NCBI GenBank assembly: GCA_030681515.1
Contig: JAUXSE010000052.1
Span: 1-64,000 of the forward strand
Direction of reading: 5' to 3'
DNA from: Geothrix sp.
GTDB taxonomy: Bacteria > Acidobacteriota > Holophagae > Holophagales > Holophagaceae
DNA: 64,000 nt
In this document: positions 1-64,000 of the stretch, in pieces
Layout: every line of letters starts with the position of its first letter
Position numbering within the stretch: position 1 is the stretch's first letter
The notes under the pieces: generated by a model
Databases searched by the model: none
What the model was told of the DNA's origin: nothing
Seen by the model: only the letters and a program-made list of their open reading frames with translations
Program-made: the position numbers and the translations under genes

Positions 1-301
1 CCCACAACGACCAGAACCGACAACCTCGACCCCAGCCGAAGGCCTATCGCATAACCGTTTCCCGAAGCCCATAGCCACTGCCGATCACTCCGAACACAAT
101 GAAAAGCGCCTCAAGATGCCGAGGCGCTTAGGTCAGGATGACAATTACGGTTCGTCCGAATTATTCGGTCGTCCTGGAAACTGTCGGCGGGGCGATTCAT
201 TGAGGGGTGGCCCCCAACAAGAACGAACAGCGTCCTCGGGAACGTCGCCCTGCTTTTGTCAGGCGACATCAGAAACTGACCCCCTGACGAAGGGGGAAGC
301 G
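1..301. other. Non-coding stretch left of IS remnant
   Basis: I see no gene here. A 9-bp stem (104-112 pairing with 121-129, loop 8 nt) is followed on the minus strand by TTTT, so it looks like a minus-strand terminator. It may once have served the Sel1-repeat gene to its right before the IS fragment came between them; that last point is inference. Around 270-300 the sequence CTGACCCCCTGACGAAGG resembles the spacer ahead of IS21-type transposase genes. Confidence 0.4.
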
Positions 302-499
302 ATGGAAGTGGAGAGGCAGGGTCCTGGCAGCCGGGGACCGGAGGCCACGCTGCTTGGTGAAGGGGCAGTAGCGCAGATATTCGCGTTGAAGGCGCTGGGC
401 TGGGGGAGGAAACGGATCTCCCAGGAGACGGACGTCTCGCGGAACACGGTCCGTGACTGGCTCAGTGCGGGTTTCAGCTGCTTTTTGGAACCGGTGTGA
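302..499 (+). pseudogene. IS21-family transposase (IstA) N-terminal fragment
   Basis: An ORF of about 65 codons preceded by a GGGGGAAGCG ribosome site. Residues about 27-48 (ALGWGRKRISQETDVSRNTV) form the helix-turn-helix typical of the N-terminus of IS21 IstA transposases, which are normally about 400-500 aa with a downstream DDE catalytic core. Here the frame stops just after the HTH and no IstB-like ATPase follows, so the element is dead. The HTH resemblance is clear; assignment to IS21 rather than another HTH transposase is from memory of the family. Confidence 0.6.
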
Positions 500-542
500 T
501 TCGGTTAGGCTCAAGCCGAACAAGACAGGACGTGACAACGGC

Positions 543-1187
543 TCAGGAGCCGCCTTCAATGCGGCTCAGCTCGGACCGCGCGGCATCGCTGCCCTTCTCC
601 GCGGCCTTCCGGTACCAGTAGAGGCCCTTCTCCCGGTCCTGGGGGACGTTCAACCCGTAGTAGTACATGGCGCCGAGCATCCGCATGGCATGGGCATCCC
701 CGGCCTTGGCCTGCTCAAGGTAGGCCTGGACACCGGCCGACACCGCTCCAGACCCGGCCGGCGGCGGCATCACCCCAGGCTGAGCCGCGGGACCACGGGA
801 GAAGACCAGATAGGCGGCGGCCCCCAGCACCAGGATCCCGCCCAGGGCCAGGGGCAGCTTCCATCCGGCCGGTCCGGGTGCCTCCGGGCGAAGCGACTGA
901 TGCTGGGTCTGCCCGGCGGCCTCCGCGGGCTGGTCCACCTTCTGCACGCGGATGGGAGGCTCGCCCGCCGTGGGCCGCGCGCGTTTCCGGGCCGGATCGG
1001 AGCCAGCCACCGGCGCTCCCCGGGGCAGCTTCAGGGTATTGCCGGCCTCCAGCTGTTTCGAAAGGATGCTCGAGAGATCCATCTGCTGGGTGCCACGGGG
1101 ATCCACCGGCACCCCCGAGGGCAGGCGCAGCGTGGCGTCCGGAGCGGGTTCCGGATTCGCGGGATCGGCAGTTTCGGGGTCGCTCAT
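543..1187 (-). CDS. Sel1-repeat protein with single membrane anchor
   Basis: Predicted 214 aa starting at an ATG with a strong AAGGAGGG site 4 nt upstream. Longer in-frame starts exist but lack a ribosome site. A Pro/Ala-rich N-terminal half carries two similar short motifs (LRLPSGVPVD near residue 20 and LKLPRGAPVA near 52). One transmembrane segment spans about 111-130, then a single Sel1/TPR-like repeat at about 164-203 (MLGAMYYYGLNVPQDREKGL). Sel1 repeats mediate protein-protein contacts, often in envelope or signalling proteins. The partner is unknown. The topology suggests a cytoplasmic N-terminus and an exported repeat. Confidence 0.75.
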   Translation of the reverse strand: MSDPETADPANPEPAPDATLRLPSGVPVDPRGTQQMDLSSILSKQLEAGNTLKLPRGAPVAGSDPARKRARPTAGEPPIRVQKVDQPAEAAGQTQHQSLRPEAPGPAGWKLPLALGGILVLGAAAYLVFSRGPAAQPGVMPPPAGSGAVSAGVQAYLEQAKAGDAHAMRMLGAMYYYGLNVPQDREKGLYWYRKAAEKGSDAARSELSRIEGGS

Positions 1188-1231
1188 GCACCCTCCTTGG
1201 GGGATGGGGTTCCCCAGCATACCGGGATGCG

Positions 1232-1687
1232 TCAGCCCTCCAAGGCCTTCGCCCATCGCCCGAACCTGGGAACCAGGGTCGCGAAGAGCAGGGGCGTCAT
1301 CAGAATGAAGCCCCAGGCATGGCGGGCCGCGTGGCCGCCGACGAGGCTCCAGTAGACCAGGCCGAAGAGGCTGCTGAATTCGAAGGCCGCGGCGTAGAGC
1401 AGGCTTTCCCTGAGGATGACGAAGGACCGCCGGGTTCCGGGCAGGGCCTTGAACCCCCGAAGCACGCGGCCGCTTCGCCCCCACACCCAGGCGGCCGACA
1501 GGAAGACCAGGCCCGTGAAAAGGTAGCCCAGTTGCTGGTGGACCCCCTCAGGGGCCTGGGTCCCGGGCGGAACCACCCCCATCAGCAGCAGCACCGCGAT
1601 TCCGCCCGGCGTGCCGAGGCAGAGCGCCAGGCCCAGCCCATAGGCCGTGCGATGGGCGGACCGGAGGGGATCGGCCGCGCCGTTCAC
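1232..1687 (-). CDS. Four-helix membrane protein of unknown function
   Basis: About 151 aa from a GTG start whose last two bases form the stop codon of scpA (GTGA overlap), which indicates translational coupling; a longer start inside scpA is less likely. Four hydrophobic stretches are visible (around GLALCLGTPGGIAVLLLMGV, LGYLFTGLVFLSAAWVW, LLYAAAFEFSSLFGLVYWSL and GFILMTPLLFATLVP). I do not recognise the family. It sits where scpB often follows scpA but does not look like ScpB, which is a soluble winged-helix protein. Confidence 0.65.
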   Translation of the reverse strand: MNGAADPLRSAHRTAYGLGLALCLGTPGGIAVLLLMGVVPPGTQAPEGVHQQLGYLFTGLVFLSAAWVWGRSGRVLRGFKALPGTRRSFVILRESLLYAAAFEFSSLFGLVYWSLVGGHAARHAWGFILMTPLLFATLVPRFGRWAKALEG

Positions 1688-2499
1688 GCGGCCTCGGCAC
1701 ACTTAATGCGGATCTCGCCGAAGGTCTCACCCTGGACCAGGGCGATGCGGCCCGTGCGGACCAGCTCCAGCAGGGCCAGGAACGTGAGCACCAGATCCTC
1801 GCGCGTGCGCGCCTGGCCCAGAAGGCCCTGGAAGGGCTTCCAGAGACCGTCCTGGAGGCTTTGGAGCACTTCCCTCACCCGCTGCTCCAGCGTCTTGGGC
1901 TGGGTGCGCACCTCCACGGGAGGCGGCGGCATCAGGCGTTTCAGGGCCTCGCGGTAGGCGCCCAGCAGGTCGAACAGCGTGGCGCGGATGGGCTCTTCCT
2001 CCACGCGCTTGTGATCGTCGAGATCGAGGCCGGGCGCGAAGGCGATCTTCTGCCAGTCCGACTCGCGATCGGATAGCAACCGGGCCGCGGCCTTCACCTG
2101 CTGGTAGTCCAGCAGACGCTGCACCAGGGCCTCGCGGGGATCCTCCTCGCCGGTCTCCTGGGGCGGACGGGGCAGCATGAGCCGCGACTTGATCTGCAGC
2201 AGCTGGGCCGCCATGGCCACGAATTCCGCCGCGATCTCCAGGTTCAGTTCCTCCATGAGCTTCAGATAGTCCATGTACTGCCGCGTGACCTCCGCCATGG
2301 GCAGGTTCAGGATGTCCAGCTTCTGCTCATGGATGAGGTGCATCAGCAGGTCCAGGGGCCCCTCGAAGGCCGTGAGGTGCAGCGCGAGGCCACGGAACTT
2401 CGTTTCAAAGCCCTTGGGCGGCTCGAAGGTCCTCGAAGCCTCGACCACCGGCGCGGCTTCAGCCACAGATTCGGGGACTTCCTGGGGGGTGTCAGACAT
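1684..2499 (-). CDS. scpA: Segregation and condensation protein A
   Basis: 271 aa, the usual length for ScpA, the kleisin that bridges the SMC heads in bacterial condensin and acts with ScpB in chromosome segregation. The N-terminal kleisin signature is clear (FEGPLDLLMHLIHEQKLDIL from about residue 45), followed by the helical middle region and a C-terminal winged-helix-like segment ending in the usual short hydrophobic stretch (LVLTFLALLELVRTGRIALV). The first about 30 residues are acidic and poorly conserved. It is translationally coupled to the membrane-protein gene downstream. No scpB or smc is seen in the window. Confidence 0.93.
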   Translation of the reverse strand: MSDTPQEVPESVAEAAPVVEASRTFEPPKGFETKFRGLALHLTAFEGPLDLLMHLIHEQKLDILNLPMAEVTRQYMDYLKLMEELNLEIAAEFVAMAAQLLQIKSRLMLPRPPQETGEEDPREALVQRLLDYQQVKAAARLLSDRESDWQKIAFAPGLDLDDHKRVEEEPIRATLFDLLGAYREALKRLMPPPPVEVRTQPKTLEQRVREVLQSLQDGLWKPFQGLLGQARTREDLVLTFLALLELVRTGRIALVQGETFGEIRIKCAEAA

Positions 2500-2557
2500 A
2501 CATCTATTCTAGCCGGGCCCGGAGTCCAGGTGCCGGCAAGGAAAAGCTCAGCCACAG

Positions 2558-3466
2558 ATGAATACGCCACAATGGATGACTATGGCCCGCCCCCCCGTCC
2601 TCCCCGGCCCCCGACCTGATTGGCTGAAGATCCGCATTCCGGCGCCGGAGGTGGTGGCCGAAGTCGAATCCCTGATCCGGGAACAGCGCCTGGTGACGGT
2701 CTGCGAGGAGGCCCGCTGCCCGAACCTGCACGAGTGCTGGGGCATCCACCGCACGGCCACCTTCATGCTCATGGGGGACATCTGCACCCGCCATTGCGGG
2801 TTCTGCAATGTGGGCAAGGGCCGGCCCGGGGAATTGGATCCAGGCGAACCGCAGCGCGTGGCGGAGGCCGTGGCCCGGCTGGGACTGAAGTTCGCCGTGG
2901 TCACCTCGGTGAACCGCGACGACCTGCCGGACGGGGGTTCCGCGCATTTCGCGCAGACCATTCGGTGGATCCGCGCCCTGTCTCCCCCCTGCGGCGTCGA
3001 AGTGCTCATCCCCGACTTCCGGGGCAGCGAGGCCGCCCTCCTCGCCGTGCTGGAGGCCCGGCCGGACGTCCTGAACCACAACGTGGAGACCGTGCCCCAC
3101 CTGTACCGCCGCGTGCGGCCGGACGCCGACTACGCGCAGAGTCTGGGGGTTCTGCGCCGGACCGCGGACTGGCGGGACAGCCACGCCCCGGCCATGCGCG
3201 TCAAGAGCGGCATCATGGTGGGCCTGGGCGAAACGCCGGAACAGGTGCTGGAACTGATGGCCGACTGGCGGCGGAACCGCGTGGACATCGCCACCCTCGG
3301 CCAGTACCTGCCCCCCTCGGAGTTGCACCTCCCCCTCCACCGCTTCGTGGAACCCTCCGAGTTCGACATGTACAAGCGGAGGGGCCTGGAGATGGGTTTC
3401 CAGCGGGTGGAATCCGCGCCGCTGGTGCGATCCAGCTACCACGCGGGGGAAGGCTTCGGGGGCTGA
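2558..3466 (+). CDS. lipA: Lipoyl synthase
   Basis: 302 aa radical-SAM enzyme that inserts two sulfurs into protein-bound octanoyl chains to make the lipoyl cofactor. Both iron-sulfur motifs are present: the auxiliary-cluster CX4CX5C (CEEARCPNLHEC) and the radical-SAM CX3CX2C (CTRHCGFC), plus the family motifs VTSVNRDDLPDGG and the C-terminal RSSYHA. The ribosome site at the first ATG is weak; ATGs at 2576 and 2582 are alternatives. Transcribed away from scpA. No lipB is in the window. The coding sequence ends inside a strong stem-loop. Confidence 0.95.
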   Translation: MNTPQWMTMARPPVLPGPRPDWLKIRIPAPEVVAEVESLIREQRLVTVCEEARCPNLHECWGIHRTATFMLMGDICTRHCGFCNVGKGRPGELDPGEPQRVAEAVARLGLKFAVVTSVNRDDLPDGGSAHFAQTIRWIRALSPPCGVEVLIPDFRGSEAALLAVLEARPDVLNHNVETVPHLYRRVRPDADYAQSLGVLRRTADWRDSHAPAMRVKSGIMVGLGETPEQVLELMADWRRNRVDIATLGQYLPPSELHLPLHRFVEPSEFDMYKRRGLEMGFQRVESAPLVRSSYHAGEGFGG

Positions 3467-3478
3467 AGCCCCCGAAGC
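3453..3478 (+). terminator. Stem-loop spanning the lipA stop codon
   Basis: A perfect 12-bp inverted repeat (GCTTCGGGGGCT and AGCCCCCGAAGC, 2-nt spacer) covers the last codons and the TGA of lipA. No T-run follows, but the next gene converges from the other side, so it could stop transcription from both sides or stabilise mRNA ends. Confidence 0.55.
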
Positions 3479-3494
3479 TGGAAAGGCCTCCCCA

Positions 3495-4616
3495 CTACAC
3501 CTGGGCGTGATCGTTCGCCCCCAGGAACTGCTTTTCGAAGGCGGCCCAGTCGAGGTTCCCGGTGGTCCCGGCGCCATTGAGCGCGCGGAGCCGCATGATC
3601 TCGTCCTGGTACCAGTCAATGACCGGCTTGCCGATCTTGAGCGAGGGCAGTTCCGAAGCCAGGTCGCTGGGGGTCATCAGGCAGACCCATCCGCGGTCAT
3701 AGGGGCTTTGGATCAGTATTCCGGGTGCGTTCTTGAGATCCAGGTTGCCGTGCTCGATGCGACCCGAGATCGGCGCGGCCACATGCACCGTGCCCGCCGC
3801 GCCCTCCAGGGTGAAGAGCGTCTCGCCCTGTCGCACGGTCTGGCCCCGCTCCGGAAGCACCACTTCCTTCACGGTTCCCAGCGCCTTCCGCACGAAATCG
3901 TCAATGCCGATGCGGACCCGGCCTTCGGGCTGGATGCGCACCCACGCGTGGCCCGCGGACAGGAAGGATCCGCCTGTCACACAGAATTCAGAGGCGGGCA
4001 CGCCGTCAGCCATCTCGGGAGACACCACGCGCACACTGGGCCGGCGGGACATCTCGATGCGGGCCTCGCGCTTGATGAGCAGCTTCTTCACGAACTCACC
4101 CAGCTCGTCGGCCGTGAAGGGCTTCTGCACGTACTCGCAGGCGCCTTGCTGCAGCGTCTCCACCGCTGTCTCGATGCTGCCATAGCCGGTGATCACGACC
4201 ACATCCACGTCCGGCCGCAGGTGCTTCACGGCCTTCACCACCTCCACGCCATCCATGTCCGGCATCTTGAGGTCGGTGAAGACGAAGTCGTAGTCGTGGC
4301 GCTGGACCAGGCCCAGGGCCTCGGGCCCGTGCTCCACCGTGTCCACGCTGAAGCCTTCCAGCACGAGGATGCGGCGGAAGGAATCCAGCACCACGGCCTC
4401 GTCGTCCACGGCAAGGATGCGGGCCCTGGGATTCGGCACCTCCACCCGCTTGAGGCTCTTGGCTTCATGAGTGAAGTCCAGATGGATGGAGGTCTTGAGC
4501 ACCGCCTCGCGGGCCATTCGCGCCCGATTCTCGCGCATCCGGCGGAGGATCGTGCGCACCAGGAGATCAAGGCCCACGAAGGCTACGAACATGAGAAGGA
4601 TCAGAACGGCGGTCAT
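3495..4616 (-). CDS. Membrane-anchored response regulator with GcvH-like domain
   Basis: 373 aa. A hydrophobic N-terminal helix (about 2-20) precedes a basic linker. A CheY-type receiver follows at about 66-185, with acidic pair D71/D72, phospho-acceptor D115 (FTDLKMPDMDG) and conserved K165 (VQKPF). Residues about 212-320 resemble the glycine-cleavage H protein/lipoyl fold (HAWVRIQPEGRVRIGIDDF, then APISGRI). The residue at the lipoyl-lysine position is Ala (about A274), so the domain is probably not lipoylated. There is no DNA-binding output domain. The start overlaps the stop of the kinase gene upstream (ATGA), so kinase and regulator are one unit. I infer output through protein contact at the membrane. 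Confidence 0.85.
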   Translation of the reverse strand: MTAVLILLMFVAFVGLDLLVRTILRRMRENRARMAREAVLKTSIHLDFTHEAKSLKRVEVPNPRARILAVDDEAVVLDSFRRILVLEGFSVDTVEHGPEALGLVQRHDYDFVFTDLKMPDMDGVEVVKAVKHLRPDVDVVVITGYGSIETAVETLQQGACEYVQKPFTADELGEFVKKLLIKREARIEMSRRPSVRVVSPEMADGVPASEFCVTGGSFLSAGHAWVRIQPEGRVRIGIDDFVRKALGTVKEVVLPERGQTVRQGETLFTLEGAAGTVHVAAPISGRIEHGNLDLKNAPGILIQSPYDRGWVCLMTPSDLASELPSLKIGKPVIDWYQDEIMRLRALNGAGTTGNLDWAAFEKQFLGANDHAQV

Positions 4617-6151
4617 ACGGACCTCCTAGATGAGTGTGGGGGAATGGGGGGTGCGCCTTCGGTTCCGGCCGAGGTGGGCAGGCGAAGGATGAGGCGCGTG
4701 CCGTGGCCGGGAATGGTCTCGGCCCGCAACGATCCGCCGTGGGCCTCGGCGATGCCCCAGCTGACCGCGAGCCCCAGGCCCGTGCCCTGGTTGCCCTTGG
4801 TGGTGAAGAAAGGTTCGAAGATCCGCGGCAGATCCTCCGGGGCGATGCCGGGGCCACTGTCCTCCAGGGTGAATTCGATGGAGCCCAACGCTCCGGGCCG
4901 GGTCGTGGCCCGGACACTCCCGCCCTCGGTGCCGATGGCATCCATCGCGTTCAGCAGGAGGTTCACCACCACCTGCTGGATCTGGTTCGCGTCAGCCTGG
5001 ACCGCAGGCAGATCCGGGGCCAGGTCCAGGGACAGATCCACCTGGTTCAGCGAAAGCTGGGTCATCACCACGGACACGGACCGGCGCACCACCTCGTTGA
5101 GTTCCATGGGTTTCCGGGCTGGGGTCGCGGGCCGCGCGAAATCCAGGAGTCCGCGGATGATGCCGCGGCAGCGCACGGTCTCCCGCACGATCACATCCAG
5201 GTCCTCGCAGGCGGAAACATCGTGTTCCATGCGTTTGCGCAGCAGGGAGGCATAGCTCAGCACGCCGGTCAGCGGGTTGTTGATCTCGTGCGCGACCCCG
5301 GCGGCCAGCCGTCCCACCGAGGCCAGCTTGTCCGCCTGGGCCAGCTGACGGTGGGTATCCGCCAGATTCCGGGTCATGTGGTTGAAGGCCTTGGCCAACG
5401 CCCCCAACTCGTGCCGTCCGCTCACGGGGATGGTGGTGTCGAGATCCCCCTCGGTGACGCGGCGGGTGCCCTCCACCAGCGCCGCCACGGGACGCACCAC
5501 CAGACGCCGGTTGAGCCACCACAGCATGAGGCTGCCCGCCAGGATGGCGAGGATGGCCGAGGCCGTGATGACCATGCGGCTATGGGCGATCTCCTGATCC
5601 ACTTCCGTCAGGGAGACATTCACGTCCAGCACGCCCAGCAGGCTCTGCTTGGCACTGTGGGCATGGCAGGCGGCCGTGGAGCAGGAAGCCTCGTTCGGAA
5701 TGGGGTTGATGACCCCCAGGACACGGGTGCCGTCCGGGGCGCGGAAGGTGCGGGCCCGGGCCTGGATGCCCAGCCGTTCGAGAGGGCGGCCCTCCGCGTG
5801 GCAGGCATAGCAGGCCTCGCCGCGGATATCGAGGCTGGTGCCGATCTCCTCGCGGGTGGAGGAGAACATGATGCGGCCCTCCTTGTTGAACACCCGCACC
5901 TTCTGGATGCCCTGCTCATGCAGCCCCCCCACGGCGCGGATCTGGCGATGCAGGTTCTCGCGGCGGTTCTCCAGCATGTCGAAGTGCGTGGCGCTCTTGA
6001 TCGTTTCGCTGAGCTGATCGGCGCTGCGGGTGCGCTCGGCCATGAGCTGAGCCGTGTGGGACCGCAGAATGACCACGGACATGCCCCCGATCACCAGCGC
6101 CGTCGCCAGGCCGGCGCCAAGGATCAGACGGGTGCCGATGCGGGTCCGCAT
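4613..6151 (-). CDS. Heme-motif membrane sensor histidine kinase
   Basis: 512 aa. Transmembrane helices at about 9-29 and 193-213 enclose a periplasmic sensor domain. That domain contains a CXXCH heme-c motif (C114-H118, CYACH) and a CX4CH motif (C157-H163, CSTAACH), which suggests a di-heme redox or ligand sensor. A HAMP domain (about 214-266), a HisKA domain with phospho-His about 288 (VAHEINNPL) and a HATPase domain (NLLLNAMDA, DSGPGIAP, GTGLGLAVS) follow. It sits 3 nt downstream of the NrfD-like gene and overlaps its response regulator by 4 nt. The likely signal is the redox state of the quinone pool or periplasmic carriers; heme attachment is inferred from motifs only. Confidence 0.88.
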   Translation of the reverse strand: MRTRIGTRLILGAGLATALVIGGMSVVILRSHTAQLMAERTRSADQLSETIKSATHFDMLENRRENLHRQIRAVGGLHEQGIQKVRVFNKEGRIMFSSTREEIGTSLDIRGEACYACHAEGRPLERLGIQARARTFRAPDGTRVLGVINPIPNEASCSTAACHAHSAKQSLLGVLDVNVSLTEVDQEIAHSRMVITASAILAILAGSLMLWWLNRRLVVRPVAALVEGTRRVTEGDLDTTIPVSGRHELGALAKAFNHMTRNLADTHRQLAQADKLASVGRLAAGVAHEINNPLTGVLSYASLLRKRMEHDVSACEDLDVIVRETVRCRGIIRGLLDFARPATPARKPMELNEVVRRSVSVVMTQLSLNQVDLSLDLAPDLPAVQADANQIQQVVVNLLLNAMDAIGTEGGSVRATTRPGALGSIEFTLEDSGPGIAPEDLPRIFEPFFTTKGNQGTGLGLAVSWGIAEAHGGSLRAETIPGHGTRLILRLPTSAGTEGAPPIPPHSSRRSV

Positions 6152-6154
6152 GGC

Positions 6155-7321
6155 TCAGCCTCCTTCCTCCGGTCTCCGGGAACCGGTCACTGGGCCTTCG
6201 GGGAAGATGGAGAAGGTCCGCACCGCGAAGGCGAAGACGGCCATGCCCGTGGCCACCAGGCCAACCGAAACGATGATCTCCATGCCCGAAGGCAGGTACC
6301 GCGTGCCTGAGGCCGCTTCCATGCCCGTGATGCTGACATTCAGCCGGTTCATCACGAAGCCGAGCACCGCCAGGAATGCGCCTCCCACCAGCCAATCAGG
6401 GTGGGAGCGCAGGCGGTGGAAGGACATCAGGGCCACCGGCAGGATCACGCCCAGGGTGAACTCCAGGAGGAACATCTGACCCTCGTACCCGAAGTCCAGG
6501 ATGCTCGCGAACGCGTGGTTGCGGGCGATGCCCTGCAGGCGCATGAGACCGTAGATCCCCAGGGCCACGACCATGCCGCGGGCCAGGGGCTCCAGCAGAT
6601 CCATCTCCAGGTGGCGGTGGAAGGCCCGCTTGCTGAGGTAGGACTCCAGGATCACCATGCCGATGCCCGCGCCGATGGCCGAGATGTAGAAATGGAGCGG
6701 CATCATCGGGGAGTACCAAAGCGGGTGGAGCTTGCTTGGCACGATCAGGTAGAGGGATCCCAGGGACGACTGGTGCAGCGTCGAAAGGAGCACGCCGAGG
6801 ATCACCAGGGGTGTGATGAGCCGGTGGATGAGCCGCGCCGGAGCGTGGAAGCCGAACCGCTCGAGGACCACAGGCGAGAATTCGATCGCCAGCACAGTGG
6901 TGTAGAGCATCACGCACCAGGCCACTTCGAACATGACGGAGTGCGGGTTCCAGTAGACGATGGCATGCCAGATGCGCCAGGGCTGGCCCAGGTCCAGCAG
7001 CAGGGCCACGATCACGAAGGCGTAGCCCAGGAAGCCAGTGAGAATGGTCGGCCGGACGATGGGCTCGAATCGCTTGAGGTTGAACAGGTGGACCACCGCC
7101 GTCAGCGTGAAGGCACCCGCGGCCAGTCCCACCCCACAGAGCAGGTCGAAGCCGATCCAGAGGCCCCAGGGGAACTGATCGCTCAGGTTGGTGACGGCGC
7201 CCAGGCCCTTGGTGAACCGGATCACGGTGACGGTGCAGAAGGCCAGGAAGAGCACGACGAAGACCGCGGTCCAGAAGCCTGGGCGGAAGCGGCGGGGCGA
7301 TAGCGTGGCGGTGGTGTTCAT
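6155..7321 (-). CDS. NrfD/HybB-type integral membrane quinone oxidoreductase subunit
   Basis: 388 aa with about nine or ten hydrophobic helices. The pattern (FPWGLWIGFDLLCGVGLAAG near residue 50; LLDLGQPWRIWH; PHSVMFEVAWCVMLYTTV) matches the NrfD/PsrC superfamily and most closely HybB of hydrogenase-2 type complexes. These proteins pass electrons between a four-cluster ferredoxin subunit and menaquinone. Its start overlaps the stop of the FeS gene (ATGA). No hydrogenase, molybdopterin or cytochrome catalytic subunit is in the operon, so its redox partner is unknown. Confidence 0.9.
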   Translation of the reverse strand: MNTTATLSPRRFRPGFWTAVFVVLFLAFCTVTVIRFTKGLGAVTNLSDQFPWGLWIGFDLLCGVGLAAGAFTLTAVVHLFNLKRFEPIVRPTILTGFLGYAFVIVALLLDLGQPWRIWHAIVYWNPHSVMFEVAWCVMLYTTVLAIEFSPVVLERFGFHAPARLIHRLITPLVILGVLLSTLHQSSLGSLYLIVPSKLHPLWYSPMMPLHFYISAIGAGIGMVILESYLSKRAFHRHLEMDLLEPLARGMVVALGIYGLMRLQGIARNHAFASILDFGYEGQMFLLEFTLGVILPVALMSFHRLRSHPDWLVGGAFLAVLGFVMNRLNVSITGMEAASGTRYLPSGMEIIVSVGLVATGMAVFAFAVRTFSIFPEGPVTGSRRPEEGG

Positions 7322-8082
7322 GACCGCCCCCGCCGTCCGTGATCAGGTCCATGGCCGTCGGATCCGCCCTTCGCCACATCCTCGCGCCGGGCCGTGATCC
7401 AGTGGACCCCGTAGAGGAGGACACCCCAGACGCCGACAAAATCGGGGATGTTCGAGAGTACCTGCCAGGTCCGCATGGCAGGGGGCTCTGCCGGCAGATT
7501 GGTCTTCAGCCCCATCTTCTCGAAGGGCACATTGGAGATCATCATCACGGAGGTTCCACCGGCTTCGGTGAGCCCGTAGATGTGGTCCACGTAGGCCCCG
7601 GGCTTCTGCCGGATGCGCGTGCGGGCCTCCCAGATCAGATCCTCCTTCTTGCCGAACAGGGTCGCGCCGGTCGGGCAGGCCTCGGCGCAGGCCGTGGGCC
7701 GGCCCTCCTTCAGGCGCCCTGCGCAAAGGATGCACTTGCCGATGACGGGGACGGGGCGGTCCCACTGGTACTTCGGGATCTCGAAGGGGCAGGCCATCAT
7801 GCAGTAGCGGCAGCCCATGCAACGTTCCGCATCGTAAACGACCGGACCTTCCGGCGTCTTCGTCAAGGCGGCCACGGGGCACACGGAGACGCAGGTGGGC
7901 ACCTCGCAATGCATGCACAGGCGGCGGACATTGATGCCCTCCTTCTCCTGGACCGTCGTCCAGGTGTAGGCGGTCAACACCTCCTCTACCTCTCCAGGCA
8001 GCTTATTCTGCTCCTTGCAGGCGGAGCTGCAGGCACCGCAACCAATGCAGCGCGTGGCGTCGAAAAGAAGTCCCATGCCCAT
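7318..8082 (-). CDS. HybA-like four-[4Fe-4S] ferredoxin subunit
   Basis: Predicted 254 aa from the ATG at 8082 (MGMGLLFDATRCIGC), preceded by GGAAGGAGCCGAGG; a TTG start at 8142 would add 20 residues. Sixteen cysteines form four clusters: C12/15/18/22, C56/59/64/68, C88/91/94/98 and C117/120/132/136. A C-terminal hydrophobic stretch (VGVWGVLLYGVHWI) is a HybA-type membrane anchor. There is no Tat signal at the N-terminus, so the protein may face the cytoplasm, unlike canonical HybA. First gene of the operon with the NrfD-like protein, kinase and regulator. Confidence 0.9.
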   Translation of the reverse strand: MGMGLLFDATRCIGCGACSSACKEQNKLPGEVEEVLTAYTWTTVQEKEGINVRRLCMHCEVPTCVSVCPVAALTKTPEGPVVYDAERCMGCRYCMMACPFEIPKYQWDRPVPVIGKCILCAGRLKEGRPTACAEACPTGATLFGKKEDLIWEARTRIRQKPGAYVDHIYGLTEAGGTSVMMISNVPFEKMGLKTNLPAEPPAMRTWQVLSNIPDFVGVWGVLLYGVHWITARREDVAKGGSDGHGPDHGRRGRS

Positions 8083-8102
8083 GAGTACCTCGGCTCCTTC
8101 CA

Positions 8103-8129
8103 CCATCCCGGGAGGCATTCCCGGGATGG
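8103..8129 (-). promoter_or_regulatory. Perfect stem-loop in leader of the FeS operon
   Basis: A 10-bp perfect inverted repeat (CCATCCCGGG and CCCGGGATGG, 7-nt loop) lies between a possible TTG start (8142) and the preferred ATG start (8082). In mRNA it would fold about 20 nt ahead of the ribosome site. It could control translation or be a protein operator; which is unknown. Confidence 0.4.
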
Positions 8130-8174
8130 TTGCCTGTAACAATCCATCTCCTTTTTTCTATAGTCAACCAATAG

Positions 8175-8188
8175 GTGATAAATATCAT
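8175..8188. promoter_or_regulatory. Candidate CRP/FNR-family site upstream of FeS operon
   Basis: GTGATAAATATCAT is a near-perfect palindrome with FNR-like TGAT-N4-ATCA core, in an AT-rich region about 95 nt upstream of the FeS gene start. Similar sites occur at 26684 and 32901. The match to the FNR/CRP core is visible; function is inferred. Confidence 0.4.
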
Positions 8189-8225
8189 TAAGCATTATGA
8201 ATGAAGAAGTTATTAGTTATACAGA

Positions 8226-8251
8226 AAACGCCCCGCGAATGCGGGGCGTTT
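8226..8251 (-). terminator. Rho-independent terminator of the small Cys/Lys-rich gene
   Basis: 11-bp stem (AAACGCCCCGC / GCGGGGCGTTT, loop GAAT) followed on the minus strand by GTTTTCTG. It lies 25 nt beyond the stop of the small exported protein gene. Confidence 0.75.
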
Positions 8252-8276
8252 GAGGCGGGGCGATCGGGGCGTGCGT

Positions 8277-8477
8277 TCAGGCCCGCTTGGCCTTGGGGCA
8301 ATCCGCCTTCTTGCATTCGGCCTGCTTGTCGCACTTCTTCTCGCCCTTGCACTCGGCCTGCTTCCCCTTGGGGCAGTCCCTGGACTGCTTCTGGGCGGGC
8401 GCTTCCTGGGGCTTGTCCTGGGTGAACGCGGTGACGGCAAAGGCCGTGAGAGCGAAGGAGATGAGCATTTTCTTCAT
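8277..8477 (-). CDS. Small exported Lys/Cys-rich protein
   Basis: 66 aa with an AGGAGTCCCCC ribosome site. Residues 1-18 (MKKMLISFALTAFAVTAF) form a signal peptide. The mature part is very rich in Lys and carries five Cys spaced in a quasi-repeat (DCPKGKQAECKGEKKCDKQ and then ECKKADCPK). The Cys spacing does not match heme or Zn-ribbon motifs. Metal binding or envelope stress protection is possible but not shown. It has its own terminator and sits downstream of the groES-groEL operon. No family recognised. Confidence 0.7.
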   Translation of the reverse strand: MKKMLISFALTAFAVTAFTQDKPQEAPAQKQSRDCPKGKQAECKGEKKCDKQAECKKADCPKAKRA

Positions 8478-8570
8478 GGGGGACTCCTGGGTAGGGTGAG
8501 TCAGCTTAACCGGTCACCCTCCAAAAAACCATCCCATTCCGCCTGAGGCCACCCTCTCCCGGGGGCATCC

Positions 8571-8591
8571 GGAATCCGCTTCGCGGATTCC
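8571..8591. repeat. Short hairpin with TTC triloop
   Basis: Stem GGAATCCGC / GCGGATTCC with loop TTC, 9 bp, perfect. One of a dispersed class of such hairpins in this window (others at 20041, 36178, 50569, 52628, 54326, 54351 and 59510). Confidence 0.6.
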
Positions 8592-8596
8592 GCCTA

Positions 8597-8627
8597 CGAA
8601 AACGCCCCGCACAGCGGGGCGTTTTCG
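8597..8627 (-). terminator. Terminator of groES-groEL operon
   Basis: 14-bp perfect stem (CGAAAACGCCCCGC / GCGGGGCGTTTTCG, loop ACA) 21 nt past the groEL stop, ending in a T-rich arm on the minus strand. Followed by a short copy of the AACTGACGGCTGAGAGCCG repeat between stem and gene. Confidence 0.8.
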
Positions 8628-8648
8628 CAACTGACGGCTGAGAGCCGC

Positions 8649-10378
<1,730 letters not shown>

Positions 10379-10379
10379 C

Positions 10380-10667
10380 CTAGCTCATGATCGCCAGGAT
10401 CTCGTCCTCGCGCACGATGACGTGGTCCACGTTGTCAATCCGCACCTCGGTGCCGCTGTACTTGCCGATCAGCACTTTCTGGCCGGCCTTCACGGACATG
10501 GGGTTGCGGGTGCCGTTCTCGTTGATCTTGCCTTCGCCGACGGCCACCACTTCGGCCTCCATGGGCTTCTCTTTGGCGGTGTCGGGGATGATGATGCCGC
10601 CCTTGACGGTTTCGGCGGGATCAACGCGCTTGAGCACCACGCGGTCGGACAGGGGCTGGATGGCCAT
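10380..10667 (-). CDS. groES: Co-chaperonin GroES (Cpn10)
   Basis: 95 aa from the ATG preceded by CAAGGAGGTTCC (MAIQPLSDRVVLKRVDPAE). GroES heptamer that caps GroEL. The mobile-loop region (ETVKGGIIIPDTAKEKPMEA) and the C-terminal GTEVRIDNVDHVIVREDEIL are typical. First gene of the operon and directly behind a CIRCE operator. Confidence 0.97.
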   Translation of the reverse strand: MAIQPLSDRVVLKRVDPAETVKGGIIIPDTAKEKPMEAEVVAVGEGKINENGTRNPMSVKAGQKVLIGKYSGTEVRIDNVDHVIVREDEILAIMS

Positions 10668-10711
10668 GGAACCTCCTTGAAAGGAAGAGAAAAGGGGGAC
10701 GGATGGACCTG

Positions 10712-10738
10712 TTGGCACTCACCAACAGCGAGTGCCAA
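10712..10738. promoter_or_regulatory. CIRCE operator (HrcA binding site)
   Basis: TTGGCACTC, 9-nt spacer, GAGTGCCAA: a perfect 9-9-9 inverted repeat matching the CIRCE consensus (TTAGCACTC-N9-GAGTGCTAA) except for the symmetrical A-to-G/T-to-C change. It lies 45 nt upstream of groES. A minus-strand TTGACC (10761-10766) with 17-nt spacing to GAAACT is a plausible promoter adjoining it. The family rule is repression by HrcA, relieved on heat shock; hrcA is not in the window. Confidence 0.9.
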
Positions 10739-10834
10739 GTTTCGCATTCCCCTGCACCCGGGTCAAGGCCCATTCCTGGAGCAAAGGTTAAATGTGAGTC
10801 TTAACTTATTATATTTTCTTCTATTTTTCGTTCT

Positions 10835-10862
10835 ATCCGGAAACCACCTGCGGTTTCCGGAT
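10835..10862. terminator. Perfect 11-bp stem-loop ahead of Zn-ribbon gene
   Basis: ATCCGGAAACC / GGTTTCCGGAT with 6-nt loop ACCTGC, next to an AT-rich stretch (10797-10832). It is in the divergent groES/Zn-ribbon spacer, so it may be an operator or leader hairpin rather than a terminator. Confidence 0.35.
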
Positions 10863-10882
10863 TGAGGTGTAGCCTTGAATTC

Positions 10883-11581
10883 ATGGAACATCTGGCCACC
10901 CTGCGCGACCTCCAATCCACCCTGGATTACCTTCGAACCATTGATCGCGACCTATCGGCCCTACCCCCGGATCTCGCCGCCCTGGAATCCCGGATCAAAG
11001 TCATCGAGAAACAGAGGGCGGAAAAGACCAAGTCGCTGGACTCGGCCCGAACCCAAATCCAGGCGAGATCCAAGGAACTGACCCAGGCCCAGAAGGACGA
11101 GGACCGCGCCCGCGCCGCGGTCAAGACCACCAGCCAGAAGGTGCAGTACGCCGCCGCGATCCGGGAACTGGACGAAAAAGAACGCCTGCGGGCTCAGATC
11201 GCCCGGCCCCTGAAGGCCCTGGAAATCGAGGCCCTGGCGCTCGATCAGGCCCTGGCCGCCCTCGCAGCCGAGTACGTCACCCTCAAGACCCAGTTCGACG
11301 AGCTCCACGGCATTTTCCTTGACGAGCACGCCAACCAGGTGGAGGGGCGCAAGCTTCTCAAGACCAAGCAGGCCGAACTGGAAGCCAAGATGCCCGTTCC
11401 CGAGGTGGTCCGCTTCCACCGCCTTGCCGCCGCCCGCCAAGGCCGCGTGGTGGTGGCCGTGGAGAACGGCGCCTGCTCTGGATGCCATGTGAAGCTCCGG
11501 GGCCCCTTCCTCTTCCAGGTGAAGGAGGCCAAAGGGGCCGTGGCCTGTGAATCCTGCCTGCGGATCCTCTACCTGCCGTGA
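10883..11581 (+). CDS. Coiled-coil protein with C4 zinc ribbon (DUF164 type)
   Basis: 232 aa from ATG (MEHLATLRDLQ); TTG starts slightly upstream are possible. About 170 residues of long antiparallel coiled coil are followed by a zinc ribbon with two Cys pairs (ENGACSGCHVKL and ACESC). This is the DUF164/'zinc ribbon, nucleic-acid-binding' family (CdsZ in some bacteria). Its precise role is not settled. Overlaps the next gene (GTGA), so it is coupled to yggS. Confidence 0.85.
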   Translation: MEHLATLRDLQSTLDYLRTIDRDLSALPPDLAALESRIKVIEKQRAEKTKSLDSARTQIQARSKELTQAQKDEDRARAAVKTTSQKVQYAAAIRELDEKERLRAQIARPLKALEIEALALDQALAALAAEYVTLKTQFDELHGIFLDEHANQVEGRKLLKTKQAELEAKMPVPEVVRFHRLAAARQGRVVVAVENGACSGCHVKLRGPFLFQVKEAKGAVACESCLRILYLP

Positions 11582-12243
11582 GCCTGGCCGATCGCATCGG
11601 GGGGCTGCGGGCCCGCATCCGCCGCGCCTGCGAGGTCGCAGGTCGCGATCCCGGCAGCGTCGAACTGCTGCCGGTCTCGAAGAAGCAGCCCCTGTCCCTG
11701 ATCCGCGAAGCCGCCGCCCTTGGATTCACCCGCTTCGGCGAGAACTACGTGCAGGAGGGCGGCGACAAGGCCGCCGCTTCGCCGGAACTCACCTTCGTCC
11801 TGCTGGGCCCCCTCCAGCGCAACAAAGCCAAGCCCGCCCTCCAGCACTTCGCCGAGATCCAGAGCCTGGACCGGCCGGAGCTCGCGGAACGCCTGCGTCA
11901 CCTGGCCGAAGATCTCCATGTGGTGCGGCCCGTCTGGATCCAGGTGGACCTATGGGACGAGGCCACCAAGCTGGGGGGCTGCGCGGAAGCGGATCTGCCC
12001 GCCCTGATCGCGGCCCTGGGCGGTGATGCGCGCCTTCCCCTGCGCGGCTTCATGGCCATCCCGCCGCCCGAGGACGAAGGCGCCTTCATCCTGCTGGCCA
12101 AACTGCGTGACCGCCTTCAGCAGGACCTCGGCCAGCCCCTGCGCCTCAGCATGGGCATGAGCGCGGACCTCGAAGCCGCCATCGCCGCCGGAAGCGACCA
12201 GATCCGCATCGGCACCGCGTTCTTCGGCGAACGCAACAACTGA
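11578..12243 (+). CDS. YggS/PLPBP-family PLP-binding protein
   Basis: 221 aa from GTG overlapping the previous stop. Fold-type III PLP protein that keeps the free pyridoxal phosphate pool in balance and affects amino-acid metabolism; no enzymatic reaction is established. Motifs seen: LLPVSKKQP with the PLP-lysine, FGENYVQE, then HFIG-like LLGPLQRNKAKP, and the C-terminal SMGMSADLEAAIAAGS and IRIGTAFFGER. Slightly divergent (no canonical WHFIG) but full length. Confidence 0.92.
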   Translation: MSLADRIGGLRARIRRACEVAGRDPGSVELLPVSKKQPLSLIREAAALGFTRFGENYVQEGGDKAAASPELTFVLLGPLQRNKAKPALQHFAEIQSLDRPELAERLRHLAEDLHVVRPVWIQVDLWDEATKLGGCAEADLPALIAALGGDARLPLRGFMAIPPPEDEGAFILLAKLRDRLQQDLGQPLRLSMGMSADLEAAIAAGSDQIRIGTAFFGERNN

Positions 12244-12245
12244 CC

Positions 12246-12326
12246 TCCACGAAGGACACGAAGAGAAGGGCAAGGGCACGAACTTCCCTTCGTGATCTCC
12301 TTTCCATTCTTCGTGTCCTTCGTGGA
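12246..12326. repeat. Inverted repeat of CACGAAGGACACGAAG type
   Basis: 19-bp perfect arms (12246-12264 and 12308-12326) enclose 43 nt. The words resemble the CACGGAAG/CTTCCGTG runs in the larger intergenic elements near 42 kb and 57 kb. Lies between yggS and the SRPBCC gene; may also act as a transcription end. Confidence 0.75.
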
Positions 12327-12355
12327 CAATCTTTTCACCTAGTCAAGGACCCACA

Positions 12356-12781
12356 ATGACCACCATCAAGACCGCCACCGCCACGCTTCCCATCAGCGCC
12401 GACGCCCTCTACGCCTTCCTTTCCGACCTCTCGAAGCACCGCGTCTTCCTGGAACCCGCCGCCCTGAACTTTCAGGGCAGCGTGGATTCGCACAGCTACG
12501 TGGTCGAACTCATGGGCATGAAGGTGCCCCAGGAACTGGTGGCCAAGACCCGCACCCCCGGCGCCCTGGTGAGCCTGGTGCCCGGCGCCAAGAAGCTCTT
12601 CGACCACGAACTGCGCTTCGAGATCGCCGCCAGCGGTGAAGGAAGCACCCTGCGCCTGGTGGACGAGGCCGACATTCCTTCCATGATGAAAATGATGGGC
12701 GCCGAGAAGCTGCTTCAGGGCCAGCTGGATTCTGCGCTGGCACGCATCCAGGAGCTGGCGGGGGCCGGTCAGATGGGTTGA
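12356..12781 (+). CDS. SRPBCC (START-like) domain protein
   Basis: 141 aa. The pattern ISADALYAFLSDLSKHRVFLEP, central beta strands and a C-terminal helix (EKLLQGQLDSALARIQELA) fits the SRPBCC/polyketide-cyclase fold, which binds hydrophobic ligands in a deep pocket. No catalytic residues can be assigned, and the ligand is unknown. Family call is by overall pattern only. Confidence 0.7.
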   Translation: MTTIKTATATLPISADALYAFLSDLSKHRVFLEPAALNFQGSVDSHSYVVELMGMKVPQELVAKTRTPGALVSLVPGAKKLFDHELRFEIAASGEGSTLRLVDEADIPSMMKMMGAEKLLQGQLDSALARIQELAGAGQMG

Positions 12782-12910
12782 GTGTGGCGCTCGGCCGCAA
12801 AGCTGGCGCTTTGCGGTCAGAAAAGCGTGAAAGGAATTCCCTCCTCCAGGCATGTCCTGGTATCGGGCCCTGATTTCGTCCAACCTTTCACCCGATACCC
12901 CGGAGGTTCC

Positions 12911-14344
12911 ATGCGCCAAGCCCTGCTTCTAGCCGCCCTGCCCGCCCTGCTCATCGCCCAGGAAAGCACCACTACGCTCAAGGACCAGAAGACGCTGGCG
13001 GTGACGATCTACAACGACAACCTGGCCCTGGTGAAGGACCAGCGCGAGGTTCGTCTGCCCAGGGGCGAAGCCCGGCTGGCCTTCCAGGAGGTGTCGGCGC
13101 AGATCCGGCCGGAGACGGCGTTGTTGCGGAACCTCACGGCGCCCCAGGGCTTCTGGGTGGCGGAACAGAACTTCGACTTCGATCTGCTCACGCCCCAGAA
13201 GCTGCTGGAGAAGTACGTGGGCGAGAAGGTGACCATCATCTCGACCAAACCGAAGGCCACCGGTGCGGGCTACGACGAGGTGCGCGAGGAGGCCACGGTG
13301 CTGGCCACCAACAACGGCACCGTGCTGCAGTTCCCCGATCGCATCGAGACCAGCATCCCCGGCCGCATCGTCTATCCCAGGGTGCCCGGCAACCTGCGGG
13401 CCCGGCCCACCCTGGTCATCAGCCTCCACAGTGCCGCTGACAAGGCCCAGCAACTGGAATTGAGCTACCTCACGGGCGGCCTCTCCTGGCGGGCCGACTA
13501 TGTGGCCAACCTCTCCTCGGACGAGAAGACCCTGGACCTCAGCGGCTGGGTGACCCTCACCAACCAGAGCGGCGCCGCCTATCCCAACGCCACCCTGCAA
13601 CTGGTGGCGGGGGATGTGAACCGGGCGAAACAACGACCCGAGCAGCGTGCCTATCTCCTCGATGGAATGGCCGTGAAATCAGCTGCGGCGGCCCCCAAGA
13701 TGGCCGAGGAAAGCCTCTTCGAGTACCACCTCTACACCCTGGACCGCCCCACCACCCTGGCCGTGAACCAGACCAAGCAGGTGGCCCTGCTCAGCGCCAG
13801 CGCCGTGCCGGTCCGCAAGGAGTACCTGCTGCAGGGCCAGAACCACTACTACTCCGGCAGCTACGGCGACCTGGGCGAGAAGCAGAAGGTGGGCGTGTTC
13901 GTGGAGTTCGACAACCGGGAATCCAGCCGCCTCGGCATGCCCCTGCCCAAGGGCATCCTCCGCGTCTACAAGCGCGACAGCGAGGGCCGCGCGCAGTTCG
14001 TGGGCGAGGACAACGTGGATCACACGCCCAAGAACGAGGTGGTGCGGCTGAAGCTGGGCGACGCCTTTGATGTGACCGCCAGGCGCAAGCAGACGGACTA
14101 CAAGAGCCTCGGGCGCATCGGAAAATTCGGATACGTCCACGAATCCGCCTTCGAGGTGGAACTGAAGAACGCCAAGAAGGAACCCGTCACCGTGAACCTG
14201 CTGGAACCCATGCCCGGCGACTGGGAGGTGCTGCAGAGCAGCCAGCCGCATACCAAGGAGGCTTCCGGCACCGCCCGCTTCAAGGTCGCGGTGCCGGCCG
14301 AGGGCAGCGCCACGCTGACCTATCGGGTGCGGGTGAGGTGGTAG
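12911..14344 (+). CDS. Exported DUF4139-family protein
   Basis: About 477 aa with GGAGGTTCC ahead of the ATG and a signal peptide (MRQALLLAALPALLIAQ). The region 190-240 (LSYLTGGLSWRADYVANLS) and the C-terminal VNLLEPMPGDWEVLQSS with VPAEGSATLTYRVRVRW are typical of DUF4139 (mucoidy-inhibitor A-like) proteins. The function of these envelope proteins is not established. A 9-bp hairpin (CCGCAAAGC / GCTTTGCGG) lies about 100 nt upstream. Confidence 0.85.
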   Translation: MRQALLLAALPALLIAQESTTTLKDQKTLAVTIYNDNLALVKDQREVRLPRGEARLAFQEVSAQIRPETALLRNLTAPQGFWVAEQNFDFDLLTPQKLLEKYVGEKVTIISTKPKATGAGYDEVREEATVLATNNGTVLQFPDRIETSIPGRIVYPRVPGNLRARPTLVISLHSAADKAQQLELSYLTGGLSWRADYVANLSSDEKTLDLSGWVTLTNQSGAAYPNATLQLVAGDVNRAKQRPEQRAYLLDGMAVKSAAAAPKMAEESLFEYHLYTLDRPTTLAVNQTKQVALLSASAVPVRKEYLLQGQNHYYSGSYGDLGEKQKVGVFVEFDNRESSRLGMPLPKGILRVYKRDSEGRAQFVGEDNVDHTPKNEVVRLKLGDAFDVTARRKQTDYKSLGRIGKFGYVHESAFEVELKNAKKEPVTVNLLEPMPGDWEVLQSSQPHTKEASGTARFKVAVPAEGSATLTYRVRVRW

Positions 14345-14345
14345 G

Positions 14346-14532
14346 GCAGGCTTCAGGCTTCAGGCTTCAGGAACAGATCCTCGAAGCGGCCAGAGGCCGC
14401 GGCATTCTTTGCCTTTGGTTCGCTCAGGTTGGGTGGGTCGGCGCCAGACCAACTGATTGGCGCGGCGCGAAGCGCCGTAATAGAAAGCAGTCCCTGGAGC
14501 CTAGAGCCTGAAGCCCGAAGCCCGAAGCCTAA
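14346..14532. repeat. Intergenic element bounded by GGCTTCAG / CTGAAGCC repeats
   Basis: Left end has AGGCTTC three times in tandem (14347-14371); the right end (about 14498-14531) has the complementary CTGAAGCCCGAAGCCCGAAG. Together they make inverted ends about 24 bp long around roughly 130 nt with no ORF. Looks like a miniature palindromic element; not recognised. Confidence 0.5.
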
Positions 14533-14553
14533 ATTCCGCCATACTGACCCCCC

Positions 14554-15318
14554 ATGCCCCTTCCCGCCCGCTTCCTCGCCCGTCTGCGACGCCTGCCGAT
14601 GCGCCTGCGCGGGCGCCTGGGCGGGGGCACGGAGGGGCTGCATCCGTCCAAGTTCAAGGGGGCGGGGCTCACCTTTGTGGAGAACCGGCCCTACGAACCG
14701 GGCGATGATCCCCGTTTCATCAACTGGCCGCTGACGGCACGCACGGGCGAGCCGATCATGAAACGCTTCGAAAGCAGCCGCGATCTGGTGCTGTGGCTGG
14801 TGGTGGATCCTTCGCCCTCCATGTACCTGGGCGATCCTGTTTCGCCGTTGCGCTGGGCCATGGAGCTCTGCGGCGCGGCCTTCGCCACGCTGCATGCCAC
14901 GGGGGATCGCCTGGGCCTGATCGTCCCCGGGGACAGCCGCACGCCCGCCCTGCGCATCGCGCCCAAGCGTGGGCGCATCCACGGCCTGCGCATCCTCGAA
15001 ACGCTGGCGGAGCGCGGGCCCTCCATCCCCACCCAGGCCGCCTGGCGCGAGGCCCTGGGCCACTGGGGCGAGCACGGGAGGGGGCACCGGCTGTGGCTCT
15101 TCAGCAATGGCGCGGGGCTCCACGGCCTGGCGCCTCTGCTCAAACCCCTGGCCACCCGGCACCGCGTGGTGTGGTTCCAGCCCGAGGCTCCCGCGGAGCG
15201 CCGGGGCATGACCTGGCCCGATCCCGGTTTCTCCGCCGCCATCGAACGGCAGCGATGGGATCTGATGGACGATCCCATCGTGAAGCTCAACGCGTGGCTC
15301 CGGGCGGGGGGGGCATGA
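14554..15318 (+). CDS. DUF58 domain protein of BAT-like operon
   Basis: 254 aa. The DUF58 signature is clear (ENRPYEPGDDPRFINWPLTARTGEPIMKRFE at about 45-75) followed by a degenerate VWA-like fold (LWLVVDPSPSM). Such proteins accompany MoxR ATPases and BatA/BatB VWA proteins, thought to act as an envelope-stress or complex-assembly system. First gene of the operon; overlaps the next by ATGA. No moxR gene is found next to it in the window. Confidence 0.88.
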   Translation: MPLPARFLARLRRLPMRLRGRLGGGTEGLHPSKFKGAGLTFVENRPYEPGDDPRFINWPLTARTGEPIMKRFESSRDLVLWLVVDPSPSMYLGDPVSPLRWAMELCGAAFATLHATGDRLGLIVPGDSRTPALRIAPKRGRIHGLRILETLAERGPSIPTQAAWREALGHWGEHGRGHRLWLFSNGAGLHGLAPLLKPLATRHRVVWFQPEAPAERRGMTWPDPGFSAAIERQRWDLMDDPIVKLNAWLRAGGA

Positions 15319-16145
15319 TCGGCGGGGTGGGTTCCTCCGCTCGTTTGTCCTCGCTCGGATTTCGCGGGCGAAATCCGAGGTATCTAAAGGCCGGAATCCT
15401 GGTGGTGGCAGGGTGCCTGCCGGTCCTGGCGACCCCGGTATGGAAGGCCCCGGCCCAGCTGAAGCTGGGCGAGTTGCAGGTGCTGGAGCTGCGGGAGGAG
15501 GATCCTTCGAAGCCCGCGCCCCCGCGCCCCACGGTGGAGGACCGGCTTGGCCCCCTGCGCCTGCGATCCATGGAGCCGCTGCCGGATGGGCGCGGCTGGC
15601 GCTTCCAGGTGCAGGCCCTGGAACCCGGCTCCGCGGTGATCCCGGCGCTGGATCTCGGCAACGGACAGCGGAGCCCCGAACTGCGGCTGCAGGTGCCGCG
15701 CACCATCCCCTTCGGCGGGCCCTGGGTGGGCTTCGGCGGCGGGAACGATGACCGCCTGCCCGCCATCCCCTTCCCCTGGGCCTGGGCCAGCCTGCTGCTG
15801 CTGCCGCCCCTGGCCCTCCTCGCCTGGGGGATCCATCGCTGGCGGAAGGGCTCCGCCAGCCGACGCCTCCGCCACGCCGCCCACGTCTTCCAGCGCCACT
15901 GGCCCCCGGCAGACCGGAAACGGGAGACCCTGGACGCGGCCCACGGCCTGGGCCGGAACCTGCTGGCCGCGCGCTTCGGGGAGGCCGCCCGGGCCTGGGG
16001 GCCCTCCGATTTCCAGGCCCGCAACCTCGGGCCGTGGGACCAGTGGGTGAAGAGCCTCGATGCCGCCCGCTTCGGCCGCACGGAGCCGCCCTTCCCGCGA
16101 TCCGAGCTTCTGGTGGCCGCGCTCGACGCGAGAGGCAACCCGTGA
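15315..16145 (+). CDS. Membrane protein of BAT-like operon
   Basis: 276 aa, start coupled to the DUF58 gene (ATGA). A hydrophobic N-terminal segment (about 27-42, AGILVVAGCLPVLATP), an exported middle part with beta-rich pattern, a transmembrane helix (WAWASLLLLPPLALLAWGI) and a cytoplasmic tail. Position and topology fit the DUF4381/BatD-like accessory subunit, but the sequence alone does not prove it. A perfect 12-bp palindrome (15354-15379) is inside codons 14-22, ahead of the signal-like segment, and appears to have been inserted into the reading frame. Confidence 0.65.
   Translation: MIGGVGSSARLSSLGFRGRNPRYLKAGILVVAGCLPVLATPVWKAPAQLKLGELQVLELREEDPSKPAPPRPTVEDRLGPLRLRSMEPLPDGRGWRFQVQALEPGSAVIPALDLGNGQRSPELRLQVPRTIPFGGPWVGFGGGNDDRLPAIPFPWAWASLLLLPPLALLAWGIHRWRKGSASRRLRHAAHVFQRHWPPADRKRETLDAAHGLGRNLLAARFGEAARAWGPSDFQARNLGPWDQWVKSLDAARFGRTEPPFPRSELLVAALDARGNP
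15354..15379. repeat. Palindrome inside the 5' end of a coding region
   Basis: CTCGGATTTCGC / GCGAAATCCGAG around GG. It encodes part of SSLGFRGRNPRY in the BAT-operon membrane protein. Similar in style to the intergenic hairpins elsewhere in the window. Confidence 0.6.
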
Positions 16146-17098
16146 TCGCCCTGCGCCATCCCCTGGTGCTGCTGGTGGCGGTACCGCTGCTGATCTGGGC
16201 CTGGCGGGTGATCTACCGCTGGGGCATCCCGTCCTCCCGGCCCTCCAGCGCCCTGGGCCGCCTCACGTCCCATTGGGTCCCGGTGCTGCTCTCCCTGGCC
16301 CTGGGCCTGGCCGCCGCGGGCCCCGAATGGCGCAAGCCCATCCGGGGCGTCGCCCCTGTGGTGGATTTCGCCGTGGTGCTGGACGGCAGCAGCAGCATGA
16401 GGATCCTCGACCGGCCCGACGAGGATCGCTGGCACGCCGCCCGCCGCACGCTCGCCCAGTTCGTGCTGCGGCGCCCGGACGACCGCTTCGCCCTCATCCT
16501 CTTCAGCGCCCATCCCGTGACCCTGAGCCCGCTCACGTCCGACCACATGCGCCTGCTGAGGATGCTGGCGCGGCTGGACCTGGACAGCCGCGACGATGGC
16601 ACCGCCATCGGATCCGCCCTGATGACCGCCGTGCGGCGCCTGGAGGATAGCCCCGCCCGCAGCCGCGTCATCCTGCTCATCACGGACGGCGTGCAGAACC
16701 GCGGCCGCGTGACGCCCATGGAGGCCGCCGAGGAGGCCCAACGCAACGGCATCCGCATCCATGCCGTGGCCCTGGGCAGCGATGGGGAAAGCCTCGTGCC
16801 CCTGGAGGGCGGCGGCTTCGCCCGCCTCCGGGTGGAGGTGGACCACGCCACCCTGGGGCAGGTGGCCCACCTCACGGGCGGCGAAGCCTTCAGCGCCGAG
16901 GATCCCGGCGGCCTGGCCCGCAGCCTCGCCGCGGTGGATCAGTTGGAAACGACCCTGCTGCCCGTGGATCCCCCCACCGAAGGCCGTCCCCTGGCCCGCT
17001 GGTGCCTGCTGGCCGCCCTCGTCCTGGCCCTGCCCCTGGCCGCCGATCTGGCCTTCAAACGCGGGAAGCCCAGGCCTGCTTGGCTCATGGGAAACTAG
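16142..17098 (+). CDS. BatA-like VWA-domain membrane protein
   Basis: 318 aa from GTG overlapping the previous stop. Two N-terminal hydrophobic segments (about 8-20 and 45-60), then a von Willebrand A domain with intact metal-ion site (VLDGSSSM, DXSXS) and a C-terminal transmembrane helix (LLAALVLALPLAADLAF). This is the BatA layout in which the VWA domain lies between membrane anchors. Followed after 3 nt by the restriction-modification gene. Confidence 0.88.
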   Translation: MIALRHPLVLLVAVPLLIWAWRVIYRWGIPSSRPSSALGRLTSHWVPVLLSLALGLAAAGPEWRKPIRGVAPVVDFAVVLDGSSSMRILDRPDEDRWHAARRTLAQFVLRRPDDRFALILFSAHPVTLSPLTSDHMRLLRMLARLDLDSRDDGTAIGSALMTAVRRLEDSPARSRVILLITDGVQNRGRVTPMEAAEEAQRNGIRIHAVALGSDGESLVPLEGGGFARLRVEVDHATLGQVAHLTGGEAFSAEDPGGLARSLAAVDQLETTLLPVDPPTEGRPLARWCLLAALVLALPLAADLAFKRGKPRPAWLMGN

Positions 17099-17101
17099 CT
17101 C

Positions 17102-20100
17102 ATGGCCCTCAATCCCCTCATCGCCCCATCCCGCCTGGATCAGCTGCTGAAGCAGGTCAGCGTGCCCGATGCCCTGCGGGAGGCCGCCCTGGCCTGGGCG
17201 GACCGCCTGGACAACTACCAGGGCGGCGTCATCAAGGAGCAGGCCAACCGCAGCCAATTCCTGAACCTCGTGTTCCACCAGGGCCTGGGCTACCTGCCCA
17301 ACGGATCGGTGTCCGCGGATCAGTCGTACTCCATGCGGGAGGAACACGCCACTGAAACAGACGCCGAGCGCCCCGACGCCTCCCTGGGCCGCTTCGGCGG
17401 GTCCGAGGGGGAGAACGCCACCTACGCCGTGTTCGAGCTGAAGGACGGCGGCACCGATCTGGACAAATCCCCCAAAGGCTCCTACACCAAGAGCCCCGTG
17501 GAACAGGGCTTCGCCTACGCCGACAAGCACGCCCACGCCGAGTTCATCCTCGTGTCGAACTTCCGCGAGATCCGCCTCTATGCCCGGGAGGCCCGGCAGC
17601 TCAAGGCCTGGGTCTTCGAGTTCCACCGCCTCCAGCACGGGGATCGCGAACGGCTGCTCCAGGAGCTGGCCTTCTTCCTGAGCCCCGCCAATCTCATCCC
17701 CGCCCGCCCCGGCCAGCGGCCCCACCTGCTGGAACAGATCCAGGCCGCGCCCCTGGAGCAGGAGCGCATCACCCGCGCCTTCTACCAGGAGTTCAGGGCC
17801 GTGCGCGATGTGGCCCAGGGCCACTACCAGCGCCTGCTGGAGGATCAGAACGATCCCCAGCCCCCCGCCAGGGCCCTGGAGTCCGCCCAGAAACTCCTGA
17901 ACCGAACCCTGTTCGCCGGGTTCGCGCAAAGCCGCCGCCTCCTGCCGGAGGGCCTGCTGGCGGACCTGCTCGAACACACGGGCTACCTCGAAGAAAAGCC
18001 CCTCTACCGCAACCTGAAGCAGCTGTTCCGGGCGCTGGACAAGGGCTTCCGCGCGGAGTTCCGCGGGAAGCACGCCGTCCTGGAAGTCCAGGAATTCAAC
18101 GGGGGACTCTTCCGCAAAGACGACATCGTGGATGGTTCCGGCTTCGCCCTCACTGAGGAGCTGGCCAAGCAGCTGCTCCACCTGGCCGACCGCGACTTCG
18201 TGACCGAGCTGCCCATCAGCGTACTGGGCCACTGCTTCGAATCCAGCCTGGGCGATCTGGACGCCGCCCGGGGCGAACGCCAGGACACGCGCCACAGCGA
18301 CGGCATCTACTACACCCCCGACTGGGTGACCCGCTACATCTGCCGCCACACGCTGAGGCCCCTGGTGGAGCGCTGCACGGCCGAGGCCCATCCATCCACC
18401 CTGAAGGCCCTGGGACCGCGCCCGGAGGATGGCGATGCCGCCGCCCGCTGGGCCCTCCACGCCTTCCATGCCACCTGGAACGCCGTGGCCGATCTGCGCA
18501 TCGTGGATCCCGCCTGCGGCAGCGGCGCATTTCTCGCCATGGGCCTGCGCGTGCTGCGCGAGCTGCTGGAGCCCGCCTACCGCCAGGCCCTGGCGGCGGC
18601 GGCGTCCCTGCCCGATGTGCCCGAGGACACCGTCCACGAGGATCTGCCCGGTTTCCAGATCGTCCAGGACACGCCCCGCAGCCGCGCCATGGCGGGCCTG
18701 AAGGAGCTGCCGCCGCTGGAACGCTGCTTCTACGGCGTGGATCTGCACGCCGAAGCCGCCCTGCTGGCCCAGTTGTCCCTGTGGCTCGAAAGCGCCACGC
18801 CCGGCCGCAAGCTCGCCAACCTGGGCGAGCAGATCCGCGTGGCCAACAGCCTCAGCGCCGACTGGCACCAGTTCTTCCCGGGCGTGGAAGCCTTCGATGC
18901 CGTCATCGGCAACCCGCCCTACGTGCGCATGGAGCTGTTCAAGGACCAGAAGCCGCACCTCAAGGCGGCCTTCCCCGAGGTTCACCAGGAGCGCGCCGAT
19001 CTCTACTGCTACTTCTTCCAGCTCAGCGCCGGGCTGCTGAAACCCGGCGGGCGCTACGGCATCATCGTCAGCAACAAGTGGCTGCGCGCCCAGTACGGCC
19101 AGCCCTCCCGAGCCTTCCTGAAAGCCCGCTTCCAGCTCGACCGCCTGCTGGATTTCGGCGAACTACCCGTCTTCGAGGATGCCGCCGTGATGCCCCACAT
19201 CCTGCTGGCGACGCGGGCGGATGGAGGCACGGACAAACCCATTCGCTTCGCCCAGATTCCACGTCTGCCCCAAAGTGACACCGACCTTGAAAGCCTGGAC
19301 GCGACCCACGGCCACGCCGTACCCACCGCCCAGCTCAGCGACGAGGGCTGGCTGCTGGTGAACGAAGCGCAGGGCGCAGCCTTCTCTGCCCGGAAGCTCA
19401 AGGGCATCACCCTTCGTGAATACCTGGGCGAGACCCCCATCTGCTGGGGCATCAAGACCGGCTTCAATGAAGCCTTCTGGCTGAGCCAGGCCCAGCGCGA
19501 CGCCCTGGTGGCGAAGAATCCCGAATCGGTCCAGATCCTCAAGCCCCTGGTCATCGGCGACGAGGTGCGCCGCTGGGCCCTGCGCCAGGATGAGCCCCGG
19601 TTCCTCATCTACACGCCGAAAAACCGGTTCACCGAAACTGAATTCCAGGATCGCTTCCCCGCCGTGGCCAAGCACCTGAAACCCTTCCGCAGCTTCGAGA
19701 AGAACGGCAAGACCATCGGCCTGGATCACCGCGCCACCCAGCAGGCCTGGTTCGAGCTACAGCAGGCGCAGGAGGCTTACGAAAGCCACTTCACAGATGA
19801 GAAGATCCTGTGGCCTGAGATCGCGATGGAACCACGTTGGATGATGGAGACAAAGGGGGCAGAGGCCTTCCCCAACAACAAGTGCTTTTTCATCCCGGAC
19901 AAGGATCTCCATCTGCTCGGCGTCCTGAACGCCTCCTCCACCTGGCGCCACCTGAGTGAAATCGCATCATCGCTGGGCGCGCCCTCCGATGGTGGGCGCC
20001 TCGAATTGCGCGAACATACCGTCGAAAAGCTTTTCATACCGCAACCTTCGCAGAAGGTTGCGCAGCTCACGGAACGCCTCCTGGAACACGCCGCCACCAC

Positions 20101-20389
20101 GGAAGCCCATCGCCGAACCTTCCTCCGCTTCCTGCGCCAGGACGCGCCCTGGCAGCTCGGCACCTCGGGCGAGAAACTGGAGACCTTCTGGGAGCTGGAC
20201 GAAACCACGGCGCTGGCGGAGGCCCTGAAGCGGCGGAACAAGAAGCTGAAGGAGCCCACCCTGGGCGACCGCGACTTCCTGAAGCGCGCCTGGCGCGAGG
20301 CCCGCGAACCCATCCTGGAATTGCGCGGCCAGATCGCCGCCCTCGAAACCGAACTGGATGCCGCCGTGGACGCGGCCTGGGAGGCCTAG
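17102..20389 (+). CDS. Type IIG restriction-modification enzyme (nuclease-methyltransferase fusion)
   Basis: 1095 aa. The N-terminal part has a PD-(D/E)XK-like nuclease pattern (D92 ... E112-L-K114 in VFELKDGGTD, then EQGFAYADKHAHAEFILVSN). A helical linker leads to an N6-adenine methyltransferase with SAM motif I DPACGSGAFL (about 470) and catalytic NPPY (about 604, VIGNPPYVRME). The C-terminal third resembles target-recognition and coiled-coil parts of Eco57I/BREX-PglX-like enzymes. One polypeptide would cut and modify DNA. Base composition matches its neighbours. It sits tightly between two VWA genes of the BAT operon (3-nt gaps on both sides), so it is likely cotranscribed with them. A 9-bp hairpin with GCA loop lies in the coding region at 20041-20061. 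Confidence 0.88.
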   Translation: MALNPLIAPSRLDQLLKQVSVPDALREAALAWADRLDNYQGGVIKEQANRSQFLNLVFHQGLGYLPNGSVSADQSYSMREEHATETDAERPDASLGRFGGSEGENATYAVFELKDGGTDLDKSPKGSYTKSPVEQGFAYADKHAHAEFILVSNFREIRLYAREARQLKAWVFEFHRLQHGDRERLLQELAFFLSPANLIPARPGQRPHLLEQIQAAPLEQERITRAFYQEFRAVRDVAQGHYQRLLEDQNDPQPPARALESAQKLLNRTLFAGFAQSRRLLPEGLLADLLEHTGYLEEKPLYRNLKQLFRALDKGFRAEFRGKHAVLEVQEFNGGLFRKDDIVDGSGFALTEELAKQLLHLADRDFVTELPISVLGHCFESSLGDLDAARGERQDTRHSDGIYYTPDWVTRYICRHTLRPLVERCTAEAHPSTLKALGPRPEDGDAAARWALHAFHATWNAVADLRIVDPACGSGAFLAMGLRVLRELLEPAYRQALAAAASLPDVPEDTVHEDLPGFQIVQDTPRSRAMAGLKELPPLERCFYGVDLHAEAALLAQLSLWLESATPGRKLANLGEQIRVANSLSADWHQFFPGVEAFDAVIGNPPYVRMELFKDQKPHLKAAFPEVHQERADLYCYFFQLSAGLLKPGGRYGIIVSNKWLRAQYGQPSRAFLKARFQLDRLLDFGELPVFEDAAVMPHILLATRADGGTDKPIRFAQIPRLPQSDTDLESLDATHGHAVPTAQLSDEGWLLVNEAQGAAFSARKLKGITLREYLGETPICWGIKTGFNEAFWLSQAQRDALVAKNPESVQILKPLVIGDEVRRWALRQDEPRFLIYTPKNRFTETEFQDRFPAVAKHLKPFRSFEKNGKTIGLDHRATQQAWFELQQAQEAYESHFTDEKILWPEIAMEPRWMMETKGAEAFPNNKCFFIPDKDLHLLGVLNASSTWRHLSEIASSLGAPSDGGRLELREHTVEKLFIPQPSQKVAQLTERLLEHAATTEAHRRTFLRFLRQDAPWQLGTSGEKLETFWELDETTALAEALKRRNKKLKEPTLGDRDFLKRAWREAREPILELRGQIAALETELDAAVDAAWEA
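20041..20061. repeat. Intragenic hairpin with GCA triloop
   Basis: GCAACCTTC / GAAGGTTGC with loop GCA inside the type IIG gene (encodes PQPSQKVAQ). A member of the TTC/TGC-triloop hairpin class, complementary orientation. Confidence 0.55.
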
Positions 20390-20392
20390 GCC

Positions 20393-21904
20393 ATGCCCCT
20401 CCCCTTCTCCCACCCCTGGCTGCTGGCGCCCTTCGGCGTGGCGGCCCTGCTGATCCTTGGGCTGGCCCTGCGGGCGCATCTGCGTCCCGGTCTGGGGGTG
20501 CAGGTGGTGGGGCAGCGTCCGCTTTGGCAGGGGCTGGGGCTGGCGCTGATGGCCGCGGGCCTCGGCCTCGGGCTGGCGGAACCCCGCTGGGGCCTGCCGG
20601 AGTTCCCGCGGCTCACGGTGCATGTGGTGCTGGATGCCAGCCGCTCCATGACGGTACTTGATGCCGGCGGACGCACCCGCTGGGAGGCCGCCGTGGCGGC
20701 CCTGGATCGCATCTGGTCCCAGCCCCAGCCAGGCCTGCGCTGGGGCCTGGATCTGCTCACGGGGGACACCCTCCCCGTGCAGCCGCCGGGCGAGGACCGG
20801 ACCCTGCTGCGGGAATCCCTGCGGGCGGTGGTGCCGGGTGAGGTGGGTTCCCCGGGCACCAGCCTGGGCCGGGGCTTGCCGCAGGTGGCGGCCCAGGCGG
20901 ACCGGGACGCCCCCGCCGTGATCCTCCTGCTCAGCGATGGGGAGGAGACCTGGGAGGCGCCCGAGGAGGCCCTGAACCGCGCGGTGGCGCAGCTCAAGCA
21001 GGCCCGGATCCCCGTCTGCGTGTTGGCCTTCGGCGACGGCCAGCCCCACGCGGTGCCGCCCCGGGCGGGATCCGGTCCCGCGGCGCCGACGCCCGAACCT
21101 GCCGTCAGCACGGCCCATCCGGAGTTCCTCGCCCGCCTCGCCCAGGCCACCGGCGGCCAAGTCTTCAAGGACGGCGAGGCCGCCGCCGCGGGACTCCAGG
21201 CCCTGGCCGCCGGAAAGCTGCCCCTGCCCGCCCGGCGCTCCCTTCAGCCCGCCCATCCCGAAGTGGGGGCCTGGCTGGCCCTGGCGGGGCTGACCCTGTG
21301 GCTCGTTTTCGCCGGAAAACCCCTGGCGCGCTGGCGGCCCGTGCTGATCCTGCTGCTGGCCTTCGCCCCGACCCTCCGCGCCGGGGAAGGCACCCGCTGG
21401 GCCCCGGCCAGTGTGAAAGCCTGGCTGGCCCAGCGGGCCATTGATGGGGGGGATCTGCCCGGCGCCCGGCGATGGCGCCCCGCCGACGCCAGGCCCGCTC
21501 ATCGGCTGCTGGCCGCCCAGATTGACCTGCGAACGGGCTTTCCCGAGGAGGCCCTGAAGGCGCTGGCGCCCCTGGTGGGCCAGGGCGCCCCGAGGCCCCT
21601 CCCGCCCTGGCGCACCCCGGCCCTGCTGCTGGCCGCCCGCGCCCACCTGGAATCCAACCGTCCCGAGGAGGCCCGCACCCTGCTGGAGCGCCTCCTGCTG
21701 GAGCAGCCCGGGCAGCGGGAGGCCGTCCACGATCTTCAGACCCTCGTGAAGGACGCCGCTCCGCCCCCGCCACCGGATCCGAAGAAGCCACCGCCCCCTC
21801 CCCCGCCCCGCCCCAGCCTGGGCGCCCAACAGGACGAAATGGAGGGCCTCAAACAGCGCCTGCCCAAGCCGCCGAAGACGGCGGGCGGGGTGAAGGATCT
21901 CTGA
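20393..21904 (+). CDS. BatB-like VWA protein with TPR and proline-rich tail
   Basis: 503 aa. N-terminal hydrophobic segments (12-27, 44-62), a VWA domain with DASRSM metal site and GDGEE-like LLSDGEETW, and two membrane helices (about 285-305 and 318-330). A helical TPR-like part (about 370-455) and a Pro-rich tail (PPPPPDPKKPPPPPPPRP) follow. This combines BatB (VWA) and BatC (TPR) features in one protein. It resumes the BAT operon after the restriction gene, starting 3 nt beyond its stop. Confidence 0.85.
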   Translation: MPLPFSHPWLLAPFGVAALLILGLALRAHLRPGLGVQVVGQRPLWQGLGLALMAAGLGLGLAEPRWGLPEFPRLTVHVVLDASRSMTVLDAGGRTRWEAAVAALDRIWSQPQPGLRWGLDLLTGDTLPVQPPGEDRTLLRESLRAVVPGEVGSPGTSLGRGLPQVAAQADRDAPAVILLLSDGEETWEAPEEALNRAVAQLKQARIPVCVLAFGDGQPHAVPPRAGSGPAAPTPEPAVSTAHPEFLARLAQATGGQVFKDGEAAAAGLQALAAGKLPLPARRSLQPAHPEVGAWLALAGLTLWLVFAGKPLARWRPVLILLLAFAPTLRAGEGTRWAPASVKAWLAQRAIDGGDLPGARRWRPADARPAHRLLAAQIDLRTGFPEEALKALAPLVGQGAPRPLPPWRTPALLLAARAHLESNRPEEARTLLERLLLEQPGQREAVHDLQTLVKDAAPPPPPDPKKPPPPPPPRPSLGAQQDEMEGLKQRLPKPPKTAGGVKDL

Positions 21905-21993
21905 TCGGCTATCAGCTATCAGCTATCAGAAGCAAAACGGCGGCCCGCAGGCCGCCGTGCTTTAACTGATGGCTGACAGCCGAGAGCCGACAG
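21905..21993 (+). terminator. Terminator embedded in GCTATCAG repeat
   Basis: GC-rich stem GGCGGCC / GGCCGCC with 4-nt loop CGCA (about 21937-21955), flanked by AAAACG and GTGCTTTA, ends the BAT operon. Left half-repeat (GCTATCAGCTATCAGCTATC) and right half-repeat (ACTGATGGCTGACAGC, GAGAGCCGACAGC) flank it, as in the groESL spacer. May serve the converging thioredoxin gene too. Confidence 0.65.
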
Positions 21994-22413
21994 CTATTTT
22001 GCGTTCAGCCAGGCCGCGAACTGGGCGCCGGTATTGAAGGCCCCCACCTGGCGGCGGATCTCCTTGCCGTTGGCATCCAGGATCACCATGGTGGGGAAGG
22101 CATTCAGCTTGAACTGCTCGGCGAGCCTGGTGCCTTCCGCCACGGGAGTGCCATCGCGCTTCTGCACCAGGGAGGAGAATGGCACCACCTTGGCCAGAGC
22201 CGCCTGGGCTTCGGCGGTGGGGAAGACATTCTTCTGGAGGTGCAGGCAGGGGCCGCACCACTCAGTCCAGAGATCCATGAAGATGACTTTCTTCTCGGCC
22301 TTGGCGCGCTTGAGGGCGGACTGGTAGTCGTGCTCCCACCTGGTCGGGCCCTGGGCGGATAGCGAAACGGCCAGGGGCGCGGCGACAAGGAGGAGGGCGG
22401 CGAGGGACTTCAT
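21994..22413 (-). CDS. Exported thioredoxin-fold protein
   Basis: 139 aa from ATG (MKSLAALLLVAAPLAVSLSA signal peptide). Thioredoxin active site WCGPC with C53 and C56, then KVVPFSSLVQKRDG and the cis-Pro region (NAFPTMVILD). Pattern fits the DsbD-gamma/thioredoxin-7-like exported reductases. Likely works on periplasmic disulfides, perhaps for cytochrome c maturation (inference). Monocistronic and converges with the BAT operon. Confidence 0.88.
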   Translation of the reverse strand: MKSLAALLLVAAPLAVSLSAQGPTRWEHDYQSALKRAKAEKKVIFMDLWTEWCGPCLHLQKNVFPTAEAQAALAKVVPFSSLVQKRDGTPVAEGTRLAEQFKLNAFPTMVILDANGKEIRRQVGAFNTGAQFAAWLNAK

Positions 22414-22578
22414 GCTGGGGCTCCAGAGGGTGGCGGCGGGGCCGCACGGGGTTGGATGGAGGCAGACCGGATTTCGTTCCAGGTTCCAGGATACCCGGGC
22501 TAATCCCAGGGGTCCGCGCCCCGTAATCCCATGCAACTCGGCGAGTGCCGAACCCCAATCCTTTCAAGGAGGCCGCCC

Positions 22579-22926
22579 ATGCGCGCCATCATGATCCCGC
22601 TGGCCCTGGCGGCCAGCCTCAGCCTCCCCTTGGCCGCGCAGAGCGCCCGGTTCATCAAGGTGGACATCATCTCCAAGTCGTTCAACCACCACACCAAGCA
22701 CAAGAACATGGATGGCCCCACGGAAGTGCATGTGCGCATGCCCATCAGCCTGGCCAAGGGGGTGCTGGACATGGCTGGCGAGGGGGAGATCAAGGTCAAC
22801 GGGGAAACCAGGAAGGGCATGAAGCCCGAACAGCTCCAGAAGCTGCTGTCCGACGCCAAGCCGGGCGACCTGCTCCTGGAAATCACCACGGACAAGGGCG
22901 ATCACATCCGCGTCACCGTCGAGTAA
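22579..22926 (+). CDS. Small exported protein of unknown function
   Basis: 115 aa with CAAGGAGG ribosome site and signal peptide (MRAIMIPLALAASLSLPLAA). Mature part: VDIISKSFNHHTKHKNMDG, VRMPISLAKGVLDMAGEGEI and LLLEITTDKGDHIRVTVE, a compact alpha/beta pattern without Cys. I do not recognise the family. It has a strong own terminator just after the stop. Confidence 0.7.
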   Translation: MRAIMIPLALAASLSLPLAAQSARFIKVDIISKSFNHHTKHKNMDGPTEVHVRMPISLAKGVLDMAGEGEIKVNGETRKGMKPEQLQKLLSDAKPGDLLLEITTDKGDHIRVTVE

Positions 22927-22951
22927 CCGGGAGCCCGGTCCGTGCATTCCC

Positions 22952-22973
22952 AAGCCCCGCCCCAGCGGGGCTT
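22952..22973 (+). terminator. Rho-independent terminator
   Basis: AAGCCCCGC / GCGGGGCTT, loop CCCA, followed by CTTCGTG; 26 nt after the small exported protein gene and just before the thioesterase start. Confidence 0.75.
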
Positions 22974-22992
22974 CTTCGTGTACGCTCGGGTC

Positions 22993-23385
22993 ATGGAATC
23001 CCTGACCGAACTCCGAGTGCGCTACGCCGAGACCGACGCCATGGGCATCGTCCACCACGCCACCTATCCGGTGTGGATGGAACTGGGCCGCAGCGACTTC
23101 CTGCGGGAGCTGGGGCAGAGCTATGCGGACTGGGAGGCCCGGGGCGTGCGGCTGTTGGTGAACGAGATCCGGGTGCGATTCCGGTCCCCGGCGCGCTACG
23201 ACGAACTGGTCCAGGTGCGGACCTCCCTCCAGGAAACGGGGCGCCGCCGCATCGTGTTCGGCTACCGGATCGAGCGGGACGGCCTCCTGCTGGCCGAGGG
23301 CGAGAGCGTCCACCTCGTGGCGGGTTCGGACAACCGCGCGCGGGTGCTGCCGCATGATCTGCTGGCTCTGGTCCAGCGCCCCTAG
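22993..23385 (+). CDS. YbgC/4HBT-type acyl-CoA thioesterase
   Basis: 130 aa hotdog-fold hydrolase. The N-terminal YAETDAMGIVHHATYPVWME contains the 4-hydroxybenzoyl-CoA thioesterase signature with catalytic Asp (D15) and the long hotdog helix follows. Likely cleaves acyl-CoA or acyl-ACP thioesters; YbgC relatives act with the Tol-Pal locus, but no tol genes are here. Its stop codon shares bases with the stop of the converging GAF-like gene. Confidence 0.88.
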   Translation: MESLTELRVRYAETDAMGIVHHATYPVWMELGRSDFLRELGQSYADWEARGVRLLVNEIRVRFRSPARYDELVQVRTSLQETGRRRIVFGYRIERDGLLLAEGESVHLVAGSDNRARVLPHDLLALVQRP

Positions 23386-24005
23386 CCGCCCATGCAGGTG
23401 GACATCAGGGCCGCCAGGGCATCCATGACCCGGCGGCGGCTTTCGCTGAAGGCATCGGTCTGGAAGCTCTGGAAGCTCACGAGTCCTGAAGGGCGCGACC
23501 CCCAGCCGAGGGGTACCCCGTACCAGGAATTAGGGATGAGCCCTGTGGCCTGCTCCGCGGCGGTGAGCAGGCTGCCGGCGGCATGGCCTTCTTCCATGGT
23601 GCGGATATAGACGGATCGGCGCCCCGAAAGCACCCGCTCGGACAGGCCTGCCCGGTCCGACAGGCGCCGGGAGGGGTGGTTCCGGGCCCGCCCGCCTTCG
23701 TGGTAGAGCACGAACCGGAGCTGATCGTGGTCCCAGTCCGCCACCGCCACGTAGAAGCAAGCCAGTCCCAGGGGCTTGAAACAGACATCCAGCAGGGCGT
23801 GCGCCAGGGCCTGGGTCTCCTCCCCGGGGCGCATGCGCTCCAGGGCCCCCAGGAGCAGATCCCGGTCCTCATCCAGATGCCGCACCAGTTCCTGGGTGTC
23901 CTCCAGCCGGCTCTGGACCGCGCGGCCCTGGGCCTCGAGTTCCCGCAGGCGCTCATCCCGCTCGGCCAGCGCTTCATCCAGCTTTCGACCACCGAACAGA
24001 CTCAT
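23382..24005 (-). CDS. Coiled-coil plus GAF-like domain protein
   Basis: 207 aa from ATG (MSLFGGRKLDEALAERDERL). Residues about 8-55 form a charged coiled coil. The rest (HALLDVCFKPLGLACFYVAV, VLSGRRSVYIRTM, GVPLGWGSRPSGLVSFQS) fits a GAF-type ligand or signalling domain, with no enzymatic output domain. Possibly a small sensor or adaptor. Family call by pattern only. Confidence 0.65.
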   Translation of the reverse strand: MSLFGGRKLDEALAERDERLRELEAQGRAVQSRLEDTQELVRHLDEDRDLLLGALERMRPGEETQALAHALLDVCFKPLGLACFYVAVADWDHDQLRFVLYHEGGRARNHPSRRLSDRAGLSERVLSGRRSVYIRTMEEGHAAGSLLTAAEQATGLIPNSWYGVPLGWGSRPSGLVSFQSFQTDAFSESRRRVMDALAALMSTCMGG

Positions 24006-24055
24006 GTGGACACCGGGGCTTTGGATGGAATGTGAAAAGATGGTTTCCTGGAGCC

Positions 24056-25507
24056 ATGAAGAAGATGCGACGGCCAATCTCCCTGTTCAACACCCTGACG
24101 CGACGAGTGGAGCCCGTGGTCCCAGTGCTGCCGGGGCGGATCTCGTTGTACACCTGCGGACCGACAGTATACAACTACGCCCATATAGGAAATTTACGGA
24201 CCTTCCTGTTCCAGGACCTGCTCAAGCGCACCTTCCGGGCCGCCGGCCATGGGGTCCAGCACTGCATGAACATCACGGATGTCGAGGACAAGATCATCCG
24301 CGATTCCCAGGCCGGCCAGCCCTCGGACGCCAGCAACGAGGCCCGCCACGGGGCCATGCGGGCCCTCACCGATCGCTTCACCGCCCTCTTCCTGGAGGAT
24401 CTGGAAAGCCTGCGGGTCCAGCCGGCGGACTTCCTGCCCCGGGCCACGGCCTACATCCCGCAGATGATCCGGATGGTGCAGGATCTCGAAGCCAAGGGCC
24501 TGGCCTACGTCCGCGACGGCAGTGTGTACTACCGCATCGCCGGGCTGCCCCAGTACGGCTGCCTGGCCCGCCTGGACCGCGAAGGCATGCTGGGCGGGGC
24601 CTCCGTGGACGCGGATGAATACGACCGGGATTCCGCCACCGACTTCGTGCTGTGGAAGGCCGCCAAGCCAGGCGAGCCCTGGTGGGACAGTCCCTGGGGC
24701 CCGGGGCGTCCCGGGTGGCACATCGAATGCTCGGCCATGGGCCTGGAACTGCTGGGCGACCGCGTGGACATCCACAGCGGCGGCGTGGATCTGATCTTCC
24801 CCCACCATGAGAACGAGATCGCCCAGAGCGAGGGATGCCTGGGGCATCGCTGGGTGAATCACTGGGTCCACGGGGAATTCCTCATGGTCGAGGGCCAGAA
24901 AATGGCCAAGAGCCTGGGGAACTTCTTCACCCTGCGCGACCTGGCCGCCAAGGGCGTGGATCCCGTGGCCTTCCGCTACGCCATCCAGAGCAACCACTAC
25001 CGCAAGGTGCTGAACTTCAGTTTCGAGGGCCTGCGGGCTGCGGAGAACTCGCTCAAGCGCATCCGTGCCTTCCGGAAGCGCATGGAGGGCGGCGGTGAAG
25101 CCGGCGGCGGCCCCTGGAAGGAGTCCATCCCCCCCACGGTGCGCCTGGAACAGGCCCGGGAGGCCTTCTGGGCGGCCATGGCCGATGACCTGAACACCCC
25201 CGAGGCCCTGGCCGCGATTTTCACGCTCATCAGCGGTCTGAATGCCCAGGACGACCACGTGGCGCTCACCCGGGAGGAGCGGGACGCCGTGCTGGCCTTC
25301 CTGGACGAAACCGATGGCATGTTCGCCGCCTGGCCCCACGAAGCGGCGGGCCTCGATGCCGAAGTGGAATCGCTCATCGAGGCCCGCCGTGCCGCCAAGG
25401 CCGCGAAGCACTGGGCCGAGGCGGACCGCGTGCGCGACCAGCTCAAGGCCCTGGGCATCGTCCTTGAGGACCGCAAGGATGGCACGGTGGGTTGGCGGAA
25501 AGGTTAA
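24056..25507 (+). CDS. cysS: Cysteinyl-tRNA synthetase
   Basis: 483 aa from the ATG after CTGGAGCC; a start 24 nt earlier is also open. Class I synthetase that charges tRNA-Cys. YTCGPTVYNYAHIGNLRTF has the zinc-binding Cys and HIGH-type motif (HIGN), GWHIECSAM with zinc ligands, HHENEIAQSE, and the KMSKS variant KMAKSLGN. The DALR domain and C-terminal part are intact. KMAKS instead of KMSKS is a mild change. Confidence 0.96.
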   Translation: MKKMRRPISLFNTLTRRVEPVVPVLPGRISLYTCGPTVYNYAHIGNLRTFLFQDLLKRTFRAAGHGVQHCMNITDVEDKIIRDSQAGQPSDASNEARHGAMRALTDRFTALFLEDLESLRVQPADFLPRATAYIPQMIRMVQDLEAKGLAYVRDGSVYYRIAGLPQYGCLARLDREGMLGGASVDADEYDRDSATDFVLWKAAKPGEPWWDSPWGPGRPGWHIECSAMGLELLGDRVDIHSGGVDLIFPHHENEIAQSEGCLGHRWVNHWVHGEFLMVEGQKMAKSLGNFFTLRDLAAKGVDPVAFRYAIQSNHYRKVLNFSFEGLRAAENSLKRIRAFRKRMEGGGEAGGGPWKESIPPTVRLEQAREAFWAAMADDLNTPEALAAIFTLISGLNAQDDHVALTREERDAVLAFLDETDGMFAAWPHEAAGLDAEVESLIEARRAAKAAKHWAEADRVRDQLKALGIVLEDRKDGTVGWRKG

Positions 25508-25526
25508 TGCTTTCCGGGGGCCCCGG

Positions 25527-26522
25527 CTACCGGCTCAGGCGCTTCAAGGCGATGGTGATGAATTCCGGCGGACCGGGCAGCAGGCCCGAATCCGCGATGG
25601 CGCCCTGCCCCTCCTGGGTCAGGAGGAAATGGATGACCTCGTTGATGGGGGCCGGCAGTGGTTTGCCGGGCGTCCGGTTCAGGTAGGCATAGAACAGGCG
25701 GGGCATGGGGTACCTGCTGGTGGTGACCGAATCCTGGCTGGGGAACCGGGCATCCTCGCCGTGGTGCGGCACCACGGGGATCACCTTGTTGGCGAAGTAC
25801 CAGGAAGCCATGGTCCCGAAAGCGATGCCAGCCTGATCCGTCATGACCGCCTCGGCCAGGGACGAGGGATCGTCCCGTTCCACGATGCCCGCCCGGTACT
25901 CGCCTTTGAGCATGGCCTTTTCCGCGAAGGAGGCGCGGGTGGCGTTCCCTTCGCCCCGGGCGTAGGCACCGATCGGGAGTTTGGCCCATTCACCCTTGAG
26001 TCCGAGATCGCCCCATACGAGGGCTGGCGTCTTGGCGCCGCCGAGGCGCCCCTTCGAGTAGATGGCGTCCAGCTGCTCCATGGTGATGGAGGCGAGGGGG
26101 TTGGCCTTGTTGACGAAGACGATATTGGCGTCCAGGCACACCGGAATGCGCATCGGCATGTAGCCGAACCTGGTCTGGAAGGCGAGGGCCTCGTCCGTGG
26201 TGAGCTCCCGGGCAGCCATGATCAGGAGGGTGGAACCCCCCACGAATTCTCTCACGGCGTCCTTGGTGAGCTTCGACCGGTAGATCAGGTTTGAATCGGG
26301 GTGGATCTTCCTGAACGCGCTGGCCCACTCCTCTCCGAGATCCGCCAGCTCGTCAGTCCCCTGGAGATCGATGGAACCCTTGACCAGGACCTGCGGCTGG
26401 TAGCGGGGGATGGAGGCGGGCACCTTCGCACGGATCTGGGCGGTCTGGGCCTGCAGCCACCCGGCACAGGATAGGCCGGCCGCCAGGGCCAGGCCCGAAG
26501 CGAGTGTGCGGTTCATGCGCAT
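25527..26522 (-). CDS. PstS-like periplasmic substrate-binding protein
   Basis: 331 aa from ATG at 26522 (MRMNRTLASGLALAAGLSC, signal peptide; ribosome site GAGGGGG). Pattern KGSIDLQGTDELADLGEEWA, VGGSTLLIMAARELTTDE, PVCLDANIVFVNKANPLASI and a C-terminal LTQEGQGAIADSGLLP is that of phosphate-type PstS/SphX binding proteins. No pstCAB genes adjoin it, so it is an orphan binding protein. The ligand may be phosphate or another oxyanion. Confidence 0.8.
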   Translation of the reverse strand: MRMNRTLASGLALAAGLSCAGWLQAQTAQIRAKVPASIPRYQPQVLVKGSIDLQGTDELADLGEEWASAFRKIHPDSNLIYRSKLTKDAVREFVGGSTLLIMAARELTTDEALAFQTRFGYMPMRIPVCLDANIVFVNKANPLASITMEQLDAIYSKGRLGGAKTPALVWGDLGLKGEWAKLPIGAYARGEGNATRASFAEKAMLKGEYRAGIVERDDPSSLAEAVMTDQAGIAFGTMASWYFANKVIPVVPHHGEDARFPSQDSVTTSRYPMPRLFYAYLNRTPGKPLPAPINEVIHFLLTQEGQGAIADSGLLPGPPEFITIALKRLSR

Positions 26523-26835
26523 GGGAATCCCCCTCGAACAATGATGAGAACCGGAGCGCACAGGCATCCAGGCCCTTTGGAGATGAATGGAAGGCGAGTG
26601 GACGCGCCAGGTTCCGCCATAAATGCCCTATGGGTCATGATCGTACACCCGATCCAGGACCGTCCTTCCACTACACTGGAAACGTGATTCAGGTCACTCG
26701 ACCATCCTCAAAGTCCCGCAGGACGGCATCGGGAGCGGGCGTGACAGGGGGGGCCGCCGCGAACAGTGGAATCGGCTCCTGTAGACTGCTCTCGCCCCGG
26801 CCATCCAGCGCCGCCAGAAATCCCAGGAGCCCGCC
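26523..26835. other. Divergent intergenic region of PstS-like and cytochrome genes
   Basis: No convincing gene. It should hold both promoters. A GTGAT-N4-GTCAC palindrome sits at 26684-26697. The remainder shows no further repeats that I can support. Confidence 0.5.
26684..26697. promoter_or_regulatory. Candidate CRP/FNR-family site upstream of tetraheme cytochrome
   Basis: GTGATTCAGGTCAC, a GTGA/TCAC palindrome about 140 nt ahead of the cytochrome start. It matches the sites at 8175 and 32901 in half-site sequence and spacing. Confidence 0.4.
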
Positions 26836-27192
26836 ATGACCTGCGCCCGCCGCTTCGCCATCCTCATCTGCGGCCTTCTTTGGGCGCTTCCATCTCCGTC
26901 CCAGGAAGCCAGGGGCCTCAGCCTCCCGGCCCCACACGTCAAGGCCGGTGTCCACTGCTTCGACTGCCACCAGGAGGAGAAGCCCAGCAAAAAGGCGGTC
27001 CCGTCAGAGTCCTGCATGGCCTGCCATGGCGACTACCCCGCCATGAAGGCCTTGACGAAGGACGCCAGGCCCAATCCCCACGAGTCCCACCGAGGGGAGA
27101 TCGCCTGCACCGAGTGCCACCACCAGCACAAGCCGCCCGTGGTGAAGTGCCTCGAATGCCATGAGGGCAAATACAGGTTCCGCGTCAAGTAG
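26836..27192 (+). CDS. Periplasmic tetraheme c-type cytochrome
   Basis: 118 aa with a signal peptide (about 1-23). Four CXXCH sites: CFDCH (41-45), CMACH (60-64), CTECH (91-95), CLECH (105-109), with extra His (H34, H40, H85, H98) available as distal ligands. Size and spacing resemble small tetraheme cytochromes and the heme domain of flavocytochrome c. Probable role: shuttling electrons across the periplasm in anaerobic or metal respiration (inference). Its 3' end overlaps the converging GT9 gene by 8 nt. Confidence 0.92.
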   Translation: MTCARRFAILICGLLWALPSPSQEARGLSLPAPHVKAGVHCFDCHQEEKPSKKAVPSESCMACHGDYPAMKALTKDARPNPHESHRGEIACTECHHQHKPPVVKCLECHEGKYRFRVK

Positions 27193-28180
27193 CGGGGGAC
27201 AAATCCAGCGAGGCCGCGACGACGATCTCCGGCGGCAATTCCTCCATGCATTGCCGCCGCTGGCAGGCCCGCTCCCGGCAGGGGGCGCAGCTGATGCCGG
27301 TGCGAAGGACGCGCCCCGCGCCGTCGGGCAGTCCCGCCACCACCGGATCGCTGGAGCCATAGAGCCCCAGCGCCGGAACCCCCAGCACCACGGCCAGGTG
27401 CAGCAGTCCCGTATCCGGCGCGATCACCTGATCCGCCTGGCGGAGCGCCGAGGCCAGCTGCCAGAACCCCATGCGGGGAAGGGCCGCGATGCCCGTGGCC
27501 TCCGGCAGCCAGCCCCGCAACGCCTCTTCCTCCGGCCCCAGGGACCACCTCAGATCGCAGCGGTGCTTCAGCATCCGGGTCAGGGTGATCCAGTGGCGCA
27601 GGGGCCATCGCTTGATGGCACCCCGGCGGGAGGCGCCGGGCACCAGCACCACGCGGGGTTTCGCGGACTGGAGCCAGATGGCGCCCGGATCCGGCAGGTC
27701 CACCGCTTCCAGGACCGGCCGGAAGCGGCCCAGGCCACGGATCCCTCGACTCTGCCCGAAGGCTTCCGCCAGTCCCAGGGCCTGCCGGTACCGCGTCTGG
27801 TGCCGGAAGGGCAGCGGGTGGGTCTGCAGGTGACCGGCGAACTCCTTGGTGACGCCATCGCCCCAACGCTCGGGGATGGCGGCGAGCCTCGGGATCAGGG
27901 CGGCCTTGAGGATGCCGTGGAAATCCAGGCTGGTCTCCGCATCCCGCACCTGGGCCGCCACCCGCTTCAATTCCCCGAGGGCCGTCCAGGGATTGGATAG
28001 ATCCCTGCGCCGGACCACCACGGGCTCCAGCCAGGGCAGCGGTTCCAGCAGGAAGGCGTGGCGGTCCTCCACCACCGCCCGGAACCGGGCCTCCGGGAAG
28101 GCCTCCCGCAGATTCGCCCAGGCGGGCAGGACGCGAAGGATATCGCCGAGGGCGGAAAGGCGGAGCAGGACCAGATCCAT
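27185..28180 (-). CDS. Glycosyltransferase family 9 (heptosyltransferase-like)
   Basis: 331 aa. N-terminal LVLLRLSALGDILRVLPAWA, the GT9 hallmark, then LVPGASRRGAIKRWPLRHWI (donor binding) and VIAPDTGLLHLAVVLGVPALGLYGSSDP. GT9 enzymes add heptose to lipid A-core in LPS synthesis, using ADP-heptose. Isolated from other LPS genes here; substrate is inferred. A Cys-rich tail (CAPCRERACQRRQC) as found in other GT9 members is present. Confidence 0.92.
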   Translation of the reverse strand: MDLVLLRLSALGDILRVLPAWANLREAFPEARFRAVVEDRHAFLLEPLPWLEPVVVRRRDLSNPWTALGELKRVAAQVRDAETSLDFHGILKAALIPRLAAIPERWGDGVTKEFAGHLQTHPLPFRHQTRYRQALGLAEAFGQSRGIRGLGRFRPVLEAVDLPDPGAIWLQSAKPRVVLVPGASRRGAIKRWPLRHWITLTRMLKHRCDLRWSLGPEEEALRGWLPEATGIAALPRMGFWQLASALRQADQVIAPDTGLLHLAVVLGVPALGLYGSSDPVVAGLPDGAGRVLRTGISCAPCRERACQRRQCMEELPPEIVVAASLDLSPAT

Positions 28181-28218
28181 CCCCCCATGCTACCTGCCAC
28201 TCTCGCTAGTCTGGAGCC

Positions 28219-29040
28219 ATGAAGCCCTACGCCAAGGACCAGTCCAAGAATCCGCTGCCCAAGAATGGGCTGGACCGGCTACTGCGCCGCTTCTCGCGCA
28301 TCGCCTACGGCCTGGCGGTCCTCCTGATGTACACCCTCGCCTCCACCGCCCTGGGCCTGGCCCTGGCGCCGGCGCTCTGGATCTGGTCCCTGGCGCAGGA
28401 CTGGAAAGTGCCCCTCCCCGGCCCCCTGCCCTGGATCTTCTCGGGATTCGCCCTGGCCCTGTGCTTCTTCATCTTCGGACTGGCCCTGCTGGTGGTGGTG
28501 CCCCTCTACAACTGGGTTCTGCCCACCCGGGTGAAGCCCTTCAAGGGCGGCTACTACACCCTGCACGCCCTGCCCTGGTTCCTCCACAACGGGCTCTTCT
28601 ACCTGGTGCGGTTCACCTTCCTGCCCTTCGTGACGCTCACGCCTTTCGGTGTCTGGTTCCTGAAGGCCATGGGCATGAAGATCGGCCGCCACGCCTTCAT
28701 CAACACCGAGTACATCAGCGATCCCCAGCTCATCACCATCGGCGACGACGCGGCCCTGGGGGGCAGCGTGCGGATCTTCGCCCACTACGGCGGCGCCGGG
28801 AACCTCGTGATCGCACCGGTGAGCGTGGGCCACCGCGCCACGCTGGGCCTGGCCTGCTGCGTCATGGGGGATGTGATCATCGGCGACGACGCCACCATCC
28901 TGCCGGAGAGCGTGGTGCTGCCGGGGAGCCGGGTGGGGGCGGGAGAGACCTGGGGCGGCGTCCCCGCACGCAGGATCGAGCGGGAGGAGATGGACCGCAT
29001 CAAGGCCGAGATCCGGGGCATGGCTGAAACCATGGGGTGA
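28219..29040 (+). CDS. Membrane-associated hexapeptide-repeat acyltransferase
   Basis: 273 aa. Two long hydrophobic helices (about 30-62 and 74-100) are followed by a left-handed beta-helix of hexapeptide repeats (ITIGDDAALGGSVRI, LVIAPVSVGHRATLG, VIIGDDATILPES, VVLPGSRVGAG) ending in GGVPARRI. Such enzymes acetylate or acylate sugars; membrane anchoring suggests a cell-envelope glycan substrate. Divergent from the GT9 gene and close to it, which fits an envelope role. Confidence 0.8.
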   Translation: MKPYAKDQSKNPLPKNGLDRLLRRFSRIAYGLAVLLMYTLASTALGLALAPALWIWSLAQDWKVPLPGPLPWIFSGFALALCFFIFGLALLVVVPLYNWVLPTRVKPFKGGYYTLHALPWFLHNGLFYLVRFTFLPFVTLTPFGVWFLKAMGMKIGRHAFINTEYISDPQLITIGDDAALGGSVRIFAHYGGAGNLVIAPVSVGHRATLGLACCVMGDVIIGDDATILPESVVLPGSRVGAGETWGGVPARRIEREEMDRIKAEIRGMAETMG

Positions 29041-29171
29041 CGCCGCGGAATTCGGTGGCCAACCGCATTGTGATGCTCGGCCCAACCGGGACTAGTCAAG
29101 TCCAAGGGATCCCGGGACAATGGAGGTTTCTCCCCCGGGGGCCTCTCCCTCTCTCTTGTCGGGTCGAATCC

Positions 29172-30044
29172 ATGCGCACATCCGCCCTCCTGTCCTTCCT
29201 CCTCGTTCCCGCGGCCCTGGTGGCCGAAGCCCCGGCCCCCTCCCAGGGCGACCGCGTGAAGGCCGAACGGCCGGCGGTCGAGAAGCTGATGGGGGAGCTG
29301 AAGTACCCGGAGGCCATGAGGCGCTCCGAGGCCCTGCTCATGGCCACCAGGCCGGTCTTCAATAAATCCAACAACCAGACCCTGGTGCAGAGCTGCGCGA
29401 TCTTCCTGGATCTGGCCGAAGCCCACCGGCTGGCCACGGAAACCGCCGACGCGGCCGGCGCATGGGAGAAGGCCCTGGAGTACGCCAGAACCGCCCAGGC
29501 CCTGGCCACCGAATGCCATGCCAGCGTGAAGGAACCCTTCGGCCAGACCGTCGCCTATTACACCCAATCCGGGGTCCGAGCCAGGCAGGTGCTGGTGGAG
29601 AACGATGCCCGCATCAAGGAACTGAAGGGCAAGAGCGTCCTGGACCCCGGCGAGCGGCAGGAACTGGACCTGGTCCTGGGCGTGGAGAAGGAAGTCGTTG
29701 ATAGCGCCAAGTGGGCGCAGTTCTTCCAGACCTACCTGGACGTCACCAAGCGGGAGAGCGAGGCCTACGATCCCCTGGTGAAGGTCATGGAAGGCAAACT
29801 CAAGGGTGAGGCTGGCCAGGTGGCGGACTACAAGGCCGGCAAGGGCGACAAGCTCAAGTGGGTGGATGCCGTGATCTCCAGCCCCGCCTACCTGGAGGCC
29901 CAGGGCGATCGGGGTGGCAAAGCCCGCTGGCTCTTGCGCCTCGCCACCCTGGATCCCCAGAACAAGAAGGTCCAGCATCAGCTCGACATTCTGTACGGCA
30001 GGGCCACGGCGCCCAAGGCCGTCAAGAAGGGAAAGAAGGCCTGA
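29172..30044 (+). CDS. Exported helical protein of unknown function
   Basis: 290 aa from ATG (MRTSALLSFLLVPAALVA signal peptide). The mature protein is mostly helical and charged with a TPR-like look (VQSCAIFLDLAEAHRLATET, AGAWEKALEYARTAQALATE) and a Lys-rich C-terminus (AVKKGKKA). Family not recognised. It lies ahead of RNase R in the same direction with a 30-nt gap. Confidence 0.65.
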   Translation: MRTSALLSFLLVPAALVAEAPAPSQGDRVKAERPAVEKLMGELKYPEAMRRSEALLMATRPVFNKSNNQTLVQSCAIFLDLAEAHRLATETADAAGAWEKALEYARTAQALATECHASVKEPFGQTVAYYTQSGVRARQVLVENDARIKELKGKSVLDPGERQELDLVLGVEKEVVDSAKWAQFFQTYLDVTKRESEAYDPLVKVMEGKLKGEAGQVADYKAGKGDKLKWVDAVISSPAYLEAQGDRGGKARWLLRLATLDPQNKKVQHQLDILYGRATAPKAVKKGKKA

Positions 30045-30074
30045 TCTCTTCCTGGCAGGTTGTACCCTGAAGGC

Positions 30075-32312
30075 ATGACCCGCCGCTCCGTCCCCCGCAC
30101 CCCTGTTCGCGCCCCTTCGCGCACGCCCGGCCGGCGGGAATCCCCCCAGGCCCCGGGGGGGCAGGCCGCCAAACCCCAGGGGCTGGCGCTTCGTCCTTTT
30201 GAGAGCTTCGAGGCCACCTTCCTGGGCCATCCCGAAGGCACCGGAGGCTTCCTGAGGATCGTGGGCGCGCCCAAGGGGCCGCGCATGGATCTGCTGGTGG
30301 ACTGGCGGGATGCCCATGGGGCCATCCACGGGGACCGCGTGGTGGCCGAAGTGAGCGGCGAAGGCTGGGACGGCCGCATCAAGGCCCGGGTGCTGGAGAT
30401 CAAGGGGCGGGGCGAGGTGCCCCTGCCCGGCACCCTCCAGAAGCAGCCCTGGGGCTGGCGGGTGGTGCCCCTCGAACCGCGATTGCCCCAGATCATCTCT
30501 GTCCCGCCCACGGATCTGGCGGAGGACGGCGAGCTCGTGAGCGTGAAGCTGGATGCGGATCCCGAGGCCAAGCAGCTGCGCGGCACCGTGGTGGCCCGGC
30601 TGGGCAAGAAGACCGACCTGAAGATCGAGAACCGGCTCACCGCGGCCCTGTTCAACCTGCGCACCGCCTTCCCGGATCCCGTCATGCGGGAACTGGCCCC
30701 CTTCCCCACCGCCATCCTCCCCGAGTGGATCCAGGGCCGTGCGGACCTTCGAGAGACACTCACCTGCACGGTGGATCCGCCCACCGCCAGGGACTTCGAC
30801 GACGCCATCAGCCTGGAGGTTCTGCCCCCATCCGAAGGCGGCGGCTGGCTCCTGGGCGTGCACATCGCCGATGTGAGCCACTACGTCGCCGAGGGCGGCC
30901 CCCTGGACGAGGAAGCCCGGCTGCGGGGCACCTCGGTCTACTTCCCGGACGAAGCCATCCCCATGATCCCGGAGCGTCTCAGCGGCGACCTGTGCAGCCT
31001 CCGCGAAGGGGTGGACCGGCTCACCATGACCGCCTGGATGACGATCTCCCCGGAACTGGAGGTCGTGGAGACCCGGCTGTCCGAAAGCGTCATCCGGAGC
31101 GCCAAGCGCCTCACCTACGACGAGGTGAAGGAGGCCTGCATGGATCTGTCCGGCCGCAAGCGGGCGGAGCTGGGCGAGGATCTCTGCGCCCTCCTGGACG
31201 AATCCCTGGTGCTGTCCCGCCAGCTGACCCAGAAACGCCTGGGGCGGGGGGCCTTGAACCTGGACTCGGAGGAGGCCGAGTTCATCTTCGACGCGGAGGG
31301 CCGGCCCGTGGACGCCCGGCGCTACCCCCGCCACGACGCCCACCGCATGATCGAGGAGTTCATGCTGCTGGCCAACGAAACGGTGGCGCGCTTCTTCACC
31401 CGGAAGAAGATCCCCTCCATCTACCGCATCCACGATGAACCGGATGCCCTGAAGCTGGAGATCTTCGCCGAGGTCGCCCGCACCTTCGGGCTGCTCAAGC
31501 CCAGGGAGGTTCCCACGCCGGAGCACCTCAACGCCATGCTCGACAAGATCCGGGGCGGGCCGCTGGAGGCCATGATCAACACGCTGCTGCTGCGCAGCCT
31601 GAAGAAGGCCGAGTACAGCGCCGAGAACATCGGGCACTCGGGCCTGGCGCTCCAGGACTACCTGCACTTCACCAGCCCCATCCGGCGCTACCCGGATCTG
31701 ATCGTCCATCGCCTGCTCCGCAAGGTGCTGCGCGGCCAGGCCCTGCCCGAGGGCCTCCAGAGCCACCTCGCCGTGCTGGCCAAGGGCGCCAGCGATGCCG
31801 AGCAGAAGGCCACCGAGGCGGAGCGCGAGAACGACAAGTGGAAGGCCTGCCTCCTGATGAAGACCCGGGTCGGCCAGCGCTTCCAGGGCCGCATCCAGGG
31901 CTTCTCCGCCAAGGTGGTGTTCATCACGCTCGAATCGCCCTTCGTGGAGGTGGGCGTGCCCCTGGCGGCCCTGGGGGGGAATTTCTGGGTGGATGAGCAC
32001 CGCACCCAGGCCACGGGCGTGCGGGGCAGCGTGGTGCTCACCATCGGCGATGCCGTGGAAGTCGAGATTACGACTGTGGACGAGGACCTTCGCCGCATCA
32101 GTGCCTGGATCGTGGAAGCGAAGGCCCAGGATGCGCACGGCAAGGGCTTCGTGTTCGTGCCCATGCTCGCGGCGCCGGCGACGCTGCGAGAGGGGGATCT
32201 GGAAAAGCCCCGCCGCGGCAGATCCGCCCCTCGCGAGGCAGCGTCCAAGGGGCGGTCCCCCAAAAAAGCCCAGGTGACTGGCGGGAAAGCCCGCGGGCGG
32301 AAGGGCCGATGA
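30075..32312 (+). CDS. rnr: RNase R/RNase II-family 3'-5' exoribonuclease
   Basis: 745 aa from ATG; a TTG 15 nt earlier is also open. Basic, Pro-rich N-terminus, cold-shock-like domains, RNB catalytic core with the metal-binding Asp cluster (TVDPPTARDFDDAISLE), GVHIADVSHYV and a C-terminal S1 domain (about 600-690) with Lys/Arg-rich tail. Degrades structured RNA. The signature HYLHFTSPIRRYPDLIVHR is present as LHFTSPIRRYPDLIVHR. Its stop overlaps ruvC (ATGA). Confidence 0.94.
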   Translation: MTRRSVPRTPVRAPSRTPGRRESPQAPGGQAAKPQGLALRPFESFEATFLGHPEGTGGFLRIVGAPKGPRMDLLVDWRDAHGAIHGDRVVAEVSGEGWDGRIKARVLEIKGRGEVPLPGTLQKQPWGWRVVPLEPRLPQIISVPPTDLAEDGELVSVKLDADPEAKQLRGTVVARLGKKTDLKIENRLTAALFNLRTAFPDPVMRELAPFPTAILPEWIQGRADLRETLTCTVDPPTARDFDDAISLEVLPPSEGGGWLLGVHIADVSHYVAEGGPLDEEARLRGTSVYFPDEAIPMIPERLSGDLCSLREGVDRLTMTAWMTISPELEVVETRLSESVIRSAKRLTYDEVKEACMDLSGRKRAELGEDLCALLDESLVLSRQLTQKRLGRGALNLDSEEAEFIFDAEGRPVDARRYPRHDAHRMIEEFMLLANETVARFFTRKKIPSIYRIHDEPDALKLEIFAEVARTFGLLKPREVPTPEHLNAMLDKIRGGPLEAMINTLLLRSLKKAEYSAENIGHSGLALQDYLHFTSPIRRYPDLIVHRLLRKVLRGQALPEGLQSHLAVLAKGASDAEQKATEAERENDKWKACLLMKTRVGQRFQGRIQGFSAKVVFITLESPFVEVGVPLAALGGNFWVDEHRTQATGVRGSVVLTIGDAVEVEITTVDEDLRRISAWIVEAKAQDAHGKGFVFVPMLAAPATLREGDLEKPRRGRSAPREAASKGRSPKKAQVTGGKARGRKGR

Positions 32313-32803
32313 TCGTCGCGCCATCGCCCATTCGCTGCCTGGGCGTGGACCCGGGCTCCCTGGCCTGCGGCTGGGCCGTGGTGGAACGGTTCGGATCGCG
32401 GATGGCGCTGGTGGAGGCCGGGGTCGTCCGCAATCCCCGGGGGGCGGATTTCGATCAGCGGATCCTTCGCATCCACGAACGGCTGGCCGAGGCCATCGCC
32501 GCCCACCAACCAGGGTTCATGGCCGTGGAATCCCCCTTCGTGGAAAAGAATGCCGCCACGGCCCTGAAGCTGGGCCAGATCCGGGGCGGCATCCTGCTCA
32601 CGGCGGCCCTCCACGGTCTGCCCGTGGGTGACTACAACCCCATGCAGGTGAAGAAGGCCGTCAGCGGCTATGGGTGGGCAGACAAGCACCAGGTGGGGAA
32701 GATGGTGATGACCCTGCTGAACCTGAAGGAGCCCCTGGCCGCCGATGCGGCGGACGCGGCGGCCGTGGCCATCGGTCATCTGCTGGCCTCCCGGAGAGGC
32801 TGA
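32309..32803 (+). CDS. ruvC: Holliday junction resolvase RuvC
   Basis: 164 aa endonuclease that cuts Holliday junctions with RuvAB. The four acidic active-site residues are visible: GVDPG (D), VESPF (E) and the C-terminal AADAADAAAVAI pair (D, D). FVEKNAATALKLGQIRGG and YNPMQVKKAVSGYGWADKHQV are family segments. Coupled to rnr; ruvA and ruvB are not adjacent. Confidence 0.95.
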   Translation: MIVAPSPIRCLGVDPGSLACGWAVVERFGSRMALVEAGVVRNPRGADFDQRILRIHERLAEAIAAHQPGFMAVESPFVEKNAATALKLGQIRGGILLTAALHGLPVGDYNPMQVKKAVSGYGWADKHQVGKMVMTLLNLKEPLAADAADAAAVAIGHLLASRRG

Positions 32804-32900
32804 TCCACCTCATGGATGACCTTGATGTCATGTTTTTCAAGGACTTCGCGAATTGTCATGTCATTCGTGACAAAAATATTCGTAACCCATGACATTTCTT

Positions 32901-32914
32901 GTGATGCCTATCAC
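32901..32914. promoter_or_regulatory. Candidate CRP/FNR-family site upstream of small protein gene
   Basis: GTGATGCCTATCAC, a perfect GTGAT/ATCAC palindrome with 4-nt spacer, about 57 nt ahead of the 66-aa gene, in a locally AT-rich stretch (32825-32930) that has several TGTCAT words. Confidence 0.4.
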
Positions 32915-32970
32915 TAGCCTAAACCAGTCCCAATGACGATCATGTTGTCCAGGAAGCACCCGGAGCCGCC

Positions 32971-33171
32971 ATGCACATGGACACCGCCGCGCAACAGCAC
33001 AACCCCGCATTCTGGACCACCGCCGAGCGGCTGCACGAGGTCTTCCACCAGCTCGAACGCCAGATGAGCAGCTCGCCCCGTGGGCTTGCCGTGCTCCGCC
33101 AGGTCCAGGACCTGGAGGCCGAACTCGAAGCGGAAGTCATGCACCGCAGCCGGCGCATCGCCGCCGCCTGA
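32971..33171 (+). CDS. Small helical protein of unknown function
   Basis: 66 aa, MHMDTAAQQHNPAFWTTAE then a predicted helix hairpin (LHEVFHQLERQMSSSPRGLA, VLRQVQDLEAELEAEVMHRS). No signal peptide or Cys. Ribosome site CCGGAGCC is acceptable. Own promoter region with a possible CRP/FNR site and own terminator support expression. Family not recognised. Confidence 0.55.
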   Translation: MHMDTAAQQHNPAFWTTAERLHEVFHQLERQMSSSPRGLAVLRQVQDLEAELEAEVMHRSRRIAAA

Positions 33172-33184
33172 AGCCGGTTCGTAC

Positions 33185-33217
33185 GCAGAGAGGCCCGGCG
33201 CTGCCGGGCCTCTCTGC
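33185..33217 (+). terminator. Strong terminator-like hairpin
   Basis: 15-bp perfect stem (GCAGAGAGGCCCGGC / GCCGGGCCTCTCTGC, loop GCT) 13 nt after the small gene. The run after it is ATACAG, not T-rich, so efficiency is uncertain. The spacer up to 33448 holds nothing else I can name. Confidence 0.6.
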
Positions 33218-33448
33218 ATACAGCCGGAGGCAGGCTGGGGAGCAGCGCCACCGGAAGCAGCACCACAGGCTTCCACAGGGGTACAGAAAGCGGGCACCCC
33301 GAAGGGTGCCCGGAAGTCTCGGCCTCATGGTGTACGGGCCGGAAGGGGCTGGCGAAAACGGTCGCCCCATGGGAGGAAAGAGAATCTCTTCCCGATCCCA
33401 CAGGCTAGGCCGGGATTCGCCTCCCACAAGGGGGAAAGGGGGGCGAAG

Positions 33449-35179
33449 TCAGTCCTCGTGGCGGATCGTCCCTGGCCGGTAGGACGCGTAGGTAGGAATC
33501 CACTGGGCCTTGGTGACGATGGATCCGAGTTGCTCGTCGTCCAGCAGGCGCCCCAGGCCCGCGTTGCGGGCCTCGATGCCCACGGCCCTGGCCACGGCGG
33601 CCGAGACCTGGCGGATGTCCTTCATTTCCGGCAACAGCAGCCCCATGGCCTCCTGCTCCGGCGTCACGAAGGCACTGATGGCCCTGCTGGCCGCCAGGAA
33701 CATGCCGTCCGTCACGCGGGAGGCCTTGCAGACCAGGGCACCGAGCCCCACGCCGGGGAAGATGTACATGTTGTTGCACTGGGAGGCCTGGAGCGTCCGC
33801 CCCTTCCAGCCCATGGGGGCGAAGGGGCTGCCGGTGGCCACGAGGCCCTTGCCGTCCGTGGCCTTCCACACGGCCTCGGGCGTGCACTCGCACTTGTGGG
33901 TGGGGTTCGATAGCGCCAGCACGATGGGGCGCTCCGAATGCTTCGCGGTTTCCGCCAGGATGGCCTCGCTGAAGAGGCCCGGCTGGGCGGTGACGCCGAT
34001 GAGCACCGTGGGATGGGCGTTGCGGATGACGTCCTGAAGGCCGATGCGGCCTGGATCGTCCAGCTTCCAACCGTCCACGGCGGCGCGGCGCTGGGCCAGG
34101 GGCTCCTGGGGGGCCTCCAGCAGCGGGTCCCCTTCCAGGAGCAGACCCTGCATATCCACGGCGAAGATGCGCCTGCGGGCCTCCTCGCCGGAAAGGCCTT
34201 CCTCCCTCAGCATGGCGCGGATGTTCATGGCGATGCCCGTGCCCGCCTGGCCCATGCCCACGATGACGTAGCGCTCGTCCTGGAACCGGCTCTGCTTGAT
34301 GCGCATGGCCGTCATCAGGGCCGCCAGGGCCGTGGCGCCCGTGCCCTGGATATCGTCGTTGAAGGAGAGGATGCGCTCGCGGTACCGATCAAGATTGTTG
34401 AACGCCGTCTGCTTGGCGAAATCCTCCCATTGCAGCAGCGCGCTGGGGAAGTTGCGCTTCACGCCGAGGATGAACTTCTCCACCAGATCCTCGTACTCCG
34501 CCCCCCGGAGCCGCGGTTTGCGGATGCCCAGGTACAGGGGATCTTCGAGGAGGCGGGGATTGTTCGTGCCCACGTCCAGGCAGACCGGCAGGCACACGGC
34601 GGGGTGGACGCCACCGACCGCCACATAGAGACTCACCTTGCCGACGGGGATGCCCATGCCGTCCGATCCGAGATCACCCAGGCCCAGGATGCGCTCGCCG
34701 TCCGTCACCACGATGAGGTTCACCTGCGGCTGGGACAGGCCCTGGAAGATCTGGTCAATGTTCCCGATGTTCTCGGGCGTGATGTAGAGGCCGCGATAGC
34801 GCCGCTGGATGTGGCTCATCTGCATGCAGGCCTGCCCCACGGTCGGGGTGTAGACGATGGGCACCATTTCTTCGAGGTGATCCATCAGCAGGCGGTAGAA
34901 CAGCGTTTCGCTGCGATCCAGGAGGCCTGCCAGGTAGATGTAGCGCTCGAGGTCGTCGGGCTTTCGCAGGAAGGCCTCATAGGCCCGTTCCACCTGGGAA
35001 TCCAGGCTGGAGACTCCGGACCGCAACATGCCGTCGAGGCCCAGGCTGAGCCGTTCCTCCTTCGTGAAGGCCGAAGCCTTGTTGAGGTGCGAATCGCTCA
35101 GGAGCTGGCGGCCCCGGATGTAGATCTCGTAATAGTCCTCGCCGGTCAATGGATCAATCTTGAACCCGAAGGTCTTCAT
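33449..35179 (-). CDS. maeA: NAD-type malic enzyme
   Basis: 576 aa from ATG (MKTFGFKIDPLTG) after GGAAAAGGGGCAGCC. Oxidative decarboxylation of malate to pyruvate. Large-type (SfcA/eukaryotic-like) malic enzyme with VPIVYTPTVGQACMQMSHI, VVTDGERILGLGDLGSDGMG, LQWEDFAKQTAFNNLDRYRE, FNDDIQGTGAT, and NAD-binding VIVGMGQAGTGIA. All expected motifs are present. Monocistronic by its spacing. Confidence 0.95.
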   Translation of the reverse strand: MKTFGFKIDPLTGEDYYEIYIRGRQLLSDSHLNKASAFTKEERLSLGLDGMLRSGVSSLDSQVERAYEAFLRKPDDLERYIYLAGLLDRSETLFYRLLMDHLEEMVPIVYTPTVGQACMQMSHIQRRYRGLYITPENIGNIDQIFQGLSQPQVNLIVVTDGERILGLGDLGSDGMGIPVGKVSLYVAVGGVHPAVCLPVCLDVGTNNPRLLEDPLYLGIRKPRLRGAEYEDLVEKFILGVKRNFPSALLQWEDFAKQTAFNNLDRYRERILSFNDDIQGTGATALAALMTAMRIKQSRFQDERYVIVGMGQAGTGIAMNIRAMLREEGLSGEEARRRIFAVDMQGLLLEGDPLLEAPQEPLAQRRAAVDGWKLDDPGRIGLQDVIRNAHPTVLIGVTAQPGLFSEAILAETAKHSERPIVLALSNPTHKCECTPEAVWKATDGKGLVATGSPFAPMGWKGRTLQASQCNNMYIFPGVGLGALVCKASRVTDGMFLAASRAISAFVTPEQEAMGLLLPEMKDIRQVSAAVARAVGIEARNAGLGRLLDDEQLGSIVTKAQWIPTYASYRPGTIRHED

Positions 35180-35289
35180 GGCTGCCCCTTTTCCGCTGGC
35201 GCCCCCCACGGATCCAGCACCCTCCAGGTTCTGGGACCACCAGGACTCGCCCACGGCATCAGTGTAGCCCCGCCGCGGGGAGGGCCGGA

Positions 35290-37302
35290 TCACATCGCGG
35301 CTGGAGGATCCTGGAGCAGCCCAGCCAGTTCATTGGCGGTGGCCACGGGCGCGGCGCAGGTCCGCCCACGGCAGACAAAGGCCAGGGCCCGTCCACCGGC
35401 CGGGCCGCGCCCCTCGTGGAGTGGCAGCAACTGATCGCCGGACACCGACAGCACGCGTCCCGGCAGGAACCGGCGATGCACCTCGCAGAGCATCTCGCGC
35501 ACCCCGGCATCGGCCGGATCCCCCGACAGGGCCACCTCCAGCGGATCGCGCAAGGCCAGGTCCAGGACGCCCAGCAGCCCCAGGAAGGCCCGTGGCGCCC
35601 GCTGCATCCAGGGCCCGAAGCAGCGCAGGGTCCCTTCGGCCGCCGAATGGAAATCCTCCCGCTGGAGGTGACGCGAAAGACGCAGCAGGGCCCGCGCCGC
35701 CAGGGTGTTGCCGCCGGGAATGGCGTTGTCGAAGCCCGGTTTCTGCCGGAAGATCAGGTCCGCCTGGCCGGACTCCGTGCTGTAGAAACCACCTTCAACC
35801 GGATCGTGGAACCGGGCCAGCAGACCCTTTGCGAGATCCTCTGCCCATCGCAGCCAGGCCGGGTCGAATCCAGCTTCATAGAGGTCCACCAGGCCCTCGA
35901 TCACGGCCGCATCATCCTCCAGGAAGCCCGGCGTGTGCGCCCGGCCCTGCCGCCACACCCGCAGCAGACGGTCCCCTCGCCAAAGTTCGCGCTGGAGAAA
36001 CCGGGCACAGGCCTCCGCGGCCGCGAGGTAGCGGGGATCCCCCAGCACCTGGTACCCGCGGGCCAGGGCCGACAACGCCAGCCCGTTCCAGGCAGCCAGC
36101 ACCTTGTCGTCCTTGCCGGGGCGCACCCGGCGGTCCCGCCAGATCCGCAGGCGCTCCCGCAGCAATTGATCTTCTCCCTCGGGAAGCGAAGCTTCCCGAG
36201 CACAGGAAAAGCGGTGGAGGACGCTTGTCCCATGTTCGAAGCTGCCGTCTTCCGTGATGCCGAAGGCCGTGCAGAAGCGCCCACCATCGGCTTCGCCCAG
36301 GGCCTCCCGCACCTCCGCCGGGGTGAAGACATAGAACTTCCCCTCCTCGCCCTCGCTATCGGCATCCTCGCTGGAATGGAAGCCACCGCTGGGATCGCAG
36401 AGGTCGCGCAGCAGGTAGTCCAGGGTCTCCCGGGCCACCTGGGCGTAGCGGGCCTCGCCCGTGGCCTGGAAGGCCGTCAGGTAGCAGCCGGCAAGCTGGG
36501 CGTTGTCGTAGAGCATCTTCTCGAAGTGGGGCACCAGCCACTGGCCATCCACGCTGTAGCGGGCGAAACCCCCGCCCAGGTGGTCGTACATGCCGCCCTC
36601 CCACATGGCGTCCAGGGTGCGGAGGGCCATGGCCCGGTCCTCGTCCGTGCCGCGGACCAGGATCAGCTCGACCGCCATCTGCTGCGGGAATTTTGGCGCG
36701 GGACCGAATCCGCCCCATCGCGCATCGAAGCCCCGGCGGAGCTGGGCCAGGGCCGAGTCCAACCAGGTGGCGTCCGGCCTTTCGGTCCCGGCTTCCACCG
36801 TGGCCTGCCGCCGCAATTCGTCCGCGAGCTTTCCCGCCTGTCCGACCAGGCCAGCCCGATCCTCCCGCCACAACTCGGCAATGCGCTTGAGCAGGGGGAT
36901 GAAGCCGGGCATCCCGCCCCGCGGCTCGGGGGGGAAGTAGGTGCCACCGTAGAAGGGCTCCAGATCCGGCGTGAGCCATACACTCATGGGCCAACCGCCG
37001 CGGCCCGTGAGCGTCTGCACCGCGTCCATGTAGAGATCGTCGAGGTCCGGCCGCTCCTCGCGATCCACCTTGATGCTCACGAAGTGGGCGTTCAGCACCT
37101 CGGCCACGGCGGGCGTCTCGAAACTTTCCCGTTCCATGACGTGGCACCAGTGGCAGGCGCTGTAACCGATGCTGAGGAAGATGGGCTTCTGTTCCGCCTT
37201 GGCCCTGGCCAGAGCCTCCTCGCCCCAGGGATGCCAGTCCACGGGGTTGTGGGCATGTTGGAGCAGGTAGGGACTGAGGCTTTGCGAAAGGCGGTTGGGC
37301 AT
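35290..37302 (-). CDS. YyaL/SSP411-type thioredoxin-domain protein
   Basis: 670 aa, full length for the DUF255 family. N-terminal thioredoxin-like domain with [19 protein letters not shown] (CXXC = CHWC) and a long (alpha/alpha)6-barrel part resembling N-acylglucosamine 2-epimerase. Despite wide conservation the reaction is not established. A perfect 10-bp hairpin with GAA loop (36178-36200) lies in the coding region near [12 protein letters not shown]. Confidence 0.9.
36178..36200. repeat. Intragenic hairpin with GAA triloop
   Basis: CTCGGGAAGC / GCTTCCCGAG with loop GAA, inside the YyaL gene. On the coding strand the loop reads TTC, as in the intergenic members. Confidence 0.55.
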
Positions 37303-37406
37303 AATCCCGACTCCATCGGTCAGGATTATGCCCGAGGATTCCTTTTCCGTCCGGGGAATGTCCCCGCCACCCCATACAATGGGTGTTTGGCCTGCCCCGG
37401 AGCCCC

Positions 37407-38765
37407 ATGTTCGACAGCCTTTCCCAGAAGCTCAGCCAGGCGATGAAGGCCCTCCGGGGCCAGTCGAGGTTGACCGAAGCCAACCTTGATGCCGTGCTGC
37501 GCGAAGTGCGCATGGCCCTGCTGGAGGCCGATGTCCATGTGAGCGTGGCCCGCACCTTCCTCCAGCGGGTGAAGGAGAAGGCCCTCGGCGCGGAAGTCAT
37601 GCAGGGGCTCAATCCGGCCCAGGCCTTCATTGACATCGTCCACCGCGAACTGGTGGAGATCATGGGCGGCCAGGCCCCCGAACACCCCATCACCTTCGCG
37701 TCCAGGCCGCCAACGGTGGTGATGATGGTGGGTCTCCAGGGCGCGGGAAAAACCACCACCTGCGGCAAGCTGGCGGTGTTCCTCAAGAAACTGGGGCGTT
37801 CGCCCCTGCTGGTGCCCGCGGACGTGTATCGTCCGGCGGCCATCGAGCAGCTGCGCGTGGTGGCGAAAGACGCCGGCGTGCCCTCGTTCCACACGGACGA
37901 GAAGGATCCCGTCGCCATCTGCGCCGCGGCCGTGGCCGAGGCCCGGCTCAAGGGCTGGGACGTGGTGGTGCTGGATACCGCCGGTCGCCTGCACCTGGAC
38001 GACACGCTGATGGAGGAGCTGGTCCGCATCAAGGCCGCCACTTCACCGGACGAGATCCTTTTCGTGGCGGACGCCATGACGGGCCAGGACGCGGTCCGCA
38101 GCGCCTCGGCCTTCCACGGGAAGCTCGGCATCACCGGCGTGGTGCTCACCAAGACCGATGGCGACACCCGCGGCGGCGCGGCCTTCAGCATCAAGCAGGC
38201 CACGGGCCAGCCCCTGAAATTCGTGGGCGAGGGCGAGAAGCTGGAGGACTTCCAGCGCTTCCATCCGGACCGCATGGCCCAGCGCATCCTCGGCATGGGC
38301 GATGTCCTCAGCCTCATCGAGCACGCCAAGGACAAGCTCGACGAGAAGGACGCGGAGGCCATGGCCAGGCGCATGGCCAAGAACCAGTTCACCCTGGAGG
38401 ACATGCGCAAGCAGTTCCAGCAGGTGCAGAAGCTCGGTTCCATGAGCAAGATCCTCGGGATGTTGCCGGGGCTGGGGCAGATGAAGGATCAACTGGCGAG
38501 CGTGGCCACGGACAAGCGCATCAAGCACCTGGAGGCCATCATCAATTCCATGACCGCCACCGAGCGGGCCAACCACAACCTGCTGGACGGCAAGCGCAAA
38601 CGCCGCATCTCCGCGGGCTGCGGCCGCCCCGTGAGCGAGATCAACCAGCTCATCAAGCAGTTCGTGGAAACGAAGAAGATGATGGGCCAGATGAACGATC
38701 CCAAGTTCATGGCCCGCATGCAGCGCATGGCCAAAATGGGCGGCGGGCCCAACCTTCCCTTCTAG
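37407..38765 (+). CDS. ffh: Signal recognition particle protein Ffh
   Basis: 452 aa from ATG ([19 protein letters not shown]). Binds signal peptides and 4.5S RNA for co-translational membrane targeting. N-domain, GTPase G-domain ([37 protein letters not shown]) and the Met-rich M-domain ([31 protein letters not shown]) are all seen. Upstream of the rpsP-khpA-rimM set, a common arrangement, separated by a TPR gene. No 4.5S RNA gene spotted nearby. Confidence 0.96.
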
Positions 38766-38774
38766 GCCCCAACG

Positions 38775-40262
38775 ATGACGGCGGCCCACCCAAACCCCAT
38801 CCGCGCCCGAGTCTGGATCATCCTGGCCGTGTCCATTCTGGGGTTCGGGACGCTGGGTGTGGCGCTCACCCGGCCGTCCAAGGTGGACCGCGTGCTGATC
38901 CTGGCCTCGGCCCTCGACAGCCATGGGCAGGATCTCGGCCCGGGCATGGAGGCCCTGATCGCCGACCACCTCGAGGTGCTCGCCGGAGCCACCGTCACCC
39001 ATGCCGCGGCCCTCCCCGCCGCCGCCGACCTCCAGCGCCTGCCACCCGGCACCTGGCTTCTCCGCTTCCAGGGCCGTCGCGAAGGCGATCTCCTCTCCCT
39101 GGCCGTGGAGTGGAACACCGCCTCCCGGGTGCTGTCTGGACAGCCTTGGACGGCAGAGGCAGCTCCCGTCCAGGAACCCGCTCGTTCCATGGACGCCTTC
39201 ATCCGCCGTTGGCCCCTCACGTTGCGCCACCGCTACCAGCGGGAGCTGGTGCCGAGGTCTCCGGCCCGCTTCTGGTCGCTGTTGGAGGCCATGTCCATTC
39301 GCGACGACCACGAAGCCACGGCCCATCTGGCCGCCTCCCAGCGGCTGGCCGAGGATGAACCCCAGTGCGCCACGGCCTGGACGACCCTCGGAGACCACCT
39401 CTACCGCAGCCTGTGGGTCAACCCCAACGAGGCGGGGGTCGGGCTGAACTCCCGGACCCACCGGGCCTTCCAGCAGGCCGTGAACCTGGTGCCCGGGCAC
39501 CCGCGGGCCACCTTCCTCTGGTCCCTGATGCTGACGGACACGGGCAACCAGAACACCGCCCTGCATGCCCTCGAAGCGGCTGCCCGCCTTCGACCGGGCA
39601 TCCCGGATCTCTATCACGGATTCGCCTATGCGGGACGCACGGCGGGACTCCTGGAGGGGGCCTACCGGGCCCTGGTCCGGCGAAAGGCCCTGGTGGGGCC
39701 CATGGACGCACCCTCGGCCTGGTTCGCAGAAACCACCTATCTGTACCTGGGGGATCTGGAGGCCTTCGGACAGGAGCTCAGCCGGGCGGCCGCCCTTCGC
39801 CAGGATGCGAGCATCCTTTTCTACCAGGGCTATGTCGCGCTGATGCAGGGAAACCGGGAGCAGGCCCTCCCGTTCATGAGGCGTGGGAGCGGTCCCGACA
39901 GGGGTCCCGCGCCCTTCCGGGATCTATGCCGCGTGTACCTCGCCTACCTGGAGGGCCGGCCCGATGACGGCCTCGCCGAGCTCCGGGAGATTGACGAGAT
40001 CCGCGGGAAACTGCGGATCCCGGATGGGGAGTGGACCTTCAAGGAGGCGGAAGCCTACTCCCTCCTCGGCGATGCGGACCGCGGCGTGGACTGCGCCACC
40101 CGCGCTTTTGTCCAGGGATTCAGCTGCGCGGCCTGGTATGAGGCCTCCCCCTTCCTCGCCAGGGTCCGCGCCCATGCCCGCTGGCCGATGCTGCGCCGGA
40201 ACATCCGCGAGCGGCAGGCGGTGATGGAAGGCAGCTTCCCGCCGGCGGCCTTCACTCCCTGA
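38775..40262 (+). CDS. Membrane-anchored TPR protein
   Basis: 495 aa with an N-terminal membrane helix (about 13-30, WIILAVSILGFGTLGVAL). A domain (35-130) contains ILASALDSHGQDLGPGMEAL and LLRFQGRREGDLLSLAVEWN, which looks like the sugar/peptide-sensing fold often tied to adenylate-cyclase-like TPR proteins. TPR-like helical repeats run from about 170 to 470. Function unknown. Starts 9 nt after ffh, so probably cotranscribed. Confidence 0.7.
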   Translation: MTAAHPNPIRARVWIILAVSILGFGTLGVALTRPSKVDRVLILASALDSHGQDLGPGMEALIADHLEVLAGATVTHAAALPAAADLQRLPPGTWLLRFQGRREGDLLSLAVEWNTASRVLSGQPWTAEAAPVQEPARSMDAFIRRWPLTLRHRYQRELVPRSPARFWSLLEAMSIRDDHEATAHLAASQRLAEDEPQCATAWTTLGDHLYRSLWVNPNEAGVGLNSRTHRAFQQAVNLVPGHPRATFLWSLMLTDTGNQNTALHALEAAARLRPGIPDLYHGFAYAGRTAGLLEGAYRALVRRKALVGPMDAPSAWFAETTYLYLGDLEAFGQELSRAAALRQDASILFYQGYVALMQGNREQALPFMRRGSGPDRGPAPFRDLCRVYLAYLEGRPDDGLAELREIDEIRGKLRIPDGEWTFKEAEAYSLLGDADRGVDCATRAFVQGFSCAAWYEASPFLARVRAHARWPMLRRNIRERQAVMEGSFPPAAFTP

Positions 40263-40319
40263 ATTTCCACTTGGGATGCCATGAATCCCGCGATATACTC
40301 TCCTGCTCAGGGAGTGCCC

Positions 40320-40562
40320 ATGCTTTCCATCCGTCTCGCCCGCAATGGTGCCAAGAAGCGGCCGTTCTACCACATCGTCGTCTCCGAGAATGATCGCATT
40401 CCCACGGGCCAGGCCCTGGAGGTGCTGGGGTTCGTGAACCCCATCGCCGGTTCCGGCGAAGCGGTGCGCATTGACGTGGAGAAGGCGAAGGCCTGGTTGC
40501 AGAAGGGTGCCCAGCCCTCCAAGACCGTGCTCGACCTGTTCAAGAAGAACCAGGTTTTATAG
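40320..40562 (+). CDS. rpsP: 30S ribosomal protein S16
   Basis: 80 aa (MLSIRLARNGAKKRPFYHIV), standard length and sequence for S16 (VVSENDRIPTGQALEVLGFV, VEKAKAWLQKGAQPSKTVLD). GGGAG ribosome site. A hairpin follows before khpA. Confidence 0.97.
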   Translation: MLSIRLARNGAKKRPFYHIVVSENDRIPTGQALEVLGFVNPIAGSGEAVRIDVEKAKAWLQKGAQPSKTVLDLFKKNQVL

Positions 40563-40578
40563 CCCGCCTCAGATCCAT

Positions 40579-40608
40579 GAAAGCCGGGCCAGAGGTCCGG
40601 CTTTCTTT
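40579..40608 (+). terminator. Terminator or attenuator between rpsP and khpA
   Basis: Stem GAAAGCC(GGGCC) / (GGTCC)GGCTTTC with 3-nt loop followed by TTTGTT. Because khpA and rimM continue in the same direction only 16 nt later, it probably lets rpsP be made in excess. Confidence 0.65.
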
Positions 40609-40623
40609 GTTCCCGGAGCGACC

Positions 40624-40878
40624 ATGAACCTCGAAGCCTTCCTGCGCGATGTGCTGACCCCGTTGCTGGACCATCCTGAGGCCTTTCGCGTGGAAATCGC
40701 GGGTGAGGGACGGAAGCGCGATGTGCTGGTCTTCGCCGATCCCCGGGACCGCGGGCGCATCATCGGCAAGCACGGACGCATGATCTCGGCCCTCCGCACC
40801 CTCTGCAAGACGGCTGGGGAGAAGGCGGGCATCATCGTGGATCTGGAGCTTTACGACGAGGATGAACGGGAGGCCTGA
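40624..40878 (+). CDS. khpA: KH-domain RNA-binding protein KhpA
   Basis: 84 aa. Single KH domain with the GXXG loop (GRIIGKHGRMISALRTL). KhpA with KhpB binds small RNAs and mRNAs; the gene normally sits between rpsP and rimM, as here. Ends TGATG, overlapping rimM by one base. Confidence 0.92.
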   Translation: MNLEAFLRDVLTPLLDHPEAFRVEIAGEGRKRDVLVFADPRDRGRIIGKHGRMISALRTLCKTAGEKAGIIVDLELYDEDEREA

Positions 40879-41423
40879 TGCTGCTCGCAGGTCATCTCGC
40901 GAAGATCCAGGGGCTCAAGGGCGAGTTCCTGTTCCACTCGGTCATGGATGAGCCGGATCGTCTGGAGGGCATGCAGGGCCTGATCCTGGCCCCGCCCCAT
41001 CAGGACCTGGACCATGCCGAGGCCGAGCCTCCCGCCCGCGCCGTATCCCTCCGCAGTTTCCGCTGGCACCAGGATCGCCCCTGCCTCGCCTTCACGGACG
41101 CGCCCGACCGCACCACGGCGGAACCCCTCAAGGGCTGGGCGCTGTGGATGCCCGAGGCCGCCGCGGAACTGGGCGAAGGCCAGAGTTTCCGCCACCAGTG
41201 GATCGGCTGCGAAGTCTTCCTGGCAGGCCGGAAAGTGGGCGAAGTGCTCCGCCTGGATGCCGGGCCCGCGGGCTACGACATGGTGGTGATGCGCGATCTG
41301 CGACCCGGCCGGACCGGCCAGCGGGACATCCCCTACATCAAGACCTGGTGGACCCTGGATCTGCCGAACCGCCGCCTGGACCTGGACCCGCCCGAGGGCC
41401 TGCTGGACGTCAACCAGATTTGA
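40878..41423 (+). CDS. rimM: Ribosome maturation factor RimM
   Basis: 181 aa. Helps 30S head assembly by binding S19. N-terminal GHLAKIQGLKGEFLFHSVMD (RimM domain, GXxxGLKGE) and C-terminal PRC-barrel (CEVFLAGRKVGEVLRLDAGP, IPYIKTWWTLDLPNRRLDLD, PEGLLDVN). The usual next gene, trmD, is missing; a DUF4442 gene takes its place. Confidence 0.92.
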   Translation: MLLAGHLAKIQGLKGEFLFHSVMDEPDRLEGMQGLILAPPHQDLDHAEAEPPARAVSLRSFRWHQDRPCLAFTDAPDRTTAEPLKGWALWMPEAAAELGEGQSFRHQWIGCEVFLAGRKVGEVLRLDAGPAGYDMVVMRDLRPGRTGQRDIPYIKTWWTLDLPNRRLDLDPPEGLLDVNQI

Positions 41424-41434
41424 GGTGCTGACCC

Positions 41435-41920
41435 ATGGAAGCCACCCTGCAACGGTTCAAGCAGACCTGGGGCATGCGCCTGTTCGGCTGGCTGAAGATC
41501 CCCCTGCTGGCCTCGGTGCGTCCCGTCGTGGTCGAGCTCAGCGAGACCCGCTGCGTGGTCCGCGTCCCGCTCCGCCGCTGGACCCGCAATCACCTCGGCT
41601 CGATGTACTTCGGGGCCCTGGCCATCGGGGCCGACTGCGCCGGGGGTCTGCTGGCCATGGAACAGATCAAGCGCTCCGGCGGCAAGGTCGGCCTGGTCTT
41701 CAAGGCCTTCCAGGCCCAGTTCCTCAAGCGTCCCGAATCCGACGTCTACTTCATCTGCGAGGAGGGTGAGGCCATCCGGGACCAGGTGCGGCGCGCCCTC
41801 GAATCCGTGGAGCGCATCACCGAGCCCATGCACATCCAGGCAGCCGTGAAAACCCCGGACGGAACCTTCGAGCCCGTGGCGGAGTTCATGCTGGAGCTGA
41901 GCCTGAAACGGAAAAGCTAG
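41435..41920 (+). CDS. DUF4442 hotdog-fold protein
   Basis: 161 aa. LLASVRPVVVELSETRCVVR, RRWTRNHLGSMYFGALAIGADCAGGLL fits the PaaI/DUF4442 hotdog family, putative acyl-CoA thioesterases. Follows rimM after 11 nt. A second distant member is at 48038. Catalysis not shown. Confidence 0.82.
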   Translation: MEATLQRFKQTWGMRLFGWLKIPLLASVRPVVVELSETRCVVRVPLRRWTRNHLGSMYFGALAIGADCAGGLLAMEQIKRSGGKVGLVFKAFQAQFLKRPESDVYFICEEGEAIRDQVRRALESVERITEPMHIQAAVKTPDGTFEPVAEFMLELSLKRKS

Positions 41921-41937
41921 GCCCATCCGGAAATTCA

Positions 41938-42175
41938 GTGCCTCAAAAAAGCGGAACACAGAGGACACAGAGGGCCCCAGAAGACACAGAGAAAAGCGCT
42001 GGTCGCGGAATTCACAGAAGGAAGCCGGAAGGCACGGAAAACGGCAGGGGCGTCCGCTCCGAAAGCACGAGCTGGATCCCGGGGGCGGCGGGCCCGTGCG
42101 GCGAGCATCACGGCCCATTCCGCGTCCTCTGTGGAATTCCGTGTCTTCCGTGACCAGCCTTTGAGCGGAAATTGG
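41938..42175. repeat. Large palindromic intergenic element A
   Basis: Non-coding stretch of about 240 bp starting with AACACAGAGGACACAGAGGG, then GCTGGTCGCGGAATTCACAG, GGAAGCCGGAAGGCACGG, a GC-rich core, and on the right CCTCTGTGGAATTCCGTG and TCTTCCGTGACCAGC. The outer words are complementary, so the element is palindromic. It shares its core and right half with element B at 57019-57356. Confidence 0.7.
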
Positions 42176-42236
42176 GGTGTCCACTTGGGCGGAACCACCC
42201 CGCGGCCGAGATGAAGGAGGATGAATCCATCGAAGG

Positions 42237-44012
42237 TTATTTCAGGTCAATCTCGAAGGGCATGCGGGCATAGACGCCGCGGGGATCATTCAGGGCCGAA
42301 AGCCTTTCCAGCTGGACCTTGAAGGCTTCCGCCAATTGATCCACTGGACCGGCCTTGGTGAGCTTCCGTGGCTTGCCCTGACCGATGTTCTTGAGCAGTT
42401 CCTTGAAGGCATCGGGTTCCCGCTCTGGGCCTACCACGGTGAAGTCGCCCTCGGCCTTGGCCAGCTTCGCGGCATGCTTCACCGCGGCGCCCAGGCCGCC
42501 GATCTCATCCACCAGCCTCAGCTTCAGGGCCTCCTGCCCGGACCAGACCCGGCCCTGGGCAATCTCGTGGACCGCCTCCTTCGGGATCTTCCGGCTGTCG
42601 GCCACCTTGGCGATGAACTGATCATAGATGTGATCCACCAGGCCCTGGATGCGGTTCAACTCCACATCGTTCTTGGGCCGGGTCAGCGTCATGGGGTTGG
42701 CCAGCTTCGCGGTCTGGACGCTGTCCCAGGTGATGCCGTGGTCATTGGCCAGCTTCTTCACATTGGGCAGCAACCCGAAGACGCCGATGGAGCCGGTGAT
42801 GGTGCTGGGCTCCGCGAAGATCCGGTCGCCGTAGGTGCTGATCCAGTAGCCACCGGAAGCGGCCAGGTGGCCCATGGAGACCACCAGCGGCTTCACCTTC
42901 TTGGTGAGGACCACTTCCCGCTGAATGAGCTCCGAGGCCGAGGCGCTGCCGCCGGGGCTGTTCACGCGCAGCACCACGGCCTTGACCCGCTCATCCAGCC
43001 GCAGGCGCCGCAGTTCGCGGCTGACCCGTTCCCCGCCCACCTGGCTGGACTTGCCCTCGCCGTCCACGATCTCGCCTTCGGCCACCAGCACGGCGATGCG
43101 GGTCTTGCCCGTCTTGCCCTCGCCGGGAATGCCGGCATAGGTGGCCAGGGTGATCTGGGGGAAATCCTTGTCCTTTGCCTGCTTGCCGGCCAGCTTCTTC
43201 AGCTCGTCGAGCACCTCGTCATAGGGCGCGATGCGATCCACCAGGCCGAGCTTCTTCGCATCTTCGGCTTCAAGAAGACCCTTCTCATCCGCGATGACCT
43301 GCAGATCCCCGGGGGTTTTCTTGCGGTCCCCGGCCACGGTGTCCTTCCACTCGCCCCAGATGTCATTCAGCAGCTTCTGGATCTGCTCCCGGTTGGGCTC
43401 GCTCATGCGATCGGTGATGAAGGGCTCCACCGCGCTCTTGTACTTGCCCACCCGCGTGACCTGCACCTCCACGCCGTACTTCTTGAAGGCCTCCCCGAAG
43501 AACATGGGCTCGCTGGCCAGGCCATTCACCTCCATCCCGCCGAAGGGGTTGATGAACACCGTCGTGGCGCCAGCCGCCAGGTAGTAGTCCCACTTGCCCC
43601 AGGCCAGGTTGTAGGCCAGCACCGGCTTCTTCGCCTTGAACCGCTGGATCGCCTCCCGCAGCTCGCGCAGCTGCGCGGGGCCGGCGCCCTGGAGATTCCC
43701 CGTGATGAACAGGGCCGTGATGCGGGAGTCGGAGGCCGCGCGGTCCAGGGCCTCGATGGCCACCGGCAGGGCCTGGCTCCGGCTGCCGCCGCCTCGCAGC
43801 GCCTCGCTGAGCGCCTCGCCGGGCTCAGGGTCGCGTTCCCCGTCGGATAGGCTCGTGTCCAGGTCCAAGACCAGCACCGCCTTGCCCGGCACCGTGGGCT
43901 TGGCCGAGGATCCAATGGCCGCCATCAGGCCCAGGAACAGGACGAAGGCCAGGCCCCCGGCCACGACCAGGGCCAGCAGGGCGGCGAAGAAACTCTTGAA
44001 AAAGGCCTTCAT
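42237..44012 (-). CDS. sppA: Signal peptide peptidase SppA (67-kDa type)
   Basis: 591 aa from ATG at 44012 (GGAGCTGCC before it). N-terminal membrane helix (about 8-34). Two tandem S49 domains: catalytic Lys about K192 (VGKYKSAVEPF) and nucleophile Ser about S386 (HLAASGGYWIS), as in E. coli SppA. Degrades cleaved signal peptides in the membrane. Divergent from the bacilliredoxin gene. Confidence 0.93.
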   Translation of the reverse strand: MKAFFKSFFAALLALVVAGGLAFVLFLGLMAAIGSSAKPTVPGKAVLVLDLDTSLSDGERDPEPGEALSEALRGGGSRSQALPVAIEALDRAASDSRITALFITGNLQGAGPAQLRELREAIQRFKAKKPVLAYNLAWGKWDYYLAAGATTVFINPFGGMEVNGLASEPMFFGEAFKKYGVEVQVTRVGKYKSAVEPFITDRMSEPNREQIQKLLNDIWGEWKDTVAGDRKKTPGDLQVIADEKGLLEAEDAKKLGLVDRIAPYDEVLDELKKLAGKQAKDKDFPQITLATYAGIPGEGKTGKTRIAVLVAEGEIVDGEGKSSQVGGERVSRELRRLRLDERVKAVVLRVNSPGGSASASELIQREVVLTKKVKPLVVSMGHLAASGGYWISTYGDRIFAEPSTITGSIGVFGLLPNVKKLANDHGITWDSVQTAKLANPMTLTRPKNDVELNRIQGLVDHIYDQFIAKVADSRKIPKEAVHEIAQGRVWSGQEALKLRLVDEIGGLGAAVKHAAKLAKAEGDFTVVGPEREPDAFKELLKNIGQGKPRKLTKAGPVDQLAEAFKVQLERLSALNDPRGVYARMPFEIDLK

Positions 44013-44093
44013 GGCAGCTCCGAAAGAACCGACCCAGGATCGCACGACACCTAACTGGATCAATCTTGACTTGATTGGTAAACTTTTCTTCTC

Positions 44094-44534
44094 ATGGAGA
44101 ACCCCGTGTCCAACTACCCCGAACATATGGTCGCCCCGATGCGCGACGAACTGGTGCAGGTCGGCTTCCAGCAGCTCCTGACCCCCACCCAGGTGGACGC
44201 GGCCCTGCAGAAGTCCGGAACCACCCTGCTGGTGGTCAACAGCGTCTGTGGCTGCGCCGCCGCCGGGGCCCGCCCCGGCGTCGCCGAGGCCCTGCGCTCC
44301 CAGGATCTGCGCTTCGACCACCTGGTCACGGTCTTCGCGGGCATGGAGAAGGAGGCCACGGCCCAGGCCCGCGAGTATTTCGAGGGCGCCATGCCCACCA
44401 GCCCCCAGGCCGCGATCATCCAGGACGGCCAGCTGGTCCACCTCATGCAGCGCCAGGATTTCCTGGGCCACAGCCCCGAAGAGATCGCCGCCACCCTGCG
44501 GGACGCCTACCGGCGGACCATCGCCGCGAGCTGA
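44094..44534 (+). CDS. BrxA/BrxB-family bacilliredoxin
   Basis: 146 aa. DUF1094/YphP family with the CGC active site (C52-G-C54 in VNSVCGCAAAGARPGV) and FAGMEKEATAQAREYF. In Bacillus these proteins remove bacillithiol from mixed disulfides; whether this organism makes bacillithiol is not known from the window. Confidence 0.93.
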   Translation: MENPVSNYPEHMVAPMRDELVQVGFQQLLTPTQVDAALQKSGTTLLVVNSVCGCAAAGARPGVAEALRSQDLRFDHLVTVFAGMEKEATAQAREYFEGAMPTSPQAAIIQDGQLVHLMQRQDFLGHSPEEIAATLRDAYRRTIAAS

Positions 44535-44587
44535 TCGAGCCGCCCTGGGGACATGAAGTAGGCTGATCCCTGGAGAGACCGCCCCCG

Positions 44588-45706
44588 ATGCCCAAGCCCC
44601 TGTCCCACTTCAGGATCGTGGACCTGTCCTGCGTGCTCGCCGGTCCCTTCGCCACCCAGCTGCTGGCGGATCTCGGCGCCGAGGTGCAGAAGCTGGAGCC
44701 CCCCGAGGGCGATCCCACGCGGGGCTGGGGTCCACCCTTCGAGGACGGTGATGCCGGTGAGACCGCCTACTTCCGCTGCGCCAACCGGGGCAAGCGCAGC
44801 CGCGCCATTGATCTGCACACCGAGGCCGGAAAGGGCACGCTCTTCGAGCTGCTGAAGGACGCGGACGTGCTGGTGGAGAATTTCCGCGCCGATTCCGCGG
44901 ATCGCCTGGGCCTGGGCTGGAAGCGGCTCCACGCGAAATTTCCGAAACTCATCCTGGCTTCGGTGCGCGGCTTCGCCTCGGATGTCACCGCCTCCCGGCG
45001 GGCCGGCTACGACTTCATCATCCAGGCCGAAAGCGGCTGGATGGCCATCACCGGCGAACCCGAAGGCCAACCCATGAAAGTGGGAGTGGCCCTGGTGGAC
45101 GTGCTGGCGGGGCTCTACTGCGCCAACGGCATCCAGGCCGCCCTCCTCCACCGGGAGCGCACCGGCGAAGCCATCCACATCGAGGTCCCCCTCATGGAGG
45201 CCGCCCTGGCGGGCCTGGTGAACGTGGCCGCCGGCACGCTCATGACGGGAACCCCCCCCAAACGCTGGGGCAACGCCCACCCCCAGATCGTGCCCTACCA
45301 ATCCTTCCGGTGCAGCGATGGGGACCTGGCCATCGGCGTGGGCAGCGACCGCCAGTTCGAGGTACTGGCCATGTGGCTGGGTCTGGATCTGGAGGCCCGC
45401 CCCGAATGGAAGAAGAACCGGGGAAGGGTGAAGGACCGCGAAGAACTCGTCGCGCTCATCGAGGCCCGCACCAAGGCCAGCACCGTGGAAGAGGTGCTGG
45501 CCATGTGCGAAGCCAACGCCATCCCCGCCAGCCGCGTGCGCAGCGTGGACGAGGTGCTGTTCCGCCAGGGCGGATCCCTGCACAACCTGCTGCAGCCGCT
45601 GTACGACGTGGAGACCAACACGGTGGTGCCCACCCTGGCCACACCCCTGCTCCTGAACGGCGAGCGGGCCTGCGCGCTCCTGCCGCCCCCCCGCTGGAAG
45701 CCATGA
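44588..45706 (+). CDS. Family III CoA-transferase (CaiB/BaiF)
   Basis: 372 aa. FRIVDLSCVLAGPFATQLLADLGAEVQKLE is the family N-terminus, with ENFRADSADRLGLG and the central RAGYDFIIQAESGWMAITGE. Transfers CoA between carboxylic acids; donor and acceptor cannot be read from the sequence. The next gene starts within its stop codon (ATGA). Confidence 0.9.
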   Translation: MPKPLSHFRIVDLSCVLAGPFATQLLADLGAEVQKLEPPEGDPTRGWGPPFEDGDAGETAYFRCANRGKRSRAIDLHTEAGKGTLFELLKDADVLVENFRADSADRLGLGWKRLHAKFPKLILASVRGFASDVTASRRAGYDFIIQAESGWMAITGEPEGQPMKVGVALVDVLAGLYCANGIQAALLHRERTGEAIHIEVPLMEAALAGLVNVAAGTLMTGTPPKRWGNAHPQIVPYQSFRCSDGDLAIGVGSDRQFEVLAMWLGLDLEARPEWKKNRGRVKDREELVALIEARTKASTVEEVLAMCEANAIPASRVRSVDEVLFRQGGSLHNLLQPLYDVETNTVVPTLATPLLLNGERACALLPPPRWKP

Positions 45707-46098
45707 AGCGCGCCCTGCGCCTCGTTCCGATCGGGGCCCGCCAGCCGAACCAGAGGGCCGAGGCCCGCCTGCGCCAGGCCTGGCGCTTCGTCGTGGGCCC
45801 CGCCCTCGCGGACCGCACACGCCCCCTGCGGGTGGAGCGGGACATCCTCGTCATGGGCTGCTGGGAACTGGGCCGCATCGCGCCCCTGCGCGAAGCCGCC
45901 GCCGCCGTCTGGCCCCAGATCCGGGACCGCATCCACCGCGCCCTGGGCCTGAACCTCGTCGGCCTCCAGATCGTGCCCTGCGACCCCCCCGCCGAACCAC
46001 CCGCGCTCCCCAAGGATCCCGATCCCCTGCGCCGCGCCCTGCGCCTGCTCGAAGCCCGCCACAAAGAGCGCGTCCGCCTGGGCCTCGAGCAGGAATAG
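45703..46098 (+). CDS. DUF721 (DciA-like) protein
   Basis: 131 aa. LRQAWRFVVGPALADRTRPLRVERDILVM, then WELGRIAPLREAAAAVWPQI, fits DUF721. DciA members load the replicative helicase in bacteria lacking DnaC. The basic N-terminus (MKRALRLVPIGARQPNQR) is typical. Coupled to the CoA-transferase gene; a tRNA gene follows. Confidence 0.75.
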   Translation: MKRALRLVPIGARQPNQRAEARLRQAWRFVVGPALADRTRPLRVERDILVMGCWELGRIAPLREAAAAVWPQIRDRIHRALGLNLVGLQIVPCDPPAEPPALPKDPDPLRRALRLLEARHKERVRLGLEQE

Positions 46099-46146
46099 CC
46101 TGCTGGCTGGACGCCCCCGGCCATTTCCAGTAAAGTCAAACCTTCG

Positions 46147-46260
<114 letters not shown>

Positions 46261-46289
46261 CGGGAAAGCGCGAGAGGATTCGGACCTCC

Positions 46290-46584
46290 GAGTGGGATTG
46301 CGGAGACAGCGCGGGGCGCTGTCGGGAGCAAGACCGGCGGCTGGCGCAGCCAGGCGCGGTTCGAATCCCGCTCGTGTGGGACGGGGTCAAATACGGGGGG
46401 CGACTCGACCCAACCCCACATGGTGCTCAGGCCGAGTGGGATCGTGGAGGCGCCACTCTCCACCTGACGCGCCCTCCCCGGAGGGCGCTCCCGCTCGTCC
46501 CTCGCGGAGGTGGAGCCTCTGTGGCGCCGGAACGAGACCGGCGGCTGGCGCAGCCAGACGCGGTTCGAATCCCGCCCGGGTGGG
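46290..46584. repeat. Duplicated degenerate tRNA-like units
   Basis: Two units (46290-46380 and 46434-46584) share GAGTGGGAT near the start and a 50-nt 3' part (46331-46380 and 46535-46584) that differs at 3 positions. That part contains GGTTCGAATCCCGC, a T-arm-like word, and unit 1 also has a D-arm-like CTCCG/CGGAG hairpin and an ACAGC/GCTGT hairpin. Acceptor stems and a sound T-stem are missing, so they are remnants or tRNA-like elements rather than working tRNAs. No coding gene in 46261-46690. Confidence 0.6.
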
Positions 46585-46690
46585 TCGGCGCCAGCTCGGA
46601 TGCATGCCCCACGCCAGAGCTTCGTGATCCGTGCCCTCCCGCTTCCCAAGCTACAATGAATGGTTCCGTCCGTCGGGCGGGGAGCACCCG

Positions 46691-47017
46691 ATGAGCGATG
46701 TCTGCACCATCATCACCACCTGTGGCAGCGAAGAGACGGCCCTCACCATTGCCGCCGCCCTGGTGGACCAGGCCTACGCCGCCTGCGTGAACATCCTCCC
46801 CGGCATCAAGAGCTACTACTACTTCAAGGGGGAGACCCACCTCGACGAGGAGGTGATGCTCATCATCAAGACCACCCAGGATCTCTTTCCCCAGGTATCC
46901 GAAGTGATCTCGGACCTGCACACCTACGAAGTCCCCGAGATCCTGATGTTCCCGGTCGAGGCGGGCTCCGAAGCCTTCCTCGACTGGATCCGCCAGAGCG
47001 TGAACCGGCTGGCCTGA
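46691..47017 (+). CDS. cutA: Divalent-cation tolerance protein CutA
   Basis: 108 aa from ATG ([20 protein letters not shown]). Trimeric PII-like fold; family name from copper tolerance, precise role unsettled. Motifs [31 protein letters not shown] and [24 protein letters not shown] are canonical. Confidence 0.94.
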
Positions 47018-47051
47018 ACCCCGTCCCACCGCCACCCCCGGGAGTGACCCC

Positions 47052-48032
47052 ATGGAACAGACCCTGTCCCTCGAATTCCTGCGGGTGGTGGAACAGGCCG
47101 CCATCGCCTGCGCCACCTCCATCGGCCATGGCCGCCGCAAGCACAGCGACAAGCTGGCGGTGGAGGCCATGCGGAAATCCATGGAAACCGTCCGCATGGA
47201 CGGCACCATCGTCATCGGTGAAGGCGAGCGGGACGAGGCCCCCATGCTCTACATCGGAGAGAAAGTAGGCATGGGGCCCGACCTGGATGGCGACCACCCG
47301 GAGGTGGACATCGCCGTGGATCCGCTGGAAGGGACCAACCTCTGCGCCACGGGGGCTCCCAACGCCATCGCCGTGCTGGCGGCCACCGAAAAGGGCGGCC
47401 TGCTGCACGCGCCGGATCTCTACATGGAGAAGCTGGTGGTGGGCCCCGCGGCCAAGGGCAAGGTGAACCTCGATGCGCCGGTCCACGAAACGCTTCAGAT
47501 CATCGCGAAGTCCCTGGACCGGCAGGTGTCCGAAATCACCGTCACCGTGCTTGATCGCGAACGACACGCCCAGCTCATCGCGGATATCCGGAAGGCCGGC
47601 GCCCGCATCCAGCTCATCGGCGATGGCGACCTCAGCGCCGCCATCAGCGCCGCCGTCAGCGGCACGGGCATCCACGCGGTCATGGGCACCGGCGGGGCGC
47701 CCGAGGGCGTGCTGTCCGCCGCGGCCCTGAAGTGCCTCAACGGCGAGATCCAGGGGCGCCTGAAGGTGGACACCAACACCGCCAGCCGGGAGAAGGCCGA
47801 GGCCATGGGCGTGGATTTCGGGCGCATCTACTTCACGGAGGACCTGTGCCCCGGCAAGGAGATCGTCTTCGCCGCCTGCGGCGTCACCGACGGAAACCTG
47901 CTCCAGGGCGTGCGCCACTTCGGGCACGGCGTGCGCACCTCCAGCCTCATCCTCACCTACGGCAGCCGCCAGGTGCGCTTCATTGACACCGTCCACATCA
48001 AGGAAGGTGAGACCGTCACCGTGCGGTTCTAG
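47052..48032 (+). CDS. glpX: Fructose-1,6-bisphosphatase class II
   Basis: 326 aa. Gluconeogenic removal of the 1-phosphate. GlpX motifs: [29 protein letters not shown], the metal site [11 protein letters not shown], and [18 protein letters not shown]. Follows cutA after 34 nt. Together with malic enzyme it points to gluconeogenic growth on organic or amino acids (inference). Confidence 0.96.
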
Positions 48033-48037
48033 CCACC

Positions 48038-48499
48038 TTGCGCGAATCGTTCCGCACCCGCCTCATGCGCTGGGGCTTCAACCTGTGGCCCTGCTATCGG
48101 GGCACGGGCGCCCGCGTCACCTTCATCGCCGGCGACTGGCGGGAGGTCCGGGTCAAACTGCCCCTCTCCTGGCGCACCCGCAACTATGTGGGCACGATCT
48201 TCGGCGGCAGCCTCTACGCGGCGGTGGATCCCTTCTACATGATCATGCTCATGAAGAACCTGGGACCCGATGCGGTGGTGTGGGACAAGGCCGCCTCCAT
48301 CCGCTTCCGGAAGCCCGGCCGCGGCACCCTCACCGCCTCCTTCCTGCTGGACGAGGCCGAGCTGGTCGAGATCCGGCGGCTGCTCCTGGAACAGCCCAAG
48401 GTGGACCGCAGCTACACGGTCCAGCTGGTGGACCGGGAGGGCGTGGTTCATGCGGAAGTGGAGAAAGTGATCCACATATCCCTTCGCCGATCTTCCTGA
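48038..48499 (+). CDS. Second DUF4442 hotdog-fold protein
   Basis: 153 aa if it starts at TTG 48038; ATG at 48065 (MRWGFNLWPCY) is the alternative, and neither has a clear ribosome site. LPLSWRTRNYVGTIFGGSLYAAVDPFYMIMLMKNLG is the DUF4442 core and is similar to the 41435 gene. Probable thioesterase-like protein. Begins 6 nt after glpX. Confidence 0.78.
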   Translation: MRESFRTRLMRWGFNLWPCYRGTGARVTFIAGDWREVRVKLPLSWRTRNYVGTIFGGSLYAAVDPFYMIMLMKNLGPDAVVWDKAASIRFRKPGRGTLTASFLLDEAELVEIRRLLLEQPKVDRSYTVQLVDREGVVHAEVEKVIHISLRRSS

Positions 48500-48531
48500 T
48501 AATCTTTTACCCTCATCTTACGAGGTTATTC

Positions 48532-50562
48532 ATGACGTCCCCGTTCCGCGCCGCCCTCTGCCTCTGCCTGGGCCTGGGCCTCGCGTCCTTCTCCCTGACC
48601 GCGGAGTCCAAGCCGGGCTTCGATCCCGCCAACCTCGACACCGCCGTGAAGCCCTGCGACGACTTCTACGCCTTCGCCAACGGGGGCTGGCTCAAGTCCC
48701 ACAGCCTGCCCGCGGACAAGGCCCGCTTCGGCGCCTTCGAGGAAGTCAGCGAGCGCAACCGCGCCATCCTGAAACAGATCCTGGAGGAGACCAGCGCCAG
48801 GACCACCTGGGTGCCGGGCACTGTCCAGCAGAAGGTGGGCGACTTCTACGCCTCCGGCATGGACGAGGCCGCCATCAATAAGCGCGGTCTCGCGCCGCTG
48901 AAGCCCGCCCTGGCCACCATCGAGGGACTGAAGGACGCGAAGCAGCTCCCCGGCCTGCTGGCCAGGCTCCACGCCCAGGGCCTGCCCGGCGGCTTCGGCT
49001 TCTTCGTCGGCCAGGACATGAAGGACACCACCCGCTACATGGGCAGCCTCATGCAAGGGGGGACCGGGCTCCCCGACCGGGACTACTACCTGAAGGACGA
49101 CGCCCGCAGCCGCGATATCCGCGCCAAGTACGAGGCCCACATCGCCAGGATGCTGGAACTGGCTGGCGACCCACCCGGCCTGGCCCGGGTCCGCGCCAAG
49201 GTGGTGCTGGATGTGGAGACCCGCCTGGCCCAGGCCCAGTGGACCCGCGTGGAGATGCGGAACCCCCAGAAGCGGTACAACAAGCGCACCCTCGATCAGA
49301 TGGTGAACGAGGCCCCGGGCTTCGACTGGAAGGGCTACTTCGCTGCCCGCGGCCTGAAGCTGGCGGACCTCAACCTCGCCCAGCCCTCCTTCTTCCAGGC
49401 CTTCGGGAAGCTGGCCGCCGAAGTGCCCGCCCCCCAGTGGCGGACCTACCTCCGCTGGCACACCCTCAACGCCACCGCCAACCTGCTGCCCAAGGCGTTC
49501 GGGGAGGAGAGTTTCGCCTTCCAGGGCAAGGTGCTGAACGGGACCCCGGAGCGCGAACCCCGGGCCAAGCGCATCGAGGCCGCCACGGACAACACCCTCG
49601 GCGAGGCCCTGGGTCAGCTCTACGTGAAGGCCACCTTCCCGCCCGAGTCCAAGCAGCGGGTGCTCGCCATGGTGGAGAACCTCCGCGTGGCCCTGCGGGA
49701 GCGCATCACGAACCTGGACTGGATGGGCGCCGATACCAAGCAGCAGGCCATCAAGAAGCTGAACGCCTTCGGCGTGAAGATCGGCTATCCCGACAAGTGG
49801 AAGACCTACGCCTTCGACGTCCGGCGCGACGACTACTTCGGCAATGTGCGCCGGGCCGCGGCCTTCCGCATCCAGGAAAACCTCGCCAAGCTCGGCAAGC
49901 CCATTGACCGCACGGAATGGGGCATGACGCCGCCCACCGTGAACGCCTACTACAGCCCCACCATGAACGAGATCGTGTTCCCCGCGGGCATCCTGCAGCC
50001 GCCCTTCTTCGACCCCAAGGCCGATGACGCGATGAACTACGGATCCCTGGGCTTCGTCATCGGACACGAGATGACCCACGGCTTCGACGACAGCGGCAGC
50101 CAGTTCGACGCCGAGGGCAACCTCAAGAACTGGTGGACCGACGCGGACAAGAAGGCCTACGCCTCCCGCACCGATCTGGTGGTGAAGCAGTACGAGGCCT
50201 ACGAACCCCTCAAGGGCGAACACGTGAATGGCAAGCTCACCCTCGGCGAGAACATCGCCGATATCGGCGGCCTCAAGATCGCCTTCGCCGCCTACCAGAA
50301 CAGCCTGAAGGGCAAGGCCATCCCCGCCTCCGTGGACGGCTTCACCGGCCCCCAGCGCTTCTTCCTGGGCGCCGCCGCCGTGTGGCGCAACCACATCCGC
50401 GAGGCGGCCCTGTCCGTGCGCCTCAAGACCGATCCCCACAGCCCCGGCCGCGAGCGCGTGAATGGCCCCCTGTCCAACCTGCCGGAGTTCTACGAGGCCT
50501 TCGGCTGCGCCGATGGCCAGGCCATGAAGCGGGATGTCCAGGTACGGCCGGCCATCTGGTGA
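48532..50562 (+). CDS. Exported M13-family metallopeptidase, copy 1
   Basis: 676 aa with signal peptide (1-24). Neprilysin-like zinc peptidase: HEMTHGFDDSGSQFD gives HEXXH (about H512), ENIADIGGLKIA the downstream Glu ligand, and NAYYSPTMNEIVFPAGILQP the substrate-binding NAYY. Cleaves oligopeptides outside the cytoplasm. Followed by a hairpin and a paralogue. Confidence 0.95.
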   Translation: MTSPFRAALCLCLGLGLASFSLTAESKPGFDPANLDTAVKPCDDFYAFANGGWLKSHSLPADKARFGAFEEVSERNRAILKQILEETSARTTWVPGTVQQKVGDFYASGMDEAAINKRGLAPLKPALATIEGLKDAKQLPGLLARLHAQGLPGGFGFFVGQDMKDTTRYMGSLMQGGTGLPDRDYYLKDDARSRDIRAKYEAHIARMLELAGDPPGLARVRAKVVLDVETRLAQAQWTRVEMRNPQKRYNKRTLDQMVNEAPGFDWKGYFAARGLKLADLNLAQPSFFQAFGKLAAEVPAPQWRTYLRWHTLNATANLLPKAFGEESFAFQGKVLNGTPEREPRAKRIEAATDNTLGEALGQLYVKATFPPESKQRVLAMVENLRVALRERITNLDWMGADTKQQAIKKLNAFGVKIGYPDKWKTYAFDVRRDDYFGNVRRAAAFRIQENLAKLGKPIDRTEWGMTPPTVNAYYSPTMNEIVFPAGILQPPFFDPKADDAMNYGSLGFVIGHEMTHGFDDSGSQFDAEGNLKNWWTDADKKAYASRTDLVVKQYEAYEPLKGEHVNGKLTLGENIADIGGLKIAFAAYQNSLKGKAIPASVDGFTGPQRFFLGAAAVWRNHIREAALSVRLKTDPHSPGRERVNGPLSNLPEFYEAFGCADGQAMKRDVQVRPAIW

Positions 50563-50568
50563 TCCCTG

Positions 50569-50593
50569 CTCCGGAATGCTTCGCATTCCGGAG
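50569..50593 (+). terminator. TTC-triloop hairpin after M13 copy 1
   Basis: CTCCGGAATGC / GCATTCCGGAG with loop TTC. A nearly identical hairpin follows M13 copy 2, with TGC loop. No T-run, so it may protect the 3' end or pause transcription. Confidence 0.55.
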
Positions 50594-50596
50594 TGA

Positions 50597-52621
50597 ATGA
50601 AAGGAAATGAGTTGAAAACGCGAACAGTCCTGCTCGTCCTGGCCTTGATGGTGCCGCTCATCGCAGAACCCCCGGCGCGGCCAGTCCTTGGCGTGGACCG
50701 GGGCTACATCAACACCGCGGCCTCCCCCTGCCGGGACTTCTATTGCTACGCCAACGGTACCTTCGATAAGGTGGCCATTCCCGGCGAGTACGCCTCCTAT
50801 GGCGTCAACCAGGAAATAGACGAGCGCAATTTCACGATCCTGAAGGGCATTCTCGAGTCCTCCGCCCGCACCAGCGGATCGAAGGGCACCATCGCCCAGC
50901 GCGTGGGGGACTTCTACGCCTCCGGCCTGGACGAGGCGCTCATCGAGAAGGAAGGCCTCCAGCCCCTCGCGCCCCTGTTCGCGGCCATCCAGGCCGTGAA
51001 GACACCCGCGGATCTCCTGGCCGGACTGGGCCGACTCCACGCCCTCGGCATCCCGGCAGGCTTCGGCTTCGGCGTGCAGGTGGACGACAAGGACAGCTCG
51101 GCCATGATCGCGAGTTTCAGCCAGGGTGGCCTCGGCCTGCCCGAGCGCGACTACTACCTGCGCCCCGGCCAGGAGGCCGAAACCACTCGCCAGGCCTATG
51201 AGCAGCATGTGGCGCGGATCTTCACGCTGGCGGGCGAGGACGCCGAGGCGGCCCGGGCCGGGGCCCGGACGGTCATGCTCCTGGAAACGAAGCTGGCCCA
51301 GGCCTCGCGCACCCTGGTGGACCTGCGGGATCCCCAGGCGAATTACCACAAGGTGGCCCGGAAGGATCTCGCGGCCCTGGCCCCCCTGGACTGGAATGCC
51401 TACTTCTCCGCCGTGGCCCTTCCCGCCGGCGAAGCCCATGTGCTGGTGGGCCAGCCGGAGTTCTACAAGGCCCTGGGCGGGCTGCTCGGTTCGGAGCCCA
51501 TGGACGCCTGGCGCCTCTACCTCCGATGGCATGTCCTGCGGGCCGCCGCGCCCTTCCTCGGCTCCGCCTTCGTGAACGAGAACTTCGCCTTCTACGCGAA
51601 GACCCTTTCCGGAGCCACGGAACTGCGGCCCCGCTGGAAGCGCGTCCTCGCCGCCGCGGACCGCGCCCTGGGCGAAGACCTCGGCCAGCTCTTCGTGAAG
51701 ACCGCCTTCAGCCCCGCCGCCAAGGCCCGCGCCCTGGAGATGGTCCACTTCCACAAGGAGGCCATGCGCGCGCGCATCCTGGCCGCCGACTGGATGGTGG
51801 ACGCCACCAAGACCCAGGCCCTGAAAAAGCTCGACACCATGCGCAGCAAGGTGGGTTATCCCGACCGCTGGCGCGACTACAGCGGCCTCCAGGTCGCCCG
51901 CCGGCCCTATGTCCTCAATGTGCAGGCCGCAGCCACCTTCGAGTTCCGGCGCCGCCTGGCCAAGCTCGGCAGGCCCGTGGATCGCGATGAATGGTTCATG
52001 ACGCCCCAGACCAACAACGCCTACTACGACCCCAGCCTGAACGAGATGTGCTTCCCCGCGGGCATCCTCCAGCCCCCCTTCTTCGACGCGAAGGCCGACG
52101 ATGCCTCCAACTACGGCGCCCTGGCCTCCACCATCGGCCACGAACTGACCCACGGCTTCGACGACCAGGGCCGGCAGTACGACTGGCAGGGCAACCTGAA
52201 GGACTGGTGGACCGCCGAGGACGCCAGGCGCTTCGAGGCCCGCGCCCACCAGATCGTGAAGCAGTACGACGCCTTCGAGGTGCTGCCGGGCCTGCCCATC
52301 AACGGCAAGCTCACCCTCGGAGAGAACATCGCCGACATCGGCGGGCTGCGCGTCTCCTACGAAGCCTTCAGGCTGGCCACCAAGGGCAGGGATCCCAAGG
52401 CCGTGGATGGCTTCACGCCGGACCAGCGGTTCTTCCTCGCCTTCGCCCAGGGCTGGCGCACCAACCAGCGCCCCGAGGCCCTCCGCATGCAGGTCACCAC
52501 CGATGTCCATGCCCCCGTGCGCTGGCGCGTCCTCGGGCCAGTGGCCGATTTTCCCGAATTCAGGAAAGCCTTCGGCTGCGAAGCCGCTCCCGCCGGGCAG
52601 GCGCCCACGGCCATCTGGTAG
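50597..52621 (+). CDS. Exported M13-family metallopeptidase, copy 2
   Basis: 674 aa if started at ATG 50597; a TTG at 50612 with AAAGGAAATGAG before it is a better-spaced start. Signal-peptide-like segment (RTVLLVLALMVPLIA). HELTHGFDDQGRQYD (about H515), ENIADIGGLRVS, and NAYYDPSLNEMCFPAGILQP. Moderately similar to copy 1 through its whole length, so a tandem duplication that has diverged. Confidence 0.94.
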   Translation: MKGNELKTRTVLLVLALMVPLIAEPPARPVLGVDRGYINTAASPCRDFYCYANGTFDKVAIPGEYASYGVNQEIDERNFTILKGILESSARTSGSKGTIAQRVGDFYASGLDEALIEKEGLQPLAPLFAAIQAVKTPADLLAGLGRLHALGIPAGFGFGVQVDDKDSSAMIASFSQGGLGLPERDYYLRPGQEAETTRQAYEQHVARIFTLAGEDAEAARAGARTVMLLETKLAQASRTLVDLRDPQANYHKVARKDLAALAPLDWNAYFSAVALPAGEAHVLVGQPEFYKALGGLLGSEPMDAWRLYLRWHVLRAAAPFLGSAFVNENFAFYAKTLSGATELRPRWKRVLAAADRALGEDLGQLFVKTAFSPAAKARALEMVHFHKEAMRARILAADWMVDATKTQALKKLDTMRSKVGYPDRWRDYSGLQVARRPYVLNVQAAATFEFRRRLAKLGRPVDRDEWFMTPQTNNAYYDPSLNEMCFPAGILQPPFFDAKADDASNYGALASTIGHELTHGFDDQGRQYDWQGNLKDWWTAEDARRFEARAHQIVKQYDAFEVLPGLPINGKLTLGENIADIGGLRVSYEAFRLATKGRDPKAVDGFTPDQRFFLAFAQGWRTNQRPEALRMQVTTDVHAPVRWRVLGPVADFPEFRKAFGCEAAPAGQAPTAIW

Positions 52622-52627
52622 CCCCTG

Positions 52628-52652
52628 CTCCGGAATGCTGCGCATTCCGGAG
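52628..52652 (+). terminator. TGC-triloop hairpin after M13 copy 2
   Basis: CTCCGGAATGC / GCATTCCGGAG with loop TGC; same arms as the hairpin at 50569. Both lie at the same place relative to their gene, so the hairpin was duplicated with it or converted. Confidence 0.55.
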
Positions 52653-52687
52653 TGATAAAAACTGAAACCCCTCTCCAAAGGATTCCC

Positions 52688-54319
52688 ATGCGCCTCCGCC
52701 CCATCGCCTTGCTCGCCAGCCTGCTTTGCGCAGGCGCGGCCCTGGAAGCCTGCACCAACCTGCTCGTGACCAAGGGCGCGAGCAAGGACGGCTCCACGAT
52801 GATCACCTACGCCGCCGACAGCCACACGCTCTACGGCGAGCTCTACTTCAAGCGGGGCGGGAAGCACCTGGCCAGCGAATTCCGCGACATCGTGGAATGG
52901 GACACGGGCAAGGCCCTGGGCCGCATCCCCGAGGCACCGGTCACCTACACCCGGGTGGGCAACATGAACGAGTTCCAGGTGGCCATCGCCGAGACCACCT
53001 TCGGCGGGCGCAAGGATCTCGCGGGCCCCAGCGGCATCGTGGACTACGGCAGCCTCATGTACATCGCCCTGGAGCGCGCCAGGACCGCCCGCGAGGCCAT
53101 CGAGGTGATGACGAAGCTCACGGAGGAATTCGGCTATGCCAGCACCGGCGAAAGCTTTTCCATCGCCGATCCCAACGAGGTCTGGATCCTCGAAATGATG
53201 GGGCGCGGCAAGGGCCAGAAGGGGGCGCTCTGGGTCGCCTACAAGCTGCCCGACGGCACCATCAGCGCCCACGCCAACCAGGCGCGCATCCGCCAGTTTC
53301 CCCAGAACGATCCAAAGTCCGCGCTGTTCAGCAAGGATCTGATCTCCTTCGCCCGCGAGAAGGGCTGGTTCAAGGGCGAGGACAGGGCCTTCAGCTTCGC
53401 CGATACCTACGCGCCCCTGACCTTTGGCGCCCTGCGCGGCTGCGAGGCCCGCGTGTGGAGCATCTTCAACCGCGCCGCCAAGAGCCAGCAGATCCCCATG
53501 GACTTCGTGAAGGCCGAAAAGGGCGCCAGGCCCATGCCCCTCTTCGTGAAGCCCGATCAGAAGCTGGACGTGCGGGACGCCATGGAGCTCATGCGCGATC
53601 ACTACGAGGGCACCGAATTCGACATGACCAAGGACGTGGGCGCGGGCCCCTACAAGCTGCCCTACCGCTGGCGCCCCATGGGCTTCCAGGTGGACGGCCA
53701 GGCCTATGTCCACGAACGCGCCATCAGCACCCAGCAGACCGGCTTTTCCTTCGTGACCCAAAGCCGCTCGTGGCTGCCGGATCCCGTCGGCGGCGTGCTC
53801 TGGTTCGGCGTGGACGACACCTACACCACCGTCTACGTGCCCATCTCCTGCGGCATCAAGGAAGCCCCCAGGGCCTTCGCGGAAGGCACGGGAAACTTCA
53901 ACGAGTTCAGCTGGGACAGCGCCTTCTGGACCTTCAACTTCGTCACCAACTACACCTACACCCGCTGGAGCGACATGATCGTGGACGTCCAGAAGGTGCA
54001 GCGCGAGTACGAAGGCCGCTACCTCGCCGACCAGCCCGAGGTGGACCGCACCGCCCTGGACCTCTACAAGCAGAACCCCGGCCTGGCCAAGGACTACCTG
54101 ACCCAGTACGCCGCCAAGCAGACCGAGCAACTCACGGCCCGCTGGAAGAAGCTGGGCGAGTTCCTCATCTGGAAGTACCTCGACGGCAACGTGCGCAACG
54201 AGAAGGGCGACGTCACCCACCCCAAGGCCCCCGAGGATTGGCTGCGCTGCGTCGTCAAGGACCACGGGGATGTGATCAAGGTGAAGAAGGTGGAGGGGTT
54301 GGCGCTCGATGAAGAGTAG
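52688..54319 (+). CDS. Exported C69-family dipeptidase
   Basis: 543 aa from ATG (MRLRPIALLASLLCAGAALEA signal peptide; AAAGGA before). Cleavage leaves Cys22 (ACTNLLVTKGASKDGS), the N-terminal nucleophile of PepD/C69 enzymes. NEFQVAIAETTFGGR, YGSLMYIALERARTAREAIE and GESFSIADPNEVWILEMMG are family segments. Breaks down dipeptides released by the M13 enzymes (inference from context). Confidence 0.93.
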   Translation: MRLRPIALLASLLCAGAALEACTNLLVTKGASKDGSTMITYAADSHTLYGELYFKRGGKHLASEFRDIVEWDTGKALGRIPEAPVTYTRVGNMNEFQVAIAETTFGGRKDLAGPSGIVDYGSLMYIALERARTAREAIEVMTKLTEEFGYASTGESFSIADPNEVWILEMMGRGKGQKGALWVAYKLPDGTISAHANQARIRQFPQNDPKSALFSKDLISFAREKGWFKGEDRAFSFADTYAPLTFGALRGCEARVWSIFNRAAKSQQIPMDFVKAEKGARPMPLFVKPDQKLDVRDAMELMRDHYEGTEFDMTKDVGAGPYKLPYRWRPMGFQVDGQAYVHERAISTQQTGFSFVTQSRSWLPDPVGGVLWFGVDDTYTTVYVPISCGIKEAPRAFAEGTGNFNEFSWDSAFWTFNFVTNYTYTRWSDMIVDVQKVQREYEGRYLADQPEVDRTALDLYKQNPGLAKDYLTQYAAKQTEQLTARWKKLGEFLIWKYLDGNVRNEKGDVTHPKAPEDWLRCVVKDHGDVIKVKKVEGLALDEE

Positions 54320-54325
54320 TCAGGG

Positions 54326-54346
54326 CTGAAAACCTGCGGTTTTCAG
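54326..54346 (+). repeat. TGC-triloop hairpin after C69 gene
   Basis: CTGAAAACC / GGTTTTCAG with loop TGC, 9 bp perfect; placed between the C69 stop and the GC-rich terminator. Confidence 0.5.
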
Positions 54347-54350
54347 AGAG

Positions 54351-54373
54351 CAGGCCCCGCGCAGCGGGGCCTG
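54351..54373 (+). terminator. Terminator after C69 peptidase
   Basis: CAGGCCCCGC / GCGGGGCCTG with loop GCA, followed by CGTTGTGTGG. It stands between the converging C69 and PIN-toxin genes and can serve both. Confidence 0.65.
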
Positions 54374-54384
54374 CGTTGTGTGGG

Positions 54385-54792
54385 TTATCCCAGTTCTTCG
54401 AGATACGCTCTTGGGCTCATTACCTGGACCCCTTGCTGGATGGCTTCGGGATAGTCCGCCAGGTTGCCGGTCACCAGCACCGCCCCGGTGTGATGAGCCA
54501 AGGCGAGGAAAACCAGATCGTCGGGGTCCGGGCCTTCCAGCGGCCAAACGAGTGGATCTGCGTCCAGGTGGTGCGCCTCATCCAGCAAGGGCTCGAACCA
54601 GGGCGGCGGGAAGCCCAGGCGGGCGAACTTGGGGCGGGTGAGGACATCCCAGTATTCCTCCACCACGCCGGGACAGGTGAAGCAGGCCAATTCCCGGCGC
54701 AGGATCGCCTGGACCAGGAAACCGGGCGGACCGTCGAGATGGATGGCAGCACTTACCAGCACGTTGGTATCCAGCACAAGGCCGTGGTTCAC
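54385..54792 (-). CDS. PIN-domain toxin (VapC-like)
   Basis: 135 aa. PIN nuclease pattern: LVLDTNVLVSA (D8), GVVEEYWDVL (Glu), and DPDDLVFLALAHHTGAVLVTGN with the acidic pair. Belongs to the 'putative toxin-antitoxin component, PIN family' group; would cleave RNA when free of its antitoxin. Starts in the stop codon of the upstream antitoxin gene (ATGA). Confidence 0.88.
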   Translation of the reverse strand: MNHGLVLDTNVLVSAAIHLDGPPGFLVQAILRRELACFTCPGVVEEYWDVLTRPKFARLGFPPPWFEPLLDEAHHLDADPLVWPLEGPDPDDLVFLALAHHTGAVLVTGNLADYPEAIQQGVQVMSPRAYLEELG

Positions 54793-55088
54793 TTCGCGGT
54801 CTTCAGCATCCGGCGCTCTGCCCGGGTCGCGCTGATCTCAGCCTCGATGTCCTCCATGGTCATCCGATCCAGACCGGCCTCCCGGGCCTTGAGCTGGGTT
54901 TGCCGGATACTCAGGATGGCCAGGGCCTGGCGCAGGGCTTCGTACTGCCTGCCCACATCAGAACCCGTGACCGGCACCAGGAAGTACTGGCCGTTCCGTC
55001 CCGATAGCAACAGGGGGTCCGCCAAGCTCCCGGGCGGAAGACTGGCCGCACCCCGTTGCTGGAAATCCCTCAACGCCATCGTCCGCAT
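54789..55088 (-). CDS. Antitoxin partner of PIN toxin
   Basis: 99 aa from ATG (MRTMALRDFQQRGAASLPPG); GTG 12 nt earlier is possible. N-terminal part (DPLLLSGRNGQYFLVPV) has a Phd/AbrB-like strand pattern, and the C-terminus is a long charged helix (MEDIEAEISATRAERRMLK) suited to clamp the toxin. Antitoxin role rests on its overlap with the PIN gene. Confidence 0.75.
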   Translation of the reverse strand: MRTMALRDFQQRGAASLPPGSLADPLLLSGRNGQYFLVPVTGSDVGRQYEALRQALAILSIRQTQLKAREAGLDRMTMEDIEAEISATRAERRMLKTAK

Positions 55089-55234
55089 GGAACACCCCAC
55101 GGGATAAATGTAGTCGTTTTGCTGACACTAGACAAGGGGCCCCGCCCATGGATTCAAGGGTGGCCCATGGAAGAAGCCAGGGTGCCCGCCAATCCTCGCC
55201 CCGTGGCATCATGGGCGGTTCCCACGAGGCCCCC

Positions 55235-57013
55235 ATGCATCACCCGGATCCGCATTCCTACTACGATGCTGCCCAGCCGAAGGCGCGCCGACTGCGCTTG
55301 AAGCTGGGGGTGGACTTCGCCGCCAAGCGCATTGACGGGGAGGTGGTGCTGGAATTCGACCGGGCGGTATCGGGGCCGCTGGACCTGGACACCAAGGGCC
55401 TGGAGATCCGCACGGTGCAGGTGCCGGGCCACGGACCCATCCGCTGGGAACTGGGCGAGGCGGACGCGATCCTGGGCCAGCGGTTGCGGCTGGAGGTGCC
55501 TGCGGGCACGCAGGAGGTGGCCATCGGCTACCGCACGGGCGCCGAGGCCATGGCCCTCCAGTGGCTGGATCCCGAGCAGACCGAAGGCAAGGTGGCACCC
55601 TACCTTTTCAGCCAGTGCCAGCAAATCCACGCCCGCACCCTGGTGCCCTGCCAGGACACGCCCCTGGCCCGCATCGCCTACCAGGCGGAAGTGACCGTGC
55701 CCGAGGGCCTCACCGCCGTGATGTCGGCGGGCCCCGCGGGGGACGAGGCCGCGGGCGATGGCCGCCACAGCTTCCGCTTCACCATGCCCCAGCCCATTCC
55801 GCCCTACCTGCTGGCCCTGGCCGTGGGGCGGCTGGAGTCCCGGGATCTCAGCCCCCGCGCCCGCGTGTGGGCCGAGCCCGAGCTGGTGGAGGCCGCCGCC
55901 TGGGAGTTCGCGGGCGTGGAGGACATGATCGTGAAGGCGGAAGGGCTCTTCGGGCCCTACCCCTGGGACCGCTACGACATGCTGGTGCTCCCGCCCTCCT
56001 TCCCCTATGGCGGGATGGAGAATCCGCGCATGACCTTCCTGACGCCCACCCTGCTGGCGGGGGATCGCAGCCTGGTGGACGTGGTGGCCCACGAGCTGGC
56101 CCACAGCTGGACCGGCAACCTCGTCACCAACGCCAGCATGGAGCACTTCTGGCTGAACGAGGGTTTCACCGTGTGGGCCGAGCGCCGCATCCTCCGCATC
56201 CTTCATGGCGACGATGCCGCGGCCCTGGGCTGGGCCATGGGCCAGAAGGCCCTGGAGGACAGCCTGGCGCGGTTCAAGAACGAACCCCACCTCACCGTGC
56301 TGCGCATGCATCTGGAGGGCATTGATCCGGACGATGCCTTTTCCAGCATCCCCTACGAAAAGGGCGCGCGGCTGGTGGCGGCCCTGGAGCGGGAGGTGGG
56401 CGAGGAGCCCTTCCTCCGTTTCATCCGCGACTACATGGATGCCTTCCGCTTCACCTCCATCACCACCGAGCAGTTCTGCGCCTTCGCCGAGGCGAAGCTC
56501 CCGGGCGCCCTGGCGGCCGTGAACGCCAAGGCCTACCTCGACCTGCCGGGCCTGCCGGACACCGCGCCCCAGTTCCGCAGCGTGCAACTGGATACGCTCA
56601 CGGTGCTGGCGGAAAGCTGGGCGGACGGCGGCCGTCCCAGTGCCCACCAGATGGCCACATGGAAGCCCGCGGAGTTGCAGGTCTACCTTCAGAAGCTGCC
56701 GCGCCAGCTCACGCAGGCCGACTGCGCCTGGCTGGACGGGCACTTCCAGCTCATGGGCCGGGGCAACCACGAGATTCTGGTGGAGTGGCTGACGCTGGCC
56801 GCCGCGGCAGACTACGAGCCGGCCTTCCCCCGCATCCGCGAGGTGCTGATGCGGGTGGGCCGCATGAAATACCTGCGCCCCCTCTACGGCGCCCTGGGCG
56901 GATCCCCGCGCACCCGCGCCCTGGCCCGGGAGATCTTCGCCGCCGCCAGCCCCGGCTACCACGGCCTGTCCCGCCGCGTGGTGGCGTCAGTCCTCGAGCA
57001 ATTCACGGCCTGA
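55235..57013 (+). CDS. M1-family aminopeptidase
   Basis: 592 aa from ATG (MHHPDPHSYYDAAQPKARRL) after ACGAGG. Gluzincin with GGMEN exopeptidase motif (FPYGGMENPRMTF) and HELAHSWTGN ... NEGF zinc site (HEXXH-X18-E). Leukotriene-A4-hydrolase-like length and C-terminal helical domain. No signal peptide, so cytoplasmic; trims imported peptides. Confidence 0.95.
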   Translation: MHHPDPHSYYDAAQPKARRLRLKLGVDFAAKRIDGEVVLEFDRAVSGPLDLDTKGLEIRTVQVPGHGPIRWELGEADAILGQRLRLEVPAGTQEVAIGYRTGAEAMALQWLDPEQTEGKVAPYLFSQCQQIHARTLVPCQDTPLARIAYQAEVTVPEGLTAVMSAGPAGDEAAGDGRHSFRFTMPQPIPPYLLALAVGRLESRDLSPRARVWAEPELVEAAAWEFAGVEDMIVKAEGLFGPYPWDRYDMLVLPPSFPYGGMENPRMTFLTPTLLAGDRSLVDVVAHELAHSWTGNLVTNASMEHFWLNEGFTVWAERRILRILHGDDAAALGWAMGQKALEDSLARFKNEPHLTVLRMHLEGIDPDDAFSSIPYEKGARLVAALEREVGEEPFLRFIRDYMDAFRFTSITTEQFCAFAEAKLPGALAAVNAKAYLDLPGLPDTAPQFRSVQLDTLTVLAESWADGGRPSAHQMATWKPAELQVYLQKLPRQLTQADCAWLDGHFQLMGRGNHEILVEWLTLAAAADYEPAFPRIREVLMRVGRMKYLRPLYGALGGSPRTRALAREIFAAASPGYHGLSRRVVASVLEQFTA

Positions 57014-57018
57014 TTCAG

Positions 57019-57356
57019 AAAAGCACTGGTCACGGAAGCCACGGAAGAAGGCCGGAAGCCACGGAAAAAGACAGGGGTGTCCGCGCCGCAAGCACGGGCT
57101 GAATCCTGGGGGCGCCAGATCTGCGCTTTTTGGGATGCGGTCCTGGCGCCCCCAGGATCACTTTCGGCTGCGCCGAAAGCCGCCTTCGGCGGGCCCGCGC
57201 GGCGAGGAACATGGTTCCTTCCGTGTCTTCTGTGGAATTCCGTGTCTTCCGTGACCAGCAAAGCCGTTTGAGTGCTTGCTGGCACATGCGGTGGAACCTC
57301 CTTCCGGTAGTTCTCTGCATCCTCTGGGGCTCTCTGTGACCTCTGTGTTCCGCCTT
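57019..57356. repeat. Large palindromic intergenic element B
   Basis: Non-coding, about 340 bp. Left: GCACTGGTCACGGAAGCCAC, GGAAGCCACGG. Core: GCACGGGCTGAATCC, a CTTTCGGC-TGC-GCCGAAAG hairpin (57161-57179), GCGGGCCCGCGCGGCGAGG. Right: CTGTGGAATTCCGTGTCT, TCCGTGACCAGC and CTCTGTGACCTCTGTGTTCC. Core and right half match element A at 41938; the right end is the reverse complement of A's left end, so B extends further. Confidence 0.7.
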
Positions 57357-57439
57357 TTCCTAGGATCCTGAACCCGGATTTGTGACCCGATTCAGGCCCG
57401 ACTCCTCGAAGATAGAGGAAAGTCCCCCAGGAGCCACCC

Positions 57440-59482
57440 ATGTCCCACGGATCCGAACCCCAGGAGATCAAGGGTCTGCCCGCCAATGCGCGGCGCCCCC
57501 TGGAGCCCGGCGAAAGCTACATCCCCCTGGTGCCGCAGGATGGCGTGCCCGAGGTGACGCCCCGGGCCATCACCATGGGCCTCATCTTCTGCGCGATCTT
57601 CAGCATGGCCGCCGCCTACCTGGCCCTGAAGCTGGGCCAGGGCATCGAGGCCGCCATCCCCATCGCCATCCTGGCCGTGGGCCTCAGCCGCTTCTTCCCC
57701 CGCAAGAACACGATCCTGGAGAACGTCATCGTCCAGAGCATCGGCGCCAACAGCAGCCATGTGGTGAGCGGCGCGGCCTTCACCATCCCCGCCCTCTACA
57801 TCCTGGCCCAGACGCCCGGCAGCGGGGTTCCTTCCCCCACGCTGTGGCAGGTGGTGCTGGTGAGTTTCCTGGGCGGCTGCATCGGCATCCTCTTCCTCGT
57901 GCCCCTGCGCCATCACTTCATGGTGGAGAACCACGGCATCTTCCCCTGGCCCGAAGCCACCGCCACGGCGGAGATCCTCGTGACCGGCGAAAAGGCCGGC
58001 AACCAGGCCAGGGAACTGGCCGTGGCAGCCTTCATCGGCGCCGCCTATGACGGCATCACCTCCATCTTCCGGGGCATGGGCGAGTACCTGCGCCTGGAGC
58101 ATGTCTGGGTGGGCCGCGCGCTGCGCGAGAAGTTCATGTCCTTCAACTTCCTGAACAGCGCCGCCACCCTGGGCATCGGCTACATCATCGGCCTGAAGTA
58201 CTCCGCCGTGATCGCCGCCGGATCCTTCTTCAGCATGTTCGTGCTGGTGCCCCTCTTCCATGCCATTGGCCAGTACGTGCCCCTGATCGTGGCGCCCGGC
58301 ACGAAGCTCATCGCCGACATGACGCCGGAACAGGTCTTCTTCTCCTACATCCGCATCGTCGGGGTGGGCGCCATCGCCGGCGCGGGCATCATGGGCGTGG
58401 CCGCCTCCATGCCCAACATGATCCGCAGCATCATCAGCAACCTGAAGGCCCTCAAGAACCGCGATGCCGCCGCCGAATCCGCCGCTACGGCGCGCACGGA
58501 CCGCACCCTGGCGGGTTCCATGGTCGCCGTGGGCCTGGTCACCTGCACCGTGGGCACCCTGGCCTTCCTCAGCTTCGGCCTGGGCATCCAACAGGCCCTG
58601 GTGCCCGCGCTCGTCGCCACCGCCGTCGTCATGATCGTTTCCTTCTTCTTCGCCCCCGTGGCGGCCCGCGCCATCGCCACCATCGGCACCAACCCCATCA
58701 GTGGCATGACCATGCTGACCCTCGTCATCACCGGCGTGCTGATGCTCAAGCTGAACTTCACCGGCGGCTACGGCATGTTCCTCACCATGATGGTGGGCGG
58801 CATCGTCTGCACGGCCCTGGCGGCCTCCGGCGCCTTCAGCACCGACCTCAAGATCGGCCACTGGATCGGCGCCACACCGGCCCGCCAGATCGCCTGGAAG
58901 TTCGCGGGCACCCTCGTGGCGGCGATCTTCACGGGCATCGCCATGTGGCTCATGGCCAAGCAGGTGAACCTGGACGGCACCATGGCCCTGGGCACCTCCA
59001 TCCCCGCCCCCCAGGCCAGCGCCATGAAGGCCATCCTCGAAGGCATCTTCGGCACCGTGTCCATGCCCCTGCGCTGGTACGCCTTCGGCCTCGGCGTCAT
59101 GCTCTCCATCGTGCTGCGCATGGTGGAACTGCCGGCCCTGGGCTTCGCCCTCGGCATGTACCTGCCCATCGAGCTGAACACGCCCCTCTTCCTGGGTGGC
59201 CTGCTGTCCCACTGGGTGAACCGGCCCAAGCCAGGCACCAGCGAAGCCGACGCCAAGGCCCGCGAGAACCGCGGCGTCCTCATCGCCAGCGGCCTCATGG
59301 CCGGGGGCGCCATCATGGGCGTGGTGGCCAGCTTCATCAAACTGAAGTGGACCGAAGGCTTCCCCATCCTCAGCGTCCATCAAGCCGAAGGCGCCCTGGG
59401 CGAATGGCTCGGCCTCCTCGCCCTCATCGCCCTCTGCCTCTACGTCGTCGTCTACAGCCGGCGGGCCAAGGGCGAGGTTTAG
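57440..59482 (+). CDS. OPT-family oligopeptide transporter
   Basis: 680 aa with about 15 hydrophobic segments. TPRAITMGLIFCAIFSMAAAYLALKLGQGIEAAIPIAIL near the N-terminus, GANSSHVVSGAAFTIPALY, and NHGIFPWPEATATAEIL are typical of bacterial OPT proteins (peptide or metal-chelate uptake by cation symport). Next to four peptidases, so peptide uptake is the likely job. Confidence 0.94.
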   Translation: MSHGSEPQEIKGLPANARRPLEPGESYIPLVPQDGVPEVTPRAITMGLIFCAIFSMAAAYLALKLGQGIEAAIPIAILAVGLSRFFPRKNTILENVIVQSIGANSSHVVSGAAFTIPALYILAQTPGSGVPSPTLWQVVLVSFLGGCIGILFLVPLRHHFMVENHGIFPWPEATATAEILVTGEKAGNQARELAVAAFIGAAYDGITSIFRGMGEYLRLEHVWVGRALREKFMSFNFLNSAATLGIGYIIGLKYSAVIAAGSFFSMFVLVPLFHAIGQYVPLIVAPGTKLIADMTPEQVFFSYIRIVGVGAIAGAGIMGVAASMPNMIRSIISNLKALKNRDAAAESAATARTDRTLAGSMVAVGLVTCTVGTLAFLSFGLGIQQALVPALVATAVVMIVSFFFAPVAARAIATIGTNPISGMTMLTLVITGVLMLKLNFTGGYGMFLTMMVGGIVCTALAASGAFSTDLKIGHWIGATPARQIAWKFAGTLVAAIFTGIAMWLMAKQVNLDGTMALGTSIPAPQASAMKAILEGIFGTVSMPLRWYAFGLGVMLSIVLRMVELPALGFALGMYLPIELNTPLFLGGLLSHWVNRPKPGTSEADAKARENRGVLIASGLMAGGAIMGVVASFIKLKWTEGFPILSVHQAEGALGEWLGLLALIALCLYVVVYSRRAKGEV

Positions 59483-59509
59483 ATAGGGCCCGCCCCATCC
59501 TTCCGCCCC

Positions 59510-59538
59510 GCTCGGAATCGGCTTCGCCGATTCCGAGC
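59510..59538 (+). terminator. TTC-triloop hairpin after OPT gene
   Basis: 13-bp perfect stem GCTCGGAATCGGC / GCCGATTCCGAGC with loop TTC, followed by AAAGG. Longest member of the triloop hairpin class. Confidence 0.6.
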
Positions 59539-59598
59539 AAAGGGGTAAGGCTTTTCCACCCGCATCCACGTACCCTATACTCCACGCCGGAGAAGACC

Positions 59599-59892
59599 AT
59601 GAACCCGGAAACCACCCTCCAGCGGCTGCGCGAAGCCTTCCCGGGCCTTCGCCAGCGGTTTGCCGTGGCCCACCTGGGTGTCTTCGGCAGTGTGGCCCGG
59701 GGTACGGCAGGCCCAGATTCAGATGTGGACATTCTGGTGGAGTTCGAAGGTCCGGCCACCCTGGACGGCTTCATGGGCCTGAAAGAGGAACTGGAACAGC
59801 TGCTCGGCGTCCGGGTGGATCTTGCCACTCCGCGAAGCCTGCGGCCATCCCTGCTGGCCCTGGTGAAGAAAGACCTCCGCGATGTCGCGTGA
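59599..59892 (+). CDS. MntA-type nucleotidyltransferase antitoxin
   Basis: 97 aa. Minimal nucleotidyltransferase with GSVARG (30-35) and D42-V-D44 (SDVDILVEF). In MntA-HepT pairs the MNT protein adds AMP to a Tyr of HepT and so silences it. Overlaps the HEPN gene by 11 nt, as usual for this pair. Confidence 0.92.
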   Translation: MNPETTLQRLREAFPGLRQRFAVAHLGVFGSVARGTAGPDSDVDILVEFEGPATLDGFMGLKEELEQLLGVRVDLATPRSLRPSLLALVKKDLRDVA

Positions 59893-60223
59893 GCCCAGGG
59901 TCTACCTCGAGGACATCCTGGAGGCCATCCGCCGAGTGCGCCTGCTCACCGAGGGCATGGCTCCCATCCAATTCCGTGAGGATTGGCGGGCTCAGGATGC
60001 CACGCTCCGCAACCTGGAGATCCTGGGCGAAGCTGTCAAGCACCTGCCCGGGGCCCTGACGGCCCTTCATCCGGAGGTGGCCTGGAAGAATATCGCGGGC
60101 TTCCGCGACTTCCTGGCCCACGCCTACTTCGGGGTGGACGACCAAATCGTTTGGGACATCATCACCACCAAACTGGAACCCCTTGAAGCAGCGGTCCGAA
60201 CGCTGCTTCGCCACCATCCATAA
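59882..60223 (+). CDS. HepT-type HEPN toxin
   Basis: 113 aa, DUF86 family. RNase motif RX4HXY is intact (R75-DFLA-H80-A-Y82), with Tyr82 the expected AMP acceptor. The helical segment TLRNLEILGEAVKHLP is standard. With the preceding MntA gene it forms a type VII toxin-antitoxin pair. It lies next to the AT-rich cassette, which suggests an accessory region starts here. Confidence 0.92.
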   Translation: MSREPRVYLEDILEAIRRVRLLTEGMAPIQFREDWRAQDATLRNLEILGEAVKHLPGALTALHPEVAWKNIAGFRDFLAHAYFGVDDQIVWDIITTKLEPLEAAVRTLLRHHP

Positions 60224-60568
60224 TGCTGCCTGTGGCGCGGTGCGAACGGATGGGAACCCCCGGCTCATGTCCCAACCCGGGCGTGGGCCGCTCCTGCGAA
60301 GTTGGAATCTTTATGGCGTCGTTTCGGGGGTGGATAGCTGGACCAAGCCCCCACCGATGACCGCCGGGGCGGAGCCCTTTGGGTAATCCGCGCCCTCCGT
60401 GCCCATTGCAACCCGTCACCGGGGGCACCCGGAACGTTGCCAGATGACCACCTTCCGCATCTATGAAGACCGCCTAGTGGGATCGACCTGGACGGGTTGT
60501 GAGCGTGGGTGGCACCACCTCAAGGCCATTGCACCCTGATCAGTAAGGTGTGAGAGGAATCGAATGCC
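60224..60568. other. Gene-free junction between toxin-antitoxin pair and AT-rich cassette
   Basis: No supported gene. A 32-codon open frame (60444-60542, MTTFRIYEDRLVGSTWTGCE) has no ribosome site of note and may be a remnant. Composition changes from GC-rich to AT-rich at about 60580. Confidence 0.4.
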
Positions 60569-62647
60569 CTAGGCAGCCAGACTTAGCACCATTTCAACTT
60601 CGATACGACAAGCGCTCCGCCAATTTCTTCCTTCAATTGCAACAATGAGTTCTCTTAGGCGAGGCTCACGAATCTCAGCCAAATGTCTTCGAAGAGCTTC
60701 TTGAGCGATCAAATTATTCTGAGAAACAGCAACATGGAAATTAAATATATTTTTTAGGGCCTCGATGAATAAATCATTTGATACTGGAAGTTCATTAAGA
60801 ATTAGCTTGGCCTCTGCTATCCCCTCTCTATCATTCAAGAAATATACCGCAGCGCCTAATCTTACTACATTTTTATCGTGATCCGTTATAAGTTTGGTTT
60901 CTACAGCTTTTAATAATGCGGTTTTCGCATCTCGGTTACGATTCAACATAAGCATAAGTAAACCACGCACATATTCATTGATCCATTCATTAAAGGCATG
61001 GGATGTCCCCATGGGCCTCAATTCATCAATGGCTTGTTGGGGTCGACCTAACAGACCGGCGATTGCTGCACGAAACACACGCGCTTGTCGAGAAAAGGGT
61101 CTTTTTTGGACAACCTCATCTGCAAGACAGTACGCTTCCTTAAACTGGCTATTTCGCACCAGCACATTCGCTAATGCCAGCTTATAAATAATTAATGCTG
61201 ATTGATCGATTTGTTTATTATTCACCAATCCCTGGTAAAGACTGATTGATTCATCAAGCCTTCCCTCGAGCTTAGCGATTTCTGCTTGTCCAGCGAACAC
61301 ACGATCGGTGCCCATTCCACAGATAATCAGAGCTTCATATTCACGTCTTGCTTCATCCAATTTCCCCCAGCGTCGAATTGTATCTGCCTTTGCGCCTCGA
61401 ATAATTGGATCAAATTCACCATCTGGCACTGTGTCATAAATATCCAAAGCCTCCTGATACCGGCCCATATGTACATAGACATCGGCAAGGCTACTTGTTG
61501 CGATGTTGACTTCACCGAATTTTTTGGCCTCAGTCAAAAGGTTGATGGCCTCATCAAATTTTCCGACCCTCTTCATGTGGTCCGCCAATTGGACCAATGT
61601 CCAACCGTCAGAAGGCATCAATCGGACCGCAGTATCCAAGCATTCAAACTCGAAATCCGTTCTGAACATCTCAACACAATGAGTTGCGATGTTACATAGT
61701 GACTTGACGGCGTGAACCTCCCCTCCAGGAATCAAGGTTTGATCATTAATGAGCTCTTGGATATATGCCTTTGCGTTTTGCTCGCGACCTTCAGAGATGG
61801 CTATCACTATGCCATCAATTTGCTTCATGGCTTTGTGGAATTCTGAGTACGGCGAATATGATTTTACAGAATTCCACTTCCTTTTTCCATTCGCTGAACC
61901 ATCTCCATCTTCCTCTTCTGGTAAAAGTGTAAAATCTAATTTCGCAATATCTTCCGTGGGGAACAATTGCTTTGCAATTGCCTTTGCCAATCTAATTAGC
62001 GCCATTCTCTCAATCGGTGATGATAAACCTAGAGCAAGACTGTTCCATGCACGCTCTACAGCAGAAAAATCTTTCGCATTAATTGTGGTTACTATAGCGC
62101 CATTTTCTATTGCGGCACGCCATATCCCTGTCCGACCATCTTGGAATGGACTAAAGTCTTCTTCAGAGATCATGAGCCAACGCCCCACGATGCGTTGTAA
62201 TAAGGGTTGAGACTCTCTTACAAGATTCAACAAATTAGCCGTGGCACCAAATCCATCCGACAAAGCATCGTATATCAATGATTGCAATTTCTCAGTCCTC
62301 GCTAATGGAGCTTTCAACAAGTTTCGTCTGATAAAATTAACAACGCCATCAAGCTTGAGTGCATCTTCGATTTCCTCAAAAAGTTCAGCCTGAATTTCAC
62401 GCGGCATCCCAAATAATAATGACTCTATATTCAGCAGGCACCGATTGCATTTATATTTTAATATTGCAAGTACTAGCAAAGATTCTTCATCTGTTTCTTC
62501 TAAAATTTCCCAATCCTCGGCGATTCCACTTGCCATTGTCGCAAATTCTCGAGAAACAAGTGCCATTTCTGGAACATTAATGGATTTAGAATCATGCTCA
62601 TGATCAGTAAGAATAATCCCCGAAGAACTTGAAAAATATGCTTTCAC
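60569..62647 (-). CDS. AT-rich TPR-repeat protein of cassette
   Basis: About 692 aa from a GTG whose last two bases belong to the upstream stop (GTGA); a GTG 9 nt earlier is also open. Residues 1-260 are helical without recognised motif. A run of Asp/Glu follows (LLPEEEDGDGSANGKRK). From about 330 to 690 there are TPR-like repeats (AINLLTEAKKFGEVNIATSS, ADVYVHMGRYQEALDIYDTV, GKLDEARREYEAL, GRLDESISLYQGLVNNKQ). No enzyme motif, signal peptide or membrane helix. Codon use is much more AT-rich than neighbours, indicating horizontal transfer. Possibly the large sensor or scaffold of a two-gene defence or stress unit (inference). Confidence 0.8.
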   Translation of the reverse strand: MKAYFSSSSGIILTDHEHDSKSINVPEMALVSREFATMASGIAEDWEILEETDEESLLVLAILKYKCNRCLLNIESLLFGMPREIQAELFEEIEDALKLDGVVNFIRRNLLKAPLARTEKLQSLIYDALSDGFGATANLLNLVRESQPLLQRIVGRWLMISEEDFSPFQDGRTGIWRAAIENGAIVTTINAKDFSAVERAWNSLALGLSSPIERMALIRLAKAIAKQLFPTEDIAKLDFTLLPEEEDGDGSANGKRKWNSVKSYSPYSEFHKAMKQIDGIVIAISEGREQNAKAYIQELINDQTLIPGGEVHAVKSLCNIATHCVEMFRTDFEFECLDTAVRLMPSDGWTLVQLADHMKRVGKFDEAINLLTEAKKFGEVNIATSSLADVYVHMGRYQEALDIYDTVPDGEFDPIIRGAKADTIRRWGKLDEARREYEALIICGMGTDRVFAGQAEIAKLEGRLDESISLYQGLVNNKQIDQSALIIYKLALANVLVRNSQFKEAYCLADEVVQKRPFSRQARVFRAAIAGLLGRPQQAIDELRPMGTSHAFNEWINEYVRGLLMLMLNRNRDAKTALLKAVETKLITDHDKNVVRLGAAVYFLNDREGIAEAKLILNELPVSNDLFIEALKNIFNFHVAVSQNNLIAQEALRRHLAEIREPRLRELIVAIEGRNWRSACRIEVEMVLSLAA

Positions 62648-63537
62648 GGCTTCCACCCACTAGCCTTTCGCGGGGACCATAATTCTTTAATGATTTTGAT
62701 ATCCAATTTGTCGTGCCTACTAGTGCCATCATCAGTAAATTCTACATTTTGAACCGCATCTACATTGAACGAATCATAAATATGAGCTTCGATACAACGA
62801 TCTTCATCGCGAGTTTTCCCGTTATTCACTAATGAATTTCCCCACTCGGTTTTGCTAGAGCCTGATAACAAATTGGGTTCGAGTTTGGAAGCAACAAGTT
62901 CCTTTTTGTTTAGCCAACTACATTTATATCCGAAAGGAAAAGGCATATTCGCCCGAACATCAAGCTGGCGAAATAATAAATATGAATTTTCAAACAAAAA
63001 ACTTACTCTATTTTTCACTGCAATATCTTTAAGCTGAATATGCACTGGTCCATAATTTTTTAAACTATAATTATTTAATGATAAAACGCCGTATCGGATG
63101 TTTTTTGCGTAATGCCCAAATAATTTCCCACTGACTGCATGTCGCTCGGCATCAAAATCCTGCGGGGCTGGAGTCCTCACCCCACTCCCAACTAGGGCTT
63201 CATAGCCCTGATACAAAGTTCGGCGATCCTGAAAAAACGCCCGAGCGGCAAAAGCTGGAACCGCGATAATCACGTGAGATTCGCGTTCTACTGCATCAGC
63301 AAGGGCATCAAATTCACGGGAAACCCCCCTACTCTGGCTCGACTCTCGGGCGATACGAAATCGCTTAGCGACTTCCTCTGTTTGGATGAGTCTGTGTGCG
63401 GCGCGTACGTTAGGAGCACCTAGGTCGAAGCTGCATACTTGACAAAGTCGTAACGACTCCGAGCACTCTTCACCACAGTTTGAGCACCGCTCTGGTGTCG
63501 GTGGCGAAGGTGTCCGATTCAAGGTTATGGCGGTCAT
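62644..63537 (-). CDS. AT-rich N-terminal zinc-ribbon protein of cassette
   Basis: 297 aa. Zinc ribbon at the N-terminus: CSNC (C18, C21) and CQVC (C32, C35) with an extra C25. The middle and C-terminal part (HVIIAVPAFAARAFFQDRRT, LFGHYAKNIRYGVLSLNNYS, NYGPVHIQLKDIAVKNRVSF, FENSYLLF) is not recognised with confidence. The YGPVHIQLKD ... RVSF ... ENS pattern is faintly like ADP-ribosyltransferase-fold proteins, but that is a weak guess. Overlaps the TPR gene by 4 nt, so the two are one operon with the TPR protein second. Low GC like its partner. Confidence 0.75.
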   Translation of the reverse strand: MTAITLNRTPSPPTPERCSNCGEECSESLRLCQVCSFDLGAPNVRAAHRLIQTEEVAKRFRIARESSQSRGVSREFDALADAVERESHVIIAVPAFAARAFFQDRRTLYQGYEALVGSGVRTPAPQDFDAERHAVSGKLFGHYAKNIRYGVLSLNNYSLKNYGPVHIQLKDIAVKNRVSFLFENSYLLFRQLDVRANMPFPFGYKCSWLNKKELVASKLEPNLLSGSSKTEWGNSLVNNGKTRDEDRCIEAHIYDSFNVDAVQNVEFTDDGTSRHDKLDIKIIKELWSPRKASGWKP

Positions 63538-64000
63538 GGTGCGATTGTTCCCTGAGTGCCGGATGGTTTAGACATGACGACGAACCATTCAGTCTAGCCG
63601 GTGCCGCCCAAATTCCATAAACACGTTGATCGACGCCAACTGCTTGCTGCAGCCTAGCCAAAGCCTCTGCATCCTCGGCACAAACCCCTGCAGGCCAAAA
63701 GCCAACCACCAAGCGGATCTACATCACCTATGCCGAGGTTGCTGGGTTTGGTTTCCAGTTTTGTAGGGTGAGAAGAGAAAGCACTCGCACCGACGCATGT
63801 AGCGCTTGGCACCGCCTGTTCCCCACCCGGCCAGATCGCTGCGGGTGCTTGACGCTAGCTTGACCCTAAAAAAAGGCCACCTGGTCAAGGTGGATAGGGG
63901 ATTCAAAGGCCCCATTTTGATTTCTCGACGGGGTGGGTTTCCAAAAATGGGGTGAGATTCTGATCAAAGACGGGTTCCAGGCGAATGGCTATTGGGGTGT
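63538..64000. other. Right-end region without supported gene
   Basis: Should hold the promoter of the AT-rich operon. A minus-strand frame (VVGFWPAGVCAEDAEALARL, about 63600-63712) reads like the end of some protein but has no start context and may be a broken gene. The last about 150 bp (GGTCAAGGTGG, CCCCATTTTGATTTCTCGAC) look like mobile-element end sequence; unproven. Confidence 0.35.

Follow-up and report, generated by a model that had tools for sequence, protein, structure and literature searches.

A type IIG restriction-methyltransferase gene at one junction of the BAT operon in Geothrix and its relatives

Why should a gene for a restriction enzyme lie between two genes of a BAT operon? 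The question arises from a 64,000-nucleotide stretch of Geothrix sp. DNA (the window), for which a sequence-only reading had offered two answers: a precise insertion that kept the operon spacing, or a working link between DNA modification and a MoxR/VWA machinery. Here, we examine the gene, its operon and the corresponding loci in related genomes, which are denoted by G-numbers (with G000 for the present genome) and L-numbers for their individual loci. We found no description of such a restriction-enzyme-in-BAT arrangement in the open-access literature.

The enzyme and its operon

The gene, P0001 (RM in the following), is an intact open reading frame on the + strand (17102–20389), which starts with ATG and encodes 1095 amino acids. 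It matches the Pfam families Eco57I (3e-31), MmeI_Mtase (2e-12) and MmeI_hel, the helical spacer (6e-7), and its best PADLOC model is REase_MTase_IIG (9e-68). Reading frame, Pfam and PADLOC thus agree with the original description of a type IIG nuclease-methyltransferase encoded between BatA-like and BatB/C-like genes and on their strand. Both motifs of the gamma-type N6-adenine methyltransferases are present, motif I as PACGSG (aa 470–475; 18509–18526) and motif IV, within the Eco57I match, as NPPY (aa 604–607; 18911–18922). Close to the N-terminus, the residues D92, E112 and K114 (17375–17443) are invariant columns in the alignment of RM homologs and probably form a PD-(D/E)XK-type nuclease motif, D92 ... 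E112-x-K114. In a low-confidence AlphaFold model (8 alignment rows, pLDDT 48.6), from which the N-terminal strand order alone was used, E112 falls on a predicted strand (106–113) and D92 just ahead of another (93–99). Such a placement at predicted strands resembles that in PD-(D/E)XK nucleases and weakly supports the assignment. Judged by its sequence, P0001 therefore combines a methyltransferase and a putative nuclease, the latter assigned by its motif, in one polypeptide.

The target-recognition region probably comprises approximately residues 700–1000 (19199–20101). A weak match to MmeI_TRD lies within it (aa 781–957, E 9.5e-4, below the cut-off), and homology to the BseCI methylase runs to residue 935; the pLDDT of the AlphaFold model is too low in this region to add to these matches. 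In this probable specificity region, GC3 dips to 0.74–0.85. It is also the main reason why RM has a lower overall GC content (0.667) than the BAT genes (0.71–0.755), so that the composition initially read as equal to that of the neighbors is so in GC3 (0.873, against 0.865–0.915 in the neighboring genes), but not overall. The pN/pS values of 0.18–0.41 indicate purifying selection. Opposite BatA and RM, the − strand holds a 1232-aa open frame (15287–18985), which is probably a by-product of the high GC content rather than a gene.

The surrounding operon starts with a gene for a DUF58 protein (14554–15318, +; Pfam DUF58, 8.7e-23). Its stop is overlapped by the start of a gene at the position of BatD (276 aa; 15315–16145, +), which matches DUF4381 below the cut-off (E 0.01) and whose place is conserved throughout the family. 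The following BatA-like VWA protein (16142–17098, +; Pfam VWA_2, 5.5e-18) has a probable GTG start, assigned from its overlap with the preceding stop and from the relatives. At the left junction (17096–17104, +), the BatA stop TAG (17096–17098) is separated by CTC from the RM start ATG at 17102; at the right junction (20387–20395, +), the RM stop TAG (20387–20389) is separated by GCC from the ATG at 20393. The gaps are thus exactly 3 nt on either side, just as first read. A GGGAGG upstream of this second ATG could be a ribosome site for the last BAT gene, BatBC, which encodes a BatB/C-like VWA-TPR protein (20393–21904, +; Pfam VWA_2, 2.2e-7; TPR_19, 2.7e-7). A convergent thioredoxin-like gene (21994–22536, −; Pfam Thioredoxin_2, 1.3e-9) closes the region. 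Further downstream in the window, two genes for M13-family peptidases lie in tandem (47983–52621).

The DUF58, BatA and BatB/C VWA genes follow each other in the order of a BAT operon. The MoxR part of the proposed machinery is missing from the locus, with no moxR gene in or beside the operon; the two moxR genes of the genome are found on other contigs (C66 and C46). On the + strand, neither of the RM junctions showed a terminator-like or promoter-like site; for promoters, the sigma-70 consensus scan is weak evidence in a region of such high GC content (63–74%).

Occupancy of the BatA–BatBC junction

BatA was found in 83 of 100 relatives. Where the BatA–BatBC junction of Holophagaceae relatives lies on a single contig, it carries no insert in 55 of 60 cases, and the two genes are then mostly coupled by an ATGA, in which the BatA stop overlaps the BatBC start. 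RM itself, at more than 60% identity, is present in four genomes, the present one among them; a fifth, G060, holds a fragment of it at the end of a contig. In all five carriers (G000, G018, G016, G056 and G060), which belong to three genera, it directly follows BatA. The identities to P0001 are 81% in G018, 86% in G016, 67% in G056 from another genus, and 66% over 44 aa in G060 from a third. Contig ends split the loci of G016, G056 and G060, whose right side was read from a second contig. RM occupies the slot in ~8%, or about one in twelve, of the relatives. The gene order in relatives, which had been suggested as a check, hence gives a divided picture: the same gene follows BatA in five genomes, while most relatives have contiguous, coupled BAT genes. 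In G016, RM is ~70% identical over the last ~160 aa, compared with 86% at the N-terminus, and nearly identical at the extreme C-terminus (L056 4840–5325), possibly by a swap of the specificity region.

Outside this slot, no RM copy of more than 60% identity was found in the family, and none of more than 38% among 77 genomes of the family and 396 of the phylum. Likewise, gene-sized inserts are present at 8 of 63 BatA–BatBC junctions, including the three split loci, and at none of 118 instances of two other internal junctions (Fisher p 1.6e-4, a value that serves only as a guide because related genomes are not independent). By direct tblastn, distant type IIG homologs with 27–32% identity were observed elsewhere in the phylum, at L014 and L011 (G084), L012 (G028), and L010, L015 and L016 (G057); in the short flanks of these six loci, no Bat, X or Y gene (see below) was detected. 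Carriage by viruses was rejected: a pattern scan of IMG/VR candidates yielded no relative, and the phage matches amount to four distant ones (25–31%).

The slot also accommodates other genes. In G016 and G018, RM is followed by a pair of NTP-transferase and HEPN genes (MNT-HEPN) and then by a protein that we refer to as X; the three together lie at L056 2586–4843 and L054 12843–15097, respectively. The pair combines NTP_transf_2/Polbeta with HEPN, and its match to an antitoxin model lies below the cut-off. In G018, it has a lower GC3 (0.73–0.75) than RM and X, a hint that it may have come in later than these. X is a helical protein of 472–475 aa that belongs to no assigned family and stands alone in the slot of G028; its AlphaFold model, computed from a single sequence, has a pLDDT of 42. 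In genus g3, the slot is filled by a 258-aa protein, Y, with ATGA overlaps on both sides (G048 and G058; L101 6861–7649 and L102 2170–2946). A family scan for Y, with these two genomes as positive controls, returned a single additional match, a fragment adjoining BatBC in G056 (E 0.009). Neither X nor Y has a match in Pfam or NCBIfam, and our searches found neither outside the slot. Alignment with hhalign (E 4.6e-5 with a probability of 69%, and E 1.1e-3 with 21%) suggests, but no more than suggests, that X may be a duplicated Y. X and Y appear to represent an undescribed protein family that is found only in this slot.

Lastly, the slot of G109 contains about 460 nt resembling a short intergenic repeat sequence. 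Repeat-like stretches that translate to NTDGHRW/TDEHR lie just upstream of BatBC in G109 and G060 (L115 2074–2510; L114 2100–2548). The gap between DUF4139 and DUF58 ahead of the operon is also variable among relatives: G018 has a 427-aa gene with a GGEEF motif there (L054 5684–6967), and G028 a 593-aa gene that has matches at the DNA level in G037 and in members of other genera (L086 11305–13086).

Old retention or repeated gain

In a tree of the flanking proteins, built with FastTree, the occupied genomes are scattered tips with sisters that lack RM, namely G042 for G000, G027 for G018 and G107 for G056; the X-bearing G028 likewise has a sister without RM, G019. Fitch parsimony explains this distribution by 5 gains, or by 1 gain and 19 losses. 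Both the empty sisters and the parsimony count favor a history in which the cassette was inserted repeatedly between BatA and BatBC, in several recent gains, either by a mechanism that prefers this site or by homologous recombination through these two genes. So does the BatA tail WIEGH (ATTGAAGGACACTA), which is restricted to two occupied genomes, G016 with RM in first place and G028 with X in first place, as if one cassette had been trimmed differently in the two. This is a real possibility, if clearly the less probable one; it concerns the history alone, and the enzyme would work in the same way.

Several observations argue against such recent gains. Inspection of the cassettes read revealed no integrase, mobility gene or terminal repeats. 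Moreover, at synonymous and nonsynonymous sites alike, RM is as divergent as the sequences that flank it, and its four-taxon topology agrees with theirs, with one alternative topology not rejected; the cassette therefore looks old and patchily kept. Finally, between G018 and the empty G027, the flanks retain an identity of ~93% right up to the slot, with no imported recombination tract beside it. We therefore consider long residence of the cassette, with patchy retention and occasional replacement by an empty allele, more likely than repeated recent arrival. Such a cassette would change hands or be lost at the precise junction. The notion of a precise insertion thus survives as that of a recurrent or old accessory slot, but not as a single event, given its presence in five genomes of three genera.

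Self-contained enzyme or BAT partner

As for its function, we consider it likely that P0001 is a self-sufficient type IIG system, which occupies a fixed accessory slot and rides on BAT expression. A single chain would provide the N-terminal D-ExK nuclease, the helical spacer, the N6-adenine methyltransferase and the C-terminal specificity part. Its most likely activities are the cleavage of incoming DNA that lacks methylation, and the methylation of its own target sites in the DNA of the host. RM would depend on the BAT message for its expression, with its translation following directly on that of BatA and no control gene of its own. Since one fixed junction is occupied in about one twelfth of the relatives and exactly closed in most, the most plausible reading of RM is that of an optional defence gene seated in the operon. 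The slot would accordingly be optional too, holding RM alone, as here, RM with MNT-HEPN and X, X alone, Y alone, or nothing. As a class, type IIG enzymes function without a partner, which supports the independence of RM from the Bat proteins.

What speaks against the operon as a mere seat is that the RM subfamily (>60% identity) as well as X and Y are exclusive to this slot, which must then be put down to shared ancestry. Without this exclusive location, there would be no case left for a functional link. In such a link, RM and the BAT proteins would form a working unit, in which the VWA proteins, with the distant MoxR, assemble, gate or localize the nuclease, and X or Y acts as an adaptor. The presence of RM in the BAT slot of all five carriers and the lack of close copies elsewhere in family and phylum are in line with this proposal. 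The divergence and quartet topology that RM shares with its flanks fit a long co-residence and therefore leave room for a functional tie. In addition, VWA and MoxR proteins occur in some conflict systems, according to two reports (PMC7159879, PMC11090510). However, most relatives have a coupled BAT operon without RM, the moxR genes are elsewhere in the genome, and enzymes of this type are partner-free. Furthermore, distant RM homologs (25–38% identity) are found in other contexts that lack Bat genes, one example being a Paracoccus plasmid. Those of Rhodobacterales, some plasmid-borne (e.g. on pFER2 of Paracoccus ferrooxidans) and some chromosomal, resemble P0001 in full-length alignment (31–33% identity over 94–98% of the protein), but have no Bat genes near the copies examined. 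We therefore regard a working unit as improbable, and the link proposed by the sequence-only reading keeps a circumstantial basis in the co-location of RM and BAT, without the MoxR that it invoked. An extended version appears slightly less probable still: RM, the helical X or Y and the BAT VWA proteins would constitute a conditional defence module, in which the nuclease is gated or positioned by a VWA complex associated with the envelope, with the junction as its seat since before the genera diverged.

A one-off chance insertion in this genome, devoid of wider meaning, would suit the lack of RM in its nearest relatives, G042 and G023, but is rejected as very improbable, because four other genomes, from three genera, have the same gene at this very junction. 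Of the signs that had been named for chance, contiguous BAT genes and a separate promoter of the enzyme, most relatives show the former, while the sigma-70 scan did not find the latter. Equally improbable is a methyltransferase left over from a degraded BREX or DISARM system, as PADLOC DrmMI (1e-37) and weak NCBIfam PglX matches might suggest. PglX scores reach 37–50 bits against cut-offs of 400–900, DrmMI is weaker than the type IIG match, P0001 has a nuclease motif of its own at the N-terminus, and no PglZ/BrxC or other BREX or DISARM genes were found among the neighbors scanned; we rejected this origin on scores and neighbors. A weak, coiled-coil-type match to DruC among the proteins scanned does not belong to DISARM.

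By its sequence features, P0001 is an ordinary member of the Eco57I/MmeI-like type IIG enzymes, sharing their D-ExK motif, helical spacer, N6-adenine methyltransferase with PACGSG and NPPY, and probably their C-terminal specificity part in one polypeptide; it differs in residing, with 3-nt gaps, inside a core cellular operon. This operon, in turn, resembles the BAT (Bacteroides aerotolerance) operon in its succession of DUF58, BatA VWA and BatB/C-type VWA-TPR genes, but has no adjacent moxR and a foreign gene at one junction. A BatB-BatC fusion is known from Leptospira biflexa (PMC3557215). The MNT-HEPN (type VII) toxin-antitoxin systems have their counterpart in the pair that follows RM in G016 and G018, which is absent from this window.

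The slot as a whole is reminiscent of the defence hotspots of E. coli, whose median occupancy is 8% (PMC10121019). As in these, the flanks are constant, the cargo is variable and the position mostly empty, with about 8% occupancy for RM; no integrase-type gene of a mobile element was seen among the slot ORFs read. Unlike these hotspots, the slot lies inside a translationally coupled operon, holds cassettes of 1–4 genes and spans genera. With a restriction enzyme at one exact junction of such a core operon, in empty, partial and full versions over three genera, it offers a compact natural series for studying how defence genes exploit host operons to be expressed, and whether VWA/MoxR systems work together with such genes.

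What the first reader, a model, noticed from the sequence alone, without database searches (positions are those of the whole stretch)
60569..63537. Unrecognised zinc-ribbon plus TPR operon of foreign origin
Two genes overlapping by GTGA, much richer in A+T than the rest. The first encodes a CXXC-X10-CXXC zinc ribbon followed by an unrecognised domain with NYGPVHIQLKD and RVSF segments. The second encodes a helical domain, an acidic linker and many TPR repeats. A ribbon-tagged effector with a TPR sensor or inhibitor would fit a new defence or toxin system. The effector reaction is unknown; an ADP-ribosyltransferase-like fold is only a weak hint.
Basis: partly seen in the sequence, partly recalled or inferred. 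Interest (0 to 1): 0.72.

Follow-up and report, generated by a model that had tools for sequence, protein, structure and literature searches.

The report
Mobile gene pair with swappable sensor
Two neighbouring genes in a soil bacterium turn out to be a rare, mobile two-part unit found in unrelated bacteria and one phage, in which the second protein's tail has been swapped for pieces of the cell's own protein-making or gene-reading machinery, as if the cell had built a tripwire that detects attackers of that machinery.

Summary
In detail: two AT-rich, translationally coupled genes (297 and 695 aa) with a CXXC-X10-CXXC ribbon and a TPR tail, with no Pfam, NCBIfam or PADLOC family for the ribbon protein or for the partner's N-terminal domain. 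The pair is real and mobile. I found seven further copies (Geothrix campi, four other Acidobacteriota, a Rhizobium plasmid, one phage contig), always ribbon gene first and nearly always overlapping. In the window's genus it sits in a 5.26-kb insertion absent from seven congeners.

The partner is a conserved N-terminal domain plus an interchangeable tail: TPR in four, an ECF-like sigma-factor module in one, nearly complete ribosomal protein S2 (88-90% identical to Rhizobiaceae S2) in one, short or absent in two.

Best explanation: a two-gene conflict (probably anti-phage) system. The ribbon protein would be the effector, held by the partner's N-terminal domain, and the tail a sensor or bait. 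The ADP-ribosyltransferase reading rests only on a motif resemblance to DUF3626/SopF recalled from memory; direct tests were negative or unusable. No function is shown experimentally. New families, new variant of a known kind.

The parts
62644..63537 (-). Gene 1: zinc-ribbon protein, 297 aa, putative effector of the pair
   Evidence: ORF; family of 8 by leave-one-out HMM, E 1e-48 to 1e-84 at Z=1e5
63433..63486 (-). CXXC-X10-CXXC zinc ribbon (C18-C35), all four Cys invariant in 8 of 8
   Evidence: alignment A8
62728..63414 (-). Uncharacterised domain (about residues 42-270) with invariant Y162 G163, R177, N184, G203, W208, K218, E250 and near-invariant H252 (Q in Rhizobium); DUF3626/ART-like only by motif resemblance
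   Evidence: alignment A8; ribbon-free leave-one-out E 1e-43 to 1e-75
62644..62647 (-). GTGA stop/start overlap (partner start at the second GTG), translational coupling
   Evidence: sequence; overlap or near-contact (-28 to +7 bp) in all 8 pairs
60569..62656 (-). Gene 2: partner protein, 695 aa (692 aa if started at 62647)
   Evidence: ORF; 57% identical partner in Geothrix campi
61937..62656 (-). Conserved N-terminal domain of the partner (residues 1-240), no known family
   Evidence: leave-one-out HMM 32-124 bits in six members, 15-18 bits for the two Geothrix ones; hhalign E about 1e-6
61871..61927 (-). Acidic linker between constant domain and tail
   Evidence: sequence
60737..61849 (-). 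Variable tail: here TPR repeats; replaced by sigma-70-like, ribosomal S2, short or no tail in relatives
   Evidence: Pfam TPR hits; relatives
60569..60580 (-). C-terminal ...LAA end plus stop, resembling the ssrA/ClpX degron; all four TPR-tailed partners end in AA (hint only)
59599..59892 (+). MNT nucleotidyltransferase (NTP_transf_2), antitoxin-type partner of HepT, on the same insertion
   Evidence: Pfam E=9e-18
59882..60223 (+). HepT-like HEPN ribonuclease, toxin of the neighbouring MNT-HEPN module
   Evidence: Pfam E=4e-27
59478..64000 (.). Insertion present here and absent from seven Geothrix congeners; continues past the window to contig position about 64739

Best explanation
This is a mobile two-gene conflict system, probably anti-phage. 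Gene 1 (zinc ribbon plus an unknown, possibly ADP-ribosyltransferase-like domain) is the effector. Gene 2 is a partner whose constant N-terminal domain binds and restrains gene 1, and whose interchangeable tail is the sensor. The sensor is either a TPR solenoid that binds an invader protein or peptide, or a copy of a cellular machine part (ribosomal protein S2, sigma factor) that serves as bait for phage proteins that attack the ribosome or RNA polymerase. Engagement of the tail frees or activates gene 1, which stops growth of the infected cell. Shown: the pairing, fixed order, coupling, horizontal spread, constant N-terminal domain and tail exchange. Inferred: effector and inhibitor roles, binding, sensing and enzymatic activity.
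For: Eight pairs with the same order and -28 to +7 bp spacing. In one class both proteins were found in exactly the same 4 of about 149 genomes, no orphans. The tails differ: TPR (window, campi, G435, phage contig), sigma70-ECF E=1e-14 above cut-off (G331), S2 E=8e-97 (Rhizobium), short (G489), none (G488). The tail does not follow the gene 1 tree. The S2 tail is 88-90% identical to Rhizobiaceae S2, so its surface is kept. Mobility: pair GC is below both flanks in 8 of 8 loci; a 5.26-kb insertion is absent in seven congeners, including one that carries the pair elsewhere; one copy lies on a phage contig beside tail genes. Conflict neighbours: MNT-HEPN on the same insertion, DUF4062 protein in G435, GNAT-DUF1778 in Rhizobium. 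Independent parallel: an extra plasmid-borne S2 gene overlaps a gene with 2TM/SLATT-type effector matches and lies beside a TPR-PIN gene of the TPR-GreAB-C-PIN kind.
Against: No activity, binding or phage test exists. The S2 and sigma tails come from one member each, so bait and docking cannot be told apart. No defence-island enrichment was computed. Most pairs sit among ordinary genes, and the insertion site in Geothrix also holds ordinary genes in other species. The N-terminal domain link to the Geothrix partners is weak by sequence alone (15-18 bits).
Confidence: 0.5

Rival explanations
1. Tail as address label: the partner's constant domain tethers gene 1 and the tail carries the pair to a cellular machine (S2 to the 30S ribosome, sigma to RNA polymerase, TPR to a client), where gene 1 modifies a nearby target. 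The tail chooses the target instead of sensing an attacker.
For: S2 and sigma are docking proteins by nature; the S2 tail is nearly full length and 88-90% identical to real S2, as needed to enter ribosomes; gene 1 stays constant while the tail changes.
Against: Two tails are absent or short, so docking is not essential. A plasmid S2 copy beside an unrelated effector-like gene fits bait at least as well.
Confidence: 0.2
2. Plain toxin-antitoxin pair: gene 1 is a toxin, gene 2 an antitoxin kept short-lived through its tail (LAA end), serving only to maintain the mobile element or to set persistence.
For: Two coupled genes, AT-rich insertion next to an MNT-HEPN pair, and an AA C-terminus in all four TPR-tailed partners.
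Against: The partner is very large and its tails are varied; the AA ending is absent in the other four partners; toxin-first order is less usual (own knowledge).
Confidence: 0.15
3. Non-conflict regulator: a rare accessory signalling pair that modifies or monitors ribosome and RNA polymerase parts under stress.
For: Sigma-like and S2 tails touch transcription and translation; one copy stands beside a histidine kinase and response regulator.
Against: Patchy spread (2 of 47 Geothrix genomes; 3 of 396 in a phylum sample), phage carriage and foreign composition are not typical of regulators.
Confidence: 0.15

Closest known systems
EACC1-caspase two-gene conflict systems (Kaur et al. 2020, eLife 52696)
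   Same: Two adjacent genes, one constant component and one protein with a variable domain set (read).
   Different: There the 5' gene carries a membrane-spanning constant domain and the partner a caspase-like peptidase; no family is shared here (no hit).
DUF3626 (PF12294), including the Salmonella effector SopF, an ADP-ribosyltransferase
   Same: From memory, similar motif order: YG, R-[ST]-x-F, N/D-S, E-A-[QH]-[IV]-x-G. SopF carries DUF3626 and is an ART activated by a protein partner.
   Different: No HMM match at any tested threshold; zinc ribbon and partner gene not described there.
TPR-GreAB-C-PIN system (Pfam PF20698 name)
   Same: By the Pfam name, TPR proteins coupled to a part of the transcription machinery and a toxin-type domain.
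   Different: Different toxin (PIN nuclease); no sequence link to either protein found here.
MNT-HEPN (HepT) toxin-antitoxin modules
   Same: Coupled two-gene mobile unit, present beside the pair in the window.
   Different: Unrelated protein families.
Decoy-based immunity: plant integrated decoys (own knowledge) and the bacterial Panoptes system (PMC12657218, abstract seen)
   Same: Bait copies of something an attacker targets.
   Different: No bacterial example with ribosomal S2 or a sigma factor as bait was found in the papers searched.

Membership tests
DUF3626 / SopF-like ADP-ribosyltransferase | Match to PF12294 above the curated cut-off | tested here: not met
   No match in 6 members scanned nor in 8 genomes or records that carry the pair at E<=10; the family did not ring in control genomes either
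DUF3626 / SopF-like ADP-ribosyltransferase | ART fold | tested here: inconclusive
   AlphaFold model unusable, pLDDT 33, 3-sequence alignment
DUF3626 / SopF-like ADP-ribosyltransferase | NAD-dependent transferase activity | not testable with these tools
   needs biochemistry
Known anti-phage defence systems (PADLOC 2.0.0) | Either protein matches a system model | tested here: not met
   No family for P0001, P0002; members P0007, P0014, P0015 none, P0013 one stray hit E=0.007
Two-gene conflict / toxin-antitoxin type module | Conserved adjacent pair with fixed order and coupling | tested here: met
   8 of 8 pairs; same 4 genomes for both proteins in one class
Two-gene conflict / toxin-antitoxin type module | Horizontal mobility and patchy spread | tested here: met
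Two-gene conflict / toxin-antitoxin type module | Gene 1 toxic, gene 2 neutralising | not testable with these tools
   needs expression test
EACC1-caspase systems | Constant membrane-spanning EACC1 domain and caspase-like peptidase | tested here: not met
   Definition; no peptidase or related family
Ribosomal protein S2 (tail of the Rhizobium partner only) | Full-length Ribosomal_S2 domain | tested here: met
   PF00318 positions 1-216 of 216, E=1.4e-96; TIGR01011 E=8e-97
Sigma-70 ECF (tail of the G331 partner only) | Sigma-70 ECF model match covering regions 2 and 4 | tested here: met
   TIGR02937 54.4 bits over cut-off 42.9; Pfam region 4 and region 2 models hit below their own cut-offs

The most novel reading that the evidence does not exclude
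A new class of bacterial immune system built on integrated decoys: one effector family with a partner protein into which evolution plugs copies of the cell's own ribosome or RNA-polymerase parts, so that any phage protein that attacks those machines trips the effector.
Probability: 0.3. Interest if true: 0.9.

Novelty: new variant of a known kind. Interest (0 to 1): 0.7.

Why it matters
If true, bacteria use the plant-immunity trick of fusing decoys of attacked host proteins to an immune switch. The swapped tails would then be a direct readout of which host machines phages attack. Even without the decoy reading, it is an undescribed mobile two-gene family with no assigned domain in its putative effector, and the tail exchange makes simple, decisive tests possible in laboratory strains.

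Tried and rejected
Single-protein searches of plasmids, phages and viral contigs with the window proteins found nothing useful; the family emerged only after iterating through whole-genome searches of the phylum. Zinc-ribbon-only matches were set aside as noise. DUF3626 was tried as a family in Acidobacteriota to obtain members for a profile-profile test; none reached the cut-off. Structure models for gene 1 (pLDDT 33) and for the partner's N-terminal domain (pLDDT 52) were too poor; the fold search of the latter gave no match at E<=0.001. A defence hotspot at the Geothrix insertion site was considered and dropped: other species hold kinase, receptor, sigma-factor and metabolic genes there. 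A tRNA integration site was looked for around both Geothrix copies and not found. Paper searches gave no description of the system; the S29/Dap3 mentions in PMC8195603 are unrelated.

Full report
The window lies on contig 38 of a 3.2-Mb Acidobacteriota genome of the genus Geothrix (the nearest carrier of the pair is Geothrix campi SG10). The two ORFs are as described: a 297-aa zinc-ribbon protein (62644-63537, minus) and a 695-aa TPR protein (60569-62656, minus), GC 0.43 against 0.67 on the left. Pfam gives only TPRs for the partner and nothing significant for the ribbon protein, and PADLOC gives nothing.

Pairing and distribution. Of 47 Geothrix genomes, two carry the pair: the window and G. 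campi, 63% and 57% identical, at a different place, behind topoisomerase I. Iterated profile searches found G331, G435, G488 and G489 in other Acidobacteriota families, Rhizobium leguminosarum plasmid pRL9b4 and one IMG/VR contig. All have the ribbon gene first and the partner second, with spacing between -28 and +7 bp. In the class of G331, a separate search with the partner's N-terminal domain found exactly the same four genomes and no orphan (the profile had been built with those members, so this tests for orphans, not for recall). The family is rare: no match in 50,697 phage records, one plasmid in 72,556 records, one viral contig.

Family statistics. In leave-one-out HMM tests the ribbon protein scores 167-286 bits in every case, the ribbon-free part 149-255 bits, against at most 6.4 bits for 200 shuffles. 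The partner's N-terminal 240 residues score 32-124 bits for six members and 15-18 bits for the two Geothrix ones (best shuffle 4.2); profile-profile comparison links the Geothrix domain to the rest over its length at E about 1e-6. Invariant residues of gene 1 (window numbering) include the four ribbon Cys, Y162, G163, R177, N184, G203, W208, K218 and E250; H252 is kept in seven of eight.

The tails. After the constant domain the partners differ. TPR in window, campi, G435 and the phage contig; these TPR regions are homologous to each other. G331 has a sigma70-ECF match, residues 289-502, E=1e-14, above cut-off, and its best plasmid relative is a stand-alone sigma-like ORF in Gemmatirosa. Rhizobium has complete ribosomal S2, residues 263-481, E=8e-97. 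RefSeq annotates only that part as rpsB, with the upstream 263 codons unannotated, but the frame is open from an overlap with gene 1 to the end. G489 has a short tail and G488 none. On the gene 1 tree the Geothrix TPR pair groups with G489, and the Rhizobium S2 member with the phage TPR member (84/86), so tails do not follow descent. The simplest history, by inference, is an ancestral TPR tail replaced or lost. The S2 tail is 88-90% identical to Rhizobiaceae S2, closest to an extra S2 gene on the conjugative plasmid pAtS4b of Allorhizobium ampelinum.

That plasmid S2 is itself informative. It overlaps a 206-aa gene with weak PADLOC matches to 2TM/SLATT effectors (E=8.5e-06) and stands next to a 1305-aa TPR protein with the PIN domain of the TPR-GreAB-C-PIN system. 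Both S2 loci have a DUF1612 (RHE_PE00001) gene nearby. So plasmid-borne S2 copies occur twice beside effector-like genes of different families. I read this as support for S2 as a bait or sensor; it does not prove it.

Mobility. The pair's GC is below both flanks in all eight loci. In Geothrix, homology with seven congeners stops at 59477 and resumes at about 64740, an insertion of about 5.26 kb that holds an MNT-HEPN toxin-antitoxin pair, the pair studied here, and a Y2-type transposase remnant at contig position 64127-64675. G. campi, which has the pair elsewhere, has this site empty. On the viral contig the pair lies beside tail-completion and minor tail genes.

Mechanism. The best reading is a two-gene conflict system: gene 1 effector, partner N-terminal domain as its holder, tail as sensor. 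The tails suggest two ways to sense: TPR binding of an invader protein, or a bait copy of a machine that phages attack. Rivals are a docking label that takes the effector to the ribosome or RNA polymerase, a plain toxin-antitoxin pair (all four TPR partners end in AA, three in LAA, like the ClpX degron), and a non-conflict regulator. What is shown: pairing, order, coupling, mobility, constant domain, tail exchange. What is inferred: toxicity, inhibition, binding, sensing and any enzyme activity.

Enzyme activity. The motif order YG ... R-[ST] ... N-S ... E-A-H-I resembles, from memory, DUF3626, the domain of the Salmonella ADP-ribosyltransferase SopF. Direct tests failed or were negative: no HMM match, no PDB sequence match, unusable model. 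I therefore do not file gene 1 as an ART; I put about 0.4 on it working as one.

Novelty. No library or paper search described either protein; the paper library holds open-licence papers only. The general scheme of a constant component with a variable partner is known from EACC1 systems. New here are both protein families and tails made of ribosomal S2 and a sigma-like module.

Noticed in passing
L074:4989-6501 (Allorhizobium ampelinum pAtS4b): Unannotated extra ribosomal protein S2 gene on a conjugative plasmid, overlapping a gene with weak 2TM/SLATT effector matches and next to a 1305-aa TPR-PIN protein; possible separate S2-containing defence operon.
   Followed up: partly
L015:8824-10356 (pRL9b4): The plasmid's gene table annotates only the S2 part as rpsB; the open frame extends 263 codons upstream and overlaps gene 1, so the annotated start is probably wrong.
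   Followed up: yes
window 59599-60223: MNT-HEPN (NTP_transf_2 + HepT-like) toxin-antitoxin pair on the same insertion, opposite strand.
   Followed up: partly
window 59478 to contig position 64739: Variable site between an OPT-transporter gene and an epimerase gene: about 1 kb in many Geothrix, 2-20 kb of differing genes in others.
   Followed up: partly
L005:4127-4675 (contig 64127-64675): Y2-type transposase fragment just beyond the window, within the same insertion.
   Followed up: no
L017:1745-5809: 1354-aa DUF4062 + HATPase_c_4 protein with weak Argonaute-system PADLOC matches, 3 kb from the pair in G435.
   Followed up: no
L043:9504-12487: GAF histidine kinase and response regulator convergent with the pair in G489.
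   Followed up: no
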